Counted from the stretch's first letter, positions 1-64,000 are shown. The stretch: 64,000 bases of DNA from Iamia majanohamensis (GCF_028532485.1 NZ_CP116942.1:2480001-2544000); one strand, 5' to 3'. Translations and numbers: made by a program. The notes: generated by a model not told the origin, from the sequence alone.

Positions 1-1455
1 GACCTGCTGGTCGCTGCGGGCGACGGCGACGGCGAGGCCACCGGCGAGCTGGCCGCAGGGGCGGGCGGCGAGGCGGTGCGGGCCTACGCAGGCGCCCTCG
101 AGGGGCTGGTCGGGCGGCTGGGCGAGGACACCTCGGCCGAGGTCGACGTCCTCGAGACCGAGGTCGCCGAGCGGGACGGGGGCGGCCGGCGGGTCACCAT
201 CACCCGCCTCGAGGGGACGCTCACCTACACCGACGACGACGGCGAGGAGCGCCGGGCCGACGTGTCCTGGGACGGGACCTGCCTGGACGTCGAGACCCGC
301 AGCCTGCAGGGCGACGGCGAGGCCATGACCGACGACGAGGAGGATGCCGCGACCGTGGCCACCTCCGACCTCTGCCTCACCGAGGGGTGGGAGCGCATCG
401 GCATCGACTCCCTCTCGGTCGTGGTCGTGGAGGAGGACGGCGGGTGGCGGGTCGACCCCCTGGCCACGCTCACCGACTACGCCGACGACGTCGTGCCCGA
501 GGTCGACGGGGCCACCGTGCTGCGCCTCCTCGACGTCCCCGAGCTGGCCGAGCCGACCGGCTCGGTGGCCGTCGGCTCCCCCACCGACGTCGAGCTCAAC
601 GACGCGGGCTACGCGGTGCTCACCCTGGAGGCCACCGCGGGCGAGGCCTTCACCGTCAGCGCCGAGCTGCCCGACGACGTCGACGACGAGCTGCAGGCGT
701 TCCTGGTGGCCCCCGACGGCTCCGCCCTCTCCGCCTTCGACCTCGTCGACCCCGAGGAGTCCGGCGAGTACCTCCTCGTCGTGGGCAAGGACGGCTTCAG
801 CGCAGGGACGGCGACGGTCCGCACCAGCCGCCTGGTCCGGCGCGACCTCACCGTGGGCGAGGCCGCCTCGGGCGGCCTGGGCCAGCCCGGCGACGTGGTC
901 GAGTACGCGGTCGACCTCGAGGCCGACGCGACCTACCGCCTCGTCTACAACCAGCCCGACCTCCTCTACTCCGTGGTCGACCCCGACGGCCTGTCGCTCG
1001 AGCTCACCGAGGGCGACGAGGACGGGACCGCCACCTTCACCACCGACGAGGCCGGCACCCACGCCGTGCGGGTCGAGAGCGGGTCCGACGCCACCACCGG
1101 CGCCTTCCGGGTGAACGTGGTCGAGGTGCCGCCGTTCGTGCTCGGCAACGGCACCTCGGCCGAGGCCAGCGGCGAGGTGCTGGCCCCCGGCGACAGCCAG
1201 TTCATCGACCTCACCGTCCAGGGCGGGCGCGAGGTCCTGGTCGACGTGGTCGCCGACGCCCCCGCCTTCGACCCGGTGTTCATCGTCAAGGACCCGGCCA
1301 CCGACACCGAGCTGCGCCGGTTCAACAGCGGCGGGCCCGGCGCGGGCGAGTCGGTCTCCTTCGCCCCGGAGGAGACCACCACCTACCGCATCGAGGTGCA
1401 GGGCTCGGCCAGCACGGTGGGGCCCTTCACCCTCACCGCCGAGCTGGTGGCCTAG
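1..1455 (+). CDS. Acidic protein with tandem pre-peptidase C-terminal-like beta-sandwich domains (5' end outside window)
   Basis: The frame is open from base 1, so the start lies upstream; the in-frame GTG at 76 is only the first start codon visible. The visible protein (about 484 residues) is extremely rich in Asp, Glu, Gly and Val with almost no Lys or Cys. From about residue 170 on there appear three successive domains of roughly 90-100 residues ending in phrases such as GEYLLVVGKDG, GTHAVRVESGS and TTYRIEVQGS, the usual end of bacterial pre-peptidase C-terminal (PPC) type domains, which occur in secreted proteins. The N-terminal part matches nothing I recognise. A signal peptide or lipobox, if any, would lie upstream. 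Its TAG stop shares three bases with the stop of the convergent nusB (CTAG). Exact role unknown. Confidence 0.75.
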   Translation, partial: DLLVAAGDGDGEATGELAAGAGGEAVRAYAGALEGLVGRLGEDTSAEVDVLETEVAERDGGGRRVTITRLEGTLTYTDDDGEERRADVSWDGTCLDVETRSLQGDGEAMTDDEEDAATVATSDLCLTEGWERIGIDSLSVVVVEEDGGWRVDPLATLTDYADDVVPEVDGATVLRLLDVPELAEPTGSVAVGSPTDVELNDAGYAVLTLEATAGEAFTVSAELPDDVDDELQAFLVAPDGSALSAFDLVDPEESGEYLLVVGKDGFSAGTATVRTSRLVRRDLTVGEAASGGLGQPGDVVEYAVDLEADATYRLVYNQPDLLYSVVDPDGLSLELTEGDEDGTATFTTDEAGTHAVRVESGSDATTGAFRVNVVEVPPFVLGNGTSAEASGEVLAPGDSQFIDLTVQGGREVLVDVVADAPAFDPVFIVKDPATDTELRRFNSGGPGAGESVSFAPEETTTYRIEVQGSASTVGPFTLTAELVA

Positions 1456-1880
1456 GCCGACCCCTCGGGCCGGGCCGCGGCCTCCGAGGCGATCGCCGAG
1501 AGCACGCCGTTCACGAACCGGCCCGAGTCGTCGGTGGAGTAGCGCTTGGCCAGCTCCACCGCCTCGTTGATGGCCACGTTGCGGGGCACGTCGGGGCGGT
1601 GGAGCAGCTCGTAGGCGGCCATCCGCAGCACGGTGCGGTCGACGGCCGGCATGCGCTCGACGGTCCACCCCCGGGCGTGGCGCCCGATGGTGGCGTCGAG
1701 GTCGTCGCGGTGCTCGGTGACGCCGCGCACCACGTCGGCGGCGTGGTCCTCCACCGCCACCGGCTGGGCCGCCAGCACCTCGACGCCGCTCTCGTCCTTG
1801 GTCTCGGCCTCGTAGAGGAGGGCGAGGGCCCGTTCCCGGGCCTCGCGGCGGGACCCGACCCCGCCGGGACGGTCAGGCAC
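1452..1880 (-). CDS. nusB: Transcription antitermination factor NusB
   Basis: 142 residues, the normal NusB length. NusB with NusE (S10) binds boxA RNA and supports antitermination of rRNA operons. Recognisable features are the N-terminal SRREARERALALLYEAE helix, the central DRTVLRMAAYELL helix and the C-terminal NEAVELAKRYSTDDSGRFVN region followed by GVL, all hallmarks of the all-helical NusB fold. It starts at GTG 1880, inside efp: the sequence GTGCCTGA holds both the nusB start and the efp TGA stop (8-bp overlap), so it is probably translated by coupling as the last gene of the aro-efp operon. The efp-nusB order is common in Actinobacteria and Firmicutes. Confidence 0.95.
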   Translation of the reverse strand: MPDRPGGVGSRREARERALALLYEAETKDESGVEVLAAQPVAVEDHAADVVRGVTEHRDDLDATIGRHARGWTVERMPAVDRTVLRMAAYELLHRPDVPRNVAINEAVELAKRYSTDDSGRFVNGVLSAIASEAAARPEGSA

Positions 1881-2433
1881 GGGTGATGTACTCGCCGGAG
1901 CGGGTGTCGATGCGCAGGCGGTCGCCCACGTTCACGAAGAGCGGGACGTTGACCACCAGCCCCGTCTCGAGGGTGGCGGGCTTGGTGGCGCCCGAGACCC
2001 GGTCGCCCTGGATGCCGGGCTCGGTGTCGGAGACGGTGAGCTCGACCGCTGCGGGCAGGTCGGTGCCGACGATCTCGTCGCCGTTCATCTGGAGCACCGC
2101 GGCCGAGCCCTCGACCAGGTAGCTGCCGGCATCGCCCAGGGCGGTGCGCGACACGTGCATCTGGTCGTAGGTGGCGTTGTCCATGAACACGTAGTCGTCA
2201 CCGTCGCGGTAGAGGTACTGCATCTCCCGCTTGTCGATCATGACCCGCTCGATCTTCTCGCCGGCGCGGAAGGTCTTCTCGACCACCGCCCCCGTCCGCA
2301 CGTTGCGGACCTTGGAGCGGACGAAGGCCGGGCCCTTGCCCGGCTTCACGTGCTGGAACTCGACGATCTGGACGAGCTTGCCGTCGAGGTCGAGGACCAT
2401 GCCGTTCTTGATGTCGCTGGTGGTGAGGGCCAT
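1873..2433 (-). CDS. efp: Translation elongation factor P
   Basis: 186 residues, typical for EF-P, which rescues ribosomes stalled at polyproline. Three OB-type domains are expected; the N-terminal domain has the conserved loop HVKPGKGPAF, with Lys33 at the tip where other bacteria carry the modified residue, followed by RSKVRN. The C-terminal domain contains the family signature GDRVSG with KPATLETG and the end GDRLRIDTRSGEYITR. An AAGGAAGAA ribosome binding site precedes the ATG. It follows the M24 peptidase with a 28-bp gap and overlaps nusB by 8 bp. No epmA/epmB/ymfI-type modification gene is visible in this window. Confidence 0.97.
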   Translation of the reverse strand: MALTTSDIKNGMVLDLDGKLVQIVEFQHVKPGKGPAFVRSKVRNVRTGAVVEKTFRAGEKIERVMIDKREMQYLYRDGDDYVFMDNATYDQMHVSRTALGDAGSYLVEGSAAVLQMNGDEIVGTDLPAAVELTVSDTEPGIQGDRVSGATKPATLETGLVVNVPLFVNVGDRLRIDTRSGEYITRA

Positions 2434-2461
2434 CGGTTCTTCCTTGGGTCGGGCGCGCCGG

Positions 2462-3592
2462 TCAGGCGGGGGTGGGCGGCGCAGGGTCCTTCGGGGCGAG
2501 GGTCAGGGGACGGCACCCCTCGTCGGTGACGAGGACCGTGTCCTCGATGCGGACGCCGCCGTGCTCCGGGAGGTAGACCCCGGGCTCGACGGTGACGACG
2601 TGACCGGGGGCGAGCATAGCGGTCGAGGTCCGGCTCACCCTGGGGTCCTCGTGGATCACCAGGCCCACCCCGTGCCCGGTGCCGTGCCCGAAGGCCTCGG
2701 CCCACCCGGCGGCGGCGATGGCGTCGCGGCAGGTGGCGTCGACGTCGGCCGCGGCGACGCCGGCCCGCACCGCGGCCACGCCGTCGGCCTGGGCCGCGGC
2801 CACGACCTCGTACATCCGCTGCTGGGTGGCGCTGGCCTCGCCCACCTGGAAGGTGCGGGTCATGTCGGAGTGGTAGCCGTCGACGAGGGCCCCGAAGTCG
2901 ATGACGACCAGGTCGCCCTCGCCGATGGCCCGGTCGGCGGGCCGGTGGTGGGGGCGGGCCCCGTTGGGCCCCGACGCCACGATGGTCTCGAAGCTGACCC
3001 CGTCGGCGCCGAGGCGGCGCATGGCGGTGTCGAGGGCGAAGCCGAAGGCCTCCTCGGTGGGGCCGTCGACCAGGGTGGGCGCCACCTCGGCCAGGGCTGC
3101 GTCGGCGATGCCGGCCGCCCGGGCCAGGCGGGCCACCTCCCCGTCGTCCTTCACCTGGCGGACCGCCTCGACCACGTCCTCGGTGGGCACCAGCTCGCTG
3201 GTCCAGGGGTCGCGGCCGTAGCGGCGCTGGGCGGCCCAGGTGACCGAGGCCGCCTCCAGGCCGAGGCGCGCCCCCGGCGGCACCGCCCCCGCCAGCACGC
3301 GGTCCTGCTCGCCCAGGGTGAGCCCGACCTCGACCTCGGCGGCCACCCCGGCGGTGGCCACCTGGTCGGGGGCCTGGGTCGCGTAGCGGCCGTCGGTGAC
3401 CAGCACCATGCGGTCCGCGGTGAGCAGCACCCGCCCGGCGGAGCCGGTGAACCCGGTGAGGTAGCGCACGTTGGTGAGGTCGGTCACGAGCAGGGCGTCG
3501 GCCCCGGAGCCGTCGAGGGAGGCCCGCACCCGGTCGGCCCGGTCGGCCACGTCCATCGGCGGCAGCGGGCCGCGGAGGGTCGAGGTGGTCAC
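2462..3592 (-). CDS. M24-family Xaa-Pro aminopeptidase
   Basis: 376 residues from GTG 3592, which overlaps the aroQ stop as GTGA; an ATG at 3556 (MDVADRADRV) is a possible alternative. The N-terminal creatinase-like half (NVRYLTGFTGSAG, VTDGRYATQA) precedes the pita-bread peptidase domain. Metal ligands are visible: Asp in VIDFGALVDGYHSDMTRTF (both Asp), His in GHGTGHGVGLVIHE, Glu in VTVEPGVY and Glu in GGVRIEDTVLVT. These enzymes remove N-terminal residues preceding proline, using two divalent metals, in the cytoplasm. The gene lies between aroQ and efp, a position seen in many Gram-positives. PepP and PepQ (prolidase) cannot be separated by motif alone; the close link to efp fits either. 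Confidence 0.93.
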   Translation of the reverse strand: MTTSTLRGPLPPMDVADRADRVRASLDGSGADALLVTDLTNVRYLTGFTGSAGRVLLTADRMVLVTDGRYATQAPDQVATAGVAAEVEVGLTLGEQDRVLAGAVPPGARLGLEAASVTWAAQRRYGRDPWTSELVPTEDVVEAVRQVKDDGEVARLARAAGIADAALAEVAPTLVDGPTEEAFGFALDTAMRRLGADGVSFETIVASGPNGARPHHRPADRAIGEGDLVVIDFGALVDGYHSDMTRTFQVGEASATQQRMYEVVAAAQADGVAAVRAGVAAADVDATCRDAIAAAGWAEAFGHGTGHGVGLVIHEDPRVSRTSTAMLAPGHVVTVEPGVYLPEHGGVRIEDTVLVTDEGCRPLTLAPKDPAPPTPA

Positions 3593-4044
3593 GGGGTCTC
3601 CTCCCGGCCCAGCAGGTGGGCGACGGCGTCGAGGGCGAGGCGGTAGCCGTCGCCGCCGAAGCCGGCGACGGTGCCGGAGGCGACGGGGGCCAGGACCGAC
3701 GTGTGGCGCCAGGGCTCGCGCCCGCCGGGGTGCGAGAGGTGGAGCTCCACCACCGGTCCCTCGTAGGCGGCCAGGGCGTCGTGGAGCGACCAGCCGTAGT
3801 GGGTCAGGGCGCCGGCGTTGACGACGATGGCGGCGCACCGGCCCCGGGCCGCGTGGATGGCCTCGACCAGGTCGCCCTCGTGGTTGGACTGGAGGTGCTC
3901 GACGGCGAGCCCGTGGCGGGCCGCCTCGGCCGTGGCCGTGGCCACGTGGTCGGCCAGGGTGGCCGTGCCGTACACCTCGGGCTGGCGCTCGCCCAGCAGG
4001 TCGAGGTTGGGTCCCGACAGGAGCAGCACGATGGGGTCAGCCAC
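3589..4044 (-). CDS. aroQ: Type II 3-dehydroquinate dehydratase
   Basis: 151 residues, normal for the dodecameric type II enzyme that dehydrates 3-dehydroquinate to 3-dehydroshikimate (third step of the shikimate pathway). Motifs: GPNLDLLGERQPEVYG near the N-terminus, containing the catalytic Tyr, the NAGALTHYGWSLHDAL anion-binding region, and VELHLSHPGGREPWRH with the catalytic His. The start is GTG 4044 in the sequence GTGGCTGA, which also holds the aroB stop (8-bp overlap). The 3' end overlaps the next peptidase gene by 4 bp. It is the fourth gene of aroC-aroK-aroB-aroQ. Confidence 0.97.
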   Translation of the reverse strand: MADPIVLLLSGPNLDLLGERQPEVYGTATLADHVATATAEAARHGLAVEHLQSNHEGDLVEAIHAARGRCAAIVVNAGALTHYGWSLHDALAAYEGPVVELHLSHPGGREPWRHTSVLAPVASGTVAGFGGDGYRLALDAVAHLLGREETP

Positions 4045-5041
4045 GGATGGCCTCCAGGGCGTCGAGGAGCAGGGCCCGGTCGTCGACGGCCACGGGCTCC
4101 ACCCCGCGGCGGCCGTCGAGCACGAAGGTGGTGCCGGTGACGGCCTTCTTGTCCCGGCCGAACAGGTCGACGAGGTGCTCGTGGTCGAGGCCCGGCGGCA
4201 GCGACAGCGGCAGGTCGTAGCCGGCCACGACCTTGCGGTGCTCGGCGACGCGGTCGTCGTCGATGCGCCCCAGCCGGCGGGCCACCTCGGCCGCGTACAC
4301 GAGGCCGACGGCGACGGCCTCGCCGTGGCGCAGGTCGTAGCCGCCGGCGGTCTCGATGGCGTGGGCCAGGGTGTGGCCGTAGTTGAGGATGGCCCGGCGC
4401 CCGCCCTCGCGCTCGTCGGAGGCCACCACCTCGGCCTTGCACCGGACGCAGGCGGCCACCGCCTCGTCGAGGGGCAGGTCGGGCAGGTCGTCGACGCCGA
4501 GGAAGGCGTACTTGGCCATCTCGCCCCGCCCCGACCGCTGCTCGCGGGGCGGCAGGGTGGTGAGGGTCTCGGTGTCGCAGAGCACGGCGGTGGGCTGCCA
4601 GTAGGCGCCCACCAGGTTCTTGCCCTCGGGCAGGTTGACGCCGGTCTTGCCCCCGATGGCCGCGTCGACCTGGCCCAAGAGGCTGGTGGGCACGTGCACG
4701 ACCGGCACCCCCCGGTGGTAGATCGCGGCGACGAAGCCGGCCACGTCGGTGACCACCCCGCCGCCCACGGCCACGACCACGTCGGCCCGGGTCATCCCCC
4801 ACCGGGCCAGGTCGCGGCACAGGTCCTCGACGGTGCCCAGGTGCTTGGCGTCCTCGCCGTCGCCGATGGTGAACACCTCGCTCTCCACCCCCGGGTCGAC
4901 GCGCCAGTCGATGCCCTCCTGGGTGACCACCGCGGCCCGGCGCACGCCGATGGGCAGCACCTCCAGGAGCCGGTGGCGGGCGCCCGCGCCCACCAGCACC
5001 GGGTAGGACCGGTCGTCCAGGGGGACCTCGAGCTCGATCAT
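4037..5041 (-). CDS. aroB: 3-dehydroquinate synthase
   Basis: 334 residues; converts DAHP to 3-dehydroquinate with NAD and a divalent metal. The ATG at 5041 overlaps the aroK stop as ATGA. Visible signatures: the glycine-rich NAD site VVAVGGGVVTDVAGF, the substrate loop DAAIGGKTGVNLPEGKN, GRGEMAKYAF, the metal-site Glu in ERE..RAILNYGHTLAHAIE and HGEAVAVGLVYA, all in the order of the AroB family. It lies between aroK and aroQ with overlapping junctions on both sides, so the four aro genes are surely one transcript. Confidence 0.97.
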   Translation of the reverse strand: MIELEVPLDDRSYPVLVGAGARHRLLEVLPIGVRRAAVVTQEGIDWRVDPGVESEVFTIGDGEDAKHLGTVEDLCRDLARWGMTRADVVVAVGGGVVTDVAGFVAAIYHRGVPVVHVPTSLLGQVDAAIGGKTGVNLPEGKNLVGAYWQPTAVLCDTETLTTLPPREQRSGRGEMAKYAFLGVDDLPDLPLDEAVAACVRCKAEVVASDEREGGRRAILNYGHTLAHAIETAGGYDLRHGEAVAVGLVYAAEVARRLGRIDDDRVAEHRKVVAGYDLPLSLPPGLDHEHLVDLFGRDKKAVTGTTFVLDGRRGVEPVAVDDRALLLDALEAIRG

Positions 5042-5625
5042 CGGTGCACCGCCTCGGCCTCGGCCTCGAGGACCAGCTCGGCGACCCGGGCGGCCAGGGC
5101 GCGCTTGGGCTTCTCGGCGCCGTGGTGGAACCCCTCCACGTCGACGACCACGTCGGCCACCTCCTCGTAGAGGGGGGTCCGCTCGGCCTCCAGGCGGGCC
5201 AGGACGGTGGCCGGGTCGTCGTCGAGGAGGGGGCGGTGGGCCTTGCGCCGGGCCCGGGAGACCAGGAACGGCACGCCGGCCCGCAGCCACACCACGAGGG
5301 CCCGCTCCGTGAGCAGGGCCCGGGTCGAGGGGGTGACCACGGCCCCGCCGCCGGCGGCGATCACGGCCGGGCCGGGGGCGGCGAGCAGGTCGGCGACGAG
5401 CTCGGCCTCGGCGACGCGGAACCCCGGCTCCCCCTCCTCCGCGAACCACTCCCGCACGGTGCGACCGGTGCGGCGGACGAGCTCGTCGTCGGCGTCGACG
5501 AACGGGCGGTCGAGACGGGAGGCGAGGCGCCGCCCCACGGTGGACTTGCCCGACCCCATGAGGCCGACGAGCACCACGGGGGCCACCGTCCGCCGGGCCG
5601 CGCCGGTGGACGGCCCGTCAGCCAA
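5038..5625 (-). CDS. aroK: Shikimate kinase
   Basis: 195 residues; phosphorylates shikimate at O3 with ATP. Walker A GLMGSGKSTVGRRLA is at about residues 21-35, the shikimate-binding DADDELVRRTGRTV follows, then FRVAEAELV with the conserved Arg/Glu, AAGGGAVV and the lid RPLL. The best start is TTG 5625, which gives an 8-bp TTGGCTGA overlap with the aroC stop, the same geometry as the aroB-aroQ junction. The approximately 18-residue N-terminal leader before the P-loop strand is slightly long but not unusual. Confidence 0.95.
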   Translation of the reverse strand: MADGPSTGAARRTVAPVVLVGLMGSGKSTVGRRLASRLDRPFVDADDELVRRTGRTVREWFAEEGEPGFRVAEAELVADLLAAPGPAVIAAGGGAVVTPSTRALLTERALVVWLRAGVPFLVSRARRKAHRPLLDDDPATVLARLEAERTPLYEEVADVVVDVEGFHHGAEKPKRALAARVAELVLEAEAEAVHR

Positions 5626-6805
5626 GGGGGCCCTCGCGCAGGGCGGCCAGGTAGCCGTCGCGGTTGCGGCGGGTCTCGGCCACGGTGTCGCCGCCGAACT
5701 TGCGGGCCACCTCGTCGGCCAGGGTGAGGGCGACCATGGTCTCGGCCACCACCCCCATGGCGGGCACGGCGGTGACGTCGGTGCGCTCCTTGAACGACAC
5801 CGTCTCCTCCTTGGTGAGGACGTCGACGGTGCCCAGCACCGGGCGGTTGAGCGAGGCCAGGGGCTTCATGGCCGCCCGGGCGATGATCGGCTCGCCGGTG
5901 GACATCCCGCCCTCGACGCCACCCGCCCGGGCCCCGGTGCGGCGGTAGTCCGACGCCTGGGCGTCCCACGAGATGGGGTCGTGGGCCGCGCTCCCCCGCA
6001 GCCCGGCGACCTCCCAGCCGTCGCCGATCTCCACGCCCTTCACGGCCTGGATGCTCATGAGGGCGGCGGCCAGGCGGGAGTCGAGCTTGCGGTCCCAGTG
6101 GACGTGGCTGCCGAGGCCCACGGGCACGCCGTGGGCCACCACCTCGACGATGCCGCCGAGGGAGTCGCCGTCGCGGGCCGCCTCCTTGATCTCGGTGACC
6201 ATGGCGGCCGAGGCGTCGGGGTCCAGGCAGCGCACCTCGTCGGCGTCGATGCGCTCCAGGTCGGCCATGGTGGGCGGCGGGCCTGCGGGGGCCGTGGCCG
6301 CGCCCATGCGGACGACGTGGGACAGGACGTCGACGTCGAGGGTGGCGAGCCACAGCTTGGCCAGGGTGCCGGCCACCACCCGGGCCGCGGTCTCCCGGGC
6401 CGAGGCCCGCTCCAGCACGTCGCGGGAGTCGACGAAGTCGTACTTCTGCATGCCGGCCAGGTCGGCGTGCCCGGGGCGGGGCTGGGTCAGCGGGGCCTGG
6501 GTGGGCCCGTCCTCGGCCGCCACCGACATCTCCCGCTGCCACCGCTCGGGGTTGCGGTCCCACTCGGTGTTGCGGACCTCCACCGCCACCGGCGACCCGA
6601 GGGTGCGCCCGTGGCGGACGCCGCTGGTGATGGTCACGTCGTCGACCTCGAAGCGCATGCGGGGCCCGCGCCCGTAGCCGAGGCGGCGCCGGGCCAGCTC
6701 GGCCTGGATGTCGGCCACCGCGACCTCGAGCCCGGCCGGGAGGCCCTCGACGATGACGACGAGGGCGCGCCCGTGGGACTCTCCGGCGGTCAGGAAGCGC
6801 AGCAC
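5618..6805 (-). CDS. aroC: Chorismate synthase
   Basis: 395 residues; final step to chorismate from 5-enolpyruvylshikimate-3-phosphate with reduced FMN. It shows the three classical signatures: GESHGRALVVIVEG at the N-terminus, GMQKYDFVDSRDVLERASARETA in the middle (given here in part) and the C-terminal RAAMKPLASL..DVL region. The start is GTG 6805 (MLRFLTAGESHG); no ribosome binding site precedes it, but a TAGTTT hexamer lies 7 nt upstream, so the aro operon may be transcribed as a leaderless mRNA from here. First gene of aroC-aroK-aroB-aroQ-pepP-efp-nusB. Confidence 0.97.
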   Translation of the reverse strand: MLRFLTAGESHGRALVVIVEGLPAGLEVAVADIQAELARRRLGYGRGPRMRFEVDDVTITSGVRHGRTLGSPVAVEVRNTEWDRNPERWQREMSVAAEDGPTQAPLTQPRPGHADLAGMQKYDFVDSRDVLERASARETAARVVAGTLAKLWLATLDVDVLSHVVRMGAATAPAGPPPTMADLERIDADEVRCLDPDASAAMVTEIKEAARDGDSLGGIVEVVAHGVPVGLGSHVHWDRKLDSRLAAALMSIQAVKGVEIGDGWEVAGLRGSAAHDPISWDAQASDYRRTGARAGGVEGGMSTGEPIIARAAMKPLASLNRPVLGTVDVLTKEETVSFKERTDVTAVPAMGVVAETMVALTLADEVARKFGGDTVAETRRNRDGYLAALREGPLG

Positions 6806-6812
6806 GCCGGCG

Positions 6813-6818
6813 AAACTA
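6813..6818 (-). promoter_or_regulatory. Putative -10 hexamer of leaderless aroC promoter
   Basis: On the minus strand TAGTTT is followed by seven bases and the aroC GTG. It is one of the few A/T-rich hexamers in this area and sits where transcription would begin at the start codon. No clear -35 box. Confidence 0.4.
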
Positions 6819-6847
6819 CCGCCTGCCCCCCGCCGGGCCGTACCCGA

Positions 6848-7666
6848 TCAGGGGCCGCCGGCGGGCAGGAGGGCGAGGAAGGCCGGGGCCGAGGCGTCGT
6901 AGACGTCGAGGATGGTGCCGCTGAAGAGGATGACGAGCACGCAGCCGAGGGCGAGCCAGGGGCCGAAGGGGAACTCGGCGCTCTTGCGCCCCCGGGCGAG
7001 GAAGAGGACGACGCCGGCGACCAGGCCGAGCAGGCAGGCCGCGATCAGGGCGTAGAGGCAGAGCAGCGGGTTGATCCAGCCCAGGAACAGGCCCATGAGC
7101 AGGGCCAGCTTCACGTCGCCCAGACCCATCCCCCGGGGGTAGATGAGCGCGGGGACGAACAGGAACACGAAGTAGCCGACGGCGCCGCCCAGGGCGTAGA
7201 GGATGCGGTCGGGCTCGCCCTCGACCAGCGACACCGCCGCCACCAGCACCGCCGAGGCCCCGAGCACGGGGAAGGTGATCTTGTCGAGCAGGCGGTAGAG
7301 CTCGAGGTCGATCACCGACTGGGCCAGGAGGGTGGAGAACAGCAGCAGGAACGGGATCAGCGCCCAGGTGGCGCCGAAGCGGGCGCCGGCCGCCACCCAG
7401 AGCACGGCGTTGCCCGCCTCGACGAGGGGGTAGCCGAGGGGGATGGGCTCCCGGCACGACCGGCACCGGCCCCGGAGCAGCACGTAGGAGAGGATCGGGA
7501 TGTTGTCGGCGGGGCGGATGGGTGCCTCGCACTGCGGGCAGTGCGACGGCGGCCGCAGCAGCGAGCCCCCGTCGGGCAGGCGCACGATGACCACGTTCAG
7601 GAACGACCCCACGACGAGCCCGCCGAGGCCCAGCAGCACCAGGAGCAGGGGGGACGTGCCGGCCAC
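6848..7666 (-). CDS. Prepilin peptidase (A24 family)
   Basis: 272 residues with about eight hydrophobic segments. The N-terminal cytoplasmic loop has two CxxC pairs (CPQC, CRSC) that bind zinc, typical of bifunctional PilD/TadV-type leader peptidase/N-methyltransferases. The two catalytic Asp are in SVIDLELY and in GMGLGDVKLALLMG. The enzyme cleaves type IV pilin-like leaders at the membrane. No pilin, assembly ATPase or tad gene is nearby, so it is an orphan here. GTG start at 7666, followed after 42 bp by the start of aroC downstream on the same strand. Confidence 0.93.
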   Translation of the reverse strand: MAGTSPLLLVLLGLGGLVVGSFLNVVIVRLPDGGSLLRPPSHCPQCEAPIRPADNIPILSYVLLRGRCRSCREPIPLGYPLVEAGNAVLWVAAGARFGATWALIPFLLLFSTLLAQSVIDLELYRLLDKITFPVLGASAVLVAAVSLVEGEPDRILYALGGAVGYFVFLFVPALIYPRGMGLGDVKLALLMGLFLGWINPLLCLYALIAACLLGLVAGVVLFLARGRKSAEFPFGPWLALGCVLVILFSGTILDVYDASAPAFLALLPAGGP

Positions 7667-7720
7667 GGACCGGGACCCTACCGGCGGCCGCCCGGGCCGT
7701 CGGCCATGCCGAGGAGCCCC

Positions 7721-8845
7721 TCAGCCGGGGGCCTCGCCCTCGACGACCCGGGCCGTGACCGCCTCCACCACGGCCTCGGCGAGCAGGGCGGCGCCGGCCC
7801 GGTCGAGGTGGACGCCATCGCTCTGGCGCAGCGACTCGCCGTCGGCGGTGGTGGCCTGGTAGCCGTCCTGGTCGGGGCTGAGCACCTCCCGGCTGTCGAG
7901 GAGCTCGACCCAGGGCCGGGCCTCGGCCTCGGAGGCGTAGATCTCGTTCAGCACGCCCATGCGCTCGTCGAAGCCGTCGTCGGCCATGTGGGGCTGGCCC
8001 ACCCACAGCACCAGCCGGCCGTCGCCCCGGAGCTGGTCCATCACCACCCCGACCCGCCGGCGGTACTCCTCCTGCCACTCCGGGTCCGACGGCTGGTACG
8101 AGGTGCCGTCGATCTCCATGCCCTGGGAGTCGTTGGCCCCGAACATGACCACCACGGCCTCGGGCTGCTCGGGCAGCACGTCCTCGGCGAAGTAGGTGGG
8201 CCAGTCGAAGAAGTCGGGGCGGGTGAGCCCGGAGCTCACCTGGGGGTGGGTGGTGATGGCGATCTCGGGCCGGTCGGTGAGCAGCTCCTCGGTGGACTGC
8301 GACAGCTCGATGGTCATGGAGTCGCCGCCCAGCCAGGTGCGCAGCGGGTCGGCCGCGGTGGGCGCCCGGGTGGCGACGGCGGGCTCGGTGGGCCCGGTGA
8401 CCTCGGCCGGGGTCGTGGTGGCGGTGGGGGCCACGAAGGAGTCGGCGCCGGAGGGGTCCTGGTCGCAGCCCTGGGTGGTCTTGTCGGCCGCGTCGCGGAT
8501 GGCGCCCCGGATCTCCTTGATGCGGGTGAGGCCGCCGACCGCGCAGAACGGGGCCACCGCGACCCGGGCCACGTCGCGCTTCCAGCCCACCTGCTGGCGG
8601 TTGGCCAGCTCGGCCATGCCGTCGGCGTTCAGCAGGGCGGCGAGGAAGAGGGCCAGCGCCCCGATGGCGAGGACCCGGCCCGCAGGCTGGGGGCGGGACC
8701 CGGCCAGGTCGTGGTAGCGCAGGGACCGGGGCTCGGAGCGGGGCCGGGTGGGGACGTCGTCGGGGGGGACGGTGCCGTGCTGCTCGCCGTGGGGGCCGGG
8801 GTGCACGCCCTGCCCGGTGGTCCGTCGGGTGTCGGCGTCGGTCAT
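7721..8845 (-). CDS. DUF459-type SGNH hydrolase/acyltransferase, membrane-anchored
   Basis: 374 residues. A single membrane segment (about residues 55-75, GRVLAIGALALFLAALL) follows a polar cytoplasmic N-terminus; the rest should be extracytoplasmic. SGNH blocks are clear: GGDSMT (catalytic Ser, about residue 174), VMFGANDSQGM (Asn), and SDGVHLDRAG (Asp and His). The sequence resembles DUF459 proteins, which often accompany MBOAT proteins and act with them in O-acetylation of polymers. The ATG at 8845 overlaps the GH5 stop as ATGA, giving an MBOAT-GH5-SGNH operon. I infer a periplasmic acetyl-transfer or esterase step in polysaccharide modification; the direction (adding or removing acetyl) cannot be told. 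Confidence 0.85.
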   Translation of the reverse strand: MTDADTRRTTGQGVHPGPHGEQHGTVPPDDVPTRPRSEPRSLRYHDLAGSRPQPAGRVLAIGALALFLAALLNADGMAELANRQQVGWKRDVARVAVAPFCAVGGLTRIKEIRGAIRDAADKTTQGCDQDPSGADSFVAPTATTTPAEVTGPTEPAVATRAPTAADPLRTWLGGDSMTIELSQSTEELLTDRPEIAITTHPQVSSGLTRPDFFDWPTYFAEDVLPEQPEAVVVMFGANDSQGMEIDGTSYQPSDPEWQEEYRRRVGVVMDQLRGDGRLVLWVGQPHMADDGFDERMGVLNEIYASEAEARPWVELLDSREVLSPDQDGYQATTADGESLRQSDGVHLDRAGAALLAEAVVEAVTARVVEGEAPG

Positions 8846-10443
8846 CGGAGCTCCACCCGGTACGGCGAGTCGGTGACCGGGACGGCGACGTCCCAGCCCC
8901 CCGGCACCTGGTCGATCGTCGGCTCCCCCAGCCCGTCGCCCTCGATCGTCGGTCGCCCCTCGCCCGGCACCCAGAGGACCAGGTCGCCGCCGGTGGCCAG
9001 GTCGTCGACGATGCGACCCTCGACGGTGAGGGTGCGGGCGGCCGGGTCCGAGGCCAGCTCGGTGAGCCGGCCGGGCGCGGCCCTCGGGTAGGCCCGGGAG
9101 GCGACCTGCAGGATCTCGGGCGTGGGCCCGGTGTCGACGTCGTCGGGGCAGAGCACGGTGTTCAGCTGCACCTGGGGGGCGGTGGGCGTGGCCCCCGGCG
9201 TGCCCACGCTGTGGGGGTCGCCGCACCACTGCCGCCACTGCCACTGGGCCCCGCCGGCGAGGTGGTCGTCCTGGGCGGCGGCGAAGCGGCGGAGCACCGC
9301 CAGGTCCTCGGCGTCGGTGGAGAAGACGCCGTGCTCGCCGATCCAGAGCGGCCAGCCCCGCTCCTCGGCGGCCTGGGCGGCCACGTCGAAGGTCTGCTCC
9401 ACGGTCGGGATCTCCGGCCCGATGACCTCGGCGTAGTTGTGGGGGGCGAACACGACCTGGTCGTCGGCCACCGCGCCGTCGGCGGGCATGGTGCCGGGGA
9501 GGGGGAACAGCACCATGGGCTCGAGGAACACGATGTGCGGGAAGCCGCCGGCCTCGGCCTCCCCGGCCCGGACCTGGGCGATCACCGAGGTGACCAGCTC
9601 GGTGTACTGGCGGGTGGAGGTCGGCGCGTCGGCCACCACGTTGGGCTCGTTGAGCAGGTCGTAGCCGGCCACCGCAGGGTCCTGGGCGAAGGTCGACGCC
9701 AGCACCCTCCAGGTCGCGGCGAAGGCGTCGCGGATGCCGTCGCGGTTCTCGTAGAAGGCGGCGAAGGCGGCCTTCACCGCGGGGGCGCCCTCCCGGCTGC
9801 CGACGGGCCGGCACGTGTCGGCCCCGTCGGTGAGGGTGGCCCAGGCGGGGGCGCCGTCCCAGCCGATGGCCGGCTCGGTGCCCGCCGGGCAGCGCACGTC
9901 GGGGGGCGAGGCGATGGCCTTGCCCCACGCGTCCTGGTGCATGTCGATGACGGTGTGCATCCCCCGGGCCTCGGCCGCGTCGACGGCCTGCTGGATGCGT
10001 TGGAGGTAGCCGAGGTCGACCTGGCCCCGGGTCGGCTCCAGGGCCGACCACGAGACGAGGAGGCGCACCACCGAGAACCCGGCGGCCGCCATCTGGTCCC
10101 AGTCCTCGTCGGTCGGCGGCCGGGTGGGGGGCAGGAGGAGGTTGGCCTGGAAGTAGTCGCCCAGGCTGTTGAGGTTGGCGCCCCGCAGCAGCACCTCTCG
10201 CCCCTGCTCGTCGACGACGGCGGGACGCTCGCTCTCCCGGCTCACCCGCAGCCGGCCCGGCCCCCCCTCCCCTTCGCCCGTGCCCTCGGCCCCGGGGTCG
10301 GCCACCGAGGTGGTGGTCGTGGCCTCGCCCTCGTCGGGCCCGTCGGCGTCGTCGTCGCCGGTGCACGCGGCGAGGACGAGCACCCAGGCCAGCAGGACGG
10401 CGCCGACCAGGCGGCGGGGGTGCGGGGCGGGGCGGGAGGTCAC
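8842..10443 (-). CDS. GH5-family glycoside hydrolase lipoprotein (endoglycoceramidase-like)
   Basis: 533 residues. An N-terminal signal ends in the lipobox LAAC at about residue 26, so it is probably a lipoprotein, followed by an acidic linker. The catalytic domain has VLLRGANLNSLGD, the HQDAWGK motif, the acid/base Glu in YDLLNEPN (about residue 264) and the nucleophile Glu in WIGEHGVF (about residue 367), as in GH5 endoglycoceramidase-type enzymes. A C-terminal beta domain (last ~90 residues) resembles those found in these enzymes. The GTG start is one base after the MBOAT stop (TGACGTG). In this context it more likely trims or frees the polymer made by the locus than acts on glycolipid; the substrate is unknown. 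Confidence 0.88.
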   Translation of the reverse strand: MTSRPAPHPRRLVGAVLLAWVLVLAACTGDDDADGPDEGEATTTTSVADPGAEGTGEGEGGPGRLRVSRESERPAVVDEQGREVLLRGANLNSLGDYFQANLLLPPTRPPTDEDWDQMAAAGFSVVRLLVSWSALEPTRGQVDLGYLQRIQQAVDAAEARGMHTVIDMHQDAWGKAIASPPDVRCPAGTEPAIGWDGAPAWATLTDGADTCRPVGSREGAPAVKAAFAAFYENRDGIRDAFAATWRVLASTFAQDPAVAGYDLLNEPNVVADAPTSTRQYTELVTSVIAQVRAGEAEAGGFPHIVFLEPMVLFPLPGTMPADGAVADDQVVFAPHNYAEVIGPEIPTVEQTFDVAAQAAEERGWPLWIGEHGVFSTDAEDLAVLRRFAAAQDDHLAGGAQWQWRQWCGDPHSVGTPGATPTAPQVQLNTVLCPDDVDTGPTPEILQVASRAYPRAAPGRLTELASDPAARTLTVEGRIVDDLATGGDLVLWVPGEGRPTIEGDGLGEPTIDQVPGGWDVAVPVTDSPYRVELR

Positions 10444-10444
10444 G

Positions 10445-11860
10445 TCAGAACTGGAAGTAGATGAACGGCGGCACGCCCTCGGGGCCGAGGGCGTTGATGA
10501 GCAGGAGGCAGCCGGCCAGGACCACAGCCTGCACCGCGGGGACGGTCCGGGAGAACGCGGCCTGGGCCCGGTTGACCGCCTCGGTGGGCACGAACTGCGA
10601 CGCGAGCATGGCCACGATCACGAACAGCACCATGGGCGTCACCAGCGGCCCGATGCCGGGGGCGAAGACCAGGCGGAACAGCAGGGTGAAGGCGTTGTCG
10701 AACGACTCGGCCCGGAAGAACACCCAGGCCAGGCAGACCACGTTGAAGGTGATGGCCCAGCGGATGACCGGCGACCACCGGCCCGGCACCTTCCCGGCCG
10801 CCGCCCGCGCCTCGGTCACCCGGCGCTCGATGATGAGGGCGGCGCCGTGGATCGAGCCCCACACCACGAAGGTCCACGCCGCCCCGTGCCACAGGCCGCC
10901 GATCAGCATGGTGAGGAACAGGTTGAGGTCGCGCCGCTGCTCGGTGCCCTGGTTGCCGCCCAGCGGGATGTAGAGGTAGTCGCGCAGCCAGAAAGAGAGC
11001 GTCATGTGCCACTTGCGCCAGAAGGACTGCACCGAGAGGGCGGCGTAGGGCGCGTCGAAGTTCTGGGGGAACCGCAGCCCGAGGAGCAGGGCGCAGCCGA
11101 TGGCGATGTCGGTGTAGCCGCTGAAGTCGGCGTAGATCTGGATGGCGTAGGCGTAGATCGCGACCAGGATCTCGCCCGACCGGTGCGCCTCGGGCACCGC
11201 GAACACGTCGTCAACGATGGCCGAGGCGAGGAAGCTGGAGATGACCACCTTCTTGAACAGGCCGGCCATGATCAGCCGGAAGGCCAGGGCCGAGTTGACC
11301 TTGCGGGGATCGGCCCTCTGCTCCAGCTGGGGGATCAGCTCCCGGGCCCGCACGATGGGCCCGGCGACCAGGTGGGGGAAGAAGGCCAGGTAGACGGCGA
11401 AGTCGAGAAGCGAGGCGGGCTCGGTGTCGCGCCGGTAGGTGTCGATCACGTAGCTCAGGGCCTGGAACGTGAAGAACGAGATGGCCACCGGCAGCAGCAC
11501 CCCGAGCGGCACCCAGCCGGGGTCGATCCCGATGAGGGCGAGGGTCCCCGCCGTCGAGTCGATGAAGAAGTCGACGTACTTGTAGTAGCCGAGCACCCCG
11601 AGGTTGGCCACGACGGCCACGGCCAGCACCGCCCGCCGCCGCCGCTCGTCGTCGGAGGCGGCGATGGCCTTGGCGAAGCCCTGGTTGGCCAGGATCGACG
11701 CCCCCAGGAGCAGGGTGTAGGCGGGGTCGAAGGCGCCGTAGAAGACGAAGCTGGCGGCCAGGAGGAACAGCCGCCACGGGAGCGGGTGGGGCCGGAGCAG
11801 CCAGGAGACGACGAAGACGACGCAGAAGAAGGCGGCGAACTCGAAGGTGGGGAACAGCAA
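10445..11860 (-). CDS. MBOAT O-acyltransferase (AlgI/DltB type)
   Basis: 471 residues with about ten membrane segments. Family signatures: YYKYVDFF, ISFFTFQALSYVID, FFPHLVAGPIVR, ADFSGYTDIAIG, the long FWRKWHMTLSFWLRDYLYIP (20 residues) and GGLWHGAAWTFVVWG, whose His (about residue 323) is the catalytic one. AlgI-type proteins pass acyl groups, usually acetyl, across the membrane to an SGNH partner that modifies an extracellular polysaccharide. The downstream DUF459 protein is the likely partner. The best start is TTG 11860 with CCGGAG eight bases upstream, giving MLFPTFEFAAFF. The gene follows the histidine kinase by 128 bp on the same strand. Confidence 0.93.
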   Translation of the reverse strand: MLFPTFEFAAFFCVVFVVSWLLRPHPLPWRLFLLAASFVFYGAFDPAYTLLLGASILANQGFAKAIAASDDERRRRAVLAVAVVANLGVLGYYKYVDFFIDSTAGTLALIGIDPGWVPLGVLLPVAISFFTFQALSYVIDTYRRDTEPASLLDFAVYLAFFPHLVAGPIVRARELIPQLEQRADPRKVNSALAFRLIMAGLFKKVVISSFLASAIVDDVFAVPEAHRSGEILVAIYAYAIQIYADFSGYTDIAIGCALLLGLRFPQNFDAPYAALSVQSFWRKWHMTLSFWLRDYLYIPLGGNQGTEQRRDLNLFLTMLIGGLWHGAAWTFVVWGSIHGAALIIERRVTEARAAAGKVPGRWSPVIRWAITFNVVCLAWVFFRAESFDNAFTLLFRLVFAPGIGPLVTPMVLFVIVAMLASQFVPTEAVNRAQAAFSRTVPAVQAVVLAGCLLLINALGPEGVPPFIYFQF

Positions 11861-11988
11861 CGCCGTTGCTCCGGGGCCGGGCGGGGACGGCGCGGCGGGC
11901 GCCCGGAGGCCGCCCGCCCCGCCGGAGGTGGCAGGTCAGGGTCTCCGCCTCAGTCTGTCCACCCCGCCACCGGCCCCGGGGGATGGCC
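11861..11988 (-). other. Gap between kinase and MBOAT genes with GC-rich inverted repeat
   Basis: 128 bp with no gene. On the minus strand it carries GGCGGGCG and CGCCCGCC arms around a nine-base loop (near 11895-11919), which could end transcription of the kinase gene or act in the MBOAT leader. It also holds one copy of CAGTCTGT (11951-11958), an octamer found again at 14031-14038 upstream of the kinase. Confidence 0.4.
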
Positions 11989-13998
11989 TCAGGCGCGGGG
12001 CAGCTCCTCGACCGGGACCCGGTCGGCCCCTGCCGGGGCGATCTCGTCGAGCACGGCGGCGAGCCGGTCGACGTCGAGGGGCTTGGCCAGCTGGTGGCGC
12101 ACGCCCAGGGCGGCCAGGGCGTCGGCCCGGTCCGGGGAGAGGTCGGCGGAGACGACGACGACGGGGGTGGACCGGGTGGCGGGGTCGGCGCGGAGCAGGC
12201 GCACCAGGTCCTCCCCGGAGATGTCGGGCAGGTGCAGGTCGGCGAGCACGACCGAGGGCCGGTGGGTCCGGACCAGCTCGCGGACCGCGGCCCCCCGCAG
12301 GGCGGTGACCAGGCGCTCGGGGCGGTCCCGGAAGACCCGCGCCATCAGCTCCAGGTTGGCCGGGTTGTCGTCGACGTAGACCACCACCGGCCGCGACGGT
12401 GAGCCCGCCGCCGCGGTGGGGGTCGCGGCCCCCGCCGTCGGGACGGTCGGCTCCTCCGCGGCCGGCAGGTGGACCCAGAACGTCGAGCCCCGTCCCCGCT
12501 CGCTGTCCACGCCGATGGTGCCGCCCATGGCCTCGACCAGGGTGCGGGTGAGGGCCAGCCCCACCCCCGTGCCCTCGACCTCGGTGTCGCCCGCCCCGAG
12601 GCGCTCGAAGGGGGTGAACAGCCTCTCCTGGTCGGCGGGGCCGATGCCCATCCCCGTGTCGGTGACGGCCAGCCGGGCCGTGCCCTCGGGGCCGGGGCCG
12701 ACGACGACGTCGACGCGCATCTCGGCGTCGTTGTACTTGATGGCGTTGGACACGAGGTTCAGCACCACCTGCTTGGTCCGCTGCTGGTCGCAGAGGGCGT
12801 GGACCCGGCCCTCGTGGCGCACCGTCACCCCGGCCGCCTCCGCCTGGGGCGCCATCAGGGCCAGGCAGTCGGCCACGACCCGGTCCAGGGCCACCGGCTC
12901 GAGCGACAGCGAGAGGGCACCGGACTCGATGCGGGCGATGTCGAGGACCTCGTTGATGAGCCCCAGCAGGTGGCGGCCGGAGACCACGATCTGGTCCACC
13001 GCCTCGCGGTCGTCGGGGGCCAGGTCCTCCATCTGCAGCAGCTGCCCGAAGCCGAGGATCGAGGTCAGCGGGGTGCGCAGCTCGTGGCTCATCCGGGACA
13101 GGAAGTGGTCCTTGGCCTGGGTGGCGCGCAGGGCCTCGTCCCGGCTGCGGGCCATGGTCGCGGCGCGCTGCTCGAGCAGGATCGACGTGCGCAGCAGCTC
13201 GTCGGTCATGCGCCCCAGCTCGTCGCCCGACGCGGTCGCGGGCTCGAGCGGCTCGCCCCGCGCCAGGTGCCGGGCGTTCCGCTCGACGGCGGTCGCCCGC
13301 CGACCGATGCCGGTGCCGATGATCCCGACGCTCACCACGCCGGCCAGCAGGCTGACGGCCAGCCCGGCGGCCACGACCAGCTGGGCGCGCACCGTGAGGG
13401 CGTCGGCCTCGGCCCGGTGGTCGAGGAGCTCGGCCCGCACGCGGGCCTGGAGGTCGTCGACGGCCTGGCGGGCGGCGTCCATCCGCTCCTTGGCGGCGAG
13501 GAGCGCGGCCTCCCGCAGCGGCCCGTCCGGCGGGGCCGCGTCCACGAGGGAGACCACCGCGGCCGCCGCCGCGGCCGACCGGCCGTCGACCTCGTCGGCG
13601 ATGCCGCCGTCGGCGCCGAGGGCCGCGTCGAGGTCGGTGCGGGCCCGGCGCAGATCCCGGCTGGCGTCCAGGTAGGGCTCGAGCAGCTCCTGGTCGTCGG
13701 TGGCGAGGTAGCCCCGCATGCCGGTCTCGGCGTCGACCAAGCTGAGCTCGAGGCGCGACAGCGCCCCCAGGGCGTCGTTGTCGGCCCGCAGCTCGCGGCG
13801 CACGTCCGCCTGCCGGTCCTGGACGACGGCCACCGCGATGCCGGTCGGGACCAGCCACACCGCGGGCAGGAGGACGGCCACCACCAGCTTGCGCCGGAGG
13901 GGCGCGTCGCGCCAGGCCCGGCGGAGGCGGCCTCCCGGGGCGGGCAGGAGGGTCGGGACGTCGTCGGGGTCCGGCACGTCCGGGACCGAGGGGGCCAT
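11989..13998 (-). CDS. Hybrid sensor histidine kinase (CHASE3-HAMP-HisKA-HATPase-REC)
   Basis: 669 residues from ATG 13998, with GGTGAGGAC just upstream. Order: cytoplasmic Arg-rich start, membrane segment (about 38-58), a CHASE3 sensor domain (LSLVDAETGMRGYLATDDQE), second membrane segment (about 205-230), HAMP, HisKA with phospho-His in FLSRMSHELRTPLTSILGFG, HATPase with NLVSNAIKYND (N box), DTGMGIG (G1) and GTGVGLALT (G2), then a Pro/Ala linker and a C-terminal receiver domain with YVDDN and phospho-acceptor Asp in VLADLHLPD and Lys in LAKPLD. It is divergent from the REC-PIG-L gene 127 bp away, which is its probable target; no HPt protein is seen. The ligand of CHASE3 is unknown. Confidence 0.93.
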   Translation of the reverse strand: MAPSVPDVPDPDDVPTLLPAPGGRLRRAWRDAPLRRKLVVAVLLPAVWLVPTGIAVAVVQDRQADVRRELRADNDALGALSRLELSLVDAETGMRGYLATDDQELLEPYLDASRDLRRARTDLDAALGADGGIADEVDGRSAAAAAAVVSLVDAAPPDGPLREAALLAAKERMDAARQAVDDLQARVRAELLDHRAEADALTVRAQLVVAAGLAVSLLAGVVSVGIIGTGIGRRATAVERNARHLARGEPLEPATASGDELGRMTDELLRTSILLEQRAATMARSRDEALRATQAKDHFLSRMSHELRTPLTSILGFGQLLQMEDLAPDDREAVDQIVVSGRHLLGLINEVLDIARIESGALSLSLEPVALDRVVADCLALMAPQAEAAGVTVRHEGRVHALCDQQRTKQVVLNLVSNAIKYNDAEMRVDVVVGPGPEGTARLAVTDTGMGIGPADQERLFTPFERLGAGDTEVEGTGVGLALTRTLVEAMGGTIGVDSERGRGSTFWVHLPAAEEPTVPTAGAATPTAAAGSPSRPVVVYVDDNPANLELMARVFRDRPERLVTALRGAAVRELVRTHRPSVVLADLHLPDISGEDLVRLLRADPATRSTPVVVVSADLSPDRADALAALGVRHQLAKPLDVDRLAAVLDEIAPAGADRVPVEELPRA

Positions 13999-14125
13999 GT
14001 CCTCACCATCGGTCCGCCCCTGCCGACATCCAGTCTGTGACCCGACGAGATCTGGCCCCGCGGAGGGTGGTCGTCGGGCCCCGGCGTCCCCCGGGCGGCC
14101 GCCTGCCCACGGCGAGGAGCGAGCG
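13999..14125. promoter_or_regulatory. Divergent control region of kinase and REC-PIG-L operon
   Basis: 127 bp between two divergent start codons, so it must hold both promoters. It contains a less GC-rich stretch around 14025-14055 with the octamer CAGTCTGT (14031-14038), repeated in the kinase-MBOAT gap. A GAGGAGC ribosome binding site precedes the plus-strand ATG at 14126. No convincing -35/-10 pair was found. Confidence 0.45.
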
Positions 14126-15208
14126 ATGACGACCAGCCCCCCACCCGGTGCGGCCCGGGTCCTGGTGGTGGAGGACGACGCCCCCACCCGGGCCTACGTG
14201 ACCCGGGCCCTCCAGCGCGCCGGCTACACGGTGGCCTCCGAGGCCGCCGCCGCCCCCGCCCTGGCCACCCTCGACGAGGCCCCGTGGTCGGCCCTGCTGG
14301 TCGACATCGGCCTGCCCGGCGCCTCGGGGTTCGACCTGGTGCGCGAGGCCCGGCGCCGCCGCCCGGAGGTGCCCATCGCCCTCATGACCGCCGACGCCAG
14401 CGTCGAGGTCGCGGTGCGGGCCCTGCGGAGCGAGGTCGACGACTTCCTCACCAAGCCCATCTCCCCCGAGGACCTGGTCGCCCAGGTCGGCCGCCTCGTC
14501 GCCCTGCGCCGGACCCGCACCACCACCCCGGTCGAGCGGGTGCTCGCCATCGGCGCCCACCCCGACGACGTGGAGATCGGCGTGGGCGGGGTGCTGGCCG
14601 GCCACCAGGACGCAGGCGACGACATCACCCTGCTCACCCTGAGCCACGGCCAGCGGGGCGGCGACCGGGCCGCCCGCGCCGCCGAGGCCGAGCGGGCCGC
14701 CGCCCTCCTCGGGGCGACCCTGCGGCTGGGCGACCTGGAGGACACCCTGATCCCCGAGTCGGGCCCGACCCTCGACCTCATCGAGGCCACCGTGGCCGAC
14801 GTCGACCCGACGATCGTCTACACCCACACCGTCAACGACCTGCACCAGGACCACCGCAACGTCCACCGGGCCTCGATGGTCGCGGCCCGCGGCGTGCCGA
14901 GCGTCTACTGCTACGAGAGCCCGTCGGCCACCGTCGACTTCCGCCCCGTGCGCTTCATGCCCATCGACCGCATGGTGGAGCGCAAGCTGGCCCTGATCGC
15001 GGCCTACGACAGCCAGGCCGCCGTCCGCTCCTACCTCGCACCCGACCTGGTCCGGGCGACCAGCCGCTACTGGGGCCGCTACGGCAGCCGCGACGTGGAC
15101 CACTGCGAGCCGCTCGAGGTCGTGCGCGAGCGCCCGGCCGGGAGCCGGGCCGGCGACGCCCTCCTCACCACCACCCCCCAGCAGGAGACCTCCGATGCGA
15201 CTGCCTGA
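14126..15208 (+). CDS. Response regulator receiver fused to PIG-L (LmbE) deacetylase
   Basis: 360 residues. Residues 10-128 form a receiver domain: acidic pair Asp17/Asp18, phospho-acceptor Asp60 in LLVDIGLP, Thr88 and Lys110 (FLTKPIS). After a short linker, residues 138-330 are a PIG-L/LmbE zinc de-N-acetylase domain: AHPDDVEIG (144-152; His and Asp zinc ligands), THGQRGG-like SHGQRGGDRAARAAEAE, and the later His ligand region HQDHRNVH. The family removes acetyl from N-acetylglucosamine-type sugars. A receiver domain joined directly to this enzyme implies phosphorylation-controlled deacetylation. First gene of a five-gene operon with an ATP-grasp, PHP, GT2 and small membrane protein. Confidence 0.92.
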   Translation: MTTSPPPGAARVLVVEDDAPTRAYVTRALQRAGYTVASEAAAAPALATLDEAPWSALLVDIGLPGASGFDLVREARRRRPEVPIALMTADASVEVAVRALRSEVDDFLTKPISPEDLVAQVGRLVALRRTRTTTPVERVLAIGAHPDDVEIGVGGVLAGHQDAGDDITLLTLSHGQRGGDRAARAAEAERAAALLGATLRLGDLEDTLIPESGPTLDLIEATVADVDPTIVYTHTVNDLHQDHRNVHRASMVAARGVPSVYCYESPSATVDFRPVRFMPIDRMVERKLALIAAYDSQAAVRSYLAPDLVRATSRYWGRYGSRDVDHCEPLEVVRERPAGSRAGDALLTTTPQQETSDATA

Positions 15209-16217
15209 CGTCCGCGGGGCGCGCCCCGCACGCGTGCTGGTCACCGGCGCCGGCGGACCCGCCGCGGTGGCGTTCATGGAGGCCGTCGACGACGGCGAGA
15301 CCGAGCTGTGGGCCGTCGACATCGACCCCCACGCCGCCGGCCTCTACCTCGTCGACGCCGCCCACCGCGGCCTCGTCCCCCGCGGCGACGACCCCGACCT
15401 CGTCCCCGTCCTGGTCGACCTCTGCTCCCGGCTCGGGGTCGACGTGCTCGTCCCGACCGTCGACACCGAGCTGCTGCCGGTGGTCGACGCGTCGTCCCGC
15501 TTCGCCGCCGTCGGCACCGCGGTGCTGGCCAGCTCCCGTCGGTCGCTCGCCACCTGCCTCGACAAGTGGGCCCTCCACCAGGCCTGCGTGGGGGCGGTGC
15601 CGGTGCCCGAGACCCACCTCCTCGACACCGACCTCGACGGCGCCGCCCTGGCCTGGCCCCGCATCGTGAAGCCTCGCTCCGGCAGCGGCTCCCGCGGGGT
15701 CGAGCTCCTCGCCGGGCCCGACGACCTGGTCGGTCGGCCCCGCGACGGGAGCCTGATCCTCCAGGAGGTGCTGCCCGGCACCGAGCTGTCGCTCGACGTC
15801 CTGGCCCGCGCCGACGGCCACGTGGTGACGGTCGTCCCCCGCACCCGGCTGAAGGTGGACTCCGGCATCGCGGTGGCGGGCTGCACCGTCGCCGACCCCG
15901 CCCTCGACGCCCTGGGCCGGGCCGTCGCCGCCCGGGTCGGGATCACCTCGGTGGCCAACGTCCAGGTGAAGCAGGCCGCCGACGGCGGCCACCGCCTGCT
16001 CGAGGTCAACCCCCGGCTCCCCGGCAGCATGCCCCTGACCGTGGCCAGCGGGGTGGACATGCCGACCCTGGCCCTGGCCGACGTCCTCGGCCACCCCGTG
16101 GCGGACCACGTGGGCTTCACCCCCCGGGCCATGGTGCGCAGCTGGCGCCAGACCTTCCTCCCGGTGGAGGAGTACGAGGCCACCGGCGCCGTGCCCGTGC
16201 CCGAGGTGGCGTCGTGA
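15195..16217 (+). CDS. ATP-grasp ligase (CarB/PylC-like)
   Basis: 340 residues; overlaps the preceding gene by 14 bp. The N-terminal Rossmann-like pre-ATP-grasp domain has VLVTGAGGPAAVAF; the ATP-grasp core has the nucleotide-binding IVKPRSGSGSRGVELL and ILQEVLPGTELSLDVLA, and the metal-binding LLEVNPRLPGSMPLT. These enzymes join a carboxylate, activated as acyl-phosphate, to an amine. The closest general type is the CarB-like/PylC-like single-chain ligases. In the operon, one product of the deacetylase would be a free amine, so ligation to an amino sugar is an attractive but unproven role. GTGA overlap with the next gene. Confidence 0.88.
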   Translation: MRLPDVRGARPARVLVTGAGGPAAVAFMEAVDDGETELWAVDIDPHAAGLYLVDAAHRGLVPRGDDPDLVPVLVDLCSRLGVDVLVPTVDTELLPVVDASSRFAAVGTAVLASSRRSLATCLDKWALHQACVGAVPVPETHLLDTDLDGAALAWPRIVKPRSGSGSRGVELLAGPDDLVGRPRDGSLILQEVLPGTELSLDVLARADGHVVTVVPRTRLKVDSGIAVAGCTVADPALDALGRAVAARVGITSVANVQVKQAADGGHRLLEVNPRLPGSMPLTVASGVDMPTLALADVLGHPVADHVGFTPRAMVRSWRQTFLPVEEYEATGAVPVPEVAS

Positions 16218-16987
16218 CCGGGCCGGTGACCCCCCTCGACGTCCCCCTCTTCGACCGGGGGTCGGACCTGCACGTGCACTCGACCTTCTCCGACGGGGCC
16301 AGCACGGTCGAGGAGAACCTGGCCTCGGCCCGGGACCACGGCATGCACACCCTCGGGATGGTCGACCACGTGCGACGGGACACGACCTACCTGCCCGACT
16401 TCGCCGCCGCGGTGCGGGCCCTCGACGGCACCGCCGGGCTGCGGGTCCTGCTCGGCGTGGAGGCCAAGGTCCTCGACGTGGCCGGCGCCGTCGACCTGCC
16501 GCCCGCCCTGCCCGACCTCGACTACGTGCTGGTGGCGGACCACCAGGTGCCGCGGCCCGACGGCCCGGCCCACCCCCGCGACGTCCGCGCCGCCCTCGAG
16601 GTCGGCGACCTCACCGCCGCGGTCGTCATCGACGACCTGGTGGAGGCGACCGTCGCCTCCTTGGCCTGCTACGACCGCGTCGTCCTGGCCCACCTCTTCA
16701 GCATCCTGCCCAAGTGCGGGCTGCACGAGGACCAGGTCCCCGACGCCCTCGTCCGGCGCCTCGGCCAGGCCGTCGCCCGCGCCGGGGCGGTGGTGGAGAT
16801 CAACGAGAAGTGGACCTGCCCGTCGGTGCGGGTGGCCTCGGTCCTGGCCGACTGCGGCGTGCGCATCACCCTCAGCACCGACGCCCACCACGAGTCCCGG
16901 GTCGGTCGCTACGACGCCTACGTCGACGCCGCCGCGACCGAGGTCGAGGCCCGGGCGGGCACCGCCGCGGCCACCCCGGCGCACTGA
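16214..16987 (+). CDS. PHP-domain metal-dependent phosphoesterase
   Basis: 257 residues from GTG 16214, which overlaps the ATP-grasp stop as GTGA. Metal ligands of a PHP domain are clear: DLHVHSTFSDG (two His, Asp), MVDHVRRD, GVEAKVLD, VLVADHQ, VLAHLF and STDAHH at the end, the full ligand set of the HisK/YcdX type. Likely a soluble phosphatase acting on a small phosphorylated molecule. No second domain. Context suggests work on a precursor or signal of the polysaccharide locus, but histidinol-phosphatase-like activity is not excluded. Confidence 0.88.
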   Translation: MTGPVTPLDVPLFDRGSDLHVHSTFSDGASTVEENLASARDHGMHTLGMVDHVRRDTTYLPDFAAAVRALDGTAGLRVLLGVEAKVLDVAGAVDLPPALPDLDYVLVADHQVPRPDGPAHPRDVRAALEVGDLTAAVVIDDLVEATVASLACYDRVVLAHLFSILPKCGLHEDQVPDALVRRLGQAVARAGAVVEINEKWTCPSVRVASVLADCGVRITLSTDAHHESRVGRYDAYVDAAATEVEARAGTAAATPAH

Positions 16988-16994
16988 GGTCCCC

Positions 16995-18482
16995 GTGGCC
17001 CGCGACGTCCTGCTGGGGCTGCTGGTGGTGGTCGCCGTCGCCGGGGCCGCGCCCCTCCTGATCGGCATCTACCAGTACCTGCTGGTCGGGCTGCACGCCC
17101 ACCGCCACCACCTCGACGAGACGGGCCCCGACCTGCCCCGCACCGCAGTGCTCATCCCGGCCTGGAACGAGGCCGACGTCCTCGCCACCACCATCCACCA
17201 GCTCATGCGCCTCGACTACCCGCGCGACCGGCTGGTGGTGGTCGTGGTCGACGACGCCAGCACCGACGCCACCGGCGAGGTCCTGGCCGCGCTGGCCGCC
17301 GAGCACCCGGGCATGGTCGTGCACCTCCGACGGGAGGACGGGGGCCAGGGCAAGGCCCACACCCTGAACCACGGCCTCCGGGCGCTCCTCGCCGATGGGT
17401 GGATGGAGGCGCTGCTCGTGATGGACGCCGACGTCGTCTACGAGCCCGACTCGCTGCGACGCATGGCCCGCCACCTGGCCGACCCCGAGGTCGGGGCGGT
17501 CACCGCCTACATCAAGGAGGGCAGCGAGGGCGGCTCGTACCTCACCCGGTTCGTGGCCTACGAGTACGTCACCGCCCAGGCCGCGGCCCGCCGGTCCCAG
17601 CACGCCATCGGGGCCATCGCCTGCCTGGCCGGCGGAGCCCAGCTCCACAGCCGGGCCAACCTGGAGGCGCTGGGCGGCCAGATCGACACCAGCACCCTGG
17701 CCGAGGACACCATCACCACCTTCGAGACCCAGCGGGCCGGGCGCAAGGTGGTCTTCGAGCCCCACGCCGTCGTGTGGGCCGAGGAGCCCGGCGACATCAC
17801 CGGGCTCTGGAAGCAGCGCCTCCGCTGGGCCCGGGGCAACGTGCAGGTCACCCGGCGCTACAAGGGCCAGTGGCTGCGCCCGTCCACGGTGCACCGCCTC
17901 GGGTCGGTGACCTTCGCCCTGCTCTGGTTCGCCACGCTCCTCCTGCCGGTCGTGATGATCACCTCGGCCGCCGCCCTGGTGGCGCTGTGGGGCCTCGACC
18001 GCGACCTCTCCACCGACGCCTTCCGGGCCCTGTGGATCGTCAACGCCCTCGGGTTCGTCTTCACCACCACCTTCGCCCTGCTCCTCGACCCCTCGACCAC
18101 CCGGCGGGCGTGGAAGGAGGCCGTCCTCTTCCCCGGGGTGATCTCGCTCTTCGTGATTCTCCACGCCTGCGTGCCCGCGGTGTTCCGCAGCGCGGCCGGC
18201 GCCGCGACCGACCTCACCGGCATCAGGCTGGGGACCGAGGGCAGCGACCTGTTCCTGCTGGCCGCCTACCTCTGGGTGGCCGTCTGCATGCCCGCGTCCT
18301 GGCTGGCCAAGCGCATCGACCAGGCCGGCTTCCGCCGCCTGGCGGGCGTGCTGGTGTACGTCGTCGGCTACGGGCCGATCCTGTGCGCGGTGACCTTCGC
18401 CGCCTACGTGGCCGAGGCCCGGGGCGCCGAGCAGCGCTGGGACAAGACGGTGAAGACCGGGAAGGTGGCGGCGCGCACGTGA
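16995..18482 (+). CDS. Processive family-2 glycosyltransferase (membrane polysaccharide synthase)
   Basis: 495 residues. N-terminal membrane segment (about 5-33), cytoplasmic GT-A domain, then about five C-terminal membrane segments. Catalytic motifs of BcsA/PgaC/hyaluronan-synthase type: VVVDDAST (first Asp), MDADV (DxD-like), LAEDTITT (the TED-like base) and QRLRWARGN (QxxRW, the mark of processive synthases). It would extend a beta-linked polysaccharide from UDP-sugar and push it across the membrane. With a PIG-L deacetylase gene in the operon, a GlcNAc polymer is the leading guess. GTG start seven bases after the PHP stop; overlaps the next gene as GTGA. Confidence 0.93.
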   Translation: MARDVLLGLLVVVAVAGAAPLLIGIYQYLLVGLHAHRHHLDETGPDLPRTAVLIPAWNEADVLATTIHQLMRLDYPRDRLVVVVVDDASTDATGEVLAALAAEHPGMVVHLRREDGGQGKAHTLNHGLRALLADGWMEALLVMDADVVYEPDSLRRMARHLADPEVGAVTAYIKEGSEGGSYLTRFVAYEYVTAQAAARRSQHAIGAIACLAGGAQLHSRANLEALGGQIDTSTLAEDTITTFETQRAGRKVVFEPHAVVWAEEPGDITGLWKQRLRWARGNVQVTRRYKGQWLRPSTVHRLGSVTFALLWFATLLLPVVMITSAAALVALWGLDRDLSTDAFRALWIVNALGFVFTTTFALLLDPSTTRRAWKEAVLFPGVISLFVILHACVPAVFRSAAGAATDLTGIRLGTEGSDLFLLAAYLWVAVCMPASWLAKRIDQAGFRRLAGVLVYVVGYGPILCAVTFAAYVAEARGAEQRWDKTVKTGKVAART

Positions 18483-18745
18483 GCGACCCCCGCGAGCAGG
18501 TCGACGCGACCCTGCCCCTCCTCGACCTCACCGGCGCGCGCCCGCCCCGGCCCGACGCCGTCGTCGCCCCCCCGCTCCCCGCCGCCGCCCCGCTGCCGGT
18601 GGCGGCCGGCCCCACCGAGGCCGAGCGCCACCGGGCCGAGGTCGACGAGGACCGGCGGGCCGAGCGTCGCCTGCTGCTGCTCGAGGCCCTCGCCCTGCTG
18701 GCGGTGGTGCTGGTGGTGGTCGTGCGCGCCCTCTGGCTGGGCTGA
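18479..18745 (+). CDS. Small single-pass membrane protein
   Basis: 88 residues from GTG 18479 (GTGA overlap with the GT2 stop). The first ~45 residues are Pro/Ala-rich, then a charged helix ([16 protein letters not shown]), then one hydrophobic segment ([20 protein letters not shown]) at the extreme C-terminus: a tail-anchored topology with a cytoplasmic N-terminus. Not a family I recognise; it may be an accessory subunit of the synthase, comparable in size and position to PgaD-like helpers, but without sequence evidence. Confidence 0.7.
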
Positions 18746-18768
18746 CGACGGCGACGCCCCGGGCCGGC

Positions 18769-20400
18769 TCAGGCGGTGGGCAGCTCGTGGTCGGCGAAGG
18801 TGGTGCGGAGGTCCTTCTTGGAGAACTTGCCGACGGAGGTCTTGGGGATCTCCTCGACGAACACCACGTCGTCGGGCATCCACCACTTGGCCACCTTGCC
18901 GTCGAGGAACTCGACGATCTCGTCGCCGGTGACCTCCTCGCCCTCGGCGACCACGACGCAGGCGAGGGGCCGCTCGCCCCACTTCGGGTGCTTGACCCCG
19001 ATGACCGCGGCCTCGGCCACCTTGGGGTGGCCCATGATCTCGTTCTCCAGCTCGACGGTCGAGATCCACTCGCCGCCGGACTTCACCACGTCCTTGGTGC
19101 GGTCGACGATGCGCATGTAGCCGTGCTCGTCGATGGTGGCCACGTCGCCGGTCTTCAGCCAGCCGTCCTCGGTGAAGGACTCCGGCGACCGGTCGTCGTG
19201 GTAGTACTCCCGCGCGATCCACGCCCCCTGGGCCTGGATCTCGCCCTGGGCCTGGCCGTCGGCGGCGACGGGCTCGAGCGTGTCGGGGTCGACGATGCGG
19301 AGGTCGACGCCGCACACCGGCACGCCGATGGTCGCCCGCAGGTCGGCCAGCTCCTCCTCCGGGCGGTCCCGGAGGGTGGACTTGACGTGGCCGGCGGAGG
19401 CGACGGGGCTGGTCTCGGTCATGCCCCAGGCCTGGAAGATGGGCAGGCCCGTCTTCTCCCGGTAGGCCTCCGAGAGCGACTTGGGCACGGCCGAGCCGCC
19501 GCACGGGATGGCCCGCAGGGCCGAGGTGTCGCGGCCCTCCAGCTCGGGCAGCACGCCCATCCAGATGGTGGGCACGCCGGCCGCGATGGTGACCTTCTCG
19601 GTCTCGATCATCTCGGCCAGGGCCTTCGGGTTCATGTTGGGCCCGGGCATCACCAGGTCGGCACCGGTGGCCACCGCCGAGTGGGCCAGGCCCCAGGCGT
19701 TGGCGTGGAACATGGGCACCACCGGGAGGATGGTGTCGGTCTCCGAGGCGCCGATGGCGTCGGCCGCCATGGTCCCCATGGTGTGCAGGTAGCTCGACCG
19801 GTGGGAGTAGACGACGCCCTTGGGGTTGCCGGTGGTGCCGGACGTGTAGCACATGCTCGCCGCCTGGTCCTCGTCCCGGACGTCCCACCCCACGGGGGAC
19901 GCCGCGGCCAGGAGCTCCTCGTAGTCGTGGACCTCCTTGCCGTCCGGCGCCTCGTCGGGCACGTCGCCGGCGCCGTCGTCCATGACCACGATGTGGCGCA
20001 CCGTCTCGAACGTGGGCAGCAGGGGCCACACCGCGCCGGCGAGGGAGCGGTCGATGAACACGACCTCGTCCTCGGCGTGGTTGGCGATGTAGGTGAGCTG
20101 CTCGGGGAACAGCCGGATGTTGAGGGTGTGGAGCACCCGGCCGCTGCACGGGGCCGCGAAGTAGAGCTCGAGGTGGTTGCCGGAGTTCCACCCGAAGGTG
20201 GCCACCCGGCCGTCGTCGGAGATCCCGAGGGTGTCGAGGACACCGCCCAGGCGACGGGTGCGGTCGGCCCACTCGCCGTAGCTGCGGCGCTCGCGGCCGG
20301 TGGCCGTGGCGGTGACCACCCCCTTGTCGGCGAACAGGCGCTCGGCCCGGTCGAAGAAGTGGACCAGGGTCAGCGGGTGGTCCTGCATCAGGCCCTGCAT
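18769..20400 (-). CDS. AMP-forming acyl-CoA ligase (medium/long-chain FadD type)
   Basis: 543 residues. Adenylate-forming enzyme: P-loop-like [16 protein letters not shown], aromatic motif [21 protein letters not shown] (A7), [15 protein letters not shown] (A8 hinge) and the C-terminal catalytic Lys in [13 protein letters not shown]. This set fits fatty-acid or related carboxylate-CoA ligases of about 540 residues. GGAGGAA lies upstream of the ATG at 20400; a second ATG four codons later is possible. It is monocistronic on the minus strand, convergent with the polysaccharide operon and divergent from the second ligase. Substrate chain length cannot be read from the sequence. Confidence 0.92.
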
Positions 20401-20513
20401 GGGGGGTTCCTCCGGAGACTGCGGGGGGCGGGCCCCCGACCGTACCGTCCGCGGGGCCGACCTGTGCCCGCCGTCACCGGGCGGGCCCGCCGCCGCCCCG
20501 TACCCTCGGCCCG
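20401..20513. other. Divergent intergenic region between two acyl-CoA ligases
   Basis: 113 bp holding a leadered start for the minus-strand ligase and a leaderless-type TACCCT hexamer for the plus-strand one; otherwise nothing recognisable. Confidence 0.4.
20501..20506 (+). promoter_or_regulatory. Putative -10 hexamer of leaderless transcript
   Basis: TACCCT preceded by CCCCG and followed by seven bases and the GTG at 20514; no ribosome binding site is present. Same arrangement as upstream of Rrf2 (39046) and ileS (47626). Confidence 0.45.
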
Positions 20514-21686
20514 GTGGGAGCCCTCGTCGCCGTCGCCGCCCGGGGCGGGCCCGGCTTCGTCGAGGTCCTCCGCCGCACCTGGGACGACGGCGACGCCGTC
20601 CTGCCCCTCGACCCCCGCCTGCCCGCCCCCGTGCTGCGTCGGCTCGTGACCGTGCTCCAGCCCACGACCCTCGAGACCCTCGGGGGCACGGTCGACCCCG
20701 CGCTCCTCGACGGCATCGACGGCACCAGGACCCTCGACGGCGACGCCCTGGTGGTGCCCACCAGCGGCACCACCGGCGAGCCCAAGGGCGTGGTCCTCAC
20801 CCACGACGCCCTGGCCGCCCACGCCGCCGCCGTCCACGACCACCTGGGTGCGACCTCGTCGGACCGCTGGCTGGCCTGCCTGCCCCTCGCCCACATCGGG
20901 GGCCTCGGCGTGGTGGTGCGGGCCCTGGTCGACGGCCTCGGCCTCGAGGTCCACCGGGGCTTCGACGCCGGCGCGGTGGCGGGCGCCCGGGAGGCGGGCG
21001 CCACCCTCACCTCGCTCGTCCCCACCGCCCTCGACCGGGTCGGGGCCGACGGGTTCCGCTGGGTCGTGCTGGGCGGGTCGGCCGACACCGTCGCCCGGCG
21101 CCCCGCCAACGTGGTGCGCACCTGGGGCCTGACCGAGACGGGCGGGGGCGTCGTCTACGACGGGCGTCCCCTCGCCGGGGTGGAGGTGGCCGAGGTCGAC
21201 GGCGAGCTCTGGGTCCGCTCCCCCACCCTCGCCCGGGGTGTGCGCCGGGCCGACGGCAGCACCCGCGACCTGCGGCGCCCGCTCCCCCACGACCGGGGCA
21301 GCACGGGGTGGCTGGCGACCGGGGATGCGGGAGAGGTGGCGGCCGACGGCACCGTGACGGTGCGCGGCCGCACCGACGACATGGTCGTGACCGGCGGCGA
21401 GAACGTCTGGCCCGACGCGGTCGAGGCCGTGCTCCGCCGCCTCCCCGCCGTCGACCAGGTGGCCGTGGCCGGCCGGCCCGACCCCGAGTGGGGCCAGCGG
21501 GTGGTGGCGTGGGTGGTCCCCGTCGACCACCGCCCGCCCCCCACCCTCGACGGCCTGCGGGCCGCGGCGCGCGCCGAGCTCCCGGCCTACGCCGCTCCCC
21601 GGGAGCTGCGCCTGGTCGACCACCTGCCCCGGACCCCGCTCGGCAAGGTGCGCCGGGCCGACCTCCCCGACGCCGCGCCCGACTGA
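20514..21686 (+). CDS. Short AMP-forming ligase (MenE-like)
   Basis: 390 residues, much shorter than usual acyl-CoA ligases because the N-terminal subdomain is reduced, as in actinobacterial MenE (o-succinylbenzoate-CoA ligase). Motifs: VPTSGTTGEPKGVVLTHDA, CLPLAHIGGLGV, TWGLTETGGG, GWLATGDAGEVAADG, GRTDDMVVTGGENVWP and the catalytic Lys in TPLGKVRRADL. No men genes flank it, so the assignment to menaquinone synthesis rests on length and motif pattern only; another aryl or acyl acid is possible. Start GTG 20514, candidate leaderless. Confidence 0.85.
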   Translation: MGALVAVAARGGPGFVEVLRRTWDDGDAVLPLDPRLPAPVLRRLVTVLQPTTLETLGGTVDPALLDGIDGTRTLDGDALVVPTSGTTGEPKGVVLTHDALAAHAAAVHDHLGATSSDRWLACLPLAHIGGLGVVVRALVDGLGLEVHRGFDAGAVAGAREAGATLTSLVPTALDRVGADGFRWVVLGGSADTVARRPANVVRTWGLTETGGGVVYDGRPLAGVEVAEVDGELWVRSPTLARGVRRADGSTRDLRRPLPHDRGSTGWLATGDAGEVAADGTVTVRGRTDDMVVTGGENVWPDAVEAVLRRLPAVDQVAVAGRPDPEWGQRVVAWVVPVDHRPPPTLDGLRAAARAELPAYAAPRELRLVDHLPRTPLGKVRRADLPDAAPD

Positions 21687-21697
21687 GCGGGGCCCGG

Positions 21698-22003
21698 CTA
21701 CCGGGGCGGGGCCGGGGCGAACCAGTGGATGAAGCCGCAGCGACGGCACACCAGGCAGGTGGCCTGGCGGTTGAACCCGTCCCAGCCGAGGAGGGTCATC
21801 CCCTGGGTGTTGAGCATGTACTGGGCCCGGTCGAAGTCACCGTGGTCGCACACCAGGCAGGACATGCCCGAGGGGGCGGGCTGCTCGTGCACGGTCCAGG
21901 TGGTGCCGTCCCACCAGCGCAGGCCCTCGCCGTCGGGGTCCGGGTACCAGCCCGCGGGCTGGGGCGCGGACGGCGTCGCGTCGGGACGGGGGGCGTCGGG
22001 CAC
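21698..22003 (-). CDS. Small DUF2510 protein with C-terminal Cys cluster
   Basis: 101 residues from GTG 22003, with GAGGAG five bases upstream. Residues ~18-40 form a DUF2510 motif (GWYPDPDGEGLRWWDGTTWT). The C-terminal half has five Cys arranged as CLVC ... CLVCRRC followed by GFIHWF, reminiscent of a small zinc ribbon. No transmembrane segment, unlike many DUF2510 proteins. Function unknown; most similar in design to small nucleic-acid-binding proteins. Confidence 0.75.
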   Translation of the reverse strand: MPDAPRPDATPSAPQPAGWYPDPDGEGLRWWDGTTWTVHEQPAPSGMSCLVCDHGDFDRAQYMLNTQGMTLLGWDGFNRQATCLVCRRCGFIHWFAPAPPR

Positions 22004-22044
22004 CGGCTCTCCTCGGGTCGGGGCCCGAGACCCTAGGTCCGGGC

Positions 22045-22479
22045 TCAGCGGCCGTGGCTGATGTACTCGTGGAGCGTCTGGGCCTCGGCCTCGAGCTCGC
22101 GCATGCGGTCCTTGACCACGTCGCCGATGCTGACGATGCCGGCCAGCCGGCCGTCGACGACCACCGGCACGTGGCGGATGCGGCGCTCGGTCATCGACGA
22201 CGACAGCTCGTCGACCGTGGTGGCCAGGTCGCAGGTCACCACCTCGCTCGTCATGATCGTCGCCACCCCCTCGCCGAGCAGGTCGGACCCCCGCTCGGCC
22301 AGGGCGCGGACGATGTCGCGCTCGGAGACGATGCCGTCCACCCGGGCCCCGTCGTCGCTCACGACCAGGGCTCCGACCCGGTGCTCGGCCAGGGTGGCCA
22401 CCACCTCGGCGACGGTGGAGGCCGACGCCACGGTGACGACACCGGCGCCCTTGCTCGACAGCAGACCTTCGACGTGCAC
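22045..22479 (-). CDS. Tandem CBS-domain protein
   Basis: 144 residues from GTG 22479 (GAGGAG six bases upstream). Two CBS motifs: about 8-60 (VTVASASTVAEVVATLAEH, DGIVSERDIVRALA) and about 72-125 (MTSEVVTCDLATTVDEL, RIRHVPVVVDGRLAGIVSIG). Stand-alone CBS pairs bind adenine nucleotides and often sense energy state. The end (EAEAQTLHEYISHGR) is typical of small actinobacterial and proteobacterial CBS proteins. No partner gene is evident. Confidence 0.92.
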   Translation of the reverse strand: MHVEGLLSSKGAGVVTVASASTVAEVVATLAEHRVGALVVSDDGARVDGIVSERDIVRALAERGSDLLGEGVATIMTSEVVTCDLATTVDELSSSMTERRIRHVPVVVDGRLAGIVSIGDVVKDRMRELEAEAQTLHEYISHGR

Positions 22480-22584
22480 GGGAGGCTCCTCTGGTCGACG
22501 AGGCCTCCATGGTGTCACAGGTCACACGCGAGCGGGAGGGCGGCGTGGTCGCCGCCCTCCCGTGCTCGCCGGACCGGTGGGGGG

Positions 22585-23178
22585 TCAGCCGTCGGAGTCG
22601 CTGTCGCTGTCCGAGTCGCTGTCGCTGTCGCTGTCCGACTCGGAGTCGCTGTCGGAGTCGGAGCTGCTGTCCGAGTCGCCGTCGGACCCGTCGTCCTCGT
22701 CGCCGAGGGTGTCGGTGGAGAAGACCTCGTCGCCGTCGACGGTGCCGGTGAAGTCGCCCTCCATCTCGGTGGCACTGGCCACGGGGGCCTCGGAGGTGGT
22801 GCCGCTCAGCACCGCCTCGCCGCCGTCGGCGGTCGTGCCGGTGCACTCGACCTCGATGGTGGAGACGTCGTCGTCCTGGGCGGTGGCCTCGCAGGACAGG
22901 TCGCTGTCGAGCTCGACGTCGTTGGCCGCGAACTCCTCCTCGCCCTGCTCCTTCGCGATGGTGCGGGCGGCGGCCTCGGCCGCGTCGGTGGCCGTCTCCT
23001 CCGCCGCGCTCGACGCCGTCGAGGCGGCGTCCTCGGCCCCCTCCTGGGCGTCGTCGACCACGCTCTCGGCGGTGTCGCCGGCGTCCTGGTCGTCGTCGCC
23101 GTCGTCGGAGCACCCGGCTGCGGCGGTGAGGGCCAGCAGGGCGGCGAGCAGCAGGGTCAGGAACCTCTTGGTGGGCAC
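22585..23178 (-). CDS. Lipoprotein with Ser-Asp repeat tail
   Basis: 197 residues from GTG 23178 (GGAGG nine bases upstream). Signal MPTKRFLTLLLAALLALTAA ends in the lipobox AAGC at about residue 23. Then an acidic Ala-rich helix region, a small globular domain with two Cys (DLSCEATAQ and IEVECTGTT, a DUF4333-like pattern), and a final ~32 residues almost purely Ser and Asp. Such SD tails act in staphylococcal Sdr proteins as extended stalks but there precede a wall anchor; here the tail is at the free C-terminus of a membrane-anchored protein. Function unknown. Confidence 0.8.
   Translation of the reverse strand: MPTKRFLTLLLAALLALTAAAGCSDDGDDDQDAGDTAESVVDDAQEGAEDAASTASSAAEETATDAAEAAARTIAKEQGEEEFAANDVELDSDLSCEATAQDDDVSTIEVECTGTTADGGEAVLSGTTSEAPVASATEMEGDFTGTVDGDEVFSTDTLGDEDDGSDGDSDSSSDSDSDSESDSDSDSDSDSDSDSDG
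22588..22683 (-). repeat. Ser-Asp-coding hexamer repeat
   Basis: About sixteen imperfect copies of a six-base unit coding Ser-Asp (alternating GTCGCT, GTCCGA, GTCGGA on the plus strand) at the 3' end of the lipoprotein gene. Such tracts change length by slippage. Confidence 0.8.
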
Positions 23179-23264
23179 GGGGGGGGACCTCCCGGGGTCG
23201 TGGTGTGCGTGACCGGTCGCTCCCCGCTCGGGCCCCGACGACACAGGACCGGTCCGGCGCCGGG

Positions 23265-24023
23265 TCAGGCGTGGAGGTCCATGCCCCCGTCGACGGTGAC
23301 GGTGGTGCCGGTGATCCACCGGGCCAGGTCGCTCACGAGGAAGAGGATCGCCCCGGCCACGTCGTCGGGCTCGCCCAGGCGGCGCAGGGGCACCCGCGCC
23401 GCGATGGCGTCGCCGTGCTCCTCCCACAGGCCCCGGGCCATGTCGGTGCGCACCAGCCCCGGGGCCACCGCGTTGACCCGGACGGTCGGGCCCAGCTCGC
23501 CGGCCAGGGTGCGGGTGAGGTGCAGCAGGGCCGCCTTGGTGACGTTGTAGACGCCGATGCCGGGCTCGACCAGCACCCCGCCCACCGAGGCCACGTTCAC
23601 CACCGCACCGCCCCGCTCGGACATCGACCCCCGCCACGCCTCGCGGACCAGGGCGTGGGCGCCCTTGAGGTTCACGTCGAAGGTCTTGGCCCACTGGCCG
23701 TCGCTGATGTCGAGGGCGGGGCCGAAGTACGGGTTGGTGGCCGCGTTGTTGACCACGATGTCCACCCCGCCCCAGCGCTCCACGGCCGCCCCGACCACCG
23801 CGGCGGCGGAGTCGGGGTCGCCGGCGTTGGCCGTCACCGCCAGGACCTCGGCGCCCGGGGTGGCGGCCCGCACCTGCTCGGCCGCCGCCTCCACCGCGTC
23901 GGGCTTGCGCGAGGTCAGCAGCACCCGCGCCCCGGCCCCCGCCAGGCGGTGCGCGGTGGCCAGCCCGATCCCCCGTGACGCACCGGTCACCACCGCCACC
24001 CGTCGGTCCAGGTCGATCTCCAT
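23265..24023 (-). CDS. Short-chain dehydrogenase/reductase (SDR)
   Basis: 252 residues, classical SDR. Cofactor motif TGASRGIG at about residues 14-21, VNNAATN, catalytic Ser in NVASVGG and YNVTK (Tyr/Lys) at about 158-162, then [13 protein letters not shown] after the first strand (LLTSRKP) suggests NADP(H). The C-terminus [17 protein letters not shown] is typical of FabG-like 3-oxoacyl or secondary-alcohol reductases. Substrate not predictable. Divergent from the DUF2855 gene across 78 bp. Confidence 0.92.
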
Positions 24024-24101
24024 GGGCGCGGACCCTAGGCCCGGCGCGGCCCACCCCGGGACCTCCTATCTTCTGGCTCCCGCCCGCACCGGAGCCCGCC
24101 C

Positions 24102-25208
24102 ATGACCCTCACCGTCGACGCCCTCGAGGTCGATCGGCACGCCACCGGGACCACCCGCCTCGTCGCCGAGGACCTGGGCGCCCTGGCCCCGGGCCGGGTC
24201 CGGTTCCGCGTCGACCGGTTCGCGGTCACCGCCAACACCGTCACCTACGCCGAGCTGGGCGACATGCTCGGGTACTGGGGCTTCTACCCCACCGACGACG
24301 CCACCTGGGGCCGGGTGCCGGCCATGGGCTGGGCCGACGTGGTCGCCTCGGCCCACCCCGAGGTGGAGCCCGGGAGCCGCCACTACGGCTGGTTCCCGAT
24401 GGCCGGCCACGTCGACGTGGAGGTGCGCCCCACGCCTGCCGGCCTCCGCGACGAGGGCGCCCACCGCGCCGAGCACGCCGCCGTCTACCGCACCTTCGAG
24501 GACTCCCGCACCGACCCCCTGTACCCCGACGAGGCCGACCCCGAGGCCCGGGCCGACCTCGAGGACCGCCACGCCCTGCTCCGCGGCCTCTTCCTCACCG
24601 GGTTCCTGGCCGACGCCTCCCTCGCCTCGCGGGACTGGTTCGGCGCCGAGGTCGCGGTGGTGCTCTCGGCGTCGTCGAAGACGGCCATCGGCTTCGCCAC
24701 CTGCGCCCGGGCCCGGGGGGCCGTCCGCCTGGTGGGGGTGACCTCGCCGGGCCACGTCGAGGCGGTCGAGGCCCTCGGCCTCTACGACGAGGTCGTCACC
24801 TACGACGCCGTGGGGTCGGTCCCCGTCGTCCCCGCCGTGGCCGTCGACGTGGCCGGCGACGGTCGGGTCGTGGGCGCGCTGCACGAGCGCCTGGGCGACC
24901 GCCTGGCCCACTCGATGGTCGTAGGCCGCACCCACAACGACGCGCCGCCGGCGGCGGTGACCTCCGGGCCCGAGCCCGAGCTCTTCTTCGCCCCGACCGC
25001 GATGGAGGCCCTGCGCGCCGACGGCGCCGACCTCCCCACCCTGCTGGCCGCCTCGCGGCGGGCCCTCACCGACTTCATCACCGGGTCGCGGGCCTGGATG
25101 GCCGTCGAGCGGGCCCACGGCCCCGACGCGGTGGCGGCGGCCTGGGCCGACGTGCACGCCGGCCGGGTCCCGCCCGACGTCGGCCGCATCTGCTCCCTGC
25201 ACGGCTGA
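24102..25208 (+). CDS. DUF2855 family protein
   Basis: 368 residues, matching DUF2855 in length and feel: N-terminal [24 protein letters not shown], central [22 protein letters not shown], then a Rossmann-like [21 protein letters not shown]. This looks like a medium-chain-dehydrogenase-derived fold without the zinc ligands. Family function is unknown. CCGGAG lies ahead of the ATG, so this start is leadered. It stands divergent from the SDR gene, and both may use a common substrate; that is inference only. Confidence 0.88.
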
Positions 25209-25240
25209 GCACCCCGGACGGCGCGCCGGGCGACGCCCGG

Positions 25241-25246
25241 TACCGT
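25241..25246 (+). promoter_or_regulatory. Putative -10 hexamer of leaderless transcript
   Basis: TACCGT preceded by CCCGG and six bases before the ATG at 25253; no ribosome binding site is present. It lies in the 44-bp gap behind the DUF2855 gene. Confidence 0.45.
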
Positions 25247-25252
25247 GACCCG

Positions 25253-27268
25253 ATGCCCAACCGCCTGGCCGACGAGACCAGCCCCTACCTGCGCCAGCAC
25301 GCCGAGAACCCGGTCGACTGGTGGCCGTGGGGCGACGACGCCCTGGCCGAGGCCCGCCGGCGCGACGTCCCGGTGCTGCTGTCGATCGGGTACTCGGCCT
25401 GCCACTGGTGCCACGTGATGGCCCACGAGTCCTTCGAGGACGAGGCCGTCGCCGAGGTCGTCAACGACCTCTTCGTCCCGGTCAAGGTCGACCGCGAGGA
25501 GCGCCCCGACGTCGACGCCGTCTACATGGAGGCGACCCAGGCCATGACCCGCTCGGGGGGCTGGCCCATGACCGTCTTCCTCACCCCCGACGGCGCCCCG
25601 TTCTTCTGCGGCACCTACTTCCCCCCGGAGCGGCGCCAGGGCATGCCCGGCTTCCTCGACGTGTGCCGGGCCATCGACGAGGCCTGGCGGGAGCGGCGCG
25701 ACGACGTGGCCCAGCAGGCCGGGGCCCTCTCCGAGCACCTCCAGCGCACCCTCTCGGCCCCGCCCGGGGCCAACCCGGTCCCGGGTCGGGAGGCGGTCGA
25801 CGCGGCCGTGGCCGGCCTGCTGGAGGTCCACGACGACGTCCGGGGCGGCTTCGGCGGCGCGCCCAAGTTCCCGCAGCCGGCGTCGGTCGAGCTCCTGCTG
25901 CGCCGGGCCGCCGGCCCCGACGACGACGGCTCCGCGCTGCGGGCTGCGACCACGACCCTCGACGCCATGGCCGCGGGCGGCATCTACGACCACCTGGGCG
26001 GCGGCTTCGCCCGCTACTCGGTCGACGCCCGGTGGCTGGCCCCGCACTTCGAGAAGATGCTCTACGACCAGGCCCTGCTCATCCGCTCCTACCTGCACGC
26101 CTGGCAGCTCACCGGGGCGGCGCGCCACCGCCAGGTGCTGGACGAGACCATCACCTACGTGCTCCGCGACCTCCGCCACCCCGGCGGCGGCTTCTACTCG
26201 GCCGAGGACGCCGACAGCGAGGGCGAGGAGGGCCGGTTCTACCTCTGGACCCCCGACCAGGTCCGGGCCGCCCTGGGCCCCGACGAGGCCGACGCGGCCA
26301 TCGACTGGTGGGGCGTCACCCCGGAGGGCAACTTCGAGGGCCGCACCATCCTCAACCGCCTCCACGCCCCGGGCGCCATCGAGCGCCCGCCGCTCATCCA
26401 GGACTGCCGCATCCGCCTCTTCGACGTCCGCGCCGAGCGGATCCGGCCCGGCCTCGACGACAAGGTCCTCACCGAGTGGAACGGCCTCATGCTGTCGTCG
26501 CTCGCCGAGGCCGCCGCCGCCACCGGCAACCGGGTGTGGCTGGAGGCCGCGGTGGCCACCGGCGAGTTCCTCTGCGCCCGGCTCCGCACCCCCGAGGGAC
26601 GGTGGCTGCGCTCCTGGCAGGGCTCCCACGACGACCCCGACGACCCGGGCCGGGCCCACACCGACGCCTTCGCCGCCGACCACGCCGCCCTCGTCGACGG
26701 CTTCACCCGGCTGGCCGAGGCCACCGGCGAGGCCCGGTGGATCGCCGTGGCCCGGGCCACCGCGGACGTGCTCCTGGCCCTCTTCCGGGACGAGGAGGGC
26801 TCCGGCTTCTTCACCACCGGTGTCGACGCCCCGCCCCTCGTGGCCCGCCCCAAGGACCTCCAGGACGGCGCCGTGCCCAGCGCCAACAGCAGCGCGGCCT
26901 GGGCCCTGCTGCGCCTGGCCGCCCTCACCGGCGACGACCGCTACCGCACCGCCGCGGAGGAGGTGCTGGCCCTGCTGGGGCCGCTGGTGGCCGAGCACGG
27001 CGCCGCCTTCGCCCACCTCGCCGCCGCCCTCGACCTCCACGCCGCGGGCACCACCGAGGTGGTCGTGCCGGGCGACGCGCCCGAGCTGCTCGCCGAGGTG
27101 CACGGCCGCTGGCTGCCCGACGCGGTGGTGGCCTGGGGCGAGGACTACCCCTCGCCGCTGTGGGAGGGGCGTCGGGCCGGCCTGGCCTACGTCTGTCGGG
27201 ACCACGCCTGCGGCCTCCCGGCCGAGGACCCGGCCACCCTCCGGGCCCAGCTCGACGCCGCCGGCTGA
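25253..27268 (+). CDS. DUF255 thioredoxin-fold protein (YyaL/SSP411 family)
   Basis: 671 residues, usual length. N-terminal thioredoxin-like domain: [20 protein letters not shown], then [17 protein letters not shown] with the CxxC pair (CHWC), [10 protein letters not shown], and [13 protein letters not shown]. The remainder is an (alpha/alpha)6 barrel resembling N-acylglucosamine 2-epimerase folds: [57 protein letters not shown]. The family occurs in all domains of life; its biochemical role is unsettled. No clear operon partner; a strong hairpin follows the stop. Confidence 0.93.
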
Positions 27269-27295
27269 CCCCGGTCACCCGTGCCCGGGCGCGAG

Positions 27296-27325
27296 CCGGC
27301 CCGGTCGCCGAGGCGACCGGGCCGG
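27296..27325. terminator. Strong GC-rich hairpin between convergent genes
   Basis: Perfect 13-bp stem (CCGGCCCGGTCGC and its complement) with a CGAG tetraloop, without a T run. It lies in the 126-bp gap between the DUF255 and Rpf-like genes and can serve both directions. Confidence 0.7.
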
Positions 27326-27366
27326 ACGCCGACGGGGCCCCGGGGGAAGGGCTCCGTCGACAGAGG

Positions 27367-27384
27367 GACCTGCGGGTGCAGGTC
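27367..27384 (-). terminator. Small hairpin after the Rpf-like gene
   Basis: GACCTGC-GGGT-GCAGGTC, 7-bp perfect stem, ten bases beyond the TAG of the Rpf-like gene on the minus strand. Confidence 0.5.
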
Positions 27385-27394
27385 GAGGGGTCGG

Positions 27395-28120
27395 CTAGCG
27401 CAGCCCCAGCTGGCTGGAGCAGGAGGGCCACGCGCCCCAGCCCTGCGAGGCCAGCACGCGCTCGGCGATGGCGATCTGGGCCGAGCGGCTGTTCTCGTGG
27501 GGCATGCCCGAGCCGCCGAAGCCCTGCCAGGTCGACAGCGAGAACTGCAGGCCGCCGTAGTAGCCGTTGCCGGTGTTGATGGACCAGTCGCCACCCGACT
27601 CGCACTGGGCGAGGGCGTCCCACTGGCCGCCACCGCCGCCCGAGGGGGCGGGGGCGTCGGACTCGGGGGCAGGCTCGGGAGCGGCCTCCTCGGCCGCCTC
27701 CTCGGCGGCCTCCTGGGCGGCAGCCTCCTCGGCGGCCTGCTGGCGGGCAGCCTCGGCCGCGTCGTGGGCCACGGCCGCGGAGAACCAGGCCTCGGCGTCC
27801 TGCTGCTGCTTGACGAGGGTCAGCACCAGCACGCGCTTGTCGTGCTCGGAGGGGCCCTTCTCGGTCTGGGCCCGGTCGAGGTCCGGGGCGGTGGGCGCCT
27901 CGGCGGCGACCTCCTGGCGCACCGGGACGGTGGCGGTGGGGGTGGCCTCGTCGGTGCTGCCCTGGTCGGCGGCTGCGGGCCCGAGGGCCGCAGCGAGGGC
28001 CAGGGACACTGCGGCCGCGCCGGTGGCGAGCCGTGTCCGCCGGCGACGGCGGCGGGCGCCTTCCGGCGCGGTGGGACTCGGAGGGCGTTCGGCTGAACGC
28101 GCCTGGGGGGTTGCGTCCAT
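27395..28120 (-). CDS. Resuscitation-promoting-factor-like transglycosylase
   Basis: 241 residues from ATG 28120 (GGAGAC six bases upstream; a start at 28138 is less likely). Arg-rich n-region and hydrophobic signal ([20 protein letters not shown]), a Pro/Ala/Glu-rich spacer with an alanine-glutamate coiled segment, and a C-terminal Rpf domain of about 75 residues: [20 protein letters not shown] (catalytic Glu after Cys), [37 protein letters not shown]. Rpf proteins are lysozyme-like enzymes that cleave peptidoglycan and help dormant cells resume growth. The two Cys should form the conserved disulfide. A CRP-type palindrome lies upstream. Confidence 0.92.
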
Positions 28121-28170
28121 GGGGACGTCTCCTTGCATCGGGGATCACTGCACCCCGACGGTCGGGATTT

Positions 28171-28186
28171 CGTGAACACGTTCACG
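28171..28186. promoter_or_regulatory. CRP/GlxR-type palindrome upstream of the Rpf-like gene
   Basis: CGTGAACACGTTCACG is a GTGA-N6-TCAC palindrome with 7-bp arms, about 50 bp before the ATG at 28120, in a 200-bp leader with lower GC content. It matches the half-sites of CRP/FNR-family regulators. Mycobacterial CRP and corynebacterial GlxR are known to control rpf genes. Confidence 0.55.
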
Positions 28187-28305
28187 AGTGGCCGGGGCAG
28201 GACGGCAGTGTGGCCCCTCGACCCCCGTTTCGTAACGTCATCGCAACGTGAAGTTGGGCACACGTCAAGGAATCCCTGCTCACAGGGTCGAGACGGTCAC
28301 CTCTT

Positions 28306-28320
28306 CGCAACGTTGTTGCG
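28306..28320. repeat. Inverted repeat between nitroreductase and Rpf-like genes
   Basis: CGCAAC-GTT-GTTGCG, 6-bp arms, directly beyond the nitroreductase stop on the minus strand and far upstream of the Rpf-like gene. It could be a weak terminator or an operator. Confidence 0.35.
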
Positions 28321-28932
28321 TCACTCCGGGGCCCAACGGCCCCGGCGGACCACCTCGGCGAGCGGGGGTCGGGGACGCCCGGCCGAGCGCCCCGGGCGGT
28401 CCCCGGCGGCGGGGTGGCCGAGGGCCACGGTGCCCGCCGCCCGCCACCCCTCGGGCACGCCGTGGGCGGCCAGGAGGGCGTCCTCGGCGGCGAAGAGTCC
28501 GAACAGGCACGCCCCCAGGCCGACGTCGACCGCCCCCAGCAGCAGGGTCTGCACCGCGGCGCCGGCGTCGACCCACCAGTAGGGCACCGGCCAGGCCCCG
28601 GTCCCCTCCCCCAGGCCCGTGGCCGCCTTGTCGGCCTCGGCGTAGCGGGCCACGTAGGCCTCCGGGTCGACGAGCACCACGACCAGGGCGGGGGCGACGA
28701 GCAGGCCGGGCCAGGCGAAGCGGGCCCGCCGGTCGGCCGGGAGGGTCAGGTCCCAGTAGCCGGCGACGGCCGCGGGGGTGTCGAGCACCAGGAAGCGGGT
28801 GCCCTGGGCGTTGCCCGCCGAGGGCGCCCGGCGGGCCGCGTCGAGCAGGCCGTCGAGCACGGGGGCGGCCACCGGCTGGTCGGTGAAGGCGCGCACCATG
28901 CGCCGGCGGCGCACCGCGTCGGAGAGCTCCAT
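28321..28932 (-). CDS. Nitroreductase-family flavoprotein
   Basis: 203 residues. FMN-binding pattern of the nitroreductase superfamily: DAVRRRRMVRAFTDQPV at the N-terminus (Arg cluster for the phosphate), ARRAPSAGNAQGTRFLVL, WWVDAGAAVQTLLLGAVDVGLGACLFG and a C-terminal LGHPAAGDRPGRS. These enzymes reduce nitro compounds, quinones or enones with NAD(P)H; here the type is close to F420- or FMN-dependent actinobacterial homologues, but the cofactor is not certain. 40 bp downstream of the next gene upstream (hypothetical at 28973-29641), so possibly co-transcribed. Confidence 0.9.
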   Translation of the reverse strand: MELSDAVRRRRMVRAFTDQPVAAPVLDGLLDAARRAPSAGNAQGTRFLVLDTPAAVAGYWDLTLPADRRARFAWPGLLVAPALVVVLVDPEAYVARYAEADKAATGLGEGTGAWPVPYWWVDAGAAVQTLLLGAVDVGLGACLFGLFAAEDALLAAHGVPEGWRAAGTVALGHPAAGDRPGRSAGRPRPPLAEVVRRGRWAPE

Positions 28933-28972
28933 GGTCGGGGGGCGTCGCCCGGGTCGGGCGCGGGGCCGCGAC

Positions 28973-29641
28973 CTACAGCAGCTTCACCAGGTCGTCGGCG
29001 AGGGCCCAGCCGAAGGCGACCAGGGCGTCGCCCCGCTCCTCGTCGACGTCGTCGAAGAGGGCGACCACGTCGGCGTCGATGGCCTCGGGCTTGGCGCTGT
29101 CGTGGTCGAGCACCAGGGCCGGGACCTCGGAGCCGGTGATGGTGAAGGCCCGCTCGTCGTAGGCCTCGGCCGGGGTGCCGAAGCGCTTGGCCAGCCGGCG
29201 GCCCCAGGCCCGCTCCTCGCCGGTGGCGACGTAGTCGGGCCGGGGGACGATGTCGTCGAGGTTGCGGAAGGCGTCGAAGCCCGAGGCGGTGGCCAGGCGG
29301 GCGCCGACCAGGACGTCCTCGTCGGGGAAGGCCAGCACGGCCCGGCGCAGCTGGTCGGCCATCATCTGGCGCAGCACCGTGTCGCGCTTGGAGGTCCGCT
29401 TGATGGAGGCGAGGCCGATCAGGAGGCTGGGCGTGCCCCCGATGCGCTCGAGGGTGCAGAAGGAGAAGCCCTTCAGGCGGTCGTTCTCGCGAGCCAGGGT
29501 GACGAGCACCCACTCCTCGACCAGCTTCGAGAGCAGACCGGCCTCGTAGGCCCGGGGGCCTGAGGCGCAGAGGTCGGCCATCTCGGCCAGCTCTGAATCC
29601 GAGAGAGCGGTGCAGTCCTTGGTCTCGACCTCGGTGGCCAT
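28973..29641 (-). CDS. Conserved-looking hypothetical protein (possible GNAT-like fold)
   Basis: 222 residues from ATG 29641, with GGAGG twelve bases upstream. Well-behaved soluble protein with coding-type third positions. Segments such as GFSFCTLERIGGTPSLLIGLASI followed by KRTSKRDTVLRQMMADQLRRAVLAFP recall the beta-strand then pyrophosphate-binding helix of GNAT acetyltransferases, but the R/QxxGxG/A loop is not clear. No family recognised with confidence. Sits between dnaE and the nitroreductase gene on the same strand. Confidence 0.65.
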   Translation of the reverse strand: MATEVETKDCTALSDSELAEMADLCASGPRAYEAGLLSKLVEEWVLVTLARENDRLKGFSFCTLERIGGTPSLLIGLASIKRTSKRDTVLRQMMADQLRRAVLAFPDEDVLVGARLATASGFDAFRNLDDIVPRPDYVATGEERAWGRRLAKRFGTPAEAYDERAFTITGSEVPALVLDHDSAKPEAIDADVVALFDDVDEERGDALVAFGWALADDLVKLL

Positions 29642-29735
29642 CGGTGTGTCAACCCTCCGGGAGCGGGCGTAGGGGGCCCGACAAGTCCAGTCGGCCCGGC
29701 GCCGCCGTGCAACTCGACACACCCCCGCCCGGTGG

Positions 29736-29760
29736 GCGACGCCCCTGCGCAGGGCGTCGC
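29736..29760 (-). terminator. Hairpin downstream of dnaE
   Basis: GCGACGCCC / GGGCGTCGC, 9-bp perfect stem with a seven-base loop, 37 bp after the dnaE stop on the minus strand; no T run. The dnaE to 28973-29641 gap (155 bp) otherwise shows only the upstream signals of the next gene. Confidence 0.55.
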
Positions 29761-29796
29761 GGCCCCGGCGGACCGGCCCCGTCCGGGCCGGCGCCC

Positions 29797-32700
29797 TCAG
29801 CCGACGAGGCAGTCGGCGCCGAAGACGACCCGCAGCTCGGCCACCAGCCCCGAGCCCCGGTCGACCGACCAGCCGTCGGGCAGGCGGACCACCTGCTCCC
29901 CCACGTGGAGGTAGACGGTGGAGTCGCCCGGGAAGCGCACGAGCAGGTCCTTCAGGTCGCGCACCCGCTGGTCGGAGAGGTGGTGGGGCGGCACCCGGAG
30001 CCGCAGGGGCGGGTCGTCGGAGAGGTCCTCGCAGGGCGTGACCTCCATGGCGATCAGCTTGGGCTGGTCGTCGCGCATGTCGAGGCGGGCCTTCATGGTG
30101 ACGACCAGGTCGTCGGCCAGGACGTGGCCGATGGCCTCGAAGGTGCGGGGGAACACGGTGACCTCGAGGCTGGCCTCCAGGTCCTCCAGCACGAACACGG
30201 CCATGCGTGCGTTGGCCTTGGTGAACTTGTGCTGGAGGCCGGTGATGACCCCGCCCACGGTGACCACCTTGTCGCGCTTCTCCCGCCCCCCGCCGGAGGG
30301 CGGTGCGACCTCGGTGGCCTCCCCCGCCTCGGCCGCCTCGGCCCGCTCGATGAGCTCGCGGAGGGAGCAGTCGGTGCGCCGGGCCAGGGCGTCCTCCAGG
30401 CCCATGATCGGGTGGTCGGAGACGTAGAGGCCGAGCATCTCCTTCTCGAAGCGCAGCTTCTCGGTCTTGTCGAACTCGACGTCGGGGATCGGGGGGCGGT
30501 CGTCGAACGACGGCCCGTCGCCGCCGGGGGCGTCGTCGAAGAGCGACATGACGCCCTGGTCCTCCTGGCGGCGCCGGGAGAGGGTCATGTCGATGATGGG
30601 CTCGAACACCTGGAGCAGCCCCTTGCGGGGGTGGCCCAGGGAGTCGAAGCCGCCGGCCTTGATGAGCGACTCGATGGCCCGCTTGTTGAGCACCGGCAGG
30701 GGCACGCGGTCGCAGAAGTCGCAGAAGTCGGCGTAGGGGCCGTTGGCCTCCCGCTCGTCGACCATCTGGGCCACGATGGCGGCGCCCACGTTGCGGACCG
30801 CGGAGAGCCCGAAGGGGATGGCCTCGGTGCCGTCCTCCAGGCGCACGGGCACGAAGTCGGCCTTCGACCGGTTCACGTCGGCGACCAGGACCCTGATGCC
30901 CGAGATCCGGCACTCGTTCAGGTAGACCGCGGCCTTCTCGAGGTTGGCCTTCACGCTGGTCAGCAGGGCCGCCAGGTACTCGATGCGGTGGTTCGCCTTG
31001 AGGTAGGCCGTCTGGTAGGCGACGAACCCGTAGCCGAACGAGTGGCTCTTGTTGAAGGCGTAGTCGGCGAAGTTCTCGATGATGTCGAACAGCTCGGTGC
31101 CGAGGTCGCGGCCGTAGCCCGCGGTCTCGCACCCGTCGACGAACTTCGAGCGCTCCTTGGCCATGATCTCGCGGTTCTTCTTGCCGCAGGCTTTGCGCAG
31201 GTTGTCGGCGTCGGCCAGCGAGTAGCCGGCGAACTGCTGGCTCACCCGCATCACCGACTCCTGGTAGATCATCAGGCCGTAGGTGTCGGAGAGCAGCTCC
31301 TTGGCGTCGGGGTGGAAGAACTCGACCGGGCGCCGCTCGTTCTTGCGGTCGGCGTAGTCGACGTGCATGTTCACGCCCATGGGCCCGGGGCGGTAGAGCG
31401 CGACGAGGGCGCACACGTCCTCGAAGGTGGTGGGGGCGAGCTGGCGCAGCAGCTGGCGCAGGCCGCCGCCCTCCATCTGGAACACGCCGATGGAGTCGCC
31501 CCGGCGCAGCATCTCGAAGGTGGGCTCGTCGTCGAGGGGCGGGTCGTCGATGTCGACGTCGATGCCCCGGAAGTCCTTGATGAGGGCGAGCGCGTCGGTG
31601 ATCACGTCGAGGTTGCGCAGGCCCAGGAAGTCCATCTTGAGCAGGCCCAGGGCCTCGACGTTGCCCATCTCGTACTGGGTGACGACCGGCGCCTCCTCGA
31701 GGGTCTGCCCCGGCCCCGGCTTGCGCTGGATGGGCAGGTACTCGGTGAGCGACTCGTCGGTGATGACCACCGCGGCGGCGTGGATGCCGTCCTGGCGGCG
31801 GAGGCCCTCGAGGCTCTTGGCCACGTCGACCACCCGGGCCACGTCGGGGTCGGCCTCGTACATGCCCCGCAGCTCGGCCGCCCGCTGGTAGCCGTCGACG
31901 AACTTCTCGTGCTCCTCCAGGCAGGCGTAGAGGGGCGTGTCGCGGCCCATGACGAGCGGCGGCATGGCCTTGGCCACCTTGTCGCCCACCGCGTAGGGCA
32001 GCCCCAGCACGCGGGCCGCGTCGCGCACCGCGGCCCGGGCCTTGATGGTCGAGAAGGTGACGATCTGGGCCACGTGGTCGCGGCCGTAGCGCTCGGCCGC
32101 GTAGCGGATCATCTCGTCCCGGTAGCGGGAGTCGAAGTCCATGTCGATGTCGGGCATCGACACCCGGCTGGGGTTGAGGAAGCGCTCGAAGAGCAGGTCG
32201 TAGCGGATGGGGTCGAGGTCGGTGATGCGCAGGCAGTAGGCCACCGCGCAGCCGGCCGCGCTCCCCCGCCCGGGACCGACCCGGATGCCCATGTCGCGGG
32301 CGTGCTTGATGAGGTCCCAGGTGATGAGGAAGTAGGCCGAGAACCCCATGTCGTCGATGATCTGGAGCTCGTAGGCCAGGCGCTCGACCACCTTGTCGGG
32401 GAGGTCACCGCCCCAGCGCTGCCGCGCCCCCTCGAAGGTGAGGTGGCGGAGGTAGTCGGTGTCGGAGGCGAAGCCCTCCGGCAGCGGAAAGCTCGGCAGC
32501 TTGGGCTTGCCGCCCATGTCGATGGTGACGTCGGCCCGCTCGGCGATCCAGAGCGAGTTGTCGCAGGCCACCTCGACGTCGCGGAACAGGTGGCGCATCT
32601 CGGCCGCCGACTTCAGGTAGTGGCCGCCGCCCTTGAACTTGAAGCGCTCGTTCTCGCTCTGGGCGATGAGGGCGCCGGTCTGCACGCAGAGCAGGGCGTC

Positions 32701-33396
32701 GTGGCCCTCGGCGTCGTCGGCGTGGGTGTAGTGGCTGTCGTTGGTGGCGAGCAGCGGGGCCCCGATGCGCCGGGCGATGTCGATGAGCTTGGGGTTGGTG
32801 CGGTGCTGCTCGGGGATGCCGTGGTCCTGCAGCTCCACGAAGAGGTTGTCGCGCCCGAAGATCTCCTGGAGCCGGGCCGCCTTCATGAGCGCGCCCTTCT
32901 CGTCGCCGTTCAGCAGCGACTGGAGCACGTGGCCGCCGAGGCAGCCGGTGGTGGCGATGACCCCCTCGGCGTGGTCGGCGAGGGTCTCCCAGTCGACCTT
33001 GGGCTTGCGGTAGTAGCCCTCCATGAAGGCCCGGGACGACAGCTGGATGAGGTTCCGGTAGCCGACGTCGCTCTCGGCCAGGAGGGTGAGGTGGTAGTAG
33101 GCCTTCTTGCCGCCGTCGCCCTCGCCACCGGTGTCGTCGACCTTGCCCCGGGTCTGGATGCGCTCGGTGCGGTGCTCGTGGGCCATGTAGGCCTCGAACC
33201 CGAGCACCGGGTTGATCCCGTGGTCGCGGCAGGCCTTGTAGAAGGGCAGGACGCCGTACATGTTGCCGTGGTCGGTGATGCCCAGCGCGGGCTGCCCGTC
33301 GGCCGCGGCGGCCGCCACCACCTGCTCGATCCGCGACGCCCCGTCGAGCATCGAGTACTCGGTGTGGGTGTGCAGGTGGGTGAACGAGTCGCCCAC
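29797..33396 (-). CDS. dnaE: DNA polymerase III alpha subunit
   Basis: 1199 residues; replicative polymerase. Start at GTG 33396 (GDSFTHLHTHTEYSMLDG) with AGGAGG four bases upstream. N-terminal PHP domain (THLHTHTEYSMLDG, ITDHGNMYG, TNDSHYTHADD) with intact metal ligands, so intrinsic PHP exonuclease activity is plausible as shown for mycobacterial DnaE1. Palm: GPGRGSAAGCAVAYCL, MPDIDMDFDSRYRDE with the catalytic Asp pair, and a third Asp in the DMDF region's partner. Then tandem HhH, OB fold (VVTVGGVITGLQHKFTKAN) and C-terminal domain. No intein. Leader holds DnaA-box-like repeats. Confidence 0.97.
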   Translation of the reverse strand: MGDSFTHLHTHTEYSMLDGASRIEQVVAAAAADGQPALGITDHGNMYGVLPFYKACRDHGINPVLGFEAYMAHEHRTERIQTRGKVDDTGGEGDGGKKAYYHLTLLAESDVGYRNLIQLSSRAFMEGYYRKPKVDWETLADHAEGVIATTGCLGGHVLQSLLNGDEKGALMKAARLQEIFGRDNLFVELQDHGIPEQHRTNPKLIDIARRIGAPLLATNDSHYTHADDAEGHDALLCVQTGALIAQSENERFKFKGGGHYLKSAAEMRHLFRDVEVACDNSLWIAERADVTIDMGGKPKLPSFPLPEGFASDTDYLRHLTFEGARQRWGGDLPDKVVERLAYELQIIDDMGFSAYFLITWDLIKHARDMGIRVGPGRGSAAGCAVAYCLRITDLDPIRYDLLFERFLNPSRVSMPDIDMDFDSRYRDEMIRYAAERYGRDHVAQIVTFSTIKARAAVRDAARVLGLPYAVGDKVAKAMPPLVMGRDTPLYACLEEHEKFVDGYQRAAELRGMYEADPDVARVVDVAKSLEGLRRQDGIHAAAVVITDESLTEYLPIQRKPGPGQTLEEAPVVTQYEMGNVEALGLLKMDFLGLRNLDVITDALALIKDFRGIDVDIDDPPLDDEPTFEMLRRGDSIGVFQMEGGGLRQLLRQLAPTTFEDVCALVALYRPGPMGVNMHVDYADRKNERRPVEFFHPDAKELLSDTYGLMIYQESVMRVSQQFAGYSLADADNLRKACGKKNREIMAKERSKFVDGCETAGYGRDLGTELFDIIENFADYAFNKSHSFGYGFVAYQTAYLKANHRIEYLAALLTSVKANLEKAAVYLNECRISGIRVLVADVNRSKADFVPVRLEDGTEAIPFGLSAVRNVGAAIVAQMVDEREANGPYADFCDFCDRVPLPVLNKRAIESLIKAGGFDSLGHPRKGLLQVFEPIIDMTLSRRRQEDQGVMSLFDDAPGGDGPSFDDRPPIPDVEFDKTEKLRFEKEMLGLYVSDHPIMGLEDALARRTDCSLRELIERAEAAEAGEATEVAPPSGGGREKRDKVVTVGGVITGLQHKFTKANARMAVFVLEDLEASLEVTVFPRTFEAIGHVLADDLVVTMKARLDMRDDQPKLIAMEVTPCEDLSDDPPLRLRVPPHHLSDQRVRDLKDLLVRFPGDSTVYLHVGEQVVRLPDGWSVDRGSGLVAELRVVFGADCLVG

Positions 33397-33445
33397 GGGA
33401 CCTCCTGGGACCTCTGGGTGCGACCGGCAGGGGCCGACCGCGGGA

Positions 33446-33490
33446 CGGTCCACAGCGCCGTCCACAGATGTTTCCCACACCTGTGGACGA
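33446..33490. promoter_or_regulatory. Cluster of DnaA-box-like 9-mers in the dnaE leader
   Basis: Three 9-mers of form NNGTCCACA lie within 45 bp: CGGTCCACA (33446-33454), CCGTCCACA (33458-33466) and, on the other strand, TCGTCCACA (complement of 33482-33490). Two of them form a perfect 8-bp inverted repeat GTCCACAG/CTGTGGAC with a 13-base spacer. Actinobacterial DnaA boxes follow TTGTCCACA, so each matches seven of nine. On the minus strand TTGTCA with an 18-base spacer to AAACAT could be the dnaE promoter that the boxes overlap. Confidence 0.5.
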
Positions 33491-33561
33491 ATGACAACGC
33501 TGTGATTCGGACGGTACCACGCGCCTCCGCGCCCCTGACAGGCCGTAGGCCCGGCCCCGGC

Positions 33562-34461
33562 TCACCAGGGTCCCGAGGCGATCCGGTCGGCGGCGTGCAG
33601 CATCTGGCGGGCGACGGGCTGGAGCCCGACCCGGGTGGCGAGCAGGCCGGTGGACACCCGCTCGACCACGCCCCACTCCCAGATGGCACCGGCGTCGAGG
33701 CCGGTGCGGACGGCGAGCCACCGGGCCCGGTCCCGGGGCTCGCCGCGGAGGAGGTCGACGGGGTCCTCCCGCATGAGGACCCCGAGGTCGTAGGCCGGCT
33801 CGGCCAGGAGGCCGTCGGGGTCCACCAGCCGGAAGCCGTCACCGGACCGGAGGGCGTTCCACTCGTGCACGTCGCCGTGGACCAGGACGGCCCGCTCGTC
33901 GTCGTGGGCCGCGACGCGTCGCGCCGCGCACCCGAGGGCGTGGTCGACCGCGGCCTCGGAGCAGGGACGATCGAGCTCCTCCCAGGACGTCGTGATGTGG
34001 TCGACCAGCCACCGGGCCTTGTCGGCACCCGACCGCAGCCCGCAGCCCGGCGCCGGGCGCCACACCCGACGGGCGGTGTCGCACAGCACCTGCTGGCGGC
34101 GAGCGAGCGGCAGGCCCAGGGCGTGCAGCGACGGACCCAGCCGCTCGAGCAGGAGCGCACCCAGGTCGGGGTCGTCGTCGAGGAGGCGCACGCACCCGTC
34201 GCCCCCATCCAGGCGCAGCACCGTGGCCTCGTCTTGCGCGGGGTCCCCCTCCTGCGGGACCACCAGCTTCAGCACCGCGGGCGACCTGTCGTCTCCGCAC
34301 GTGACCGCCAGGACCAGGGCCTCGGTCGCGTCCGGGAAGGCGGCGCCCGGGGTCAGCCCCCAACGGGCGGACAGGGCGTCGACGACGTCGGGGAGCGTGC
34401 GCAGCCAGCCCTCGGCGCCCGCGGCCCGAGCCTTGCGCCGCACGACCTGGGGCACGTCCAT
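33562..34461 (-). CDS. APH(6)/hydroxyurea-phosphotransferase-like kinase
   Basis: 299 residues from ATG 34461 (GGGGAG six bases upstream). Kinase signatures of the APH fold: LVHGDVHEWNAL (catalytic loop, Asp and Asn) and LVDPDGLLAEPAYDLGVLMRED (here DPDG replaces DFG), the pattern of streptomycin 6-phosphotransferases. N-terminal GWLRTLPDVVDALSARWGLTPG is also shared with that family. Many chromosomal members are not proven resistance genes. It lies alone between dnaE and a variable stretch, with somewhat more relaxed codon use than neighbours. Confidence 0.85.
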   Translation of the reverse strand: MDVPQVVRRKARAAGAEGWLRTLPDVVDALSARWGLTPGAAFPDATEALVLAVTCGDDRSPAVLKLVVPQEGDPAQDEATVLRLDGGDGCVRLLDDDPDLGALLLERLGPSLHALGLPLARRQQVLCDTARRVWRPAPGCGLRSGADKARWLVDHITTSWEELDRPCSEAAVDHALGCAARRVAAHDDERAVLVHGDVHEWNALRSGDGFRLVDPDGLLAEPAYDLGVLMREDPVDLLRGEPRDRARWLAVRTGLDAGAIWEWGVVERVSTGLLATRVGLQPVARQMLHAADRIASGPW

Positions 34462-34529
34462 CACGTGCTCCCCGAGACCGGCATGGCGCGACCCTGCCAC
34501 CCCGCACCCGGGAGACCGGCGGGGTTTCG

Positions 34530-34727
34530 TTGCCGTGCCCGATTGCTGCCGGCCAGCGCATCCAGATCCCCTTCGACGGGTTCGGGTCCTACTCCCCGGT
34601 CCTCGAATGCCCTCTCGGGGGAACCCTCGACGACGCCCAGCGGGTGAAGGACGACACCGACCCGCCGGCCGAGGACCGGCCGACCCGGAATCGGTCACTC
34701 ACTGACGTCGCCGCCCTGCTTGACTGA
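34530..34727 (+). CDS. Doubtful small ORF
   Basis: 65 codons from a TTG, without a clear ribosome binding site. The peptide (starts MPCPIAAGQRIQIPFDG) has no recognisable family; the C-terminal part is Asp/Pro-rich. Ends seven bases before the next ORF. Weak third-position bias. Could be a fragment of a larger lost gene. Confidence 0.2.
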   Translation: MPCPIAAGQRIQIPFDGFGSYSPVLECPLGGTLDDAQRVKDDTDPPAEDRPTRNRSLTDVAALLD

Positions 34728-34733
34728 TCAGCG

Positions 34734-34994
34734 ATGAGCGACGCCCGCGATCTCGCCTCGGATGTGATCTACACGGCGAGCGAGCGGATGTCAGCGAAGT
34801 ACGGGGTGACCGTCGTTCCTGAGCAACGGCGGTCGTGGCTTCGCGTCACCAACGGCTTCTCAGTCCCCGAGCTCGGCATCTTCCAAGCCGTGACATGGCG
34901 GCGACGGTGGCGCGGCGGGGAATGGCAGCAGCTGGTCCCGATGACGAGGGCGGCAAATGCCGTCGGCGCCGCCATCCGAGCGCACTCAGGCTGA
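34734..34994 (+). CDS. Small hypothetical protein
   Basis: 86 codons from ATG. Balanced soluble composition with a Trp-rich stretch (AVTWRRRWRGGEWQQLVPM). No ribosome binding site is obvious; it could be translated together with the preceding small ORF. No family recognised. Its lower GC at third positions compared with neighbours suggests foreign origin or chance. Confidence 0.35.
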   Translation: MSDARDLASDVIYTASERMSAKYGVTVVPEQRRSWLRVTNGFSVPELGIFQAVTWRRRWRGGEWQQLVPMTRAANAVGAAIRAHSG

Positions 34995-35023
34995 CCCACG
35001 ACCTCGGTGTCACACCCCCTTCG

Positions 35024-35029
35024 TACTGT
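35024..35029 (+). promoter_or_regulatory. Putative -10 hexamer of leaderless transcript
   Basis: TACTGT followed by seven bases and the ATG at 35037; no ribosome binding site. Confidence 0.4.
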
Positions 35030-35036
35030 TGGGGTC

Positions 35037-36755
35037 ATGGAGCACGGTGCCGCAGACGAGCCAGGGAGCGAGGTCGATCCCGCCGTGCTGCTCGGTGCCG
35101 ACGCCGCCGCCCTGGCCGAGCTGACCGACGCCGACGTGATCGAGCGGCTCCTGGCCGCCGAGAGGCTCCGGTCCCGGGTCGATGCCGCCTGCGTGGCGCT
35201 CACCGGGGCCTTCGACGCCCGCACCCTCGCCGCCGCCGACGGCGCCCGCTCCACTCCGGCCTGGATCTCGGCCCGGGTCGGCGTCGGGTTCGGCCACGCC
35301 AGGGCCGACCTGGCCATGGCGCGCGAGCTGCGGGGCCAGCCCCACGTCGCCCACGCCAGCGCCGACGGGCGGATCACACGCGACCAGGTCCGGGCCCTGC
35401 TCGCCGCCCGGGAACCCGGCATCGAAGAGGTCTTCGACGCCTGCGAGGCGGTGCTCGTCGACGAGGTGGCCACCTCCACCCTCGCCGCCGGACGCCGCTT
35501 CCTGGCCCGCTGGGCCCGCGACGTCCGCGAACGCTTCGCCATCCCCGAGGCCGACGGCACCGAGCCCGACGGCGGCCACGGCCCCTCCCGGGCCCACCTC
35601 TCCCCCGTCGGCGACCGCTGGACCGGCGACCTCGACCTCACCGCCGTCGACGGCGAGCTCCTCGCCACCGCCATCGCCACCCACATCGACGACCTCTGGC
35701 GCACCGGCGTCTTCACCCGCGACGACGGCCTCGACCCCTCCGAACGCCGCGCCATCGCCCTCGTCCAGCTCATCGAGCGCGCCACCCGAGGCGGCGACCA
35801 CGACGCCACCGCCCGCCCCCTCATCCTCGGCATCGCCACCCTCGGCCTGCTCACCGGCCGCGGCGAGACCTGCGCTCGCGACCGAGCCGCCCAGCCCGAC
35901 GCCGCCGAGCCCACCTCCCACACGAGCGAGGGGCGTCCCGACGTCTGCGCCGACACCGGGCCTGGGCACACCGGGTCCAGCGGGCACGCGCGCCCGTCCG
36001 GGACCGCCGTGCCGACCGGCCACAGCGGCCCCGGCGAGCCCCCGCCGTGGGGCCTCCCCCACCCCGACGACGACCCCACCTCACCCGCGCTCGCCGCCGA
36101 CCCGGGCGCCGACGCGAGGATCGCTGGGGCTCTGGCCGGCATCGATCCGCGGGACCCGTTCCCCCGGGTGATCTCCGAGCTGTCCCGCACCGGACCCGTC
36201 CACCCCGACGTCCTCCGCCGCCTGGCCTGCGAGGGCGACATCGTCCCCGTCTACGTCGGACCCGGCGCCGACCAGCTCGACATGGGCCGCACCATCCGCC
36301 TCGCCAACCGGGCCCAACGCCGCGCCCTGCACGTCCGCGACGGCGGCTGCCAGTTCCCCGGCTGCTCCGTGCCCCCCGAAGGCTGCATCGCCCACCACAT
36401 GATCTGGTGGGACCACGGCGGCCCCACCGACCTCCACAACCTCTGCCTCCTCTGTCGACACCACCACCGCCTCGTCCACGGCGGCGGCTTCACCATCGGC
36501 CGCGCCCCCGACGGCACCATCACCACCCGCCGCACCGACCACCACCCCTTCACCCCCAGCCTCCGGCCCCGCACCCCCCTGGTGGCCCCGAGACCCCCAC
36601 CGCAACGGCACGACGCCGAGGACCGCGAGCTCCACGACCAGGCCCGCGCCCGCATCGCCGGCCTCATCCACCACGCCCGCATGGCCCGCACCGCTGCCAA
36701 CGCCGAGGTCGCCCACCACCGGCACCGCTCCCGCACCACCGTCCTCCGCCAGTAG
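35037..36755 (+). CDS. DUF222 / HNH endonuclease (13E12-repeat type)
   Basis: 572 residues from ATG 35037. N-terminal DUF222 helical domain (ADVIERLLAAERLRSRVDAA, ITRDQVRALLAA) and a long Pro/His-rich variable middle, then a C-terminal HNH domain at about 435-490: RDGGCQFPGC, HHMIWWDHGGPTDLHNLCLLCRHHHRLVH, with the Cys pairs and catalytic His present (listed in part). This is the REP13E12 family found in many copies in actinobacterial genomes, often near mobile DNA. Whether it cuts DNA in vivo is not established. Lies in the variable stretch between dnaE and rluD. Confidence 0.9.
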   Translation: MEHGAADEPGSEVDPAVLLGADAAALAELTDADVIERLLAAERLRSRVDAACVALTGAFDARTLAAADGARSTPAWISARVGVGFGHARADLAMARELRGQPHVAHASADGRITRDQVRALLAAREPGIEEVFDACEAVLVDEVATSTLAAGRRFLARWARDVRERFAIPEADGTEPDGGHGPSRAHLSPVGDRWTGDLDLTAVDGELLATAIATHIDDLWRTGVFTRDDGLDPSERRAIALVQLIERATRGGDHDATARPLILGIATLGLLTGRGETCARDRAAQPDAAEPTSHTSEGRPDVCADTGPGHTGSSGHARPSGTAVPTGHSGPGEPPPWGLPHPDDDPTSPALAADPGADARIAGALAGIDPRDPFPRVISELSRTGPVHPDVLRRLACEGDIVPVYVGPGADQLDMGRTIRLANRAQRRALHVRDGGCQFPGCSVPPEGCIAHHMIWWDHGGPTDLHNLCLLCRHHHRLVHGGGFTIGRAPDGTITTRRTDHHPFTPSLRPRTPLVAPRPPPQRHDAEDRELHDQARARIAGLIHHARMARTAANAEVAHHRHRSRTTVLRQ

Positions 36756-36778
36756 CTCGCAGGGGCCCTGACCAGCAG

Positions 36779-37230
36779 TCAGTCCGTCGGCCAGACCTCA
36801 TGCCGCACGTCGGCTCGGCGCCGGAGCACGACGGCGTCGGCCCGTGCTCGGGCCGACCGGTACAGGTCGTCACCCTCCCACCTGGGGATGACGTGGACGT
36901 GGTGGTGCCACACATCCTGGTTGCCCGCCGGCTCGTTGTGCCGGCGAGTCGAGATGCCGTCGCAGCCGTAGGCCGTCCTCATCGCCGAGGCCGCGCTCTG
37001 CACCGCCCGCAGCATGGGCGTGGCCAGCCGCAGCGGGAGCTCGTAGAGGTTCTCGTGGTGCTCGACCGGGATCACCAGCACGCTGCCCGGGTTCCGGGGC
37101 CACCAGCCCGGGTTGACCTTCACGAACACGTCGGGTCCCAATGGACGATCTCTAGCGGGAGGTCGCTGTCGCCGACCGCGATGTTGCGGCAGAACGGGCA
37201 CTCGTAGTCGGGCGGGGCGTGCAGGGCCAC
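36779..37230 (-). pseudogene. HIT-family hydrolase gene interrupted by a frameshift
   Basis: Two frames together make one HIT protein. From GTG 37230 the first frame reads VALHAPPDYECPFCRNIAVG...LPLEIVHWD and then stops early (TGA near 37125); the second frame continues with DVFVKVNPGWWPRNPGSVLV, EHHENLYELP, and the HIT triad WHHHVHVIPRW to a TGA at 36779. Joining them needs one extra base in 37132-37139 (a GGG run next to CCC). HIT proteins hydrolyse or transfer nucleotides. With the base restored, length (about 150) is normal, so this is either a fresh mutation or a sequencing indel. Located 15 bp after bpa, probably one operon. Confidence 0.8.
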
Positions 37231-37245
37231 GGTCCTGCCGCCCGG

Positions 37246-37779
37246 CTACAGGTAGGTGCCGCCGCCGGGCTCGCCCATGCCCTGGGGGCGGCCCTGCGGG
37301 CGACCGCCCTGGCCGGGCTGGCCGCCGGGGCCGAGCTGGCGGCGCATGTCCTCCAGCTGGGAGCGGGCCGCCGCCTGCTGGGCGAAGAGGGTGGCCTGGA
37401 TGCCGTGGAACAGGCCCTCGAGCCAGCCGACCAGCTGGGCCTGGGCGATGCGGAGCTCGGCCTCCGAGGGCGGGGTGTCGGCCTCGCCGAAGGGGATGGT
37501 GACCCGGTCGAGCTCCTCGCGGAGGTCGTCGGACAGCGAGGCTCCCAGCTCGGTCAGCGAGGTCTCGTAGATCTCCCGCAGGCGGCCGCGGGCGGCCTCG
37601 TCCAGGTCGGCGCCGCGGACCTCCTCGAGCAGCTGCTTGACCATGGAGCCGATCCGCATGAGCTTGGCCGGCTCCTCGACGGCTTCGCGGCGCTCCTCCT
37701 CGACCTCGGCCTCGGGCGGCTCGACCAGCTCGCCACGCAGGGCGGGGTCGGCAGAGGGCTCGGGCTGGGCGTTCGACAC
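37246..37779 (-). CDS. bpa: Bacterial proteasome activator (Bpa/PafE, DUF2587)
   Basis: 177 residues from GTG 37779. Matches Bpa/PafE: disordered acidic N-terminus, helical core (PAKLMRIGSMVKQLLEEVRG, LREIYETSLTELGASLSDDL, RIAQAQLVGWLEGLFHGIQA) and a Gly/Pro/Gln tail ending in GGGTYL. In mycobacteria the terminal GQYL docks into the 20S proteasome and opens its gate, allowing ATP- and pupylation-independent degradation; here the last four residues are GTYL, keeping the Tyr-Leu. So the organism very likely has a 20S proteasome, encoded elsewhere. Confidence 0.92.
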   Translation of the reverse strand: MSNAQPEPSADPALRGELVEPPEAEVEEERREAVEEPAKLMRIGSMVKQLLEEVRGADLDEAARGRLREIYETSLTELGASLSDDLREELDRVTIPFGEADTPPSEAELRIAQAQLVGWLEGLFHGIQATLFAQQAAARSQLEDMRRQLGPGGQPGQGGRPQGRPQGMGEPGGGTYL

Positions 37780-37828
37780 GGGTCTCTCCGCAGGGGTCGG
37801 GGCCGGGGGCGTCAGCGTACGAGCAGCG

Positions 37829-38929
37829 TCAGCCCGTGCCGACCAGGCACGGCACCAGCATCTCGTCGCGGGTCAGCGACCCGTGCCGACCGACCAGGAC
37901 GAAGGGGCCGGAGTCGGCGTCGTCGTGGAACGACACCGGCTCCCGGGCCACGAGGGCCACGTCGCCCAGCCGGCCCCGCGCCGCGGAGGACACCGCCGGG
38001 CCCCACCAGCCCTGCTCGATCGTCTCCTCCCGGGTCACGACCCAGGCGTCGTGGCCGTGGTGGGCCAGGGCCGCCTCGTGCAGGGCCGGCGCCCGCCCCG
38101 ACCGGGCGTGGAGCCAGCGGAAGCGGCCCTCCCCGGACTGGTAGGAGATGTGGGGCAGGAGGTCGCGGTGGAGGGTGCGGATCCGGTCGCCCACGTGCAC
38201 CTGGCCGTGGTCGGCGGTGACGACGAGCGCCGCGCCCGGCGGCAGCACCGAGAGGACGTCGCCCACCAGGCGGTCGGCGGCCGCGACCTCGGCGTCGTAG
38301 TGCTCGCCCAGCCCGTACTCGTGGGCCACCTTGTCGACGCCGTCGTAGTAGGCGTAGATGAACGGCTCGCCGCCGCGCAGCAGGCGTCCGACCTCGGTGA
38401 CCAGGGTGGAGGGCACCCGGTAGCCGTTGAAGCGGACCTCGCAGAGGTGGGCCCCGCTGAAGCCGGACGAGGCGAACTCGGCCTTGGTCACCACCGCGGG
38501 CCGGTGGGCGGCGAAGGCGGGGTGGGTCTGGAACTGCTCGGGGTCGATGTGGCGACGGGCGTCGCCGTCGGCGGTGGACCAGCGCAGGACGTTGAGCACC
38601 TCGCCGTCGACCGCGACCCGGTAGCCGACGACGCCGTGCTCGCCCGGCGTGAGCCCGGTGGCGATCGAGGTGAGGGCGGTGGCCGTGGTGGTGGGGGTGA
38701 CGCTGGTGACCGGTCCCCCGTCGAGGCCGGCCAGCGTGGGGGCCGTGGCCAGGCGGTCCTGGAGCTGGTCCCAGCCCAGCCCGTCGAGGACGAGCAGCAC
38801 GACCTGGTCGGCCTCCACCGCAGCGGCGGGGAGCCAGGGGGGGGTGGTCGGGCCCGGCTCCAGCAGGGCGGGGACGATGCTGGCGATGCAGGCACCGCCG
38901 TAGTCCGGGATGAGAGGGTGATCGCCCAC
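37829..38929 (-). CDS. Alkaline-phosphatase-superfamily phosphodiesterase
   Basis: 366 residues from GTG 38929. Metal and nucleophile sites of the nucleotide pyrophosphatase/phosphodiesterase type: VLLVLDGLGWDQL (Asp), SVTPTTTATALTSIATG (Thr nucleophile), YAYYDGVDKVAHEYG (Asp and His), VVTADHGQVHVG (Asp-His). No signal peptide, so it is cytoplasmic as in many actinobacterial homologues. Substrate unknown. Divergent from the Rrf2 gene. Confidence 0.88.
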   Translation of the reverse strand: MGDHPLIPDYGGACIASIVPALLEPGPTTPPWLPAAAVEADQVVLLVLDGLGWDQLQDRLATAPTLAGLDGGPVTSVTPTTTATALTSIATGLTPGEHGVVGYRVAVDGEVLNVLRWSTADGDARRHIDPEQFQTHPAFAAHRPAVVTKAEFASSGFSGAHLCEVRFNGYRVPSTLVTEVGRLLRGGEPFIYAYYDGVDKVAHEYGLGEHYDAEVAAADRLVGDVLSVLPPGAALVVTADHGQVHVGDRIRTLHRDLLPHISYQSGEGRFRWLHARSGRAPALHEAALAHHGHDAWVVTREETIEQGWWGPAVSSAARGRLGDVALVAREPVSFHDDADSGPFVLVGRHGSLTRDEMLVPCLVGTG

Positions 38930-39045
38930 GTCAGGACCTTCCGCAGCCCCGGAACGCCCGGGGCGGAGGGGACCCTATCGGCCCGTCGCCCCCCACCGGT
39001 GAGCGCGGACCGCAGGCACCGGCCCCGCCCGACGACAGGTCCCCG

Positions 39046-39051
39046 TACCAT
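39046..39051 (+). promoter_or_regulatory. Putative -10 hexamer of leaderless rrf2 transcript
   Basis: TACCAT preceded by CCCCG and seven bases before the GTG at 39059, with no ribosome binding site. Confidence 0.45.
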
Positions 39052-39058
39052 GGTCGCC

Positions 39059-39502
39059 GTGAAGGTCTCGACCCGCGGTGACTACGCCTGCCGGGCGCTG
39101 CTGTCGCTGACCCTGCACCCGGAGGAGGCCCCCACCGCGGTGCGCGACATCGCCGAGCGCACCGGCCTCCCCCAGCCCTACCTGGAGCAGATCCTCCTCG
39201 CCCTGAAGGGCGCCGGCCTGGTGCGGTCGAAGCGCGGCGTGGGCGGCGGCTACGTGCTGGCCCGGGACCCCTCGGAGATCACCCTGGCCCAGGTCGTCTC
39301 GGCCGTCGACGGCCCGATCGTCGTCGGCGACTTCGGCGAGCCCCACCAGAACGGGGCCTGCGACCACGAGGGCCAGTGCGTGCTGCTGGCGGTGTGGGCC
39401 GACGCCGGTCGCCAGATGCGCACGGTGCTGGAGGGGCGCACGCTGGCCGACGTGGCCCGCATCACCCGGGGCCAGGCGGAGTGGCCCGCCCCCGCCACCT
39501 GA
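39059..39502 (+). CDS. Rrf2-family transcriptional regulator
   Basis: 147 residues from GTG 39059 (MKVSTRGDYACRALLSL). Winged helix with PYLEQILLALKGAGLVRSKRG and GGYVLARDPSEITLAQVV, the Rrf2 signature. The sensor loop has two Cys (NGACDHEGQC) at six-residue spacing, matching the second and third cluster ligands of IscR; the first Cys is absent, so if it binds an iron-sulfur cluster, another residue must serve as ligand. No isc/suf genes are in the window. Target genes unknown; it may regulate itself or the divergent phosphodiesterase. Confidence 0.9.
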   Translation: MKVSTRGDYACRALLSLTLHPEEAPTAVRDIAERTGLPQPYLEQILLALKGAGLVRSKRGVGGGYVLARDPSEITLAQVVSAVDGPIVVGDFGEPHQNGACDHEGQCVLLAVWADAGRQMRTVLEGRTLADVARITRGQAEWPAPAT

Positions 39503-39526
39503 CCCTCGGCGGACGGGTGCCCCGGG

Positions 39527-40705
<1,179 letters not shown>

Positions 40706-40727
40706 GGGGGGTGCCTCCTGGGGTGGG

Positions 40728-41582
40728 TCAGCCCTTCACCGCACCGGACGTGAGCCCGGCGACGATGCGGCGCTGGAAGATGAGGACCATCACGATGATC
40801 GGGATGGTCACGATGACCGAGGCCGCCGCGATCTGGCCCGTCGGGAACGTGAACTGCGACGCCCCGGTGAAGAAGGTGATGGCGGCGGGGACGGTGCGGG
40901 CCCGGTTCGTCGAGGTCAGCGAGGTGGCGAACAGGAAGTCGTTCCAGGCGAAGATGAACACGAGGATCGCCGAGGTGAACATGCCCGGGGCGGCGAGGGG
41001 GGCGATGACCCGCCGGAAGGCCTGGAAGGGCGTGGCCCCGTCGACGCGCGCGGCCCGGTCGAGGTCCCACGGGATCTCTCGGAAGAAGGCCGACAACGTC
41101 CAGATGGCCAGCGGCAGGGTGAAGGTCATGTAGGGGATGATCAGCCCCGGCCAGGTGTCGAAGAGCCCGATGCTGCGCCACATGTCGAAGAGCGGACCGA
41201 TGATGGCCACCGGCGGGAACATGGCGATGGCCAACGCCCCGGAGAGGACGAGGGCCTTGCCCGGGAAGTCGAGCCGGACGATGGCGTAGGCCGCGAAGGT
41301 GGCCAGCAGCACCGCCAGCACGGTGGCGATGAGGGCGATGCCGAGCGAGTTCCGGAGGGCCGCCGGGAACTGCGGGTCCTTGAACACGCCGTTCTCGCCC
41401 ACGTAGTTCTCGAACGTGGGGTCCTGGGGCCAGAAGCCGCCGGTGCTGACCTCGTCGGCGGGCTTGAGCGAGAGCGAGACCATCCACGCCACCGGCAGCA
41501 GCGCGTAGACCACCACCACGACCAGCCCGACGGCCCACACGGTCTTCTCCCGGCCGCTGCGGCGGCCTCCGGGCGTGCTCAC
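40728..41582 (-). CDS. Sugar ABC transporter permease (MalG/SugB type)
   Basis: 284 residues from GTG 41582 (GTGA overlap with the upstream permease). Six membrane segments; the EAA loop is [21 protein letters not shown], listed here as [17 protein letters not shown], which contacts the ATPase. N-terminal [18 protein letters not shown] is typical of MalG-like proteins. Ends [21 protein letters not shown] region and KG. Confidence 0.93.
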
Positions 41583-42478
41583 GACTCCCCCCTCTGCTGG
41601 GCCAGGTTGGTGCCGAAGCCCTTCACGAAGAGGAAGGCGATGATCAGCACGCAGGCGAAGATCAGGACCGAGACGGCCGAGCCGAGGCCGAGGTTGAGCC
41701 GGCCGATCAGCGTCTTGTAGCCGAGGATCGACACGTTCTCGGTGTTCTGGGCGCCCCGGGTCATGACGAACACGGAGTCGAAGATCCGGAAGGCGTCGAG
41801 GGTGCGGAACAGGAGGGCGACCATGATGGCCGGCTTCATCAGCGGGATGATCACGTACCGCAGGCGCTCCCAGGCCGAGGCCCCGTCGACCCGTGCGGCC
41901 CGCACCGCGTCGTCGGGCACGAGGGTGAAGCCGGCGAGCAGGAGCAGCGACATGAACGGCGTCGTCTTCCAGACCTCGGCCAGGATGATGACGACGTAGG
42001 AGCTCCACGACTCGGTGAACCAGCTCTGCTCGGTGTTCAGCAACCCGTTCACGAAGCCGGTGGTGGGGTCGAAGGCGAACCTCCACGCGAAGGCGGCGAC
42101 CACGGTGATGATGCCGTAGGGCACGAGCAGCGAGGAGCGCACCAGCGCCCGCCCGAAGATGGCCCGGTGCATCACGAAGGCGAGGGCGAAGCCGAGCACC
42201 AGCTCGATGCTCACCGAGGCGACGGTGATGACCATGGTGTTGAGCAGGTCCTGCCACCAGAGCTCGTTGCCGAGGACGGCGGCGTAGTTGTCGAGGCCGA
42301 CGAACTCCCGCTGGTCGGGGAAGCGGAGGTCGTAGCGCTGCAGCGACAGCCACAGGGCGTAGGCCACCGGGTAGGCCGTCACCACCAGCATCACCGTGAC
42401 GGCCGGGGCGCAGAGCATCCAGCCCAGGCGCCGCTCGGACCGGGCCCGGGCCGACAGGGAGGATCCGCGGAGCGCCAT
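41579..42478 (-). CDS. Sugar ABC transporter permease (MalF/SugA type)
   Basis: 299 residues from ATG 42478, which shares the A of the binding-protein stop (TGATG). Six membrane segments, beginning [23 protein letters not shown] loop [20 protein letters not shown]. Pairs with the following MalG-type permease. N-terminal [13 protein letters not shown] is the usual periplasmic P1 loop motif. Confidence 0.93.
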
Positions 42479-43833
42479 CAGAGCAGCCCCTCGCCGTCGA
42501 GCGCCCGGGAGATGGCGTCCCGGAGCCGCTCCACGTCGTCGTCGGGGTCGATGTCGGCGGTCGGGTGCAGGATGCTGATGATCGCCAGGGAGACATCGTT
42601 GTAGTACGGCGTCTGGGGCCGGAGCACGGCGGTGTCGAGGGCGGCCTTGATGGTCTCGGCGTAGGGGAAGGCGAGCACGGGCTCGCCGTCGCGCTCGATG
42701 GGCTCGCCCTCGACCGCGGCCTCGGCCTCGGTGAGGGCGGGGTCGGAGTAGAGGGCCTCGCTCACCGGGAGCAGGCCGGCGTCGGTGGCGTTGCGGATCT
42801 GGTTGTCCTCGCCGACGAGGCAGCTGGCGGCGTCGAAGGCCAGGTCCTGGTGGGCGCCGTAGGCGCCGATGCCGATGTTGAAGCCGCCGATGACGACCCG
42901 GGACGGCTCGCCCTCGACCACGCCGGGGTACTGGGCCCAGCCCATGTCGGCTGCGATGTCGGGGGCCAGCTGGTTGGCGCTGGGCCACACGAAGCCGTAG
43001 TTGGTCATGAAGGCGGCCTCGCCGGTCTCCCAGCCCTGCCGGCCCTGGTCCTCCTGGGCGGTGGCCAGGGCGGAGGGGGCGGCCACCGAGCGGGAGTAGC
43101 GCCGCATGACCTCCAGCGCCTCGCGGGTGGGCTCGGTCTCGAGGGAGACCTCCTCGCCGCTCTCGTCGAGCACCGACCCACCGGCCGACGCCAGGAGGGA
43201 CACGAACCAGACGACCAGGCCCTCGTAGCGCTGGCCCTGGGTCCAGATGATGTGGGGCTCGCCCTCCTCGGCCAGGGCCTCGGCCTGGTCGACCATCTGG
43301 TCCCAGGTGGCCGGGACCTCGTCGACGAGGTCGTCGCGGTACCAGAGGAGCTGGGCGTTGGTGTTGAGCGGGGCGCCGTAGAGGGCGTCGTCGTAGGTGG
43401 CGGTCTCGACGGTGGTCTCGATCCGGCCCTCGGTGACCGCCGCGGCCCGGTCCTCGGGCCACTCCTCGATCCACCCGGCGTTGGCGAACTCGGCGGTCCA
43501 GGGGACGTCCATGTTCATCAGGTCGATGTCGCCGTCCTCGGCGGCCAGGCGCCGCACCAGCTGCTCGCGCTGCTCGTCGGCGTTGGCCGGGAGGGGGACC
43601 AGCTCGATCGTGTAGCGCCCCTCGGCGGCCTCGTTGCAGTCGCTGATGGCCGCCCCGAACACGCCGCCGGCCTCGTCGCGGGCGTACCACTTGAGCACCG
43701 GCGCCCCCTCCTCCTCCGAGGACCCGCACGCCACCAGCGACCCGAGCAGGGCCAGCGCGAGCAGCAGCGCACCCGGCCGCAGGGCTCGGTGGGGGCGAGG
43801 GGCGCAGCGAGGCCGCGGCGTGGTGTGGCGCAA
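42478..43833 (-). CDS. Sugar-binding lipoprotein of ABC transporter (LpqY-like)
   Basis: 451 residues from TTG 43833 with GGAG eight bases upstream. Signal peptide with lipobox LVAC at about residue 35. Family-1 extracellular binding fold: [64 protein letters not shown]. The order binding protein-permease-permease-ATPase equals lpqY-sugA-sugB-sugC, the trehalose-recycling importer of mycobacteria; disaccharide uptake is likely, trehalose possible. An IS element sits 60 bp upstream of this first gene. Confidence 0.9.
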
Positions 43834-43893
43834 GGACGGGTCTCCGGACCGTGTGGTGTGACGCCTGCCCTACCCCCTCGCCCGCCGAATATG
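43834..43893 (-). other. Short promoter remnant between IS and sugar operon
   Basis: Sixty bases between the binding-protein start and the IS end. Only the ribosome binding site GGAG is clear; any original promoter further upstream has been displaced by the insertion. Confidence 0.4.
43886..43893 (+). repeat. Target-site duplication, left copy
   Basis: CGATATG-like octamer CGAATATG directly outside the left IS end, identical to 45288-45295. Confidence 0.85.
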
Positions 43894-43918
43894 GGGACAA
43901 CTGACGGTGTCGGGGGTC
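43894..43918 (+). repeat. Left terminal inverted repeat of the IS
   Basis: Shares CAACTGACG and TCGGGGGTC with the right end; the transposase TGA stop lies inside its inner edge. Confidence 0.85.
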
Positions 43919-45166
43919 ATGCGGCGTGATCCCAGGGGAGCTGGGGGTTGAGGCCGGCGCGGTCGAGCATGATCATGGTGATGAAGGCGTGGGGGTCGTG
44001 GAAGCCGCGGGCGTTGGTGCGGATGCGGCCGATGCTGGCGTTGTTGGACTCGGCGATGCCGTTGGTGAGCCGCCATTCGAGGGTGGCTTCGATGGAGGGC
44101 CGGTAGGTCCGGATCGTCCTCGCGAGGCGGACGAAGGGGGCGAGCTTCGATCGTGACGCCCAGGCCAGCCACTGGTCGAGCGCCCAGCGGGCGGCGGTGG
44201 GTGGCAGGGCGAAGATGTCACGCAGCTCCTCCTTGAGCTGGTGAGCCCGGAAGGTGCGCCGGTTGGCTCGAGCGAGGCGATCGATCACTGCGCGTTGACC
44301 GGGCGCGAGGTTCTCCCAGTTCCGGCGGAGCAGGAACCGCAGCCCCTTGAACTCCTTGGCGGCCCCGGCGGCTCCGGCCTGGCGGAGACGGTTCCATTCC
44401 TGGCGGCGGACCACGTCGAGGGCGTCGATGGCCAGCCGATGACGTGGAAGGTGTCCAGGCAGACGATGGCGTTCGGGGCTCGGACGGCCACGACGTCACG
44501 GATCCAGGCGGCCCCATCGGCGGTCACGAACTCCAGGCCATCAGCGCGGTCGCCGAGGGCATCGAAGAACTGGCCGACCGTGGCCCGGGAGCGGCCTTTG
44601 GCCGCCCAGATCACCTTGCCGGTGGCGTGGTCGCAGACGACGGTCAGGTACCGCTGGCCCTTCTTGTACTTGACCTCGTCGATGGCGATCGCGGTGACTC
44701 CGTCGAGGAGGTCGACCCGATCCAGCGCCTCGGTGGCCAGGCGGACACAGGCGTTGTTGACCGCCCGCCAGCTGATGCCGTAGCGGACCGCAGCGGCCGC
44801 CTTGTTGCCGACGATGGCGTCGTGGACCACCAGGTCCTCGAACGCCCGGGTGAACGCCGAGTCGTGACGGGCCCACGGCACCGCGGCGACGGTCGGCCCG
44901 CACCCGGTGCAGTCGACCCGGCGGCCCACGGCCACCAGCTCCACGGTCGCGAACCCGGCATCAACATGGCGCCACCGGCGGGCCCCGCCCCCGTTGTCGA
45001 ACCACGACCCCAGCTGGCCGCAACGCCCGCACCGGCCCCGACGCCGCAGCTTCGAGCGGACATGGATCTCCAGCACCGGACGGGGCCCGGAGATGACCCC
45101 GACGCCGATGACCACGACCTCACGGGAGAACCCACAGATCGCCTTGAGTACCTTGCTGACGCGCAC
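43917..45166 (-). pseudogene. ISL3-family transposase split by a frameshift
   Basis: Two overlapping frames together give about 416 residues. The first (GTG 45166) has the N-terminal zinc finger CGRCGQ..VDCTGCG, a helix-turn-helix and two catalytic Asp, in ITAIAIDEVKYKKGQRYL-type AIAIDEVKYKKG and in FVTADGAAWIRDVV, and leaves homology at CLDTFHVIGW. The second continues with AIDALDVVRRQEWNRL and holds the catalytic Glu in NGIAESNN and the final RTNARGFHD motif. Rejoining them needs one additional G in 44430-44437 (TGGCC read where TGGGCC is expected). Either inactivated, programmed frameshift, or sequencing indel. Confidence 0.85.
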
Positions 45167-45262
45167 GCCGTCCCTTCCACGTTGACTGTCCTAGACAGCC
45201 AGGCAACGTAGGGAGAGGGCGGCGTGCGCTCGCGGACCAGCCCCCCACGATCAGCGCTCAGC

Positions 45263-45287
45263 GACCCCCGAGAGCGTCAGTTGAGCC
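45263..45287 (-). repeat. Right terminal inverted repeat of the IS
   Basis: Complement of the left end with mismatches; begins GGCTCAACTGACG when read inward. Confidence 0.85.
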
Positions 45288-45295
45288 CGAATATG
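45288..45295 (+). repeat. Target-site duplication, right copy
   Basis: CGAATATG directly outside the right IS end. Confidence 0.85.
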
Positions 45296-45341
45296 CCACC
45301 CGTCACAGGATTTCTGGCGCGGATCGGGTCCGGGGGCGCCC

Positions 45342-46268
45342 TCAGGCGGCGCGGAGCGCGTCGAGCACGGCCTGCAGGTCGGCGGGGAGGGGCGCCTCGG
45401 TGGCGACCTCCTCGCCGGTCACCGGGTGCCGGAACACCAGGTGGGCGGCGTGGAGGAACGGCCGGGCGCAGGCCACCCCCGTGCGGCCCCCGCCGTAGCG
45501 CACGTCGCCCACCACCGGGTGCCCGATGGCCCGCATGTGGACCCGGATCTGGTGGGTGCGGCCCGTCTCCAGCCGGCACTCGACCCGGGCGCAGGGCCCG
45601 GGGCGGTCGAAGGTCTCCTCCACCTGGTAGCGGGTGCGGGCCTCCCGCCCGTCGGCCCGCACCGCCATGAGGGTGGGCTGCCGGGGCGAGCGGCCGATGG
45701 GGGCGTCGACCAGGCCCCGGTCCGCCTCCGGGTGCCCCGCCACCAGGGCCTGGTAGCGCCGGGTCACGGTGCGGGCGGCCATCTGGGCCACCAGGTCGGC
45801 GTGGGCCTCGGGGGTGCGGGCCACCACCAGCAGGCCCGAGGTGTCGCGGTCGAGGCGGTGGACGAGGCCGGGCCGGTCCGGCTCCCCGACGCCGGCCAGC
45901 TCGGGGAAGCGGGCCAGCAGGCCGGCCGCCATGGTGTGCCGGGCGTGGCCCGCGCCCGGGTGGACCACCAGGCCGGCGGGCTTGTCGACGACCACGAAGG
46001 CCTCGTCGACGAGCACCAGGGGCACGTCGACGTCGGCCTCGGGGGCGACCCCCTCGGGCGCGGCCGGGGCCGTGGGGACCTCGACCTCGACCTCGGCCCC
46101 CTCCTCGACCCGCAGCGACGCCTTGGCCGCGACCTCGCCGTCGACGCGCACCCGGCCGTCGGCGAGGAGGGCGGCGGCCTCGGCCCGGCTCACGTCGGCG
46201 ACGAGGGCGACCAGGCGGTCGACCCGCTGGCCGGCGAGGGCGGGGGGCACCGCCTCGCGCCGGATCAC
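45342..46268 (-). CDS. rluD: RluD-type 23S rRNA pseudouridine synthase
   Basis: 308 residues from GTG 46268, overlapping the lspA stop as GTGA. N-terminal S4-like domain (QRVDRLVALVADVSRAEAAALLADGRVRVDG), then the RluA-type catalytic domain: VVDKPAGLVVHPGAGH, GLVHRLDRDTSGLLVVA with catalytic Asp, RLETGRTHQIRVHM. RluD makes pseudouridines in helix 69; the RluC type cannot be fully excluded. The lspA-rluD pair is typical of Actinobacteria. Confidence 0.93.
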   Translation of the reverse strand: MIRREAVPPALAGQRVDRLVALVADVSRAEAAALLADGRVRVDGEVAAKASLRVEEGAEVEVEVPTAPAAPEGVAPEADVDVPLVLVDEAFVVVDKPAGLVVHPGAGHARHTMAAGLLARFPELAGVGEPDRPGLVHRLDRDTSGLLVVARTPEAHADLVAQMAARTVTRRYQALVAGHPEADRGLVDAPIGRSPRQPTLMAVRADGREARTRYQVEETFDRPGPCARVECRLETGRTHQIRVHMRAIGHPVVGDVRYGGGRTGVACARPFLHAAHLVFRHPVTGEEVATEAPLPADLQAVLDALRAA

Positions 46269-46765
46269 CCCGCGCCGGCCTCGGCCGGCTCCCGCGGCTC
46301 GAACAGCGACACCACCACCAGCAGCACGGCACCGCACACGATGCCGGCGTCGGCCACGTTGAACACGGGCCACCACTGGAGGTCGATGAAGTCGACCACG
46401 GCGCCGCCCATGAACCCGGCGGGGGCGCCGGCGGGCCCGCTGCGCAGGGCGCGGTCGATCAGGTTGCCCACCGCCCCGCCCGCCACCAGCCCGGCGGCCA
46501 CCGCCCCGACCGTGCGGGCGGTGTAGCCCGCCCACAGCAGCCACCCCACGACGGCGAGGGCCACCACGGCGATGAAGGGCCCGAGGTTGAGGTCGTCGCC
46601 CAGGCTGAACGCCGTCCCGGTGTTCCAGGTGAGGTTGAACCGGAGCGAGCCGATGACCTCGAAGGGGCGTCGGTCGCCGAGGCGGCGCAGGGCCCAGGTC
46701 TTGGTCAGCTGGTCGAGGACCACGGCCGCGACGGCGACGCCGGCGACCACCCGGAGGTGGGGCAC
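46265..46765 (-). CDS. lspA: Lipoprotein signal peptidase (LspA)
   Basis: 166 residues from GTG 46765, the first usable start before the first membrane segment. The frame stays open upstream through a Pro/Ala-rich region, so a longer form overlapping the dksA-like gene is possible but has no start codon close by. Four membrane segments; catalytic Asp in GNLIDRALR and in VVDFIDLQWWPVFNVADAG (both present), plus LDQLTK and WNTGTAFSL. It cleaves prolipoprotein signal peptides before the lipid-modified Cys, which suits several lipoproteins in this window. Confidence 0.9.
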   Translation of the reverse strand: MPHLRVVAGVAVAAVVLDQLTKTWALRRLGDRRPFEVIGSLRFNLTWNTGTAFSLGDDLNLGPFIAVVALAVVGWLLWAGYTARTVGAVAAGLVAGGAVGNLIDRALRSGPAGAPAGFMGGAVVDFIDLQWWPVFNVADAGIVCGAVLLVVVSLFEPREPAEAGAG

Positions 46766-46850
46766 CCGGCGTCGGGTCGGCCCGGTGCCCGCCGTCGGGT
46801 CCGGGGCGGGGTCGGCCCCGGCGGGGGGGTCGGCCGCGGGCGGGGGGTCC

Positions 46851-47501
46851 TCAGCGACGACCGAGGCCCCCGATCTTGTGCTCGACGCGCTCGCGGGCCC
46901 ACGGGATCGCCTCCAGGCGCTCCTCGGGGATGGGCTCGCCCGAGACCTCGCAGATGCCGTAGGTGCCCAGGTCGAACTTGGCCAGGGCGTGGTCGATCTC
47001 GTCCACCGCCTGGCGGGCCTGGTTGGACAGGGCCAGGTCGCGGTCGCGCTCGATGGCCAGGCTGTCGCCCTCGCCCGACTCCTCGTCGAACTGGACGTCG
47101 CCGGGGTCGACGTCGACCACGAGGGAGTCGGCCTCGGCCTTGAGGCTCTCGGCCTGGCCCAGGTAGGTGGCCCGCTCGTCGAGCAGCGCCTGGCGCTGGG
47201 CGTCGAGGAACGCCTTGGGGAACGGCGACCGGGCGGCCGCCTTCTTCTTGGCCGGGGCCTTCTTGCCGGCCGCCTTCTTGGAGGCCGGAGCCTTGGTCGT
47301 CGCCACCTTCTCGGTCGCCACCTTCTGGGTCGTCGTCTTGGTCGTCTTGCTGGTCGTGCCGGCCGCCTTCTTGGCCGGCGCCTTCCTCTTGGCGGACGCC
47401 TTCTTCGCCGGCGCCTCCTTCTCGGCCGACGCCTTCTTCTTCGCGGGCGCCTTCGTGGCCGCCCCCCGGGTCGACGCGGCCTTCTTCGTGGTCCGAGCCA
47501 T
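46851..47501 (-). CDS. DksA/TraR-like protein with histone-H1-like Lys-rich N-terminus
   Basis: 216 residues from ATG 47501. Residues 1-95 are almost only Lys, Ala, Thr and Pro (PAKKKAS, PAKKASAKRKAPAKKA), like the C-terminal tail of histone H1 or mycobacterial HupB. Residues 95-216 form a DksA/TraR fold: coiled helices (FLDAQRQALLDERATYLGQA, RQAVDEIDHALAKFDLGTYG) and the zinc-finger region ICEVSGEPIPEERLEAIPWA, in which only one of four zinc Cys remains. The Lys-rich tail suggests DNA or RNA binding. First gene of dksA-lspA-rluD. Confidence 0.9.
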   Translation of the reverse strand: MARTTKKAASTRGAATKAPAKKKASAEKEAPAKKASAKRKAPAKKAAGTTSKTTKTTTQKVATEKVATTKAPASKKAAGKKAPAKKKAAARSPFPKAFLDAQRQALLDERATYLGQAESLKAEADSLVVDVDPGDVQFDEESGEGDSLAIERDRDLALSNQARQAVDEIDHALAKFDLGTYGICEVSGEPIPEERLEAIPWARERVEHKIGGLGRR

Positions 47502-47637
47502 CCGGGCTCCACCTTCTCCGTGGTCGAAAGGTGCCGCAGCATAGCGACCCGGACCCCGGCCACCGGAACCGGGACGACCGCGGCGCCGGCACCGATCGCC
47601 CTGGGGCGGCGCGAGGGTGCCCCCGTAAGGTGGCGGG
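47502..47637. promoter_or_regulatory. Divergent control region of dksA-like gene and ileS
   Basis: 136 bp. Minus strand: GCTATGCTGC about 40 bp before the ATG at 47501 gives a TATGCT -10 box, followed by a GGAGAAGGTGGAG ribosome binding site. Plus strand: TAAGGT hexamer for ileS. No T-box or other leader RNA is apparent before ileS. Confidence 0.5.
47626..47631 (+). promoter_or_regulatory. Putative -10 hexamer of leaderless ileS transcript
   Basis: TAAGGT preceded by CCCCG and six bases before the ATG at 47638; no ribosome binding site. Confidence 0.45.
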
Positions 47638-50600
47638 ATGCCCTTCGGCCCCGTCGACCCCGCCCTGGACCTGGTGGCCCTGGAGGAGCGCACCCTCGCT
47701 CGGTGGGAGGCCGACGACATCCCCGCCCGGGTGCGCGAGAGCCGCCCCGACGGCGAGCCCTGGACCTTCTACGAGGGGCCGCCCACGGCCAACGGCCGAC
47801 CCGGCCTCCACCACGTCTGGGCCCGGGTGTTCAAGGACCTCTACCCCCGCTTCCAGACCATGCGGGGCCGCAAGGTGCCCCGGAAGGGGGGCTGGGACTG
47901 CCACGGCCTGCCCGTCGAGCTGGCGGTGGAGAAGGAGCTCGGCCTCCACAACAAGCACGAGATCGAGGCCTACGGCATCGCCGAGTTCAACGCCCGCTGC
48001 CGGGCGTCGGTGCAGCGCTACGTCGAGGACTGGACCTCCCTCACCCGCCGGTCGGGCACCTGGATCGACACCGACGACGCCTACTGGACCCTCGACGACG
48101 CCTACGTGGAGTCGGTGTGGTGGCTGGTGCGCCAGATGTGGGAGCGCGGCCTGCTCTACGAGGGCCACCGCGTCAGCCCCTACTGCGGCCGGTGCGGCAC
48201 CGCCCTCTCCAGCCACGAGGTGGCCCAGGGCTACCAGGACGTGGTCGACCGGGCCGCCTGGGTCCGCCTGCCGATCACCGACGGCCCCGAGGCCGTGGCC
48301 GGCGCCGACCTGGTGGTGTGGACCACCACGCCCTGGACCCTCGTGTCCCACGTCGCCGCCGCCGTGGGCCCCGACATCGCCTACGTGCGGGTCCGCACCG
48401 GCGACGGCGCCGACCTGGTCATGGCCGAGGCGGCACGGGAGCGCCGCCACCCCGAGGCCGAGGTGGTGGCCCGCCTCACCGGCGCCGAGCTGGTCGGCAC
48501 CCGCTACCGACGCCCCTTCGACGTGCTCGAGCTCGACGAGCGCGGCCAGCGGGTGGTGGCGGCCGACTTCGTCACCACCGACGACGGCTCGGGCATCGTC
48601 CACCTGGCCCCCGCCTTCGGCGAGGACGACTCCCGCGTCGGGCGGGCCGAGGACCTCCCCGTGCTCAACCCGGTCGACGCCGACGCCGCCTTCGACGCCA
48701 CCGTGCCCGCCTACGCCGGGCGCTTCGTGCGCGACGCCGACGACGACATCATCGCCGACCTCGAGGCCCGGGGCCTGCTGCTGGCCGCGGAGCCCTACGA
48801 GCACAGCTACCCGCACTGCTGGCGGTGCGGCACGCCCCTCATCTACTGGGCCAAGACCTCCTGGTTCGCCCGCACCGAGGCCAGCCGCGACGCCCTGCTC
48901 CGGGAGAACGAGCGGATCGGCTGGCACCCCGAGCACATCAAGCACGGCCGCTTCGGCAAGTGGCTCGGGTCCAACATCGACTGGGCCCTGTCGCGCGACC
49001 GCTACTGGGGCACGCCACTGCCGGTCTGGCGCTGCGACGACGGCCACGACACGTGCATCGGCTCGGTCGCCGAGCTCTCCGAGCGGGCCGGTCGCGACCT
49101 GTCCTCGCTCGACCTCCACCGGCCCTACGTCGACGAGATCACCTTCCCGTGCCCCGAGTGCGCAGAGGAGGCGCGCCGGCTGCCGCCGGTGCTCGACGCC
49201 TGGTTCGACTCCGGCTCCATGCCCAGCGCCCAGCAGCACCACCTGGGCGGGGACGGGCTGCCCGCCGCCTTCCCTGCCGACTTCATCTGCGAGGCCATCG
49301 ACCAGACCCGGGGCTGGTTCTACAGCCTGCTCGCGGTCAACACCCTCGTCTTCGACCGCACGCCCTACCGCAACGTGGTGTGCCTCGGCCACATCGTGGA
49401 CGAGGAGGGCCGCAAGATGTCGAAGTCCAAGGGCAACGTCATCGACCCCTGGGACGCCTTCGACCGCTTCGGCGCCGACGGCCTGCGCTGGTACTTCTTC
49501 TCCGCGGGCCAGCCCTGGACGCCCCGGCGCATGTTCGACGACGCCATCCGGGAGAGCACCCGCCAGACCCTGATCACCCTCTGGAACGTGGTCGGCTTCT
49601 TCACCACCTACGCCGACCTCGACGGCTGGGAGCCCACCGGCGACGACCGTCCCTCCCCCACCCACGTCCTCGACCGCTGGGTGCTGGGCCAGCTCGACGC
49701 CACCGTCACCACCGTGACCGAGGCCCTGGAGGGCTTCGACGCCCTGTCCGGCGCGTCCCGCCTGGCCACCTTCGTCGACGACCTCTCCAACTGGTACGTC
49801 CGCCGCAGCCGCCCCCGCTTCTGGGGGGCCGGCGACGCCGACGCCCACGCCACCCTCCACCACTGCCTCGTGGTCACGGCCCGGCTGCTCGCCCCGTTCT
49901 GCCCGTTCCTGGCCGAGGAGGTCCACACCGTCCTCACCGGTGAGGACTCGGTCCACCTGGCCGACTGGCCCACCGCCCCGGAGGCCGGCGAGGCCGACCG
50001 GGACCTGGCCGAGGGCATGGCCGTGGCCCGGCGCCTGGTCGCCCTGGGCCGGGCGGCCCGCACCGACGCCAAGGTGAAGGTCCGCCAGCCCCTCCCCCGG
50101 GCCCTGCTGCTCCACCGCGAGGGCCAGCTCGACGACGACCTGCGGGCCGAGGTGGCGGCCGAGCTCAACGTCAAGGCCCTGGAGGAGGTCGACACCCTGT
50201 CGGGCCTCATGACCTGGGAGGTCCTGCCCAACTTCCGGGCCCTCGGCCCCCGGCTCGGTCCCCGGGTGCCCGAGGTGAAGGCGGCGCTGGCCGCGGCCGA
50301 CGGCACCGCCCTCCGCCACCAGCTGGAGGCCGAGGGGGCGATCGAGGTCGCCGGCGAGCGCCTCACCGCGGAGGAGGTCGAGGTGCGGGCCCGCCGCCAC
50401 GAGGCCTTCGCCCTGGCCGAGGAGGGGGGCTGGGCCGTGGCCCTCGACCTGGCCGTCGACGACGACCTCCGCGCCGAGGGCCTGGCCCGGGAGCTGGTGC
50501 GGGCCGTCAACGACCTCCGCAAGGAGGCCGACCTGGCCATCGCCGACCGCATCGTCCTGCGCGTCGGGGGCGACCCCGAGGTCGTGGCCGCGGCCGACGC

Positions 50601-50742
50601 CCACCGCGACCGCCTCGCCCGCGACACCCTGGCCACCGAGGTCCACCTCGACGAGGGCGGCGCCATCGCCGACGGCGACGACCACGTCCGACGCATCGAC
50701 CTGGACGGGTCGGGCGCGGTGGTCGCCCTCCGCCGGGCCTGA
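47638..50742 (+). CDS. ileS: Isoleucyl-tRNA synthetase, type 2
   Basis: 1034 residues. HIGH-type motif in EGPPTANGRPGLHHVWAR (about residue 55), WDCHGLPVE, editing (CP1) domain with TTPWTLVSHVAAAV and the DDGSGIVHLAPAFG region, KMSKS in GRKMSKSKGNVIDPWD (about residue 593), then anticodon-binding domain and a C-terminal extension without the bacterial zinc ribbon. Length and the FYEGPPTANG start mark the eukaryote-like type 2 enzyme, as in mycobacteria; such enzymes are generally little sensitive to mupirocin. Transcribed opposite to its neighbours. Confidence 0.97.
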   Translation: MPFGPVDPALDLVALEERTLARWEADDIPARVRESRPDGEPWTFYEGPPTANGRPGLHHVWARVFKDLYPRFQTMRGRKVPRKGGWDCHGLPVELAVEKELGLHNKHEIEAYGIAEFNARCRASVQRYVEDWTSLTRRSGTWIDTDDAYWTLDDAYVESVWWLVRQMWERGLLYEGHRVSPYCGRCGTALSSHEVAQGYQDVVDRAAWVRLPITDGPEAVAGADLVVWTTTPWTLVSHVAAAVGPDIAYVRVRTGDGADLVMAEAARERRHPEAEVVARLTGAELVGTRYRRPFDVLELDERGQRVVAADFVTTDDGSGIVHLAPAFGEDDSRVGRAEDLPVLNPVDADAAFDATVPAYAGRFVRDADDDIIADLEARGLLLAAEPYEHSYPHCWRCGTPLIYWAKTSWFARTEASRDALLRENERIGWHPEHIKHGRFGKWLGSNIDWALSRDRYWGTPLPVWRCDDGHDTCIGSVAELSERAGRDLSSLDLHRPYVDEITFPCPECAEEARRLPPVLDAWFDSGSMPSAQQHHLGGDGLPAAFPADFICEAIDQTRGWFYSLLAVNTLVFDRTPYRNVVCLGHIVDEEGRKMSKSKGNVIDPWDAFDRFGADGLRWYFFSAGQPWTPRRMFDDAIRESTRQTLITLWNVVGFFTTYADLDGWEPTGDDRPSPTHVLDRWVLGQLDATVTTVTEALEGFDALSGASRLATFVDDLSNWYVRRSRPRFWGAGDADAHATLHHCLVVTARLLAPFCPFLAEEVHTVLTGEDSVHLADWPTAPEAGEADRDLAEGMAVARRLVALGRAARTDAKVKVRQPLPRALLLHREGQLDDDLRAEVAAELNVKALEEVDTLSGLMTWEVLPNFRALGPRLGPRVPEVKAALAAADGTALRHQLEAEGAIEVAGERLTAEEVEVRARRHEAFALAEEGGWAVALDLAVDDDLRAEGLARELVRAVNDLRKEADLAIADRIVLRVGGDPEVVAAADAHRDRLARDTLATEVHLDEGGAIADGDDHVRRIDLDGSGAVVALRRA

Positions 50743-50779
50743 GCGACCCGTCCGGGCGGTCGGGCCCGGAGCCGGTCGG

Positions 50780-51613
50780 CTAGGCCGGCGCCCCGGCCCG
50801 GGGCCGGTCGCCCTCGAGGCGCCCGGTCACGGCCACCAGCACCCCGGCCCGGGCCGCGCCGGCCCGCTCGGCCCGCCGGACGAGGTCCAGGGCCTCGTCG
50901 TCGAGGCCGTCGAGGGCCGAGGTCACCTCCTCGGCGGTGAGGTCCTCGTAGCCGGGGACCGGGAAGGCGAGGGCCGGGTCGTCGGCCGCCGCGGCCAGGG
51001 CGTCGAGCACCGCGGGCCGGGCCTTGGTGGCGCGCTCCCGAGCCGCCACCGTCGGCACCTCATCGGGGTACAGGCGGGGCACCAGGGGCAGGATCTGGAC
51101 CGGCTCCAGGGCGTCGTAGTCGGCGATCGGGAACAGGGCGCCGTCGTCGGTCAGGTCGACCGCCGGCGCCGGGGGCTCCTCGTGGGCGGCCGGGGGCACC
51201 TCCACCCCCTCCGGCGGCACCGGGGCCGCGGCCGCCGCCCCCACGGCCTCCGAGGGCCCGTCGCCGGCGACGACCGGTGCGGCCTCGTCGGCCCCGTCGG
51301 CCTCGTCGGCCCCGCCGTCCACCGGCGCGGCCGCAGGCGCAGGCGCCGGGTCGGGCTCGGTCGCCACGTCGGTCTCGGCGGGGAGGACCGTGGCCGGGGC
51401 GTCGTGGTCGGCCTCGGGGTCGAGGGGCCGGGCCTGGTCCCCGTGCGGGCGCAGCCGGGGGCGGGCGGCGCGGGCCGACACGGCCAGGACGACGAGCGAC
51501 GCCCCGCAGAGGACCATCGACAGGTAGAGGTCGCCGACCTCCCCGCTCGTCAGCCCGGTGACGAGGAAGACGGCGGCGGCGACGACGAGTCCGAGGGCGG
51601 CGACGACGAGCAC
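50780..51613 (-). CDS. Membrane-anchored hypothetical protein with duplicated C-terminal motif
   Basis: 277 residues from GTG 51613 (GGAGG eight bases upstream). Two N-terminal membrane segments (about 1-22 and 28-48) with a short loop, a long disordered Pro/Ala/Asp-rich region (about 55-165), and a C-terminal helical part. There, two copies of a ~45-residue motif occur: YDALEPVQILPLVPRLYPDE and YEDLTAEEVTSALDGLDDEA, each followed by an Arg/Ala-rich helix and a hydrophobic end. Located directly after divIVA on the same strand; role in growth or division is a guess from position. Confidence 0.75.
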   Translation of the reverse strand: MLVVAALGLVVAAAVFLVTGLTSGEVGDLYLSMVLCGASLVVLAVSARAARPRLRPHGDQARPLDPEADHDAPATVLPAETDVATEPDPAPAPAAAPVDGGADEADGADEAAPVVAGDGPSEAVGAAAAAPVPPEGVEVPPAAHEEPPAPAVDLTDDGALFPIADYDALEPVQILPLVPRLYPDEVPTVAARERATKARPAVLDALAAAADDPALAFPVPGYEDLTAEEVTSALDGLDDEALDLVRRAERAGAARAGVLVAVTGRLEGDRPRAGAPA

Positions 51614-51704
51614 GGGGGCAGACCTCCGGGGACGGGGGGACGCCCCAGAGGTTCGCCGCCGGCGGGCCGGTCCCTCCCGGGACCGGCGGCGGGTGCTCCC
51701 GGCG

Positions 51705-52805
51705 CTAGCGGCGGCGGCCGAAGCGGGAGCGGCCCCGTGCCGGCTCCTCGGCCTCGACCGGGCCGGTGCCGGCGGCGCCGGCGTCGTCGCTGCGGGGCCC
51801 GAGGGGCTCCTCGTCGAGCATCGCCTTGCGCAGCTCGGCGAGGAAGGCGTCCTCGCTGTCGGCCCCGCCGGCCGGGGCCAGGGCCTCGGTGGGCGGGCCG
51901 GGGTCGGGCTCGTCCGCGGGCGGGGTGGTGAGGTCGAGGGCCGGGGCCGCCTCCGCCGAGGGGGCGAACCGGGGCTCGAGGTCCTCCGGGGCCTCCTCGG
52001 TGGCCTGCAGCTCGGCGCGGAGGTCGTCGACGCCGGGCAGGGGCTCGCCCGCCGCCGGCTCCTCCTCGGCGGCCGGCGCGGGGTCCGGCTCGGGGGCCGG
52101 GGCCGCAGGGGGGAGGATCGACGGTGCCGGCGCGGCCGGGGCCTCGGCCCCCTGGTCGGTGCCCGCCGCACCGGCGTCGGCGTCGGGCACGGTGATCGGC
52201 TCCACCTCCACGTGGGAGCCCGTCTCGACGCCGGTCTCGGTGGCGATGCGGAAGGCCTCGGGGTGGTCGAGCAGCGACTGGAGCTCGCCGATGGCGGCCT
52301 GCACCACCTCGCGCTGCTCGTCGACGTGGCGCTCGAGGACGACGACGTCGCCGGCCAGCGAGTCGCGGATCCCCTCCAGCTCGCGGATCTCCTCCAGCAG
52401 GGCCGAGCGGCCCTCCTCGCGGCGCCGGGCCACCTCCTCCTCCACCGCGGTGCGCTTCTGGGCGGCGGCGGCGTCGGACTGGACCCGGGAGTCGTCGGCC
52501 GCGGCCTGGGCGTCGGCCCGGATGGCCTCGGCCTCCTCGGTCGCCTTGCGCAGCTCCTCGTCGGCGGCCCGCTGGGCCAGGATCAGCGCCCGGTGGATCT
52601 CCTCGGCCCGGGCCTCGTCCTCCGCCGAGGGAGCGGCGGGCGCAGCCGGCGCGGTCGCGGCGTCGGACGCCTCGGCCAGCTTGCGCTTGAGCTCGGAGAC
52701 CCCGAGGGCGATCTGGTCGAGGAAGGCATCCACCTCGTCCGGGTCGTACCCCCGCTTGACGATGCGGAACTCCTTGGGGCCCGAGAGGCTGGAGGACACG
52801 TCCAT
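51705..52805 (-). CDS. divIVA: DivIVA/Wag31-type polar growth protein
   Basis: 366 residues from ATG 52805 (MDVSSSLSGPKEFRIVKRGY); a GTG at 52844 would add 13 residues and is less likely. N-terminal membrane-binding domain with YDPDEVDAFLDQIALGVSELK, then a long coiled coil (about 60-160, KATEEAEAIRADAQAAAD), an acidic Pro/Ala-rich linker and an Arg-rich end (RGRSRFGRRR). DivIVA marks curved membrane at poles and septa and, in Actinobacteria, directs tip growth. A TACGAT hexamer seven bases upstream suggests leaderless transcription apart from sepF-yggT. Confidence 0.93.
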   Translation of the reverse strand: MDVSSSLSGPKEFRIVKRGYDPDEVDAFLDQIALGVSELKRKLAEASDAATAPAAPAAPSAEDEARAEEIHRALILAQRAADEELRKATEEAEAIRADAQAAADDSRVQSDAAAAQKRTAVEEEVARRREEGRSALLEEIRELEGIRDSLAGDVVVLERHVDEQREVVQAAIGELQSLLDHPEAFRIATETGVETGSHVEVEPITVPDADAGAAGTDQGAEAPAAPAPSILPPAAPAPEPDPAPAAEEEPAAGEPLPGVDDLRAELQATEEAPEDLEPRFAPSAEAAPALDLTTPPADEPDPGPPTEALAPAGGADSEDAFLAELRKAMLDEEPLGPRSDDAGAAGTGPVEAEEPARGRSRFGRRR

Positions 52806-52812
52806 GTCGGCG

Positions 52813-52818
52813 ATCGTA
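52813..52818 (-). promoter_or_regulatory. Putative -10 hexamer of leaderless divIVA transcript
   Basis: Minus-strand TACGAT followed by seven bases and the ATG at 52805. It lies in the 115-bp gap after yggT. Confidence 0.4.
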
Positions 52819-52920
52819 GTCAGGAGCGTGCGCGGACAGGTCACGACGGGCGTGCTCTCCTCGGCTGGCGCCTCGGAGGGCGACCATCCCTGGGCTGGTC
52901 CGCTCCTGCCGCCGACCTGC

Positions 52921-53184
52921 TCAGCAGATGATGGCCTGGAGCACCTGGAGGCCGATCAGCACGATGATCGGCGAGAGGTCGAGGGCCATGCCGCCGAGCC
53001 GCACGGGGGGCAGCGCCCGGCGCACGGGGCCGAGCACCGGCTCGGTGACGGTGCGGAGGCCGTTGCGCACGCCCTCGAGCGCCGAGCCCGGCTCCAGCGG
53101 GAACCAGCTGACGATGATGGCGCCCAGGATCACCAGCTGGTAGCCGAGGAGCGCGAGGCAGAGGAGGGGGACGATCGCGTCCAT
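52921..53184 (-). CDS. YggT-family membrane protein
   Basis: 87 residues with two hydrophobic segments (LLCLALLGYQLVILGAIIVS and LDLSPIIVLIGLQVLQAII) separated by the conserved loop RTVTEPVLGPVRRALPPVRLGG region. Family members occur next to sepF in nearly all Actinobacteria and cyanobacteria; the function is not settled, but a role in division or osmotic tolerance has been proposed. Twelve bases behind sepF, so co-transcribed. Confidence 0.9.
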   Translation of the reverse strand: MDAIVPLLCLALLGYQLVILGAIIVSWFPLEPGSALEGVRNGLRTVTEPVLGPVRRALPPVRLGGMALDLSPIIVLIGLQVLQAIIC

Positions 53185-53196
53185 CAGGGTGCGGGG

Positions 53197-53808
53197 TCAG
53201 TCCTCGTAGCCGCGCTGGCTGAGGCGCTCGCGCTCGTCCTCCGAGACCTCGATGTTGGCCGGGCTCAGCAGGTACACCTGGGAGTCGAGCTTGTCCATGC
53301 GGCCGCCCAGGCCGTAGCAGAGGCCGCTGGAGAAGTCGATGAGCCGGCGGGAGACCTCCCGGTCGGCGTGGCGGAGGTTCATCACCACGGGCTGGTCGCC
53401 CTTGAAGGTGTCGGCCACCTCCTGGGCCTGGTTGAAGTGCGTGGGCACCACCAGGCGGGGGCGGGCGGACGAGGCGACGGGCATGGGGCGGACCACCTTG
53501 GGGCGGGGGGTGGCACCGAGGCCGGAGCCGGTGCCGCCCTCGATGCGGCCCAGGCCGCCGGCCGCGCCGACCTGGCTGGCGAAGTCGCCGGCGGGCTCGC
53601 TCTGGCGCACCGGGGTCATCGGGCGGACGGCACCGACGGCGGAGGCGGGCGACGGTTCGGGGTCGACGTGGTGCGACGGGGGCGGCGCGACGGGGCGCGA
53701 CGGCCGGGAGGCCGGCGCGGGGTCGTCGTAGCCCGGGTCGTAGTCGTCGTACTCCTCGTCGGGGCCGAGCCCGAGGTAGAGCATCGCTTTGCGCCACATG
53801 GTCGCCAT
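53197..53808 (-). CDS. sepF: Cell division protein SepF
   Basis: 203 residues. N-terminal amphipathic membrane-targeting helix (MATMWRKAMLYLGLG), acidic Tyr/Asp-rich and Pro-rich linker, and C-terminal SepF domain: FNQAQEVADTFKGDQPVVMNL (in part), RRLIDFSSGLCYGLGGRMDK, VYLLSPANIEVSEDER. SepF anchors FtsZ to the membrane, essential where FtsA is absent; no ftsA is seen in this cluster. AGGAGG precedes the ATG and a TATGCT box lies ~25 bp further upstream. Confidence 0.95.
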   Translation of the reverse strand: MATMWRKAMLYLGLGPDEEYDDYDPGYDDPAPASRPSRPVAPPPSHHVDPEPSPASAVGAVRPMTPVRQSEPAGDFASQVGAAGGLGRIEGGTGSGLGATPRPKVVRPMPVASSARPRLVVPTHFNQAQEVADTFKGDQPVVMNLRHADREVSRRLIDFSSGLCYGLGGRMDKLDSQVYLLSPANIEVSEDERERLSQRGYED

Positions 53809-53935
53809 CGGTCCTCCTGGCCGGGCAGCATACCGACTGGGTGGTCGGCGGCTGGTCCCCCGGCCCTGGTCGTCGTCGTCACCGGGGTCGTCGGCGTCGC
53901 CGTGGGGTGGGGCGGGCGCCGGGCCACGGGGGTCC
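53809..53935 (-). promoter_or_regulatory. Likely sepF promoter region
   Basis: 127-bp gap after yggS. On the minus strand GTCGGTATGCTGCC carries a TATGCT -10 box about 24 bp before the start, leaving room for the AGGAGG site. No clear -35 box. Confidence 0.45.
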
Positions 53936-54589
53936 TCAGCGCTCCCGTGCGCCGAACAGGGCGGTGCCCACGCGCACCATGGTCGCCCCCTCGGCCACGG
54001 CCGCGTCGAGGTCGGCCGACATGCCCATCGACCGCTCGGGGAGGCCCAGGTCGTCGGCCAGGCCCCGCAGGGTGCGGAAGCAGCCGGCGGCGGCGTCGCC
54101 CCGGGCCGCGATGGTCATCAGGCCCCGGACCTCGAGGCCCTCGGCCCGCAGGTCGGCGACGAGGGCGGCGGCGCCCTCGGGGGGGCACCCGCCCTGGCCG
54201 TCCTCGCCGGAGGTGTTGACCTGGGCCAGCACCGCCGCCCCGGGCGCCCGTCGGGCGATCTCGGCACCGAGGCGGGCCCGGTCGACGCTGTGCCACAGGT
54301 GGACGAAGGGGGCCACCTGGCGCACCTTGTTGCGCTGGAGGCGGCCGACCCAGTGCCAGCGCACCCCCTCCGGCGCGGCCTCGGCCTTGCCCACCGCCTC
54401 CTGGGCGTAGCTCTCGCCCAGGTCGGTGAGCCCGGCCGCCACCGCCGCCGCCGGCGCCGTCTCGTCGAAGCCCTTGGTGACCCCGACGAGGGTCACGGCC
54501 GCGGGGTCGCCGCCCGCGGCCTCGATGCGGCGGCGGACCTCGGCCACCCGGCGGGCCAGCTCCTCGGGGGCGACGGTGCAGGGGATCAC
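53936..54589 (-). CDS. YggS-type PLP homeostasis protein
   Basis: 217 residues from GTG 54589 (GTGA overlap with pgeF). PLP-binding Lys in LVGVTKGF (about residue 37), then GESYAQEAVGK, WHWVGRLQRNKV, HSVDRARLG, VNTSGEDGQGG, GLMTIAARG and RSMGMSADLDAAVAEGATMVRVGTALFG (parts). Fold-type III barrel without enzymatic domain partner; controls vitamin B6 and amino-acid pools. Its place between pgeF and sepF is standard in Actinobacteria. Confidence 0.94.
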   Translation of the reverse strand: MIPCTVAPEELARRVAEVRRRIEAAGGDPAAVTLVGVTKGFDETAPAAAVAAGLTDLGESYAQEAVGKAEAAPEGVRWHWVGRLQRNKVRQVAPFVHLWHSVDRARLGAEIARRAPGAAVLAQVNTSGEDGQGGCPPEGAAALVADLRAEGLEVRGLMTIAARGDAAAGCFRTLRGLADDLGLPERSMGMSADLDAAVAEGATMVRVGTALFGARER

Positions 54590-55242
54590 GCGCCGTCGTC
54601 CTCCAGCCAGGCCACGGTGGCCATGCGGCCGGGGTCGGCCCGGGCCCGGTGCGAGAACCAGCGGCCCGGGTCGGCCGCGGTGCACAGCCCGTCGTCGGCG
54701 ACGTCGGTGACGCCGACCTCGGCGAGGGCGGCCCGGACCCCGGCCACGACGTCGAGGGCGGGGCGACCGGCGCGGGTGGTGGCCCGGACCCCGTCGCCCC
54801 ACCGGGCGGCCACCCGGTCGAGGTCGTCGGCGCCGAACTCGTAGTCGGCGGGGCGGATGCACGGGCCGATGACCGCCCGCCGGGCCGGGTGCCCGAGGGC
54901 GTCGAGGGCGCCGGCGGTGGCCCCCACCACACCCGCGACCAGGCCGCGCCAGCCGGCGTGGGCCACGCCCACGGCGCCGTCGGCCACCAGCACGACGGGC
55001 ACGCAGTCGGCCGTGCCCACGGCGAGGGCCGCGCCCGGCACCGCCGTCACCGCAGCGTCGGCCGTGGCCCCGGCGTGCTCACCGGGTCGGGTGACGGTGA
55101 CCACCTCGGCCCCGTGGACCTGGCGCAGCCACGTCCAGGGGAGGTCGACCACCGCGGCGCGGCGCCCGGCGAGGTCGCCCCCGGCGGAGGTGGCCAGGTC
55201 GCCGTCGGCCCGGGTGGTGGTCAGGTGGTGGACCCGGATCAG
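54586..55242 (-). CDS. pgeF: PgeF (YfiH, laccase-domain) peptidoglycan-editing protein
   Basis: 218 residues if it begins at CTG 55242, where CTGA overlaps the ftsZ stop; the first ordinary start is GTG 55152 (188 residues). The longer reading is preferred because the codons before 55152 spell [13 protein letters not shown], matching the family's conserved N-terminal TTR-G-D pattern. Zinc and substrate motifs: RQVHGAEVV (His), [10 protein letters not shown] (Cys), [15 protein letters not shown] (His), [13 protein letters not shown]. PgeF removes L-Ser wrongly built into the peptidoglycan precursor and also has purine nucleoside phosphorylase activity in homologues. Confidence 0.9.
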
Positions 55243-56339
55243 CGGAGGAAGCTCGGGACGTCGAAGTCGTCGGGGTCCTCGGGCTCCTCGTCGGCGTCGG
55301 CGCCGCCGAAGAGGTCGGTGACCGGGGCCGGGCCGTCGGAGGCGGCCTCCACCGTGTCGGCGTGGGTGCGGGCCCGGGTCCGGCCCTCCTCCCAGCGGTC
55401 GAAGCCGGCGGCGATCACCGTGACCCGGACCTCGTCGCCCATCTCGTCGTCGATCACGGTGCCGAAGATGATGTTGGCGTCGGGGTGGGCCACGCCGTGG
55501 ATCACCTCGGCCGCCTCGTTGACCTCGAACAGGCCCATGTCGCTGCCGCCGGTGATGCTGAGCAGGATGCCCCGGGCCCCCTCGATGGAGGCCTCGAGCA
55601 GGGGGCTGGAGATGGCGTTGCGGGCGGCCTGGAGGGCCCGGCTCTCGCCGGAGGCGTAGCCGATGCCCATGAGGGCCGAGCCGGCGTTGCTCATGACCAT
55701 CTTCACGTCGGCGAAGTCGGTGTTGATGAGCCCGGGGGTGGTGATGAGGTCGGTGATGCCCTGCACGCCCTGGAGCAGCACCTCGTCGGCCATCTTGAAG
55801 GCGTTCAGGACCGACGTCTTGTCGTTGGACACCGTGAGCAGGCGGTCGTTGGGGATGACGATCTGGGTGTCGACCGTCTCCTTCAGCTTCTGCACCCCCG
55901 CCTCGGCCTGGACCGAGCGCCGGCGGCCCTCGAAGGCGAAGGGCCGGGTGACCACGCCGATGGTGAGGGCCCCGAGGGACTTGGCCAGCTCGGCCACGAC
56001 CGGGGCCGCGCCCGTGCCGGTGCCGCCCCCCTCGCCGGCGGTGATGAAGACCATGTCGGCCCCCTTGAGGACCTCCTCCAGCTCGCCCCGGTGGGCCTCG
56101 GCGGCCTGGCCGCCGACCTCGGGGTCGCTGCCGGCCCCCAGGCCCCGGGTGAGGTCCCGGCCGATGTCGAGCTTCACGTCGGCGTCGCTCATGAGCAGGG
56201 CCTGGGCGTCGGTGTTCACGGCGATGAACTCGACGCCCTTCAGCCCGGCGTCGATCATCCGGTTGACGGCGTTGCAGCCGCCGCCCCCGACGCCGACGAC
56301 CTTGATCACCGCCAGGTAGTTCTGTGGGTTACCGGCCAT
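55239..56339 (-). CDS. ftsZ: Cell division protein FtsZ
   Basis: 366 residues from ATG 56339 (GGAG nine bases upstream). Tubulin-like GTPase: [25 protein letters not shown], the GTP signature [19 protein letters not shown]7 loop [25 protein letters not shown] (in part). A short acidic linker of ~45 residues leads to the C-terminal peptide [10 protein letters not shown], the site for SepF and FtsW partners. It has its own leader of 119 bp with a hairpin and a promoter-like sequence, so it can be expressed apart from the upstream mur genes. Confidence 0.98.
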
Positions 56340-56369
56340 GGGGGGAGCTCCTATCTGGGGACGCGCACG

Positions 56370-56394
56370 ACGGTCGGCCCCGGAGGCCGACCGT
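56370..56394 (-). promoter_or_regulatory. Perfect hairpin in the ftsZ leader
   Basis: ACGGTCGGCC and its complement form a 10-bp stem with five-base loop, ending 30 bp before the ftsZ ATG. There is no T run, so it is more likely an mRNA stability or attenuation element than a terminator. Confidence 0.6.
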
Positions 56395-56455
56395 CTGGAG
56401 ACCCTCGACCTCGACTCGAGGGTGAGGGTTATGTAAAGTTCTGGTGAGGGTCGAG

Positions 56456-56485
56456 AGATTACGCACAGTCTCCTCCGGGGGTCAA
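56456..56485 (-). promoter_or_regulatory. Putative ftsZ promoter at the end of ftsQ
   Basis: Minus strand: TTGACC (56480-56485), 18-base spacer, TAATCT (56456-56461), whose TAA is the ftsQ stop. It is one of the best sigma70-like matches in the window. Downstream lies an A/T-richer stretch (ACTTTACATAAC) with a possible second -10 box. Confidence 0.5.
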
Positions 56486-57280
56486 GACCGGCGAGTCCGG
56501 GACGCGGACGTCGATGGTGCAGCCGTCGGCAGGGTCGGCCGCCTCGCGCACGGCTCGGGCGGCGGCGGCCTTGGCCGGGAGGTCCTCGCCGTCGCCCACC
56601 ACCACGGTCCACCCCTCCCCCAGGGCCAGCACCAGGCCGCGGTCGTCGCGGCGGGCCTCCTCCACGTCGGGCGCCAGGGCGTCGGGCAGCTCGGCCACCG
56701 TGGCCAGCACCTCCCGGTCGGCCGCGGGCAGGGTGTCGGCGGGCGCCGCGTCCCGCCGCCCGGTGAGGGCGACGAGGTCGTCGGGGCGGGCCGGGGCCTC
56801 GTCGAGCACCCGACCCTCGGCGTCGAGGCGGGCCCAGCCGCCGGGCGTGCGCACCACCGCCACCGGCGTGCGCTCGGTGACCACGATGCGGACCGTGCCC
56901 GGCCACATCCGGGCGATGCGGACCTCGTCGGTCCAGGGCAGGGCGGCGACCGCCTCGGTGCCGCCGTCGAGGTCGGCGCCGACCATGGGCTCGCCGGGCG
57001 CGATGCCCGCGGCGGCGCGCACGGCGTCGGCGGAGGTGTGCTCGGCGCCGGAGACCTGCACGCGGTCGACGTCGAGCAGCGAGCTGCGGAGCCCGACGAG
57101 GGTCCACACCCCGAGGCACACGACGGCCAGCACCACGTTCAGGCGCCGCCGCCGGCGGCGGCCGACGTCGCGGGCCACCTCCACCCGCCGGGCCCGCATC
57201 CGCGGGTGCGGGGCCCGACCGGGCCCGGCCGCGGGGGCGGGGGCGGTGCGCTCCCGGGGCGCGGGGGGCCGCACCGTCAC
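56459..57280 (-). CDS. ftsQ: Cell division protein FtsQ
   Basis: 273 residues from GTG 57280 (GTGA overlap with murB). Cytoplasmic Pro/Arg-rich N-terminus, one membrane segment (about 47-65, [18 protein letters not shown]), then the POTRA domain ([61 protein letters not shown]) and the beta domain. FtsQ links FtsB/FtsL to the septal synthase. Its stop overlaps a putative ftsZ -10 box. Confidence 0.93.
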
Positions 57281-58209
57281 GGGCCCTCCGGCCAGTCCAG
57301 CCCGACCAGGCGGGTCTCGGGCCGCAGCCAGGTGCCGGAGCGGTCCGCGACGCGGCGGGCCACCTCGAGCATGAGGGCGTGCACGTCGGCGGCCCGCCCC
57401 CCGGGGTCGCACTGGATGAAGTTGGCGTGCTTGGGCGACACCTCGGCCGAGCCGATGCGCAGGCCCTTGGCGCCGGCCTCGTCGACCAGGCGCCCGGCGG
57501 AGTCGCCCGGGGGGTTCACGAAGACCGAGCCGGCGTTGGCCCCGCCGGGCTGGTTGGCCCGCCGCCAGCGGACGATCTCGCTGATCTCGGCCTCGGCCGC
57601 GGTCCGGTCGCCGACGGCCAGGGCCAGCTCGGCCTCCACCACGACCTGCGTCGGGCGCACGGCCGAGGACCGGAAGCCCAGGGCCAGGCCGGAGGCGGGC
57701 AGCGTCGCGGGCACGGCACCATCCTCCCCCGCGGCGAGGTCGACGACGCGGATGCTCCGCAGGCTCGCGGCCATGTCCGAGCCGTGCCCGCCGGCGTTCA
57801 TGCGCACCGCCCCCCCGATCGAGCCGGGCACGCCCACCGCCCACTCGAAGCCGGTGAGCCCCGCCGCCGCGGTGCGCCGGGCCACCACGGGGAGGCTGGC
57901 GGCCCCCCCGGCCCGCACGACGGTGCCCTCCACGGCCACGTCGGCCAGCCCCGCGCCCATCACCACCGCGATGCCGGCGAAGCCCTCGTCGGCCACAAGC
58001 AGGTTGGACCCGCGCCCCACCACCAGCGTGGGGAGGCCGCTGGCCGCCACCGCGGCGGCGACCGCCCGGAGGTCGGCCAGCGCGTCGGCGTCCACCAGCA
58101 CCGCGGCCGGGCCGCCCAGCCGGTAGGTGGTCAGCGGGCCGAGCGGCACGTCGCGCCGGGCCCGGGGCCCGAGGACGGCGACGGCGCGGCCCACGGCGTC
58201 GTCAGCCAC
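57277..58209 (-). CDS. murB: UDP-N-acetylenolpyruvoylglucosamine reductase
   Basis: 310 residues from GTG 58209; start and murC stop share GTGGCTGA. FAD enzyme reducing UDP-GlcNAc-enolpyruvate to UDP-MurNAc. Motifs: [51 protein letters not shown], and type-I/II C-terminal part [28 protein letters not shown] (with the catalytic Ser in the first of these or the analogous position, and Glu further on). The typical short ~300-residue form. Confidence 0.95.
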
Positions 58210-59605
58210 GGGCACCTCCCGCCGCCAGGCGGGCCAGGAGGTCGTCGGGGAGGGTGGTGATGTCACCCGCCCCCAGGGTGAGGCAGAGGTCGCCGTCGCG
58301 CAGCTCGGCGGCCAGCAGGTCGAGCACGGCGTCGCGCTCGGGCACGTGGGTCACGGCCAGCCCCGGGTGGGCCCGGGCCACGGCGTCGGCGACCAGCTGG
58401 CCGGTGACCCCCGGGCGGGGCTGCTCCCCCGCCCCGTCGATGGCGGTGACCACCACCAGGTCGGCCCCGACGAACGAGTCGGCGAAGTCCGCGCCCAGGT
58501 CCTCGGTGCGCGAGTAGCGGTGCGGCTGGAAGACGGCCACCACCCGGCCCCAGCCCCCCTGGGCCGCGGTGGCGACGGCGGCCGCCACCTTGCCCGGGTT
58601 GTGGGCGTAGTCGTCGACCAGGGTGATGCCGTCGAGGGTGCCCCGGAACTGGTAGCGCCGGGCCACGCCGGCGTAGTGCGCCAGGGCGTGGACCGCGGCC
58701 TCGGTCGGGGCCCCGACCAGGCGGGCGGCCACCAGCGCGGCGGTGGCGTTGCGGGCGTTGTGGAGCCCGGGGATGGGCATCTCCACCGGCCCCAGGAGCT
58801 CGTCGCCGTGGACGACCGAGAACCGGGTGCCGACCCGGTCGACCTGCACGTCGACGATGCGGAAGTCCGCACCCTCGGCGGTGCCGTAGGTGGTGCTGCC
58901 GTGGCGGGCGGCGAGGGCGGCGGCGTGGGGCTCGTCGACGCACACGACGGTGGTCGCGGCGGCCGCCGCGAAGCGGTCGAAGGCGGCCTCGATGGCGGCC
59001 AGGTCGCCCCAGTGGTCGAGGTGGTCGGCCTCGACGTTGGTGATGACCGCCACCTCGGCGTCGAGCTCGGTGAAGGTGCCGTCGCTCTCGTCGGCCTCGA
59101 CCACGAACAGGTCGCCGGCGTCCCACGCTGCGCCCGACCCCAGCGAGTTCACGTCGCCGCCGATGATGAACGAGGGCGACAGCCCCGCCTCCTGGAGGAT
59201 CAGGGCGAGCATGGTGGTCGTCGTCGTCTTGCCGTGGGTGCCCGACACCGCCAGGGTGCGCCGGACCCGGGTGATGGCGGCCAGCACCTCGCGCCGGTGG
59301 GCCACGGGGATGCCCAGCTGGCGGGCGGCCCGGACCTCCCGGTTGCTCTCCGGGATGGCGGTCGAGACGGCGACCACGTCGGCCCCCTCCACGTGGCCCG
59401 GGGTGTGGCCCACGTGGACCTCGACGCCCTGGGCGACGAGGCGCTCGAGGCCGGCCGAGGGCTTCATGTCGGACCCGGTGACCCGGTGGCCCATGCTCGC
59501 CAGCACCGAGGCCAGCGGGCGCATGCCCACCCCGCCCACCCCCACCACGTGGACGTGGAGGCGACCGGCGGCCAGGTCGAGCGGCGGGGGCGCGCCCTCA
59601 GCCAC
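58202..59605 (-). CDS. murC: UDP-N-acetylmuramate-L-alanine ligase
   Basis: 467 residues from GTG 59605; GTGGCTGA holds its start and the murG stop. N-terminal Rossmann motif HVVGVGGVGMRPLASVL, ATP site VSGTHGKTTTTTMLALIL, LFVVEADESDGTF, VVTNVEADHLDHWGD (as VITNVEADHLDHWGD), and C-terminal VFQPHRYSRTEDL. Adds L-Ala to UDP-MurNAc, first step of the peptide stem. Between murG and murB. Confidence 0.96.
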   Translation of the reverse strand: MAEGAPPPLDLAAGRLHVHVVGVGGVGMRPLASVLASMGHRVTGSDMKPSAGLERLVAQGVEVHVGHTPGHVEGADVVAVSTAIPESNREVRAARQLGIPVAHRREVLAAITRVRRTLAVSGTHGKTTTTTMLALILQEAGLSPSFIIGGDVNSLGSGAAWDAGDLFVVEADESDGTFTELDAEVAVITNVEADHLDHWGDLAAIEAAFDRFAAAAATTVVCVDEPHAAALAARHGSTTYGTAEGADFRIVDVQVDRVGTRFSVVHGDELLGPVEMPIPGLHNARNATAALVAARLVGAPTEAAVHALAHYAGVARRYQFRGTLDGITLVDDYAHNPGKVAAAVATAAQGGWGRVVAVFQPHRYSRTEDLGADFADSFVGADLVVVTAIDGAGEQPRPGVTGQLVADAVARAHPGLAVTHVPERDAVLDLLAAELRDGDLCLTLGAGDITTLPDDLLARLAAGGARG

Positions 59606-60746
59606 GGAGGACCTCCTCGATCACGTCGACCACGCGGTCGGCGGCGTCGAGGCGGGCCTCGCCCGCCATCCCGGCGGCCTGCCGGGCCCGGCGGTCGGCA
59701 TCGGCCACCAGCGGGGCCAGCTCGGCCTCCAGGCGGTCGACGTCGAGCTCGGCGTCGGGGACGACGACGGCCCCGCCCGCCGCGCCCAGGACCGCGGCGT
59801 TGGCGCTCTGGTGGTCGCGGGTGGCGATGGGCAGCGGCACCATCACCGCGGGCACGCCGAAGGCGGCCAGCTCGGCGCAGGTCCCGGCGCCGGCCCGGGT
59901 GACGGCCACGTCGGCCGCGGTCAGGGCCAGGGCCATGCGGTCCTCGTAGGGCACCACGTCGAGGTGGAGCCCGGCGGCCGGCAGCTCGGGCAGGTCGGCG
60001 CACACGTCGTCGTGGTCGCGCCGCCCGGTGACCAGGCGGACGGCCACGTCGGCGCGGCCGCGCCACCGGTCGACCAGGCCGACCACGGCCCGGTTCACCC
60101 GGGTGGAGCCCAGCGAGCCGGTGGTGACGAGCACGACGGTGCGGTCGGCCGGGAGCCCCAGGGCAGCGCGGGCCTCGGACCGGGCGTCGGCCCCCCGGGG
60201 ACCCCGCCGGCGGCGGGCCGCCTCGACGAGGGGTCCCGGCAGCGGGTTGCCGGTCACCGTGGCCCGGCGGAGGTCGGTGCCGGGCCAGGACACGGCGCTG
60301 GCCCGGGCGAAGCGGGCCAGGCTGCGGTTCACGGCCCCGGCCCGCACGTTCTGCTCCAGCAGCACCAGCGGCACCCGGGCCAGGACCGCCCCGAAGGCGC
60401 AGGCGAAGGCGGCGTGGCCGCCCAGCGAGACGACCACCTCGGGCCGTCGGCGCCGCACGATGCGGGCGCCCTGGCGGGTGGCCGAGACGAGGGCCCACGC
60501 GGCCCGGGCCATGGCGACGCCGGGGCGCCGGGGCAGCCCCCGGCCGGGCAGCTCGTCGAGGCCGAAGCCGGCGGCCGGGACCATGTCGGCCTCCACCCCC
60601 CGGTCGGAGCCGACGAAGTGGACCGCGGCGGGGTCGGTCCCCCGGGCGACGAGGGCGGCGGCCACCGCCAGCCCGGGCACCAGGTGGCCCGCGGTCCCGC
60701 CCCCGGCGACCAGGACGGCGGTGGAGGGGGCCGACGGCGCGCTCAC
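59598..60746 (-). CDS. murG: Lipid II-forming GlcNAc transferase MurG
   Basis: 382 residues from GTG 60746 (GTGA overlap with ftsW). GT-B fold with N-terminal glycine loop LVAGGGTAGHLVPGLAVA, GSDRGVEADMVPAAGF, VVSLGGHAAFACAFGAVL, VLLEQNVRAGAVNR and donor-site TRAGAGTCAELAAFGVPAVMVPLP. Transfers GlcNAc from UDP-GlcNAc to lipid I at the inner membrane face. Confidence 0.96.
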   Translation of the reverse strand: MSAPSAPSTAVLVAGGGTAGHLVPGLAVAAALVARGTDPAAVHFVGSDRGVEADMVPAAGFGLDELPGRGLPRRPGVAMARAAWALVSATRQGARIVRRRRPEVVVSLGGHAAFACAFGAVLARVPLVLLEQNVRAGAVNRSLARFARASAVSWPGTDLRRATVTGNPLPGPLVEAARRRRGPRGADARSEARAALGLPADRTVVLVTTGSLGSTRVNRAVVGLVDRWRGRADVAVRLVTGRRDHDDVCADLPELPAAGLHLDVVPYEDRMALALTAADVAVTRAGAGTCAELAAFGVPAVMVPLPIATRDHQSANAAVLGAAGGAVVVPDAELDVDRLEAELAPLVADADRRARQAAGMAGEARLDAADRVVDVIEEVLRG

Positions 60747-61942
60747 GAGAGGTCCGGCGCGGTGGGCCGGGGGTGGCGGGCGATGTTGAGCAGCATGCCC
60801 ACCCCGACCATGGTGACGAGCAGGGACGACCCCCCGTAGGACACGAAGGGCAGGGGGACGCCGGTGTTGGGCACCAGCCCGAGGACCACGGCCACGTTCA
60901 GGAAGGCCTGGCCGACCAGCCAGGTGGTGATGCCCACGGCCACGAGTGCGCTGAATCGGTCGGCCGCGTGGCTGGCGGCGCGCACGCCGAGGAAGGTGAG
61001 CATGACGAACAGGAGGACGACGGCGAGGGCGCCGAGCAGCCCCAGCTCCTCGCCGATGATGGCGAAGATGAAGTCGTTGTGGCTGAAGGGCAGGTAGCCG
61101 TACTTGGCCTTGCTCTGCCCCAGCCCCAGCCCGGTGAGGCCGCCGTCGCTCAGGCCCACCCCCGCCTGGATGGCCTGGTAGCCGCTGTCGGACTTGTTCG
61201 ACCAGGGGTCGAACATGGCGAACAGGCGGCGTCGGCGGTAGGGCTCGAACCAGACGAGCAGGCCGGCGGCGAGCACGGCGAGCCCGCCCAGCCCGGCCAG
61301 GGCCCGCATCCGGGCCCCCGCCGCGAACAGCATCATCAGCACGATGGCGGTGATGACGAGGCTGGTGCCCAGGTTGGGCTGGACCAGCACGAGCAGCAGC
61401 ACGCCCCCGAGGACGCCCACCACGGGCCAGAGGGTGCGCCGGGGGTCGTCCATCTCTCGGCACCGGCGGGCCAGCAGGTCGGCCACGAACAGGACGAGGG
61501 CCACCTTGGCCAGCTCCGACGGCTGCAGGGTGAGGGGCCCGACCCCGATCCACCGGGTGGCCCCGTTGGCCGACTGGCCCACGGCCAGCACGGCCAGCAG
61601 CAGGACGACGACGCCCACCAGCCCGACCCGGCACCAGCGCCGCCACTGCCGGCGGTCGCTGTAGAGGGCGACGAGCAGGCCGGCCAGGCCGACCACCGCC
61701 CAGATGGCCTGGCGCACGCCGTAGCCCCAGGTGGAGCCGGTCTCCTCCAGGGCGATGATCGACGACGACGACAGCACCATCACCAGCCCGAAGAGCACCA
61801 GCACCGCCACCACCGCGGCGAGCACGGTGAAGGTGCCGGTGGGCTCGCCCGGGGGCGGGCCGGGCAGGGCCAGGCGGAGGCGGCGGGAGCGCGGCTCCGG
61901 GGCCGTCTCCCGACGGGGGTGCAGGGGCGAGACGGTGGTCAC
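60743..61942 (-). CDS. ftsW: Septal peptidoglycan glycosyltransferase FtsW (SEDS)
   Basis: 399 residues from GTG 61942 (GTGA overlap with murD). About ten membrane segments. SEDS motifs: GATRWIGVGPLTLQPSELAK, LVLVQPNLGTSLVI, SKAKYGYLPFSHNDFIFAII and the C-terminal GVPLPFVSYGGSSL. Polymerises lipid II together with a class B penicillin-binding protein, which must lie elsewhere (upstream of mraY is usual). Confidence 0.96.
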   Translation of the reverse strand: MTTVSPLHPRRETAPEPRSRRLRLALPGPPPGEPTGTFTVLAAVVAVLVLFGLVMVLSSSSIIALEETGSTWGYGVRQAIWAVVGLAGLLVALYSDRRQWRRWCRVGLVGVVVLLLAVLAVGQSANGATRWIGVGPLTLQPSELAKVALVLFVADLLARRCREMDDPRRTLWPVVGVLGGVLLLVLVQPNLGTSLVITAIVLMMLFAAGARMRALAGLGGLAVLAAGLLVWFEPYRRRRLFAMFDPWSNKSDSGYQAIQAGVGLSDGGLTGLGLGQSKAKYGYLPFSHNDFIFAIIGEELGLLGALAVVLLFVMLTFLGVRAASHAADRFSALVAVGITTWLVGQAFLNVAVVLGLVPNTGVPLPFVSYGGSSLLVTMVGVGMLLNIARHPRPTAPDLS

Positions 61943-63330
61943 GGGGACACCTCCCGGTGGTCGGCGGGGCGGACCCCGAGGGCGGCCGCGGCCCGGGCGA
62001 AGTCGTCGCCCCGCTCGGCGTAGCCCCGGTACTGGTCGAAGGAGGCACAGGCCGGGGACAGGAGCACCACGTCACCGGGTCGGGCGGTGTCGGCGGCGGC
62101 GGCGGCGGCCTCGTCCATGGTGGCCGCCGCCACCACCGGGCGGACCCCGGCGAACGCGGCGGCGACCTCGTCGGCCGCCTCGCCGAGGGCGACGACGGCG
62201 CGGATGTGGTCGGCCCCGGCCACCAGGGCGCCGAGGTCGAGGCCCTTGTTGCGGCCCCCGGCGATGAGCACCGCCGACGGGAACCCCGAGAGGGCGGCCA
62301 GGGTGGCGTGGGGCGCGGTGGCCTTGGAGTCGTCGTACCAGCGCACGCCGTGGGCCTCGCCGAGCAGCTGCACGCGGTGGGGCAGGTGCCGGAAGCCCCG
62401 CAGGCCGGCGGCGGTGCCTGCGGGCGTGGCCCCCGCGGCGCGGGCCAGGGCGGCCGCGGCCTGGGCGTTGGCCAGGTCGTGGGGCAGGTCGCGGGCGAGC
62501 TCGGCCACGGCCACCACCGCGTCGCCCTCGGGGCTCTGCAGGGCCCCGTCGACGACGGACCAGTGGGCGCCCCCGTCGGCCGGGGCCGGTCCGAGGCCGA
62601 AGGTCTCGACGCGGGGCAGGCCGGCGGCGTGGCCCGCCACCACGGGGTCGTCGCGGTTGGCCACCGCCACCTGGTCGGGGCCGAAGCCCCGCCACACGTT
62701 GGCCTTGGCCGCCTCGTAGCGGGCCAGGTCGCGGTGCACGTCCTGGTGGTCGGGCCCGAAGTTCAGCCACGCCGCGGCCACCGGCGCGAAGGCCCGCAGC
62801 GGCGCCAGCCGGAACGACGAGGCCTCGACCACGAAGACCTCGGGGGCGGGGTCGTCGATGGCCTCGACCAGCGGGACCTCGGTGTTGCCGGCGTCGACGG
62901 CGGCCACGCCGGAGGCCACCAGCACGTCGCGCACCAGGGTGGTCACGGTGGTCTTGCCGTCGGTGCCGGTGACGGCCACGCAGGGGCGGGCGTCCCACGC
63001 CGCGGCCAGGTCGAGCTCGCCGACCACGGGCACGCCCCGCTCGGCCGCCAGGGCCAGGGCGGGGTGGGCCTCGGGGAGCCCGGGGGCCGGCACCAGGGCC
63101 CCGGCCCCGTCGAGGATGGCGCCCAGGGCGGTCACGTCGGGCGCCTCGTGGAGGGCGACGTCGAGGTCGGCGGCGAGGGCCCGGTCGGCGGTTGCGGGGC
63201 GGTCGTCGACCAGGGCGAGGGGCAGGCCCCGCCGGGCGAGGGCCCGGGCCACGGCGCGGCCGGTGACGCCCAGCCCCACCAGGACGGTGGGGCGGTCGTC
63301 CCGCACGGGGGGCGCGCCGGCGGGCGTCAC
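61939..63330 (-). CDS. murD: UDP-N-acetylmuramoylalanine-D-glutamate ligase
   Basis: 463 residues from GTG 63330 (GTGA overlap with mraY). N-terminal VLVGLGVTGRAVARALA, ATP site VTGTDGKTTVTTLVRDVL, EASSFRLAPL, LNFGPDHQDVHRDL, WYDDSKATAPHATLAAL with the ligating residues, and C-terminal VVLLSPACASFDQYRGYAER. Adds D-Glu to UDP-MurNAc-L-Ala. Confidence 0.96.
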   Translation of the reverse strand: MTPAGAPPVRDDRPTVLVGLGVTGRAVARALARRGLPLALVDDRPATADRALAADLDVALHEAPDVTALGAILDGAGALVPAPGLPEAHPALALAAERGVPVVGELDLAAAWDARPCVAVTGTDGKTTVTTLVRDVLVASGVAAVDAGNTEVPLVEAIDDPAPEVFVVEASSFRLAPLRAFAPVAAAWLNFGPDHQDVHRDLARYEAAKANVWRGFGPDQVAVANRDDPVVAGHAAGLPRVETFGLGPAPADGGAHWSVVDGALQSPEGDAVVAVAELARDLPHDLANAQAAAALARAAGATPAGTAAGLRGFRHLPHRVQLLGEAHGVRWYDDSKATAPHATLAALSGFPSAVLIAGGRNKGLDLGALVAGADHIRAVVALGEAADEVAAAFAGVRPVVAAATMDEAAAAAADTARPGDVVLLSPACASFDQYRGYAERGDDFARAAAALGVRPADHREVSP

Positions 63331-64000
63331 TGGCCGGTGAGGTGGATGTAGTCGGCCAGGTAGAGGCCGAGGGCGATGGCGGTGGACAGGCCGGCCAGGA
63401 TCCAGAAGCGCACGATGATCGTCGTCTGGGGCCAGCCCGCGAACTCGTAGTGGTGGTGGATCGGGGCCATGCGGAAGGGCCGCTTGCCGAAGGCCCGGAA
63501 GGCGGCCACCTGGACGATCACCGACATGGTCTCGAACACGAACAGCCCGCCGATGATGGGCAGCAGCAGCTGGGTGTTGAGCAGGAGGGCGAGCCCCGCC
63601 AGCCCGCCGCCGATGGCCAGCGAGCCGGTGTCGCCCATGAAGATGCGCGCCGGGGTGGCGTTCCACCACAGGAACCCGGTGGTCGACCCCACGAGGGCGG
63701 CCGCCACCACAGCCAGGTCGAGGGCGTCGGGGATCTGGTAGTTGGCCAGCGCCCCGGCCTGGCCGGCGTTGCGGAAGGCCCAGAAGGCGATGACGGTGAA
63801 GGCGGCGAAGCCGAAGATGGCCGACCCCCCGGCCAGCCCGTCGAGGCCGTCGGTGAGGTTGACCGCGTTGGTGCAGCCGACGATGAGCAGCACCGCCCAG
63901 ACGCACCACAGCACCGGACCCAGGTCGAGGTCCTCGAAGTTGTCGAAGCGGGTGAAGGAGAGGTTGGTGTGGACGTCGGTGACGGTGACGGCGAGGACCG
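63327..64000 (-). CDS. mraY: Phospho-MurNAc-pentapeptide translocase MraY (5' end beyond window)
   Basis: The frame is open to the window edge (V-L-A-V-T-V-T-D-V-H-T-N...), so about 224 C-terminal residues are seen of the usual ~350. Signatures: NAVNLTDGLDGLAGG with the catalytic Asp pair, NATPARIFMGDTGSLAIGG, and the HHH motif in MAPIHHHYEFAGWPQ. About six membrane segments. MraY makes lipid I on undecaprenyl phosphate, feeding MurG. Confidence 0.96.
   Translation of the reverse strand, partial: VLAVTVTDVHTNLSFTRFDNFEDLDLGPVLWCVWAVLLIVGCTNAVNLTDGLDGLAGGSAIFGFAAFTVIAFWAFRNAGQAGALANYQIPDALDLAVVAAALVGSTTGFLWWNATPARIFMGDTGSLAIGGGLAGLALLLNTQLLLPIIGGLFVFETMSVIVQVAAFRAFGKRPFRMAPIHHHYEFAGWPQTTIIVRFWILAGLSTAIALGLYLADYIHLTGQ

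Follow-up and report, generated by a model that had tools for sequence, protein, structure and literature searches.

Two unrelated systems adjoin in an 11-kb stretch of the Iamia majanohamensis genome (one 4.58-Mb contig), and we consider it probable that they are, side by side, a surface-polysaccharide operon (kinase, phospho-switched receiver-PIG-L deacetylase, ATP-grasp ligase, PHP phosphoesterase, GT2 synthase and TM subunit) and an O-acylation cassette. The operon is scattered widely across bacteria, and its product is probably a sugar polymer that is exported to the cell surface; we infer the polymer, its substrates and the direction (sign) of phospho-control. Codon-usage gene calling in the window, by which we mean the whole 64,000-nucleotide stretch analysed, gave nine genes across positions 7721-18745:

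7721-8845, minus strand: DUF459/SGNH protein, partner of the MBOAT (PF04311, 2e-53; sub-cut-off PatB match)
8842-10443, minus strand: GH5 lipoprotein, between MBOAT and SGNH (PF00150, 2e-25)
10445-11860, minus strand: MBOAT O-acyltransferase, of the separate system (PF03062, 6e-31)
11989-13998, minus strand: CHASE3-HisKA-HATPase-REC hybrid kinase, divergent from REC-PIG-L (Pfam)
14126-15208, plus strand: receiver-PIG-L deacetylase (REC-PIG-L), 360 aa, cytosolic (PF00072 and PF02585)
15195-16217, plus strand: ATP-grasp ligase, PF15632/PylC-like N-terminal (Pfam/NCBIfam)
16226-16987, plus strand: PHP phosphoesterase (PF02811)
16995-18482, plus strand: GT2 polysaccharide synthase, QxxRW type, multi-TM (family models and motifs)
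18479-18745, plus strand: 88-aa protein with one C-terminal TM segment, probable synthase subunit (position after GT2)

Gene calling together with Pfam and NCBIfam family searches bore out every gene name given in the initial annotation, and all of the named genes exist and lie where it had placed them; the 88-aa TM protein matched no Pfam or NCBIfam family. Same-strand neighbours overlap or almost touch, the exception being a 128-bp gap between kinase and MBOAT. REC-PIG-L likely starts at the ATG at 14126, with a Shine-Dalgarno-like GAGGAG immediately 5'. Beyond the nine genes lie AMP-ligases at 18769-21686, for which no tie to the operon was seen in relatives, and shikimate and prepilin-peptidase genes before 7666.

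The operon is first of all a conserved unit. A search of public genomes with PIG-L gave at least 80 loci, and the receiver-fused form was found at no fewer than 35 loci besides the window's own; several of these rows share one genus and cannot all be taken as independent. The named relatives include Acidimicrobiia/Ilumatobacteraceae records, one of which (L048) is the same locus as that of G043, a genome in the same order as that of the window. Among the matches listed, REC-PIG-L, ATP-grasp, PHP and GT2 follow one another in this order on one strand at 21 of 35 loci, all of them in Actinomycetota, which argues that the gene order is not due to chance, and the earlier grouping of these four genes with the kinase stands. 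Another 10 of the 35 listed loci carry REC-PIG-L and ATP-grasp but are arranged otherwise, lack PHP or GT2, or lie on cut contigs; the remaining four (L012, L036, L038 and L041) have kinase and REC-PIG-L alone, with no synthase, ligase or PHP relative detected nearby; at these the PIG-L may act on a target other than this polymer. Among the hosts are Microbacterium, Leucobacter, Cellulomonas, Blastococcus, Ilumatobacteraceae, Thermoleophilia and Frankiaceae, and PHP-less versions occur in Marinicella, Legionella and Rhodospirillales/Alphaproteobacteria. Within its own class REC-PIG-L is rare, with matches in three of 296 genomes besides its own, one of which (G028) matches over the PIG-L part only. 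The operon as such is also rare, since a GT2 profile found just two carriers, the genome itself and one Ilumatobacteraceae genome, in a phylum sample of 396.

The MBOAT, GH5 and SGNH genes form an O-acylation cassette separate from the synthase operon. Their catalytic residues are in place (MBOAT His325; SGNH GDS, GxND and DxxH; GH5 NEP and GE), and MBOAT and SGNH constitute an O-acyltransferase pair, here with GH5 between them. SGNH relatives were found in 108 of 296 class genomes, its own included, and MBOAT is adjacent at 28 of 29 sampled Acidimicrobiia SGNH loci; neither GH5 nor the REC-PIG-L operon was found within the 1.5-kb flanks of any of these 29. GH5 relatives (22 loci in 16 other genomes) had no MBOAT or SGNH alongside. 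The initial annotation had proposed that both halves serve one polymer, and the same reading can be put as MBOAT, SGNH and GH5 modifying and trimming the GT2 product in this genome, relatives differing. The halves do adjoin here, the kinase lies between them on the MBOAT strand and 128 bp away, and yaiO-yaiX-yaiP-yaiS of E. coli likewise joins an acyltransferase, a GT2 and a PIG-L. Against this, the halves are neighbours in none of the 35 relatives among the matches listed, which is the very outcome that the annotation had named as counting against its claim: flanks of up to 10 kb, scanned at E 0.1, held no convincing MBOAT, GH5 or SGNH match at any of these other REC-PIG-L loci, the scan giving one match at chance level. 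The MBOAT-SGNH pair is moreover present in many Acidimicrobiia genomes without the synthase operon, GH5 is unlinked elsewhere, and in the three other genomes of the class that matched PIG-L, SGNH lies on other contigs. A single polymer is hence improbable, and we dropped it on the gene neighbourhoods in relatives. Nor is it supported that MBOAT, GH5 and SGNH belong to the kinase-linked system, as had been suggested, since MBOAT and SGNH are a pair of their own elsewhere and GH5 is linked to neither of these two in relatives.

Two observations on this cassette may be added. The GH5 gene (8842-10443) overlaps or abuts both its neighbours, an arrangement absent from the sampled relatives, and its product matches an endoglycoceramidase model below the cut-off. 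The same genome also has a second MBOAT, 45% identical to the first (L149, G000:C1:251656-252729), with no SGNH match within its 1.5-kb flanks.

In REC-PIG-L both active sites, that of the receiver and that of the deacetylase, are conserved. The receiver has the phospho-Asp, Thr/Ser and Lys of response regulators, and among the matches listed these are kept in 34, 33 and 31 of 35 relatives, respectively, with a degenerate receiver at two loci, L046 and L047. The PIG-L part has its HPDD and HxxxDxxxDH residues, and the metal/catalytic set is complete in 35 of the 35 relatives listed. The AlphaFold model (pLDDT 91) was used in a fold search, where the PIG-L part resembled BshB and diacetylchitobiose deacetylase and the receiver part CheY-like domains; the two seem to be combined in none of the best 50 solved structures that the search listed. 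No DNA-binding domain was found by Pfam, so the output should be enzymatic, and neither a signal nor a TM segment was found, so the deacetylase is expected to work on a cytosolic precursor or on one at the inner membrane face, and not on exported polymer. The neighbouring enzymes likewise have conserved residues: the PHP protein has HxH...DxH, its expected metal ligands being invariant in all 18 aligned rows, and the ATP-grasp alignment has 40 invariant columns, core residues among them, in a gene that is conserved next to REC-PIG-L in relatives.

We assign the kinase to REC-PIG-L and not to MBOAT on the evidence of locus L012, where the same divergent position is occupied by a CHASE3 kinase with 44% identity to that of the window. 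Among the matches listed a histidine kinase lies near REC-PIG-L at 26 of 35 loci as compared to 5 of 46 receiver-less PIG-L loci (Fisher p=6e-9), the two sets differing in taxa and flank lengths; no kinase was found within the flanks at nine of the 35 listed REC-PIG-L loci, one of which is a 7.6-kb contig. Because the receiver keeps its phosphorylation site, the earlier suggestion that the kinase could switch the deacetylase directly is plausible, and we assume direct His-to-receiver phosphotransfer from the neighbouring kinase to REC-PIG-L. Hybrid kinases often act through an Hpt relay, and a stand-alone receiver gene lies between synthase subunit and kinase at five loci (L023, L024, L026, L035 and L037) in Microbacterium, a Micrococcales MAG and Cellulomonas; this is possibly a phosphorelay step. 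In Marinicella (L025:9-2224) an H-NOX haem protein and a hybrid kinase are divergent from REC-PIG-L, ATP-grasp and GT2, which suggests that polymer modification responds to nitric oxide or oxygen.

With regard to the synthase, the initial annotation took the GT2 for a processive enzyme, and this agrees with the predicted protein, which carries the D, DxD, ED and QxxRW motifs of membrane GT2s in synthase-dependent exopolysaccharide systems (here D/DAD/AED/QRLRW), with several C-terminal TM helices. QxxRW is found in every cassette GT2, and these enzymes form a 27-row clade of their own (support 100/99) apart from PgaC, IcaA, NodC, BcsA and YaiP, the tree leaving its placement relative to PgaC/IcaA, NodC, BcsA and YaiP unfixed (63/21 with regard to PgaC). 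The predicted GT2 structure can be superposed over most of its length on hyaluronan and cellulose synthases, and the best single PDB match is an archaeal mannosyltransferase, 6yv7. Among the matches listed, about 22 of 27 relatives have a short ORF that starts at the GT2 stop and encodes a C-terminal TM segment; the GT2 of two Legionella carries a segment resembling the small TM protein at its own end. The small TM protein is the best candidate for a PgaD/IcaD-like subunit, and may be an analogue of PgaD/IcaD, although it matched no model of the PgaD/IcaD subunit of PNAG systems.

Could the product be poly-GlcNAc, the example given in the initial annotation? A divergent pga/ica system would account for PgaC_IcaA being the best NCBIfam model of the GT2, for the small TM protein beside the synthase and for a PgaA-like porin in diderms. 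However, the GT2 scores 145.7 bits against a cut-off of 422.3, the cassette GT2s stand in their own clade, and the operon has no CE4 deacetylase of the PgaB/IcaB kind, its sole deacetylase being a PIG-L that lacks an export signal. We therefore regard poly-GlcNAc as very unlikely. YaiOPS was also considered, and orthology of the GT2 to it was ruled out by identity, by the lack of QxxRW in YaiP and by the position of YaiP outside the cassette clade.

A further alternative is that the GT2 is non-processive and transfers one GlcNAc onto a membrane lipid; after deacetylation by PIG-L an amino acid would be added by ATP-grasp, and the product would be an aminoglycolipid under kinase control. PIG-L and HpnI/HpnK are precedents of GlcNAc transfer to a lipid plus deacetylation, the GT2 matches the HpnI model (3e-18), its best PDB match is the mannosyltransferase, and a cytosolic PIG-L suits a substrate at the membrane face. 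Invariant QxxRW, the several C-terminal TM helices, PgaC/IcaA as best family model and the TPR/beta-barrel partner of diderm loci speak for polymerisation instead, and we think the lipid product unlikely, if less so than the alternatives above.

That partner provides the strongest argument for an exported polymer as product. Among the matches listed, a TPR protein is encoded in the gene cluster at all six diderm loci of sufficient completeness (L025, L039, L040, L042, L044 and L045), with a C-terminus that is barrel-like where its sequence was read, the barrel being judged from sequence. PgaA and BcsC also combine TPR and barrel, and monoderm loci are without such a protein, as expected. The linkage in diderms points to exopolymer export.

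On the preferred reading of a surface-polysaccharide operon, the membrane GT2, assisted by the small TM protein (cf. PgaD/IcaD), would polymerise an amino-sugar nucleotide and pass the chain out, a TPR/beta-barrel porin being added for export in diderms. The cytosolic PIG-L would strip N-acetyl from a hexosamine precursor, either soluble or lipid-linked; the amine so exposed may then be coupled to a carboxylic or amino acid by the ATP-grasp ligase, and PHP would take off a phosphate. Phosphorylation of the receiver by the kinase would govern the deacetylase directly, as in CheB. The biosynthesis of mycothiol (MshB/MshC) and bacillithiol (BshB/BshC) is a known case of deacetylation with subsequent ATP-driven ligation, and this precedent suggests that PIG-L exposes the amine which ATP-grasp acylates. 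Receiver-less cousin loci carry an exosortase and the UDP-GlcNAc epimerase WecB, which agree with an N-acetylhexosamine exopolymer. More tentatively, and as a possibility only, we propose a class of exopolymers in which a sensor sets charge via deacetylase phosphorylation and ATP-grasp aminoacylates the amine before or during polymerisation; if true, a two-component sensor would switch the polymer from N-acetyl to a free or an aminoacylated amine.

Control of bacterial surface polysaccharides is usually exerted through transcription, or through c-di-GMP that acts on the synthase. The receiver-deacetylase fusion, found from Actinomycetota to Legionella, would bring polymer chemistry under the direct control of a sensor kinase and, if the kinase acts on the deacetylase, would allow that chemistry to be changed without gene regulation. 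Being compact and present in cultured genera (Microbacterium, Cellulomonas, Leucobacter and Blastococcus), the operon is open to testing.

In the open-access papers that we searched, neither the operon nor a PIG-L serving as receiver output was found to be described, and a classification of synthase-dependent operons mentions neither PIG-L nor ATP-grasp (PMC7112194). Among the closest systems are the receiver-less cassettes of Geodermatophilus, Actinoplanes, Catenulispora and other Actinomycetota (L053, L054, L055, L058, L059, L060, L064, L070, L079, L083 and L014), which comprise PIG-L, GT2, an exosortase-like protein, ATP-grasp and usually WecB. They share the combination of GT2, PIG-L and ATP-grasp but have no receiver, no PHP match and mostly no kinase, and their GT2 falls in another clade. 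The left half of the window is an MBOAT/SGNH pair like PatA/PatB, DltB/DltD and AlgI/AlgJ-X, but with GH5 inserted and with scores under the named family cut-offs. E. coli yaiO-yaiX-yaiP-yaiS also has a GT2, a PIG-L and an outer-membrane barrel gene, and YaiS is 34% identical over 167 aa, whereas YaiP is only 26% identical and without QxxRW, and receiver, ATP-grasp and PHP are missing there. PgaABCD/IcaADBC resembles the operon in its QxxRW GT2, adjacent small TM protein, TPR/beta-barrel porin in diderms and operon deacetylase; it differs in that the synthase described here lies in another clade and under the family cut-off, in that its deacetylase is an exported CE4 as compared to a cytosolic receiver-fused PIG-L, and in that our operon adds ATP-grasp, PHP and a neighbouring two-component partner. 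CheB, which appeared in the fold-search results, and other response regulators with enzyme outputs likewise carry an N-terminal receiver on an enzyme, but here the output is a PIG-L N-deacetylase, which would join the enzyme outputs of response regulators. We infer that the operon is a new variant among synthase-dependent exopolysaccharide systems.
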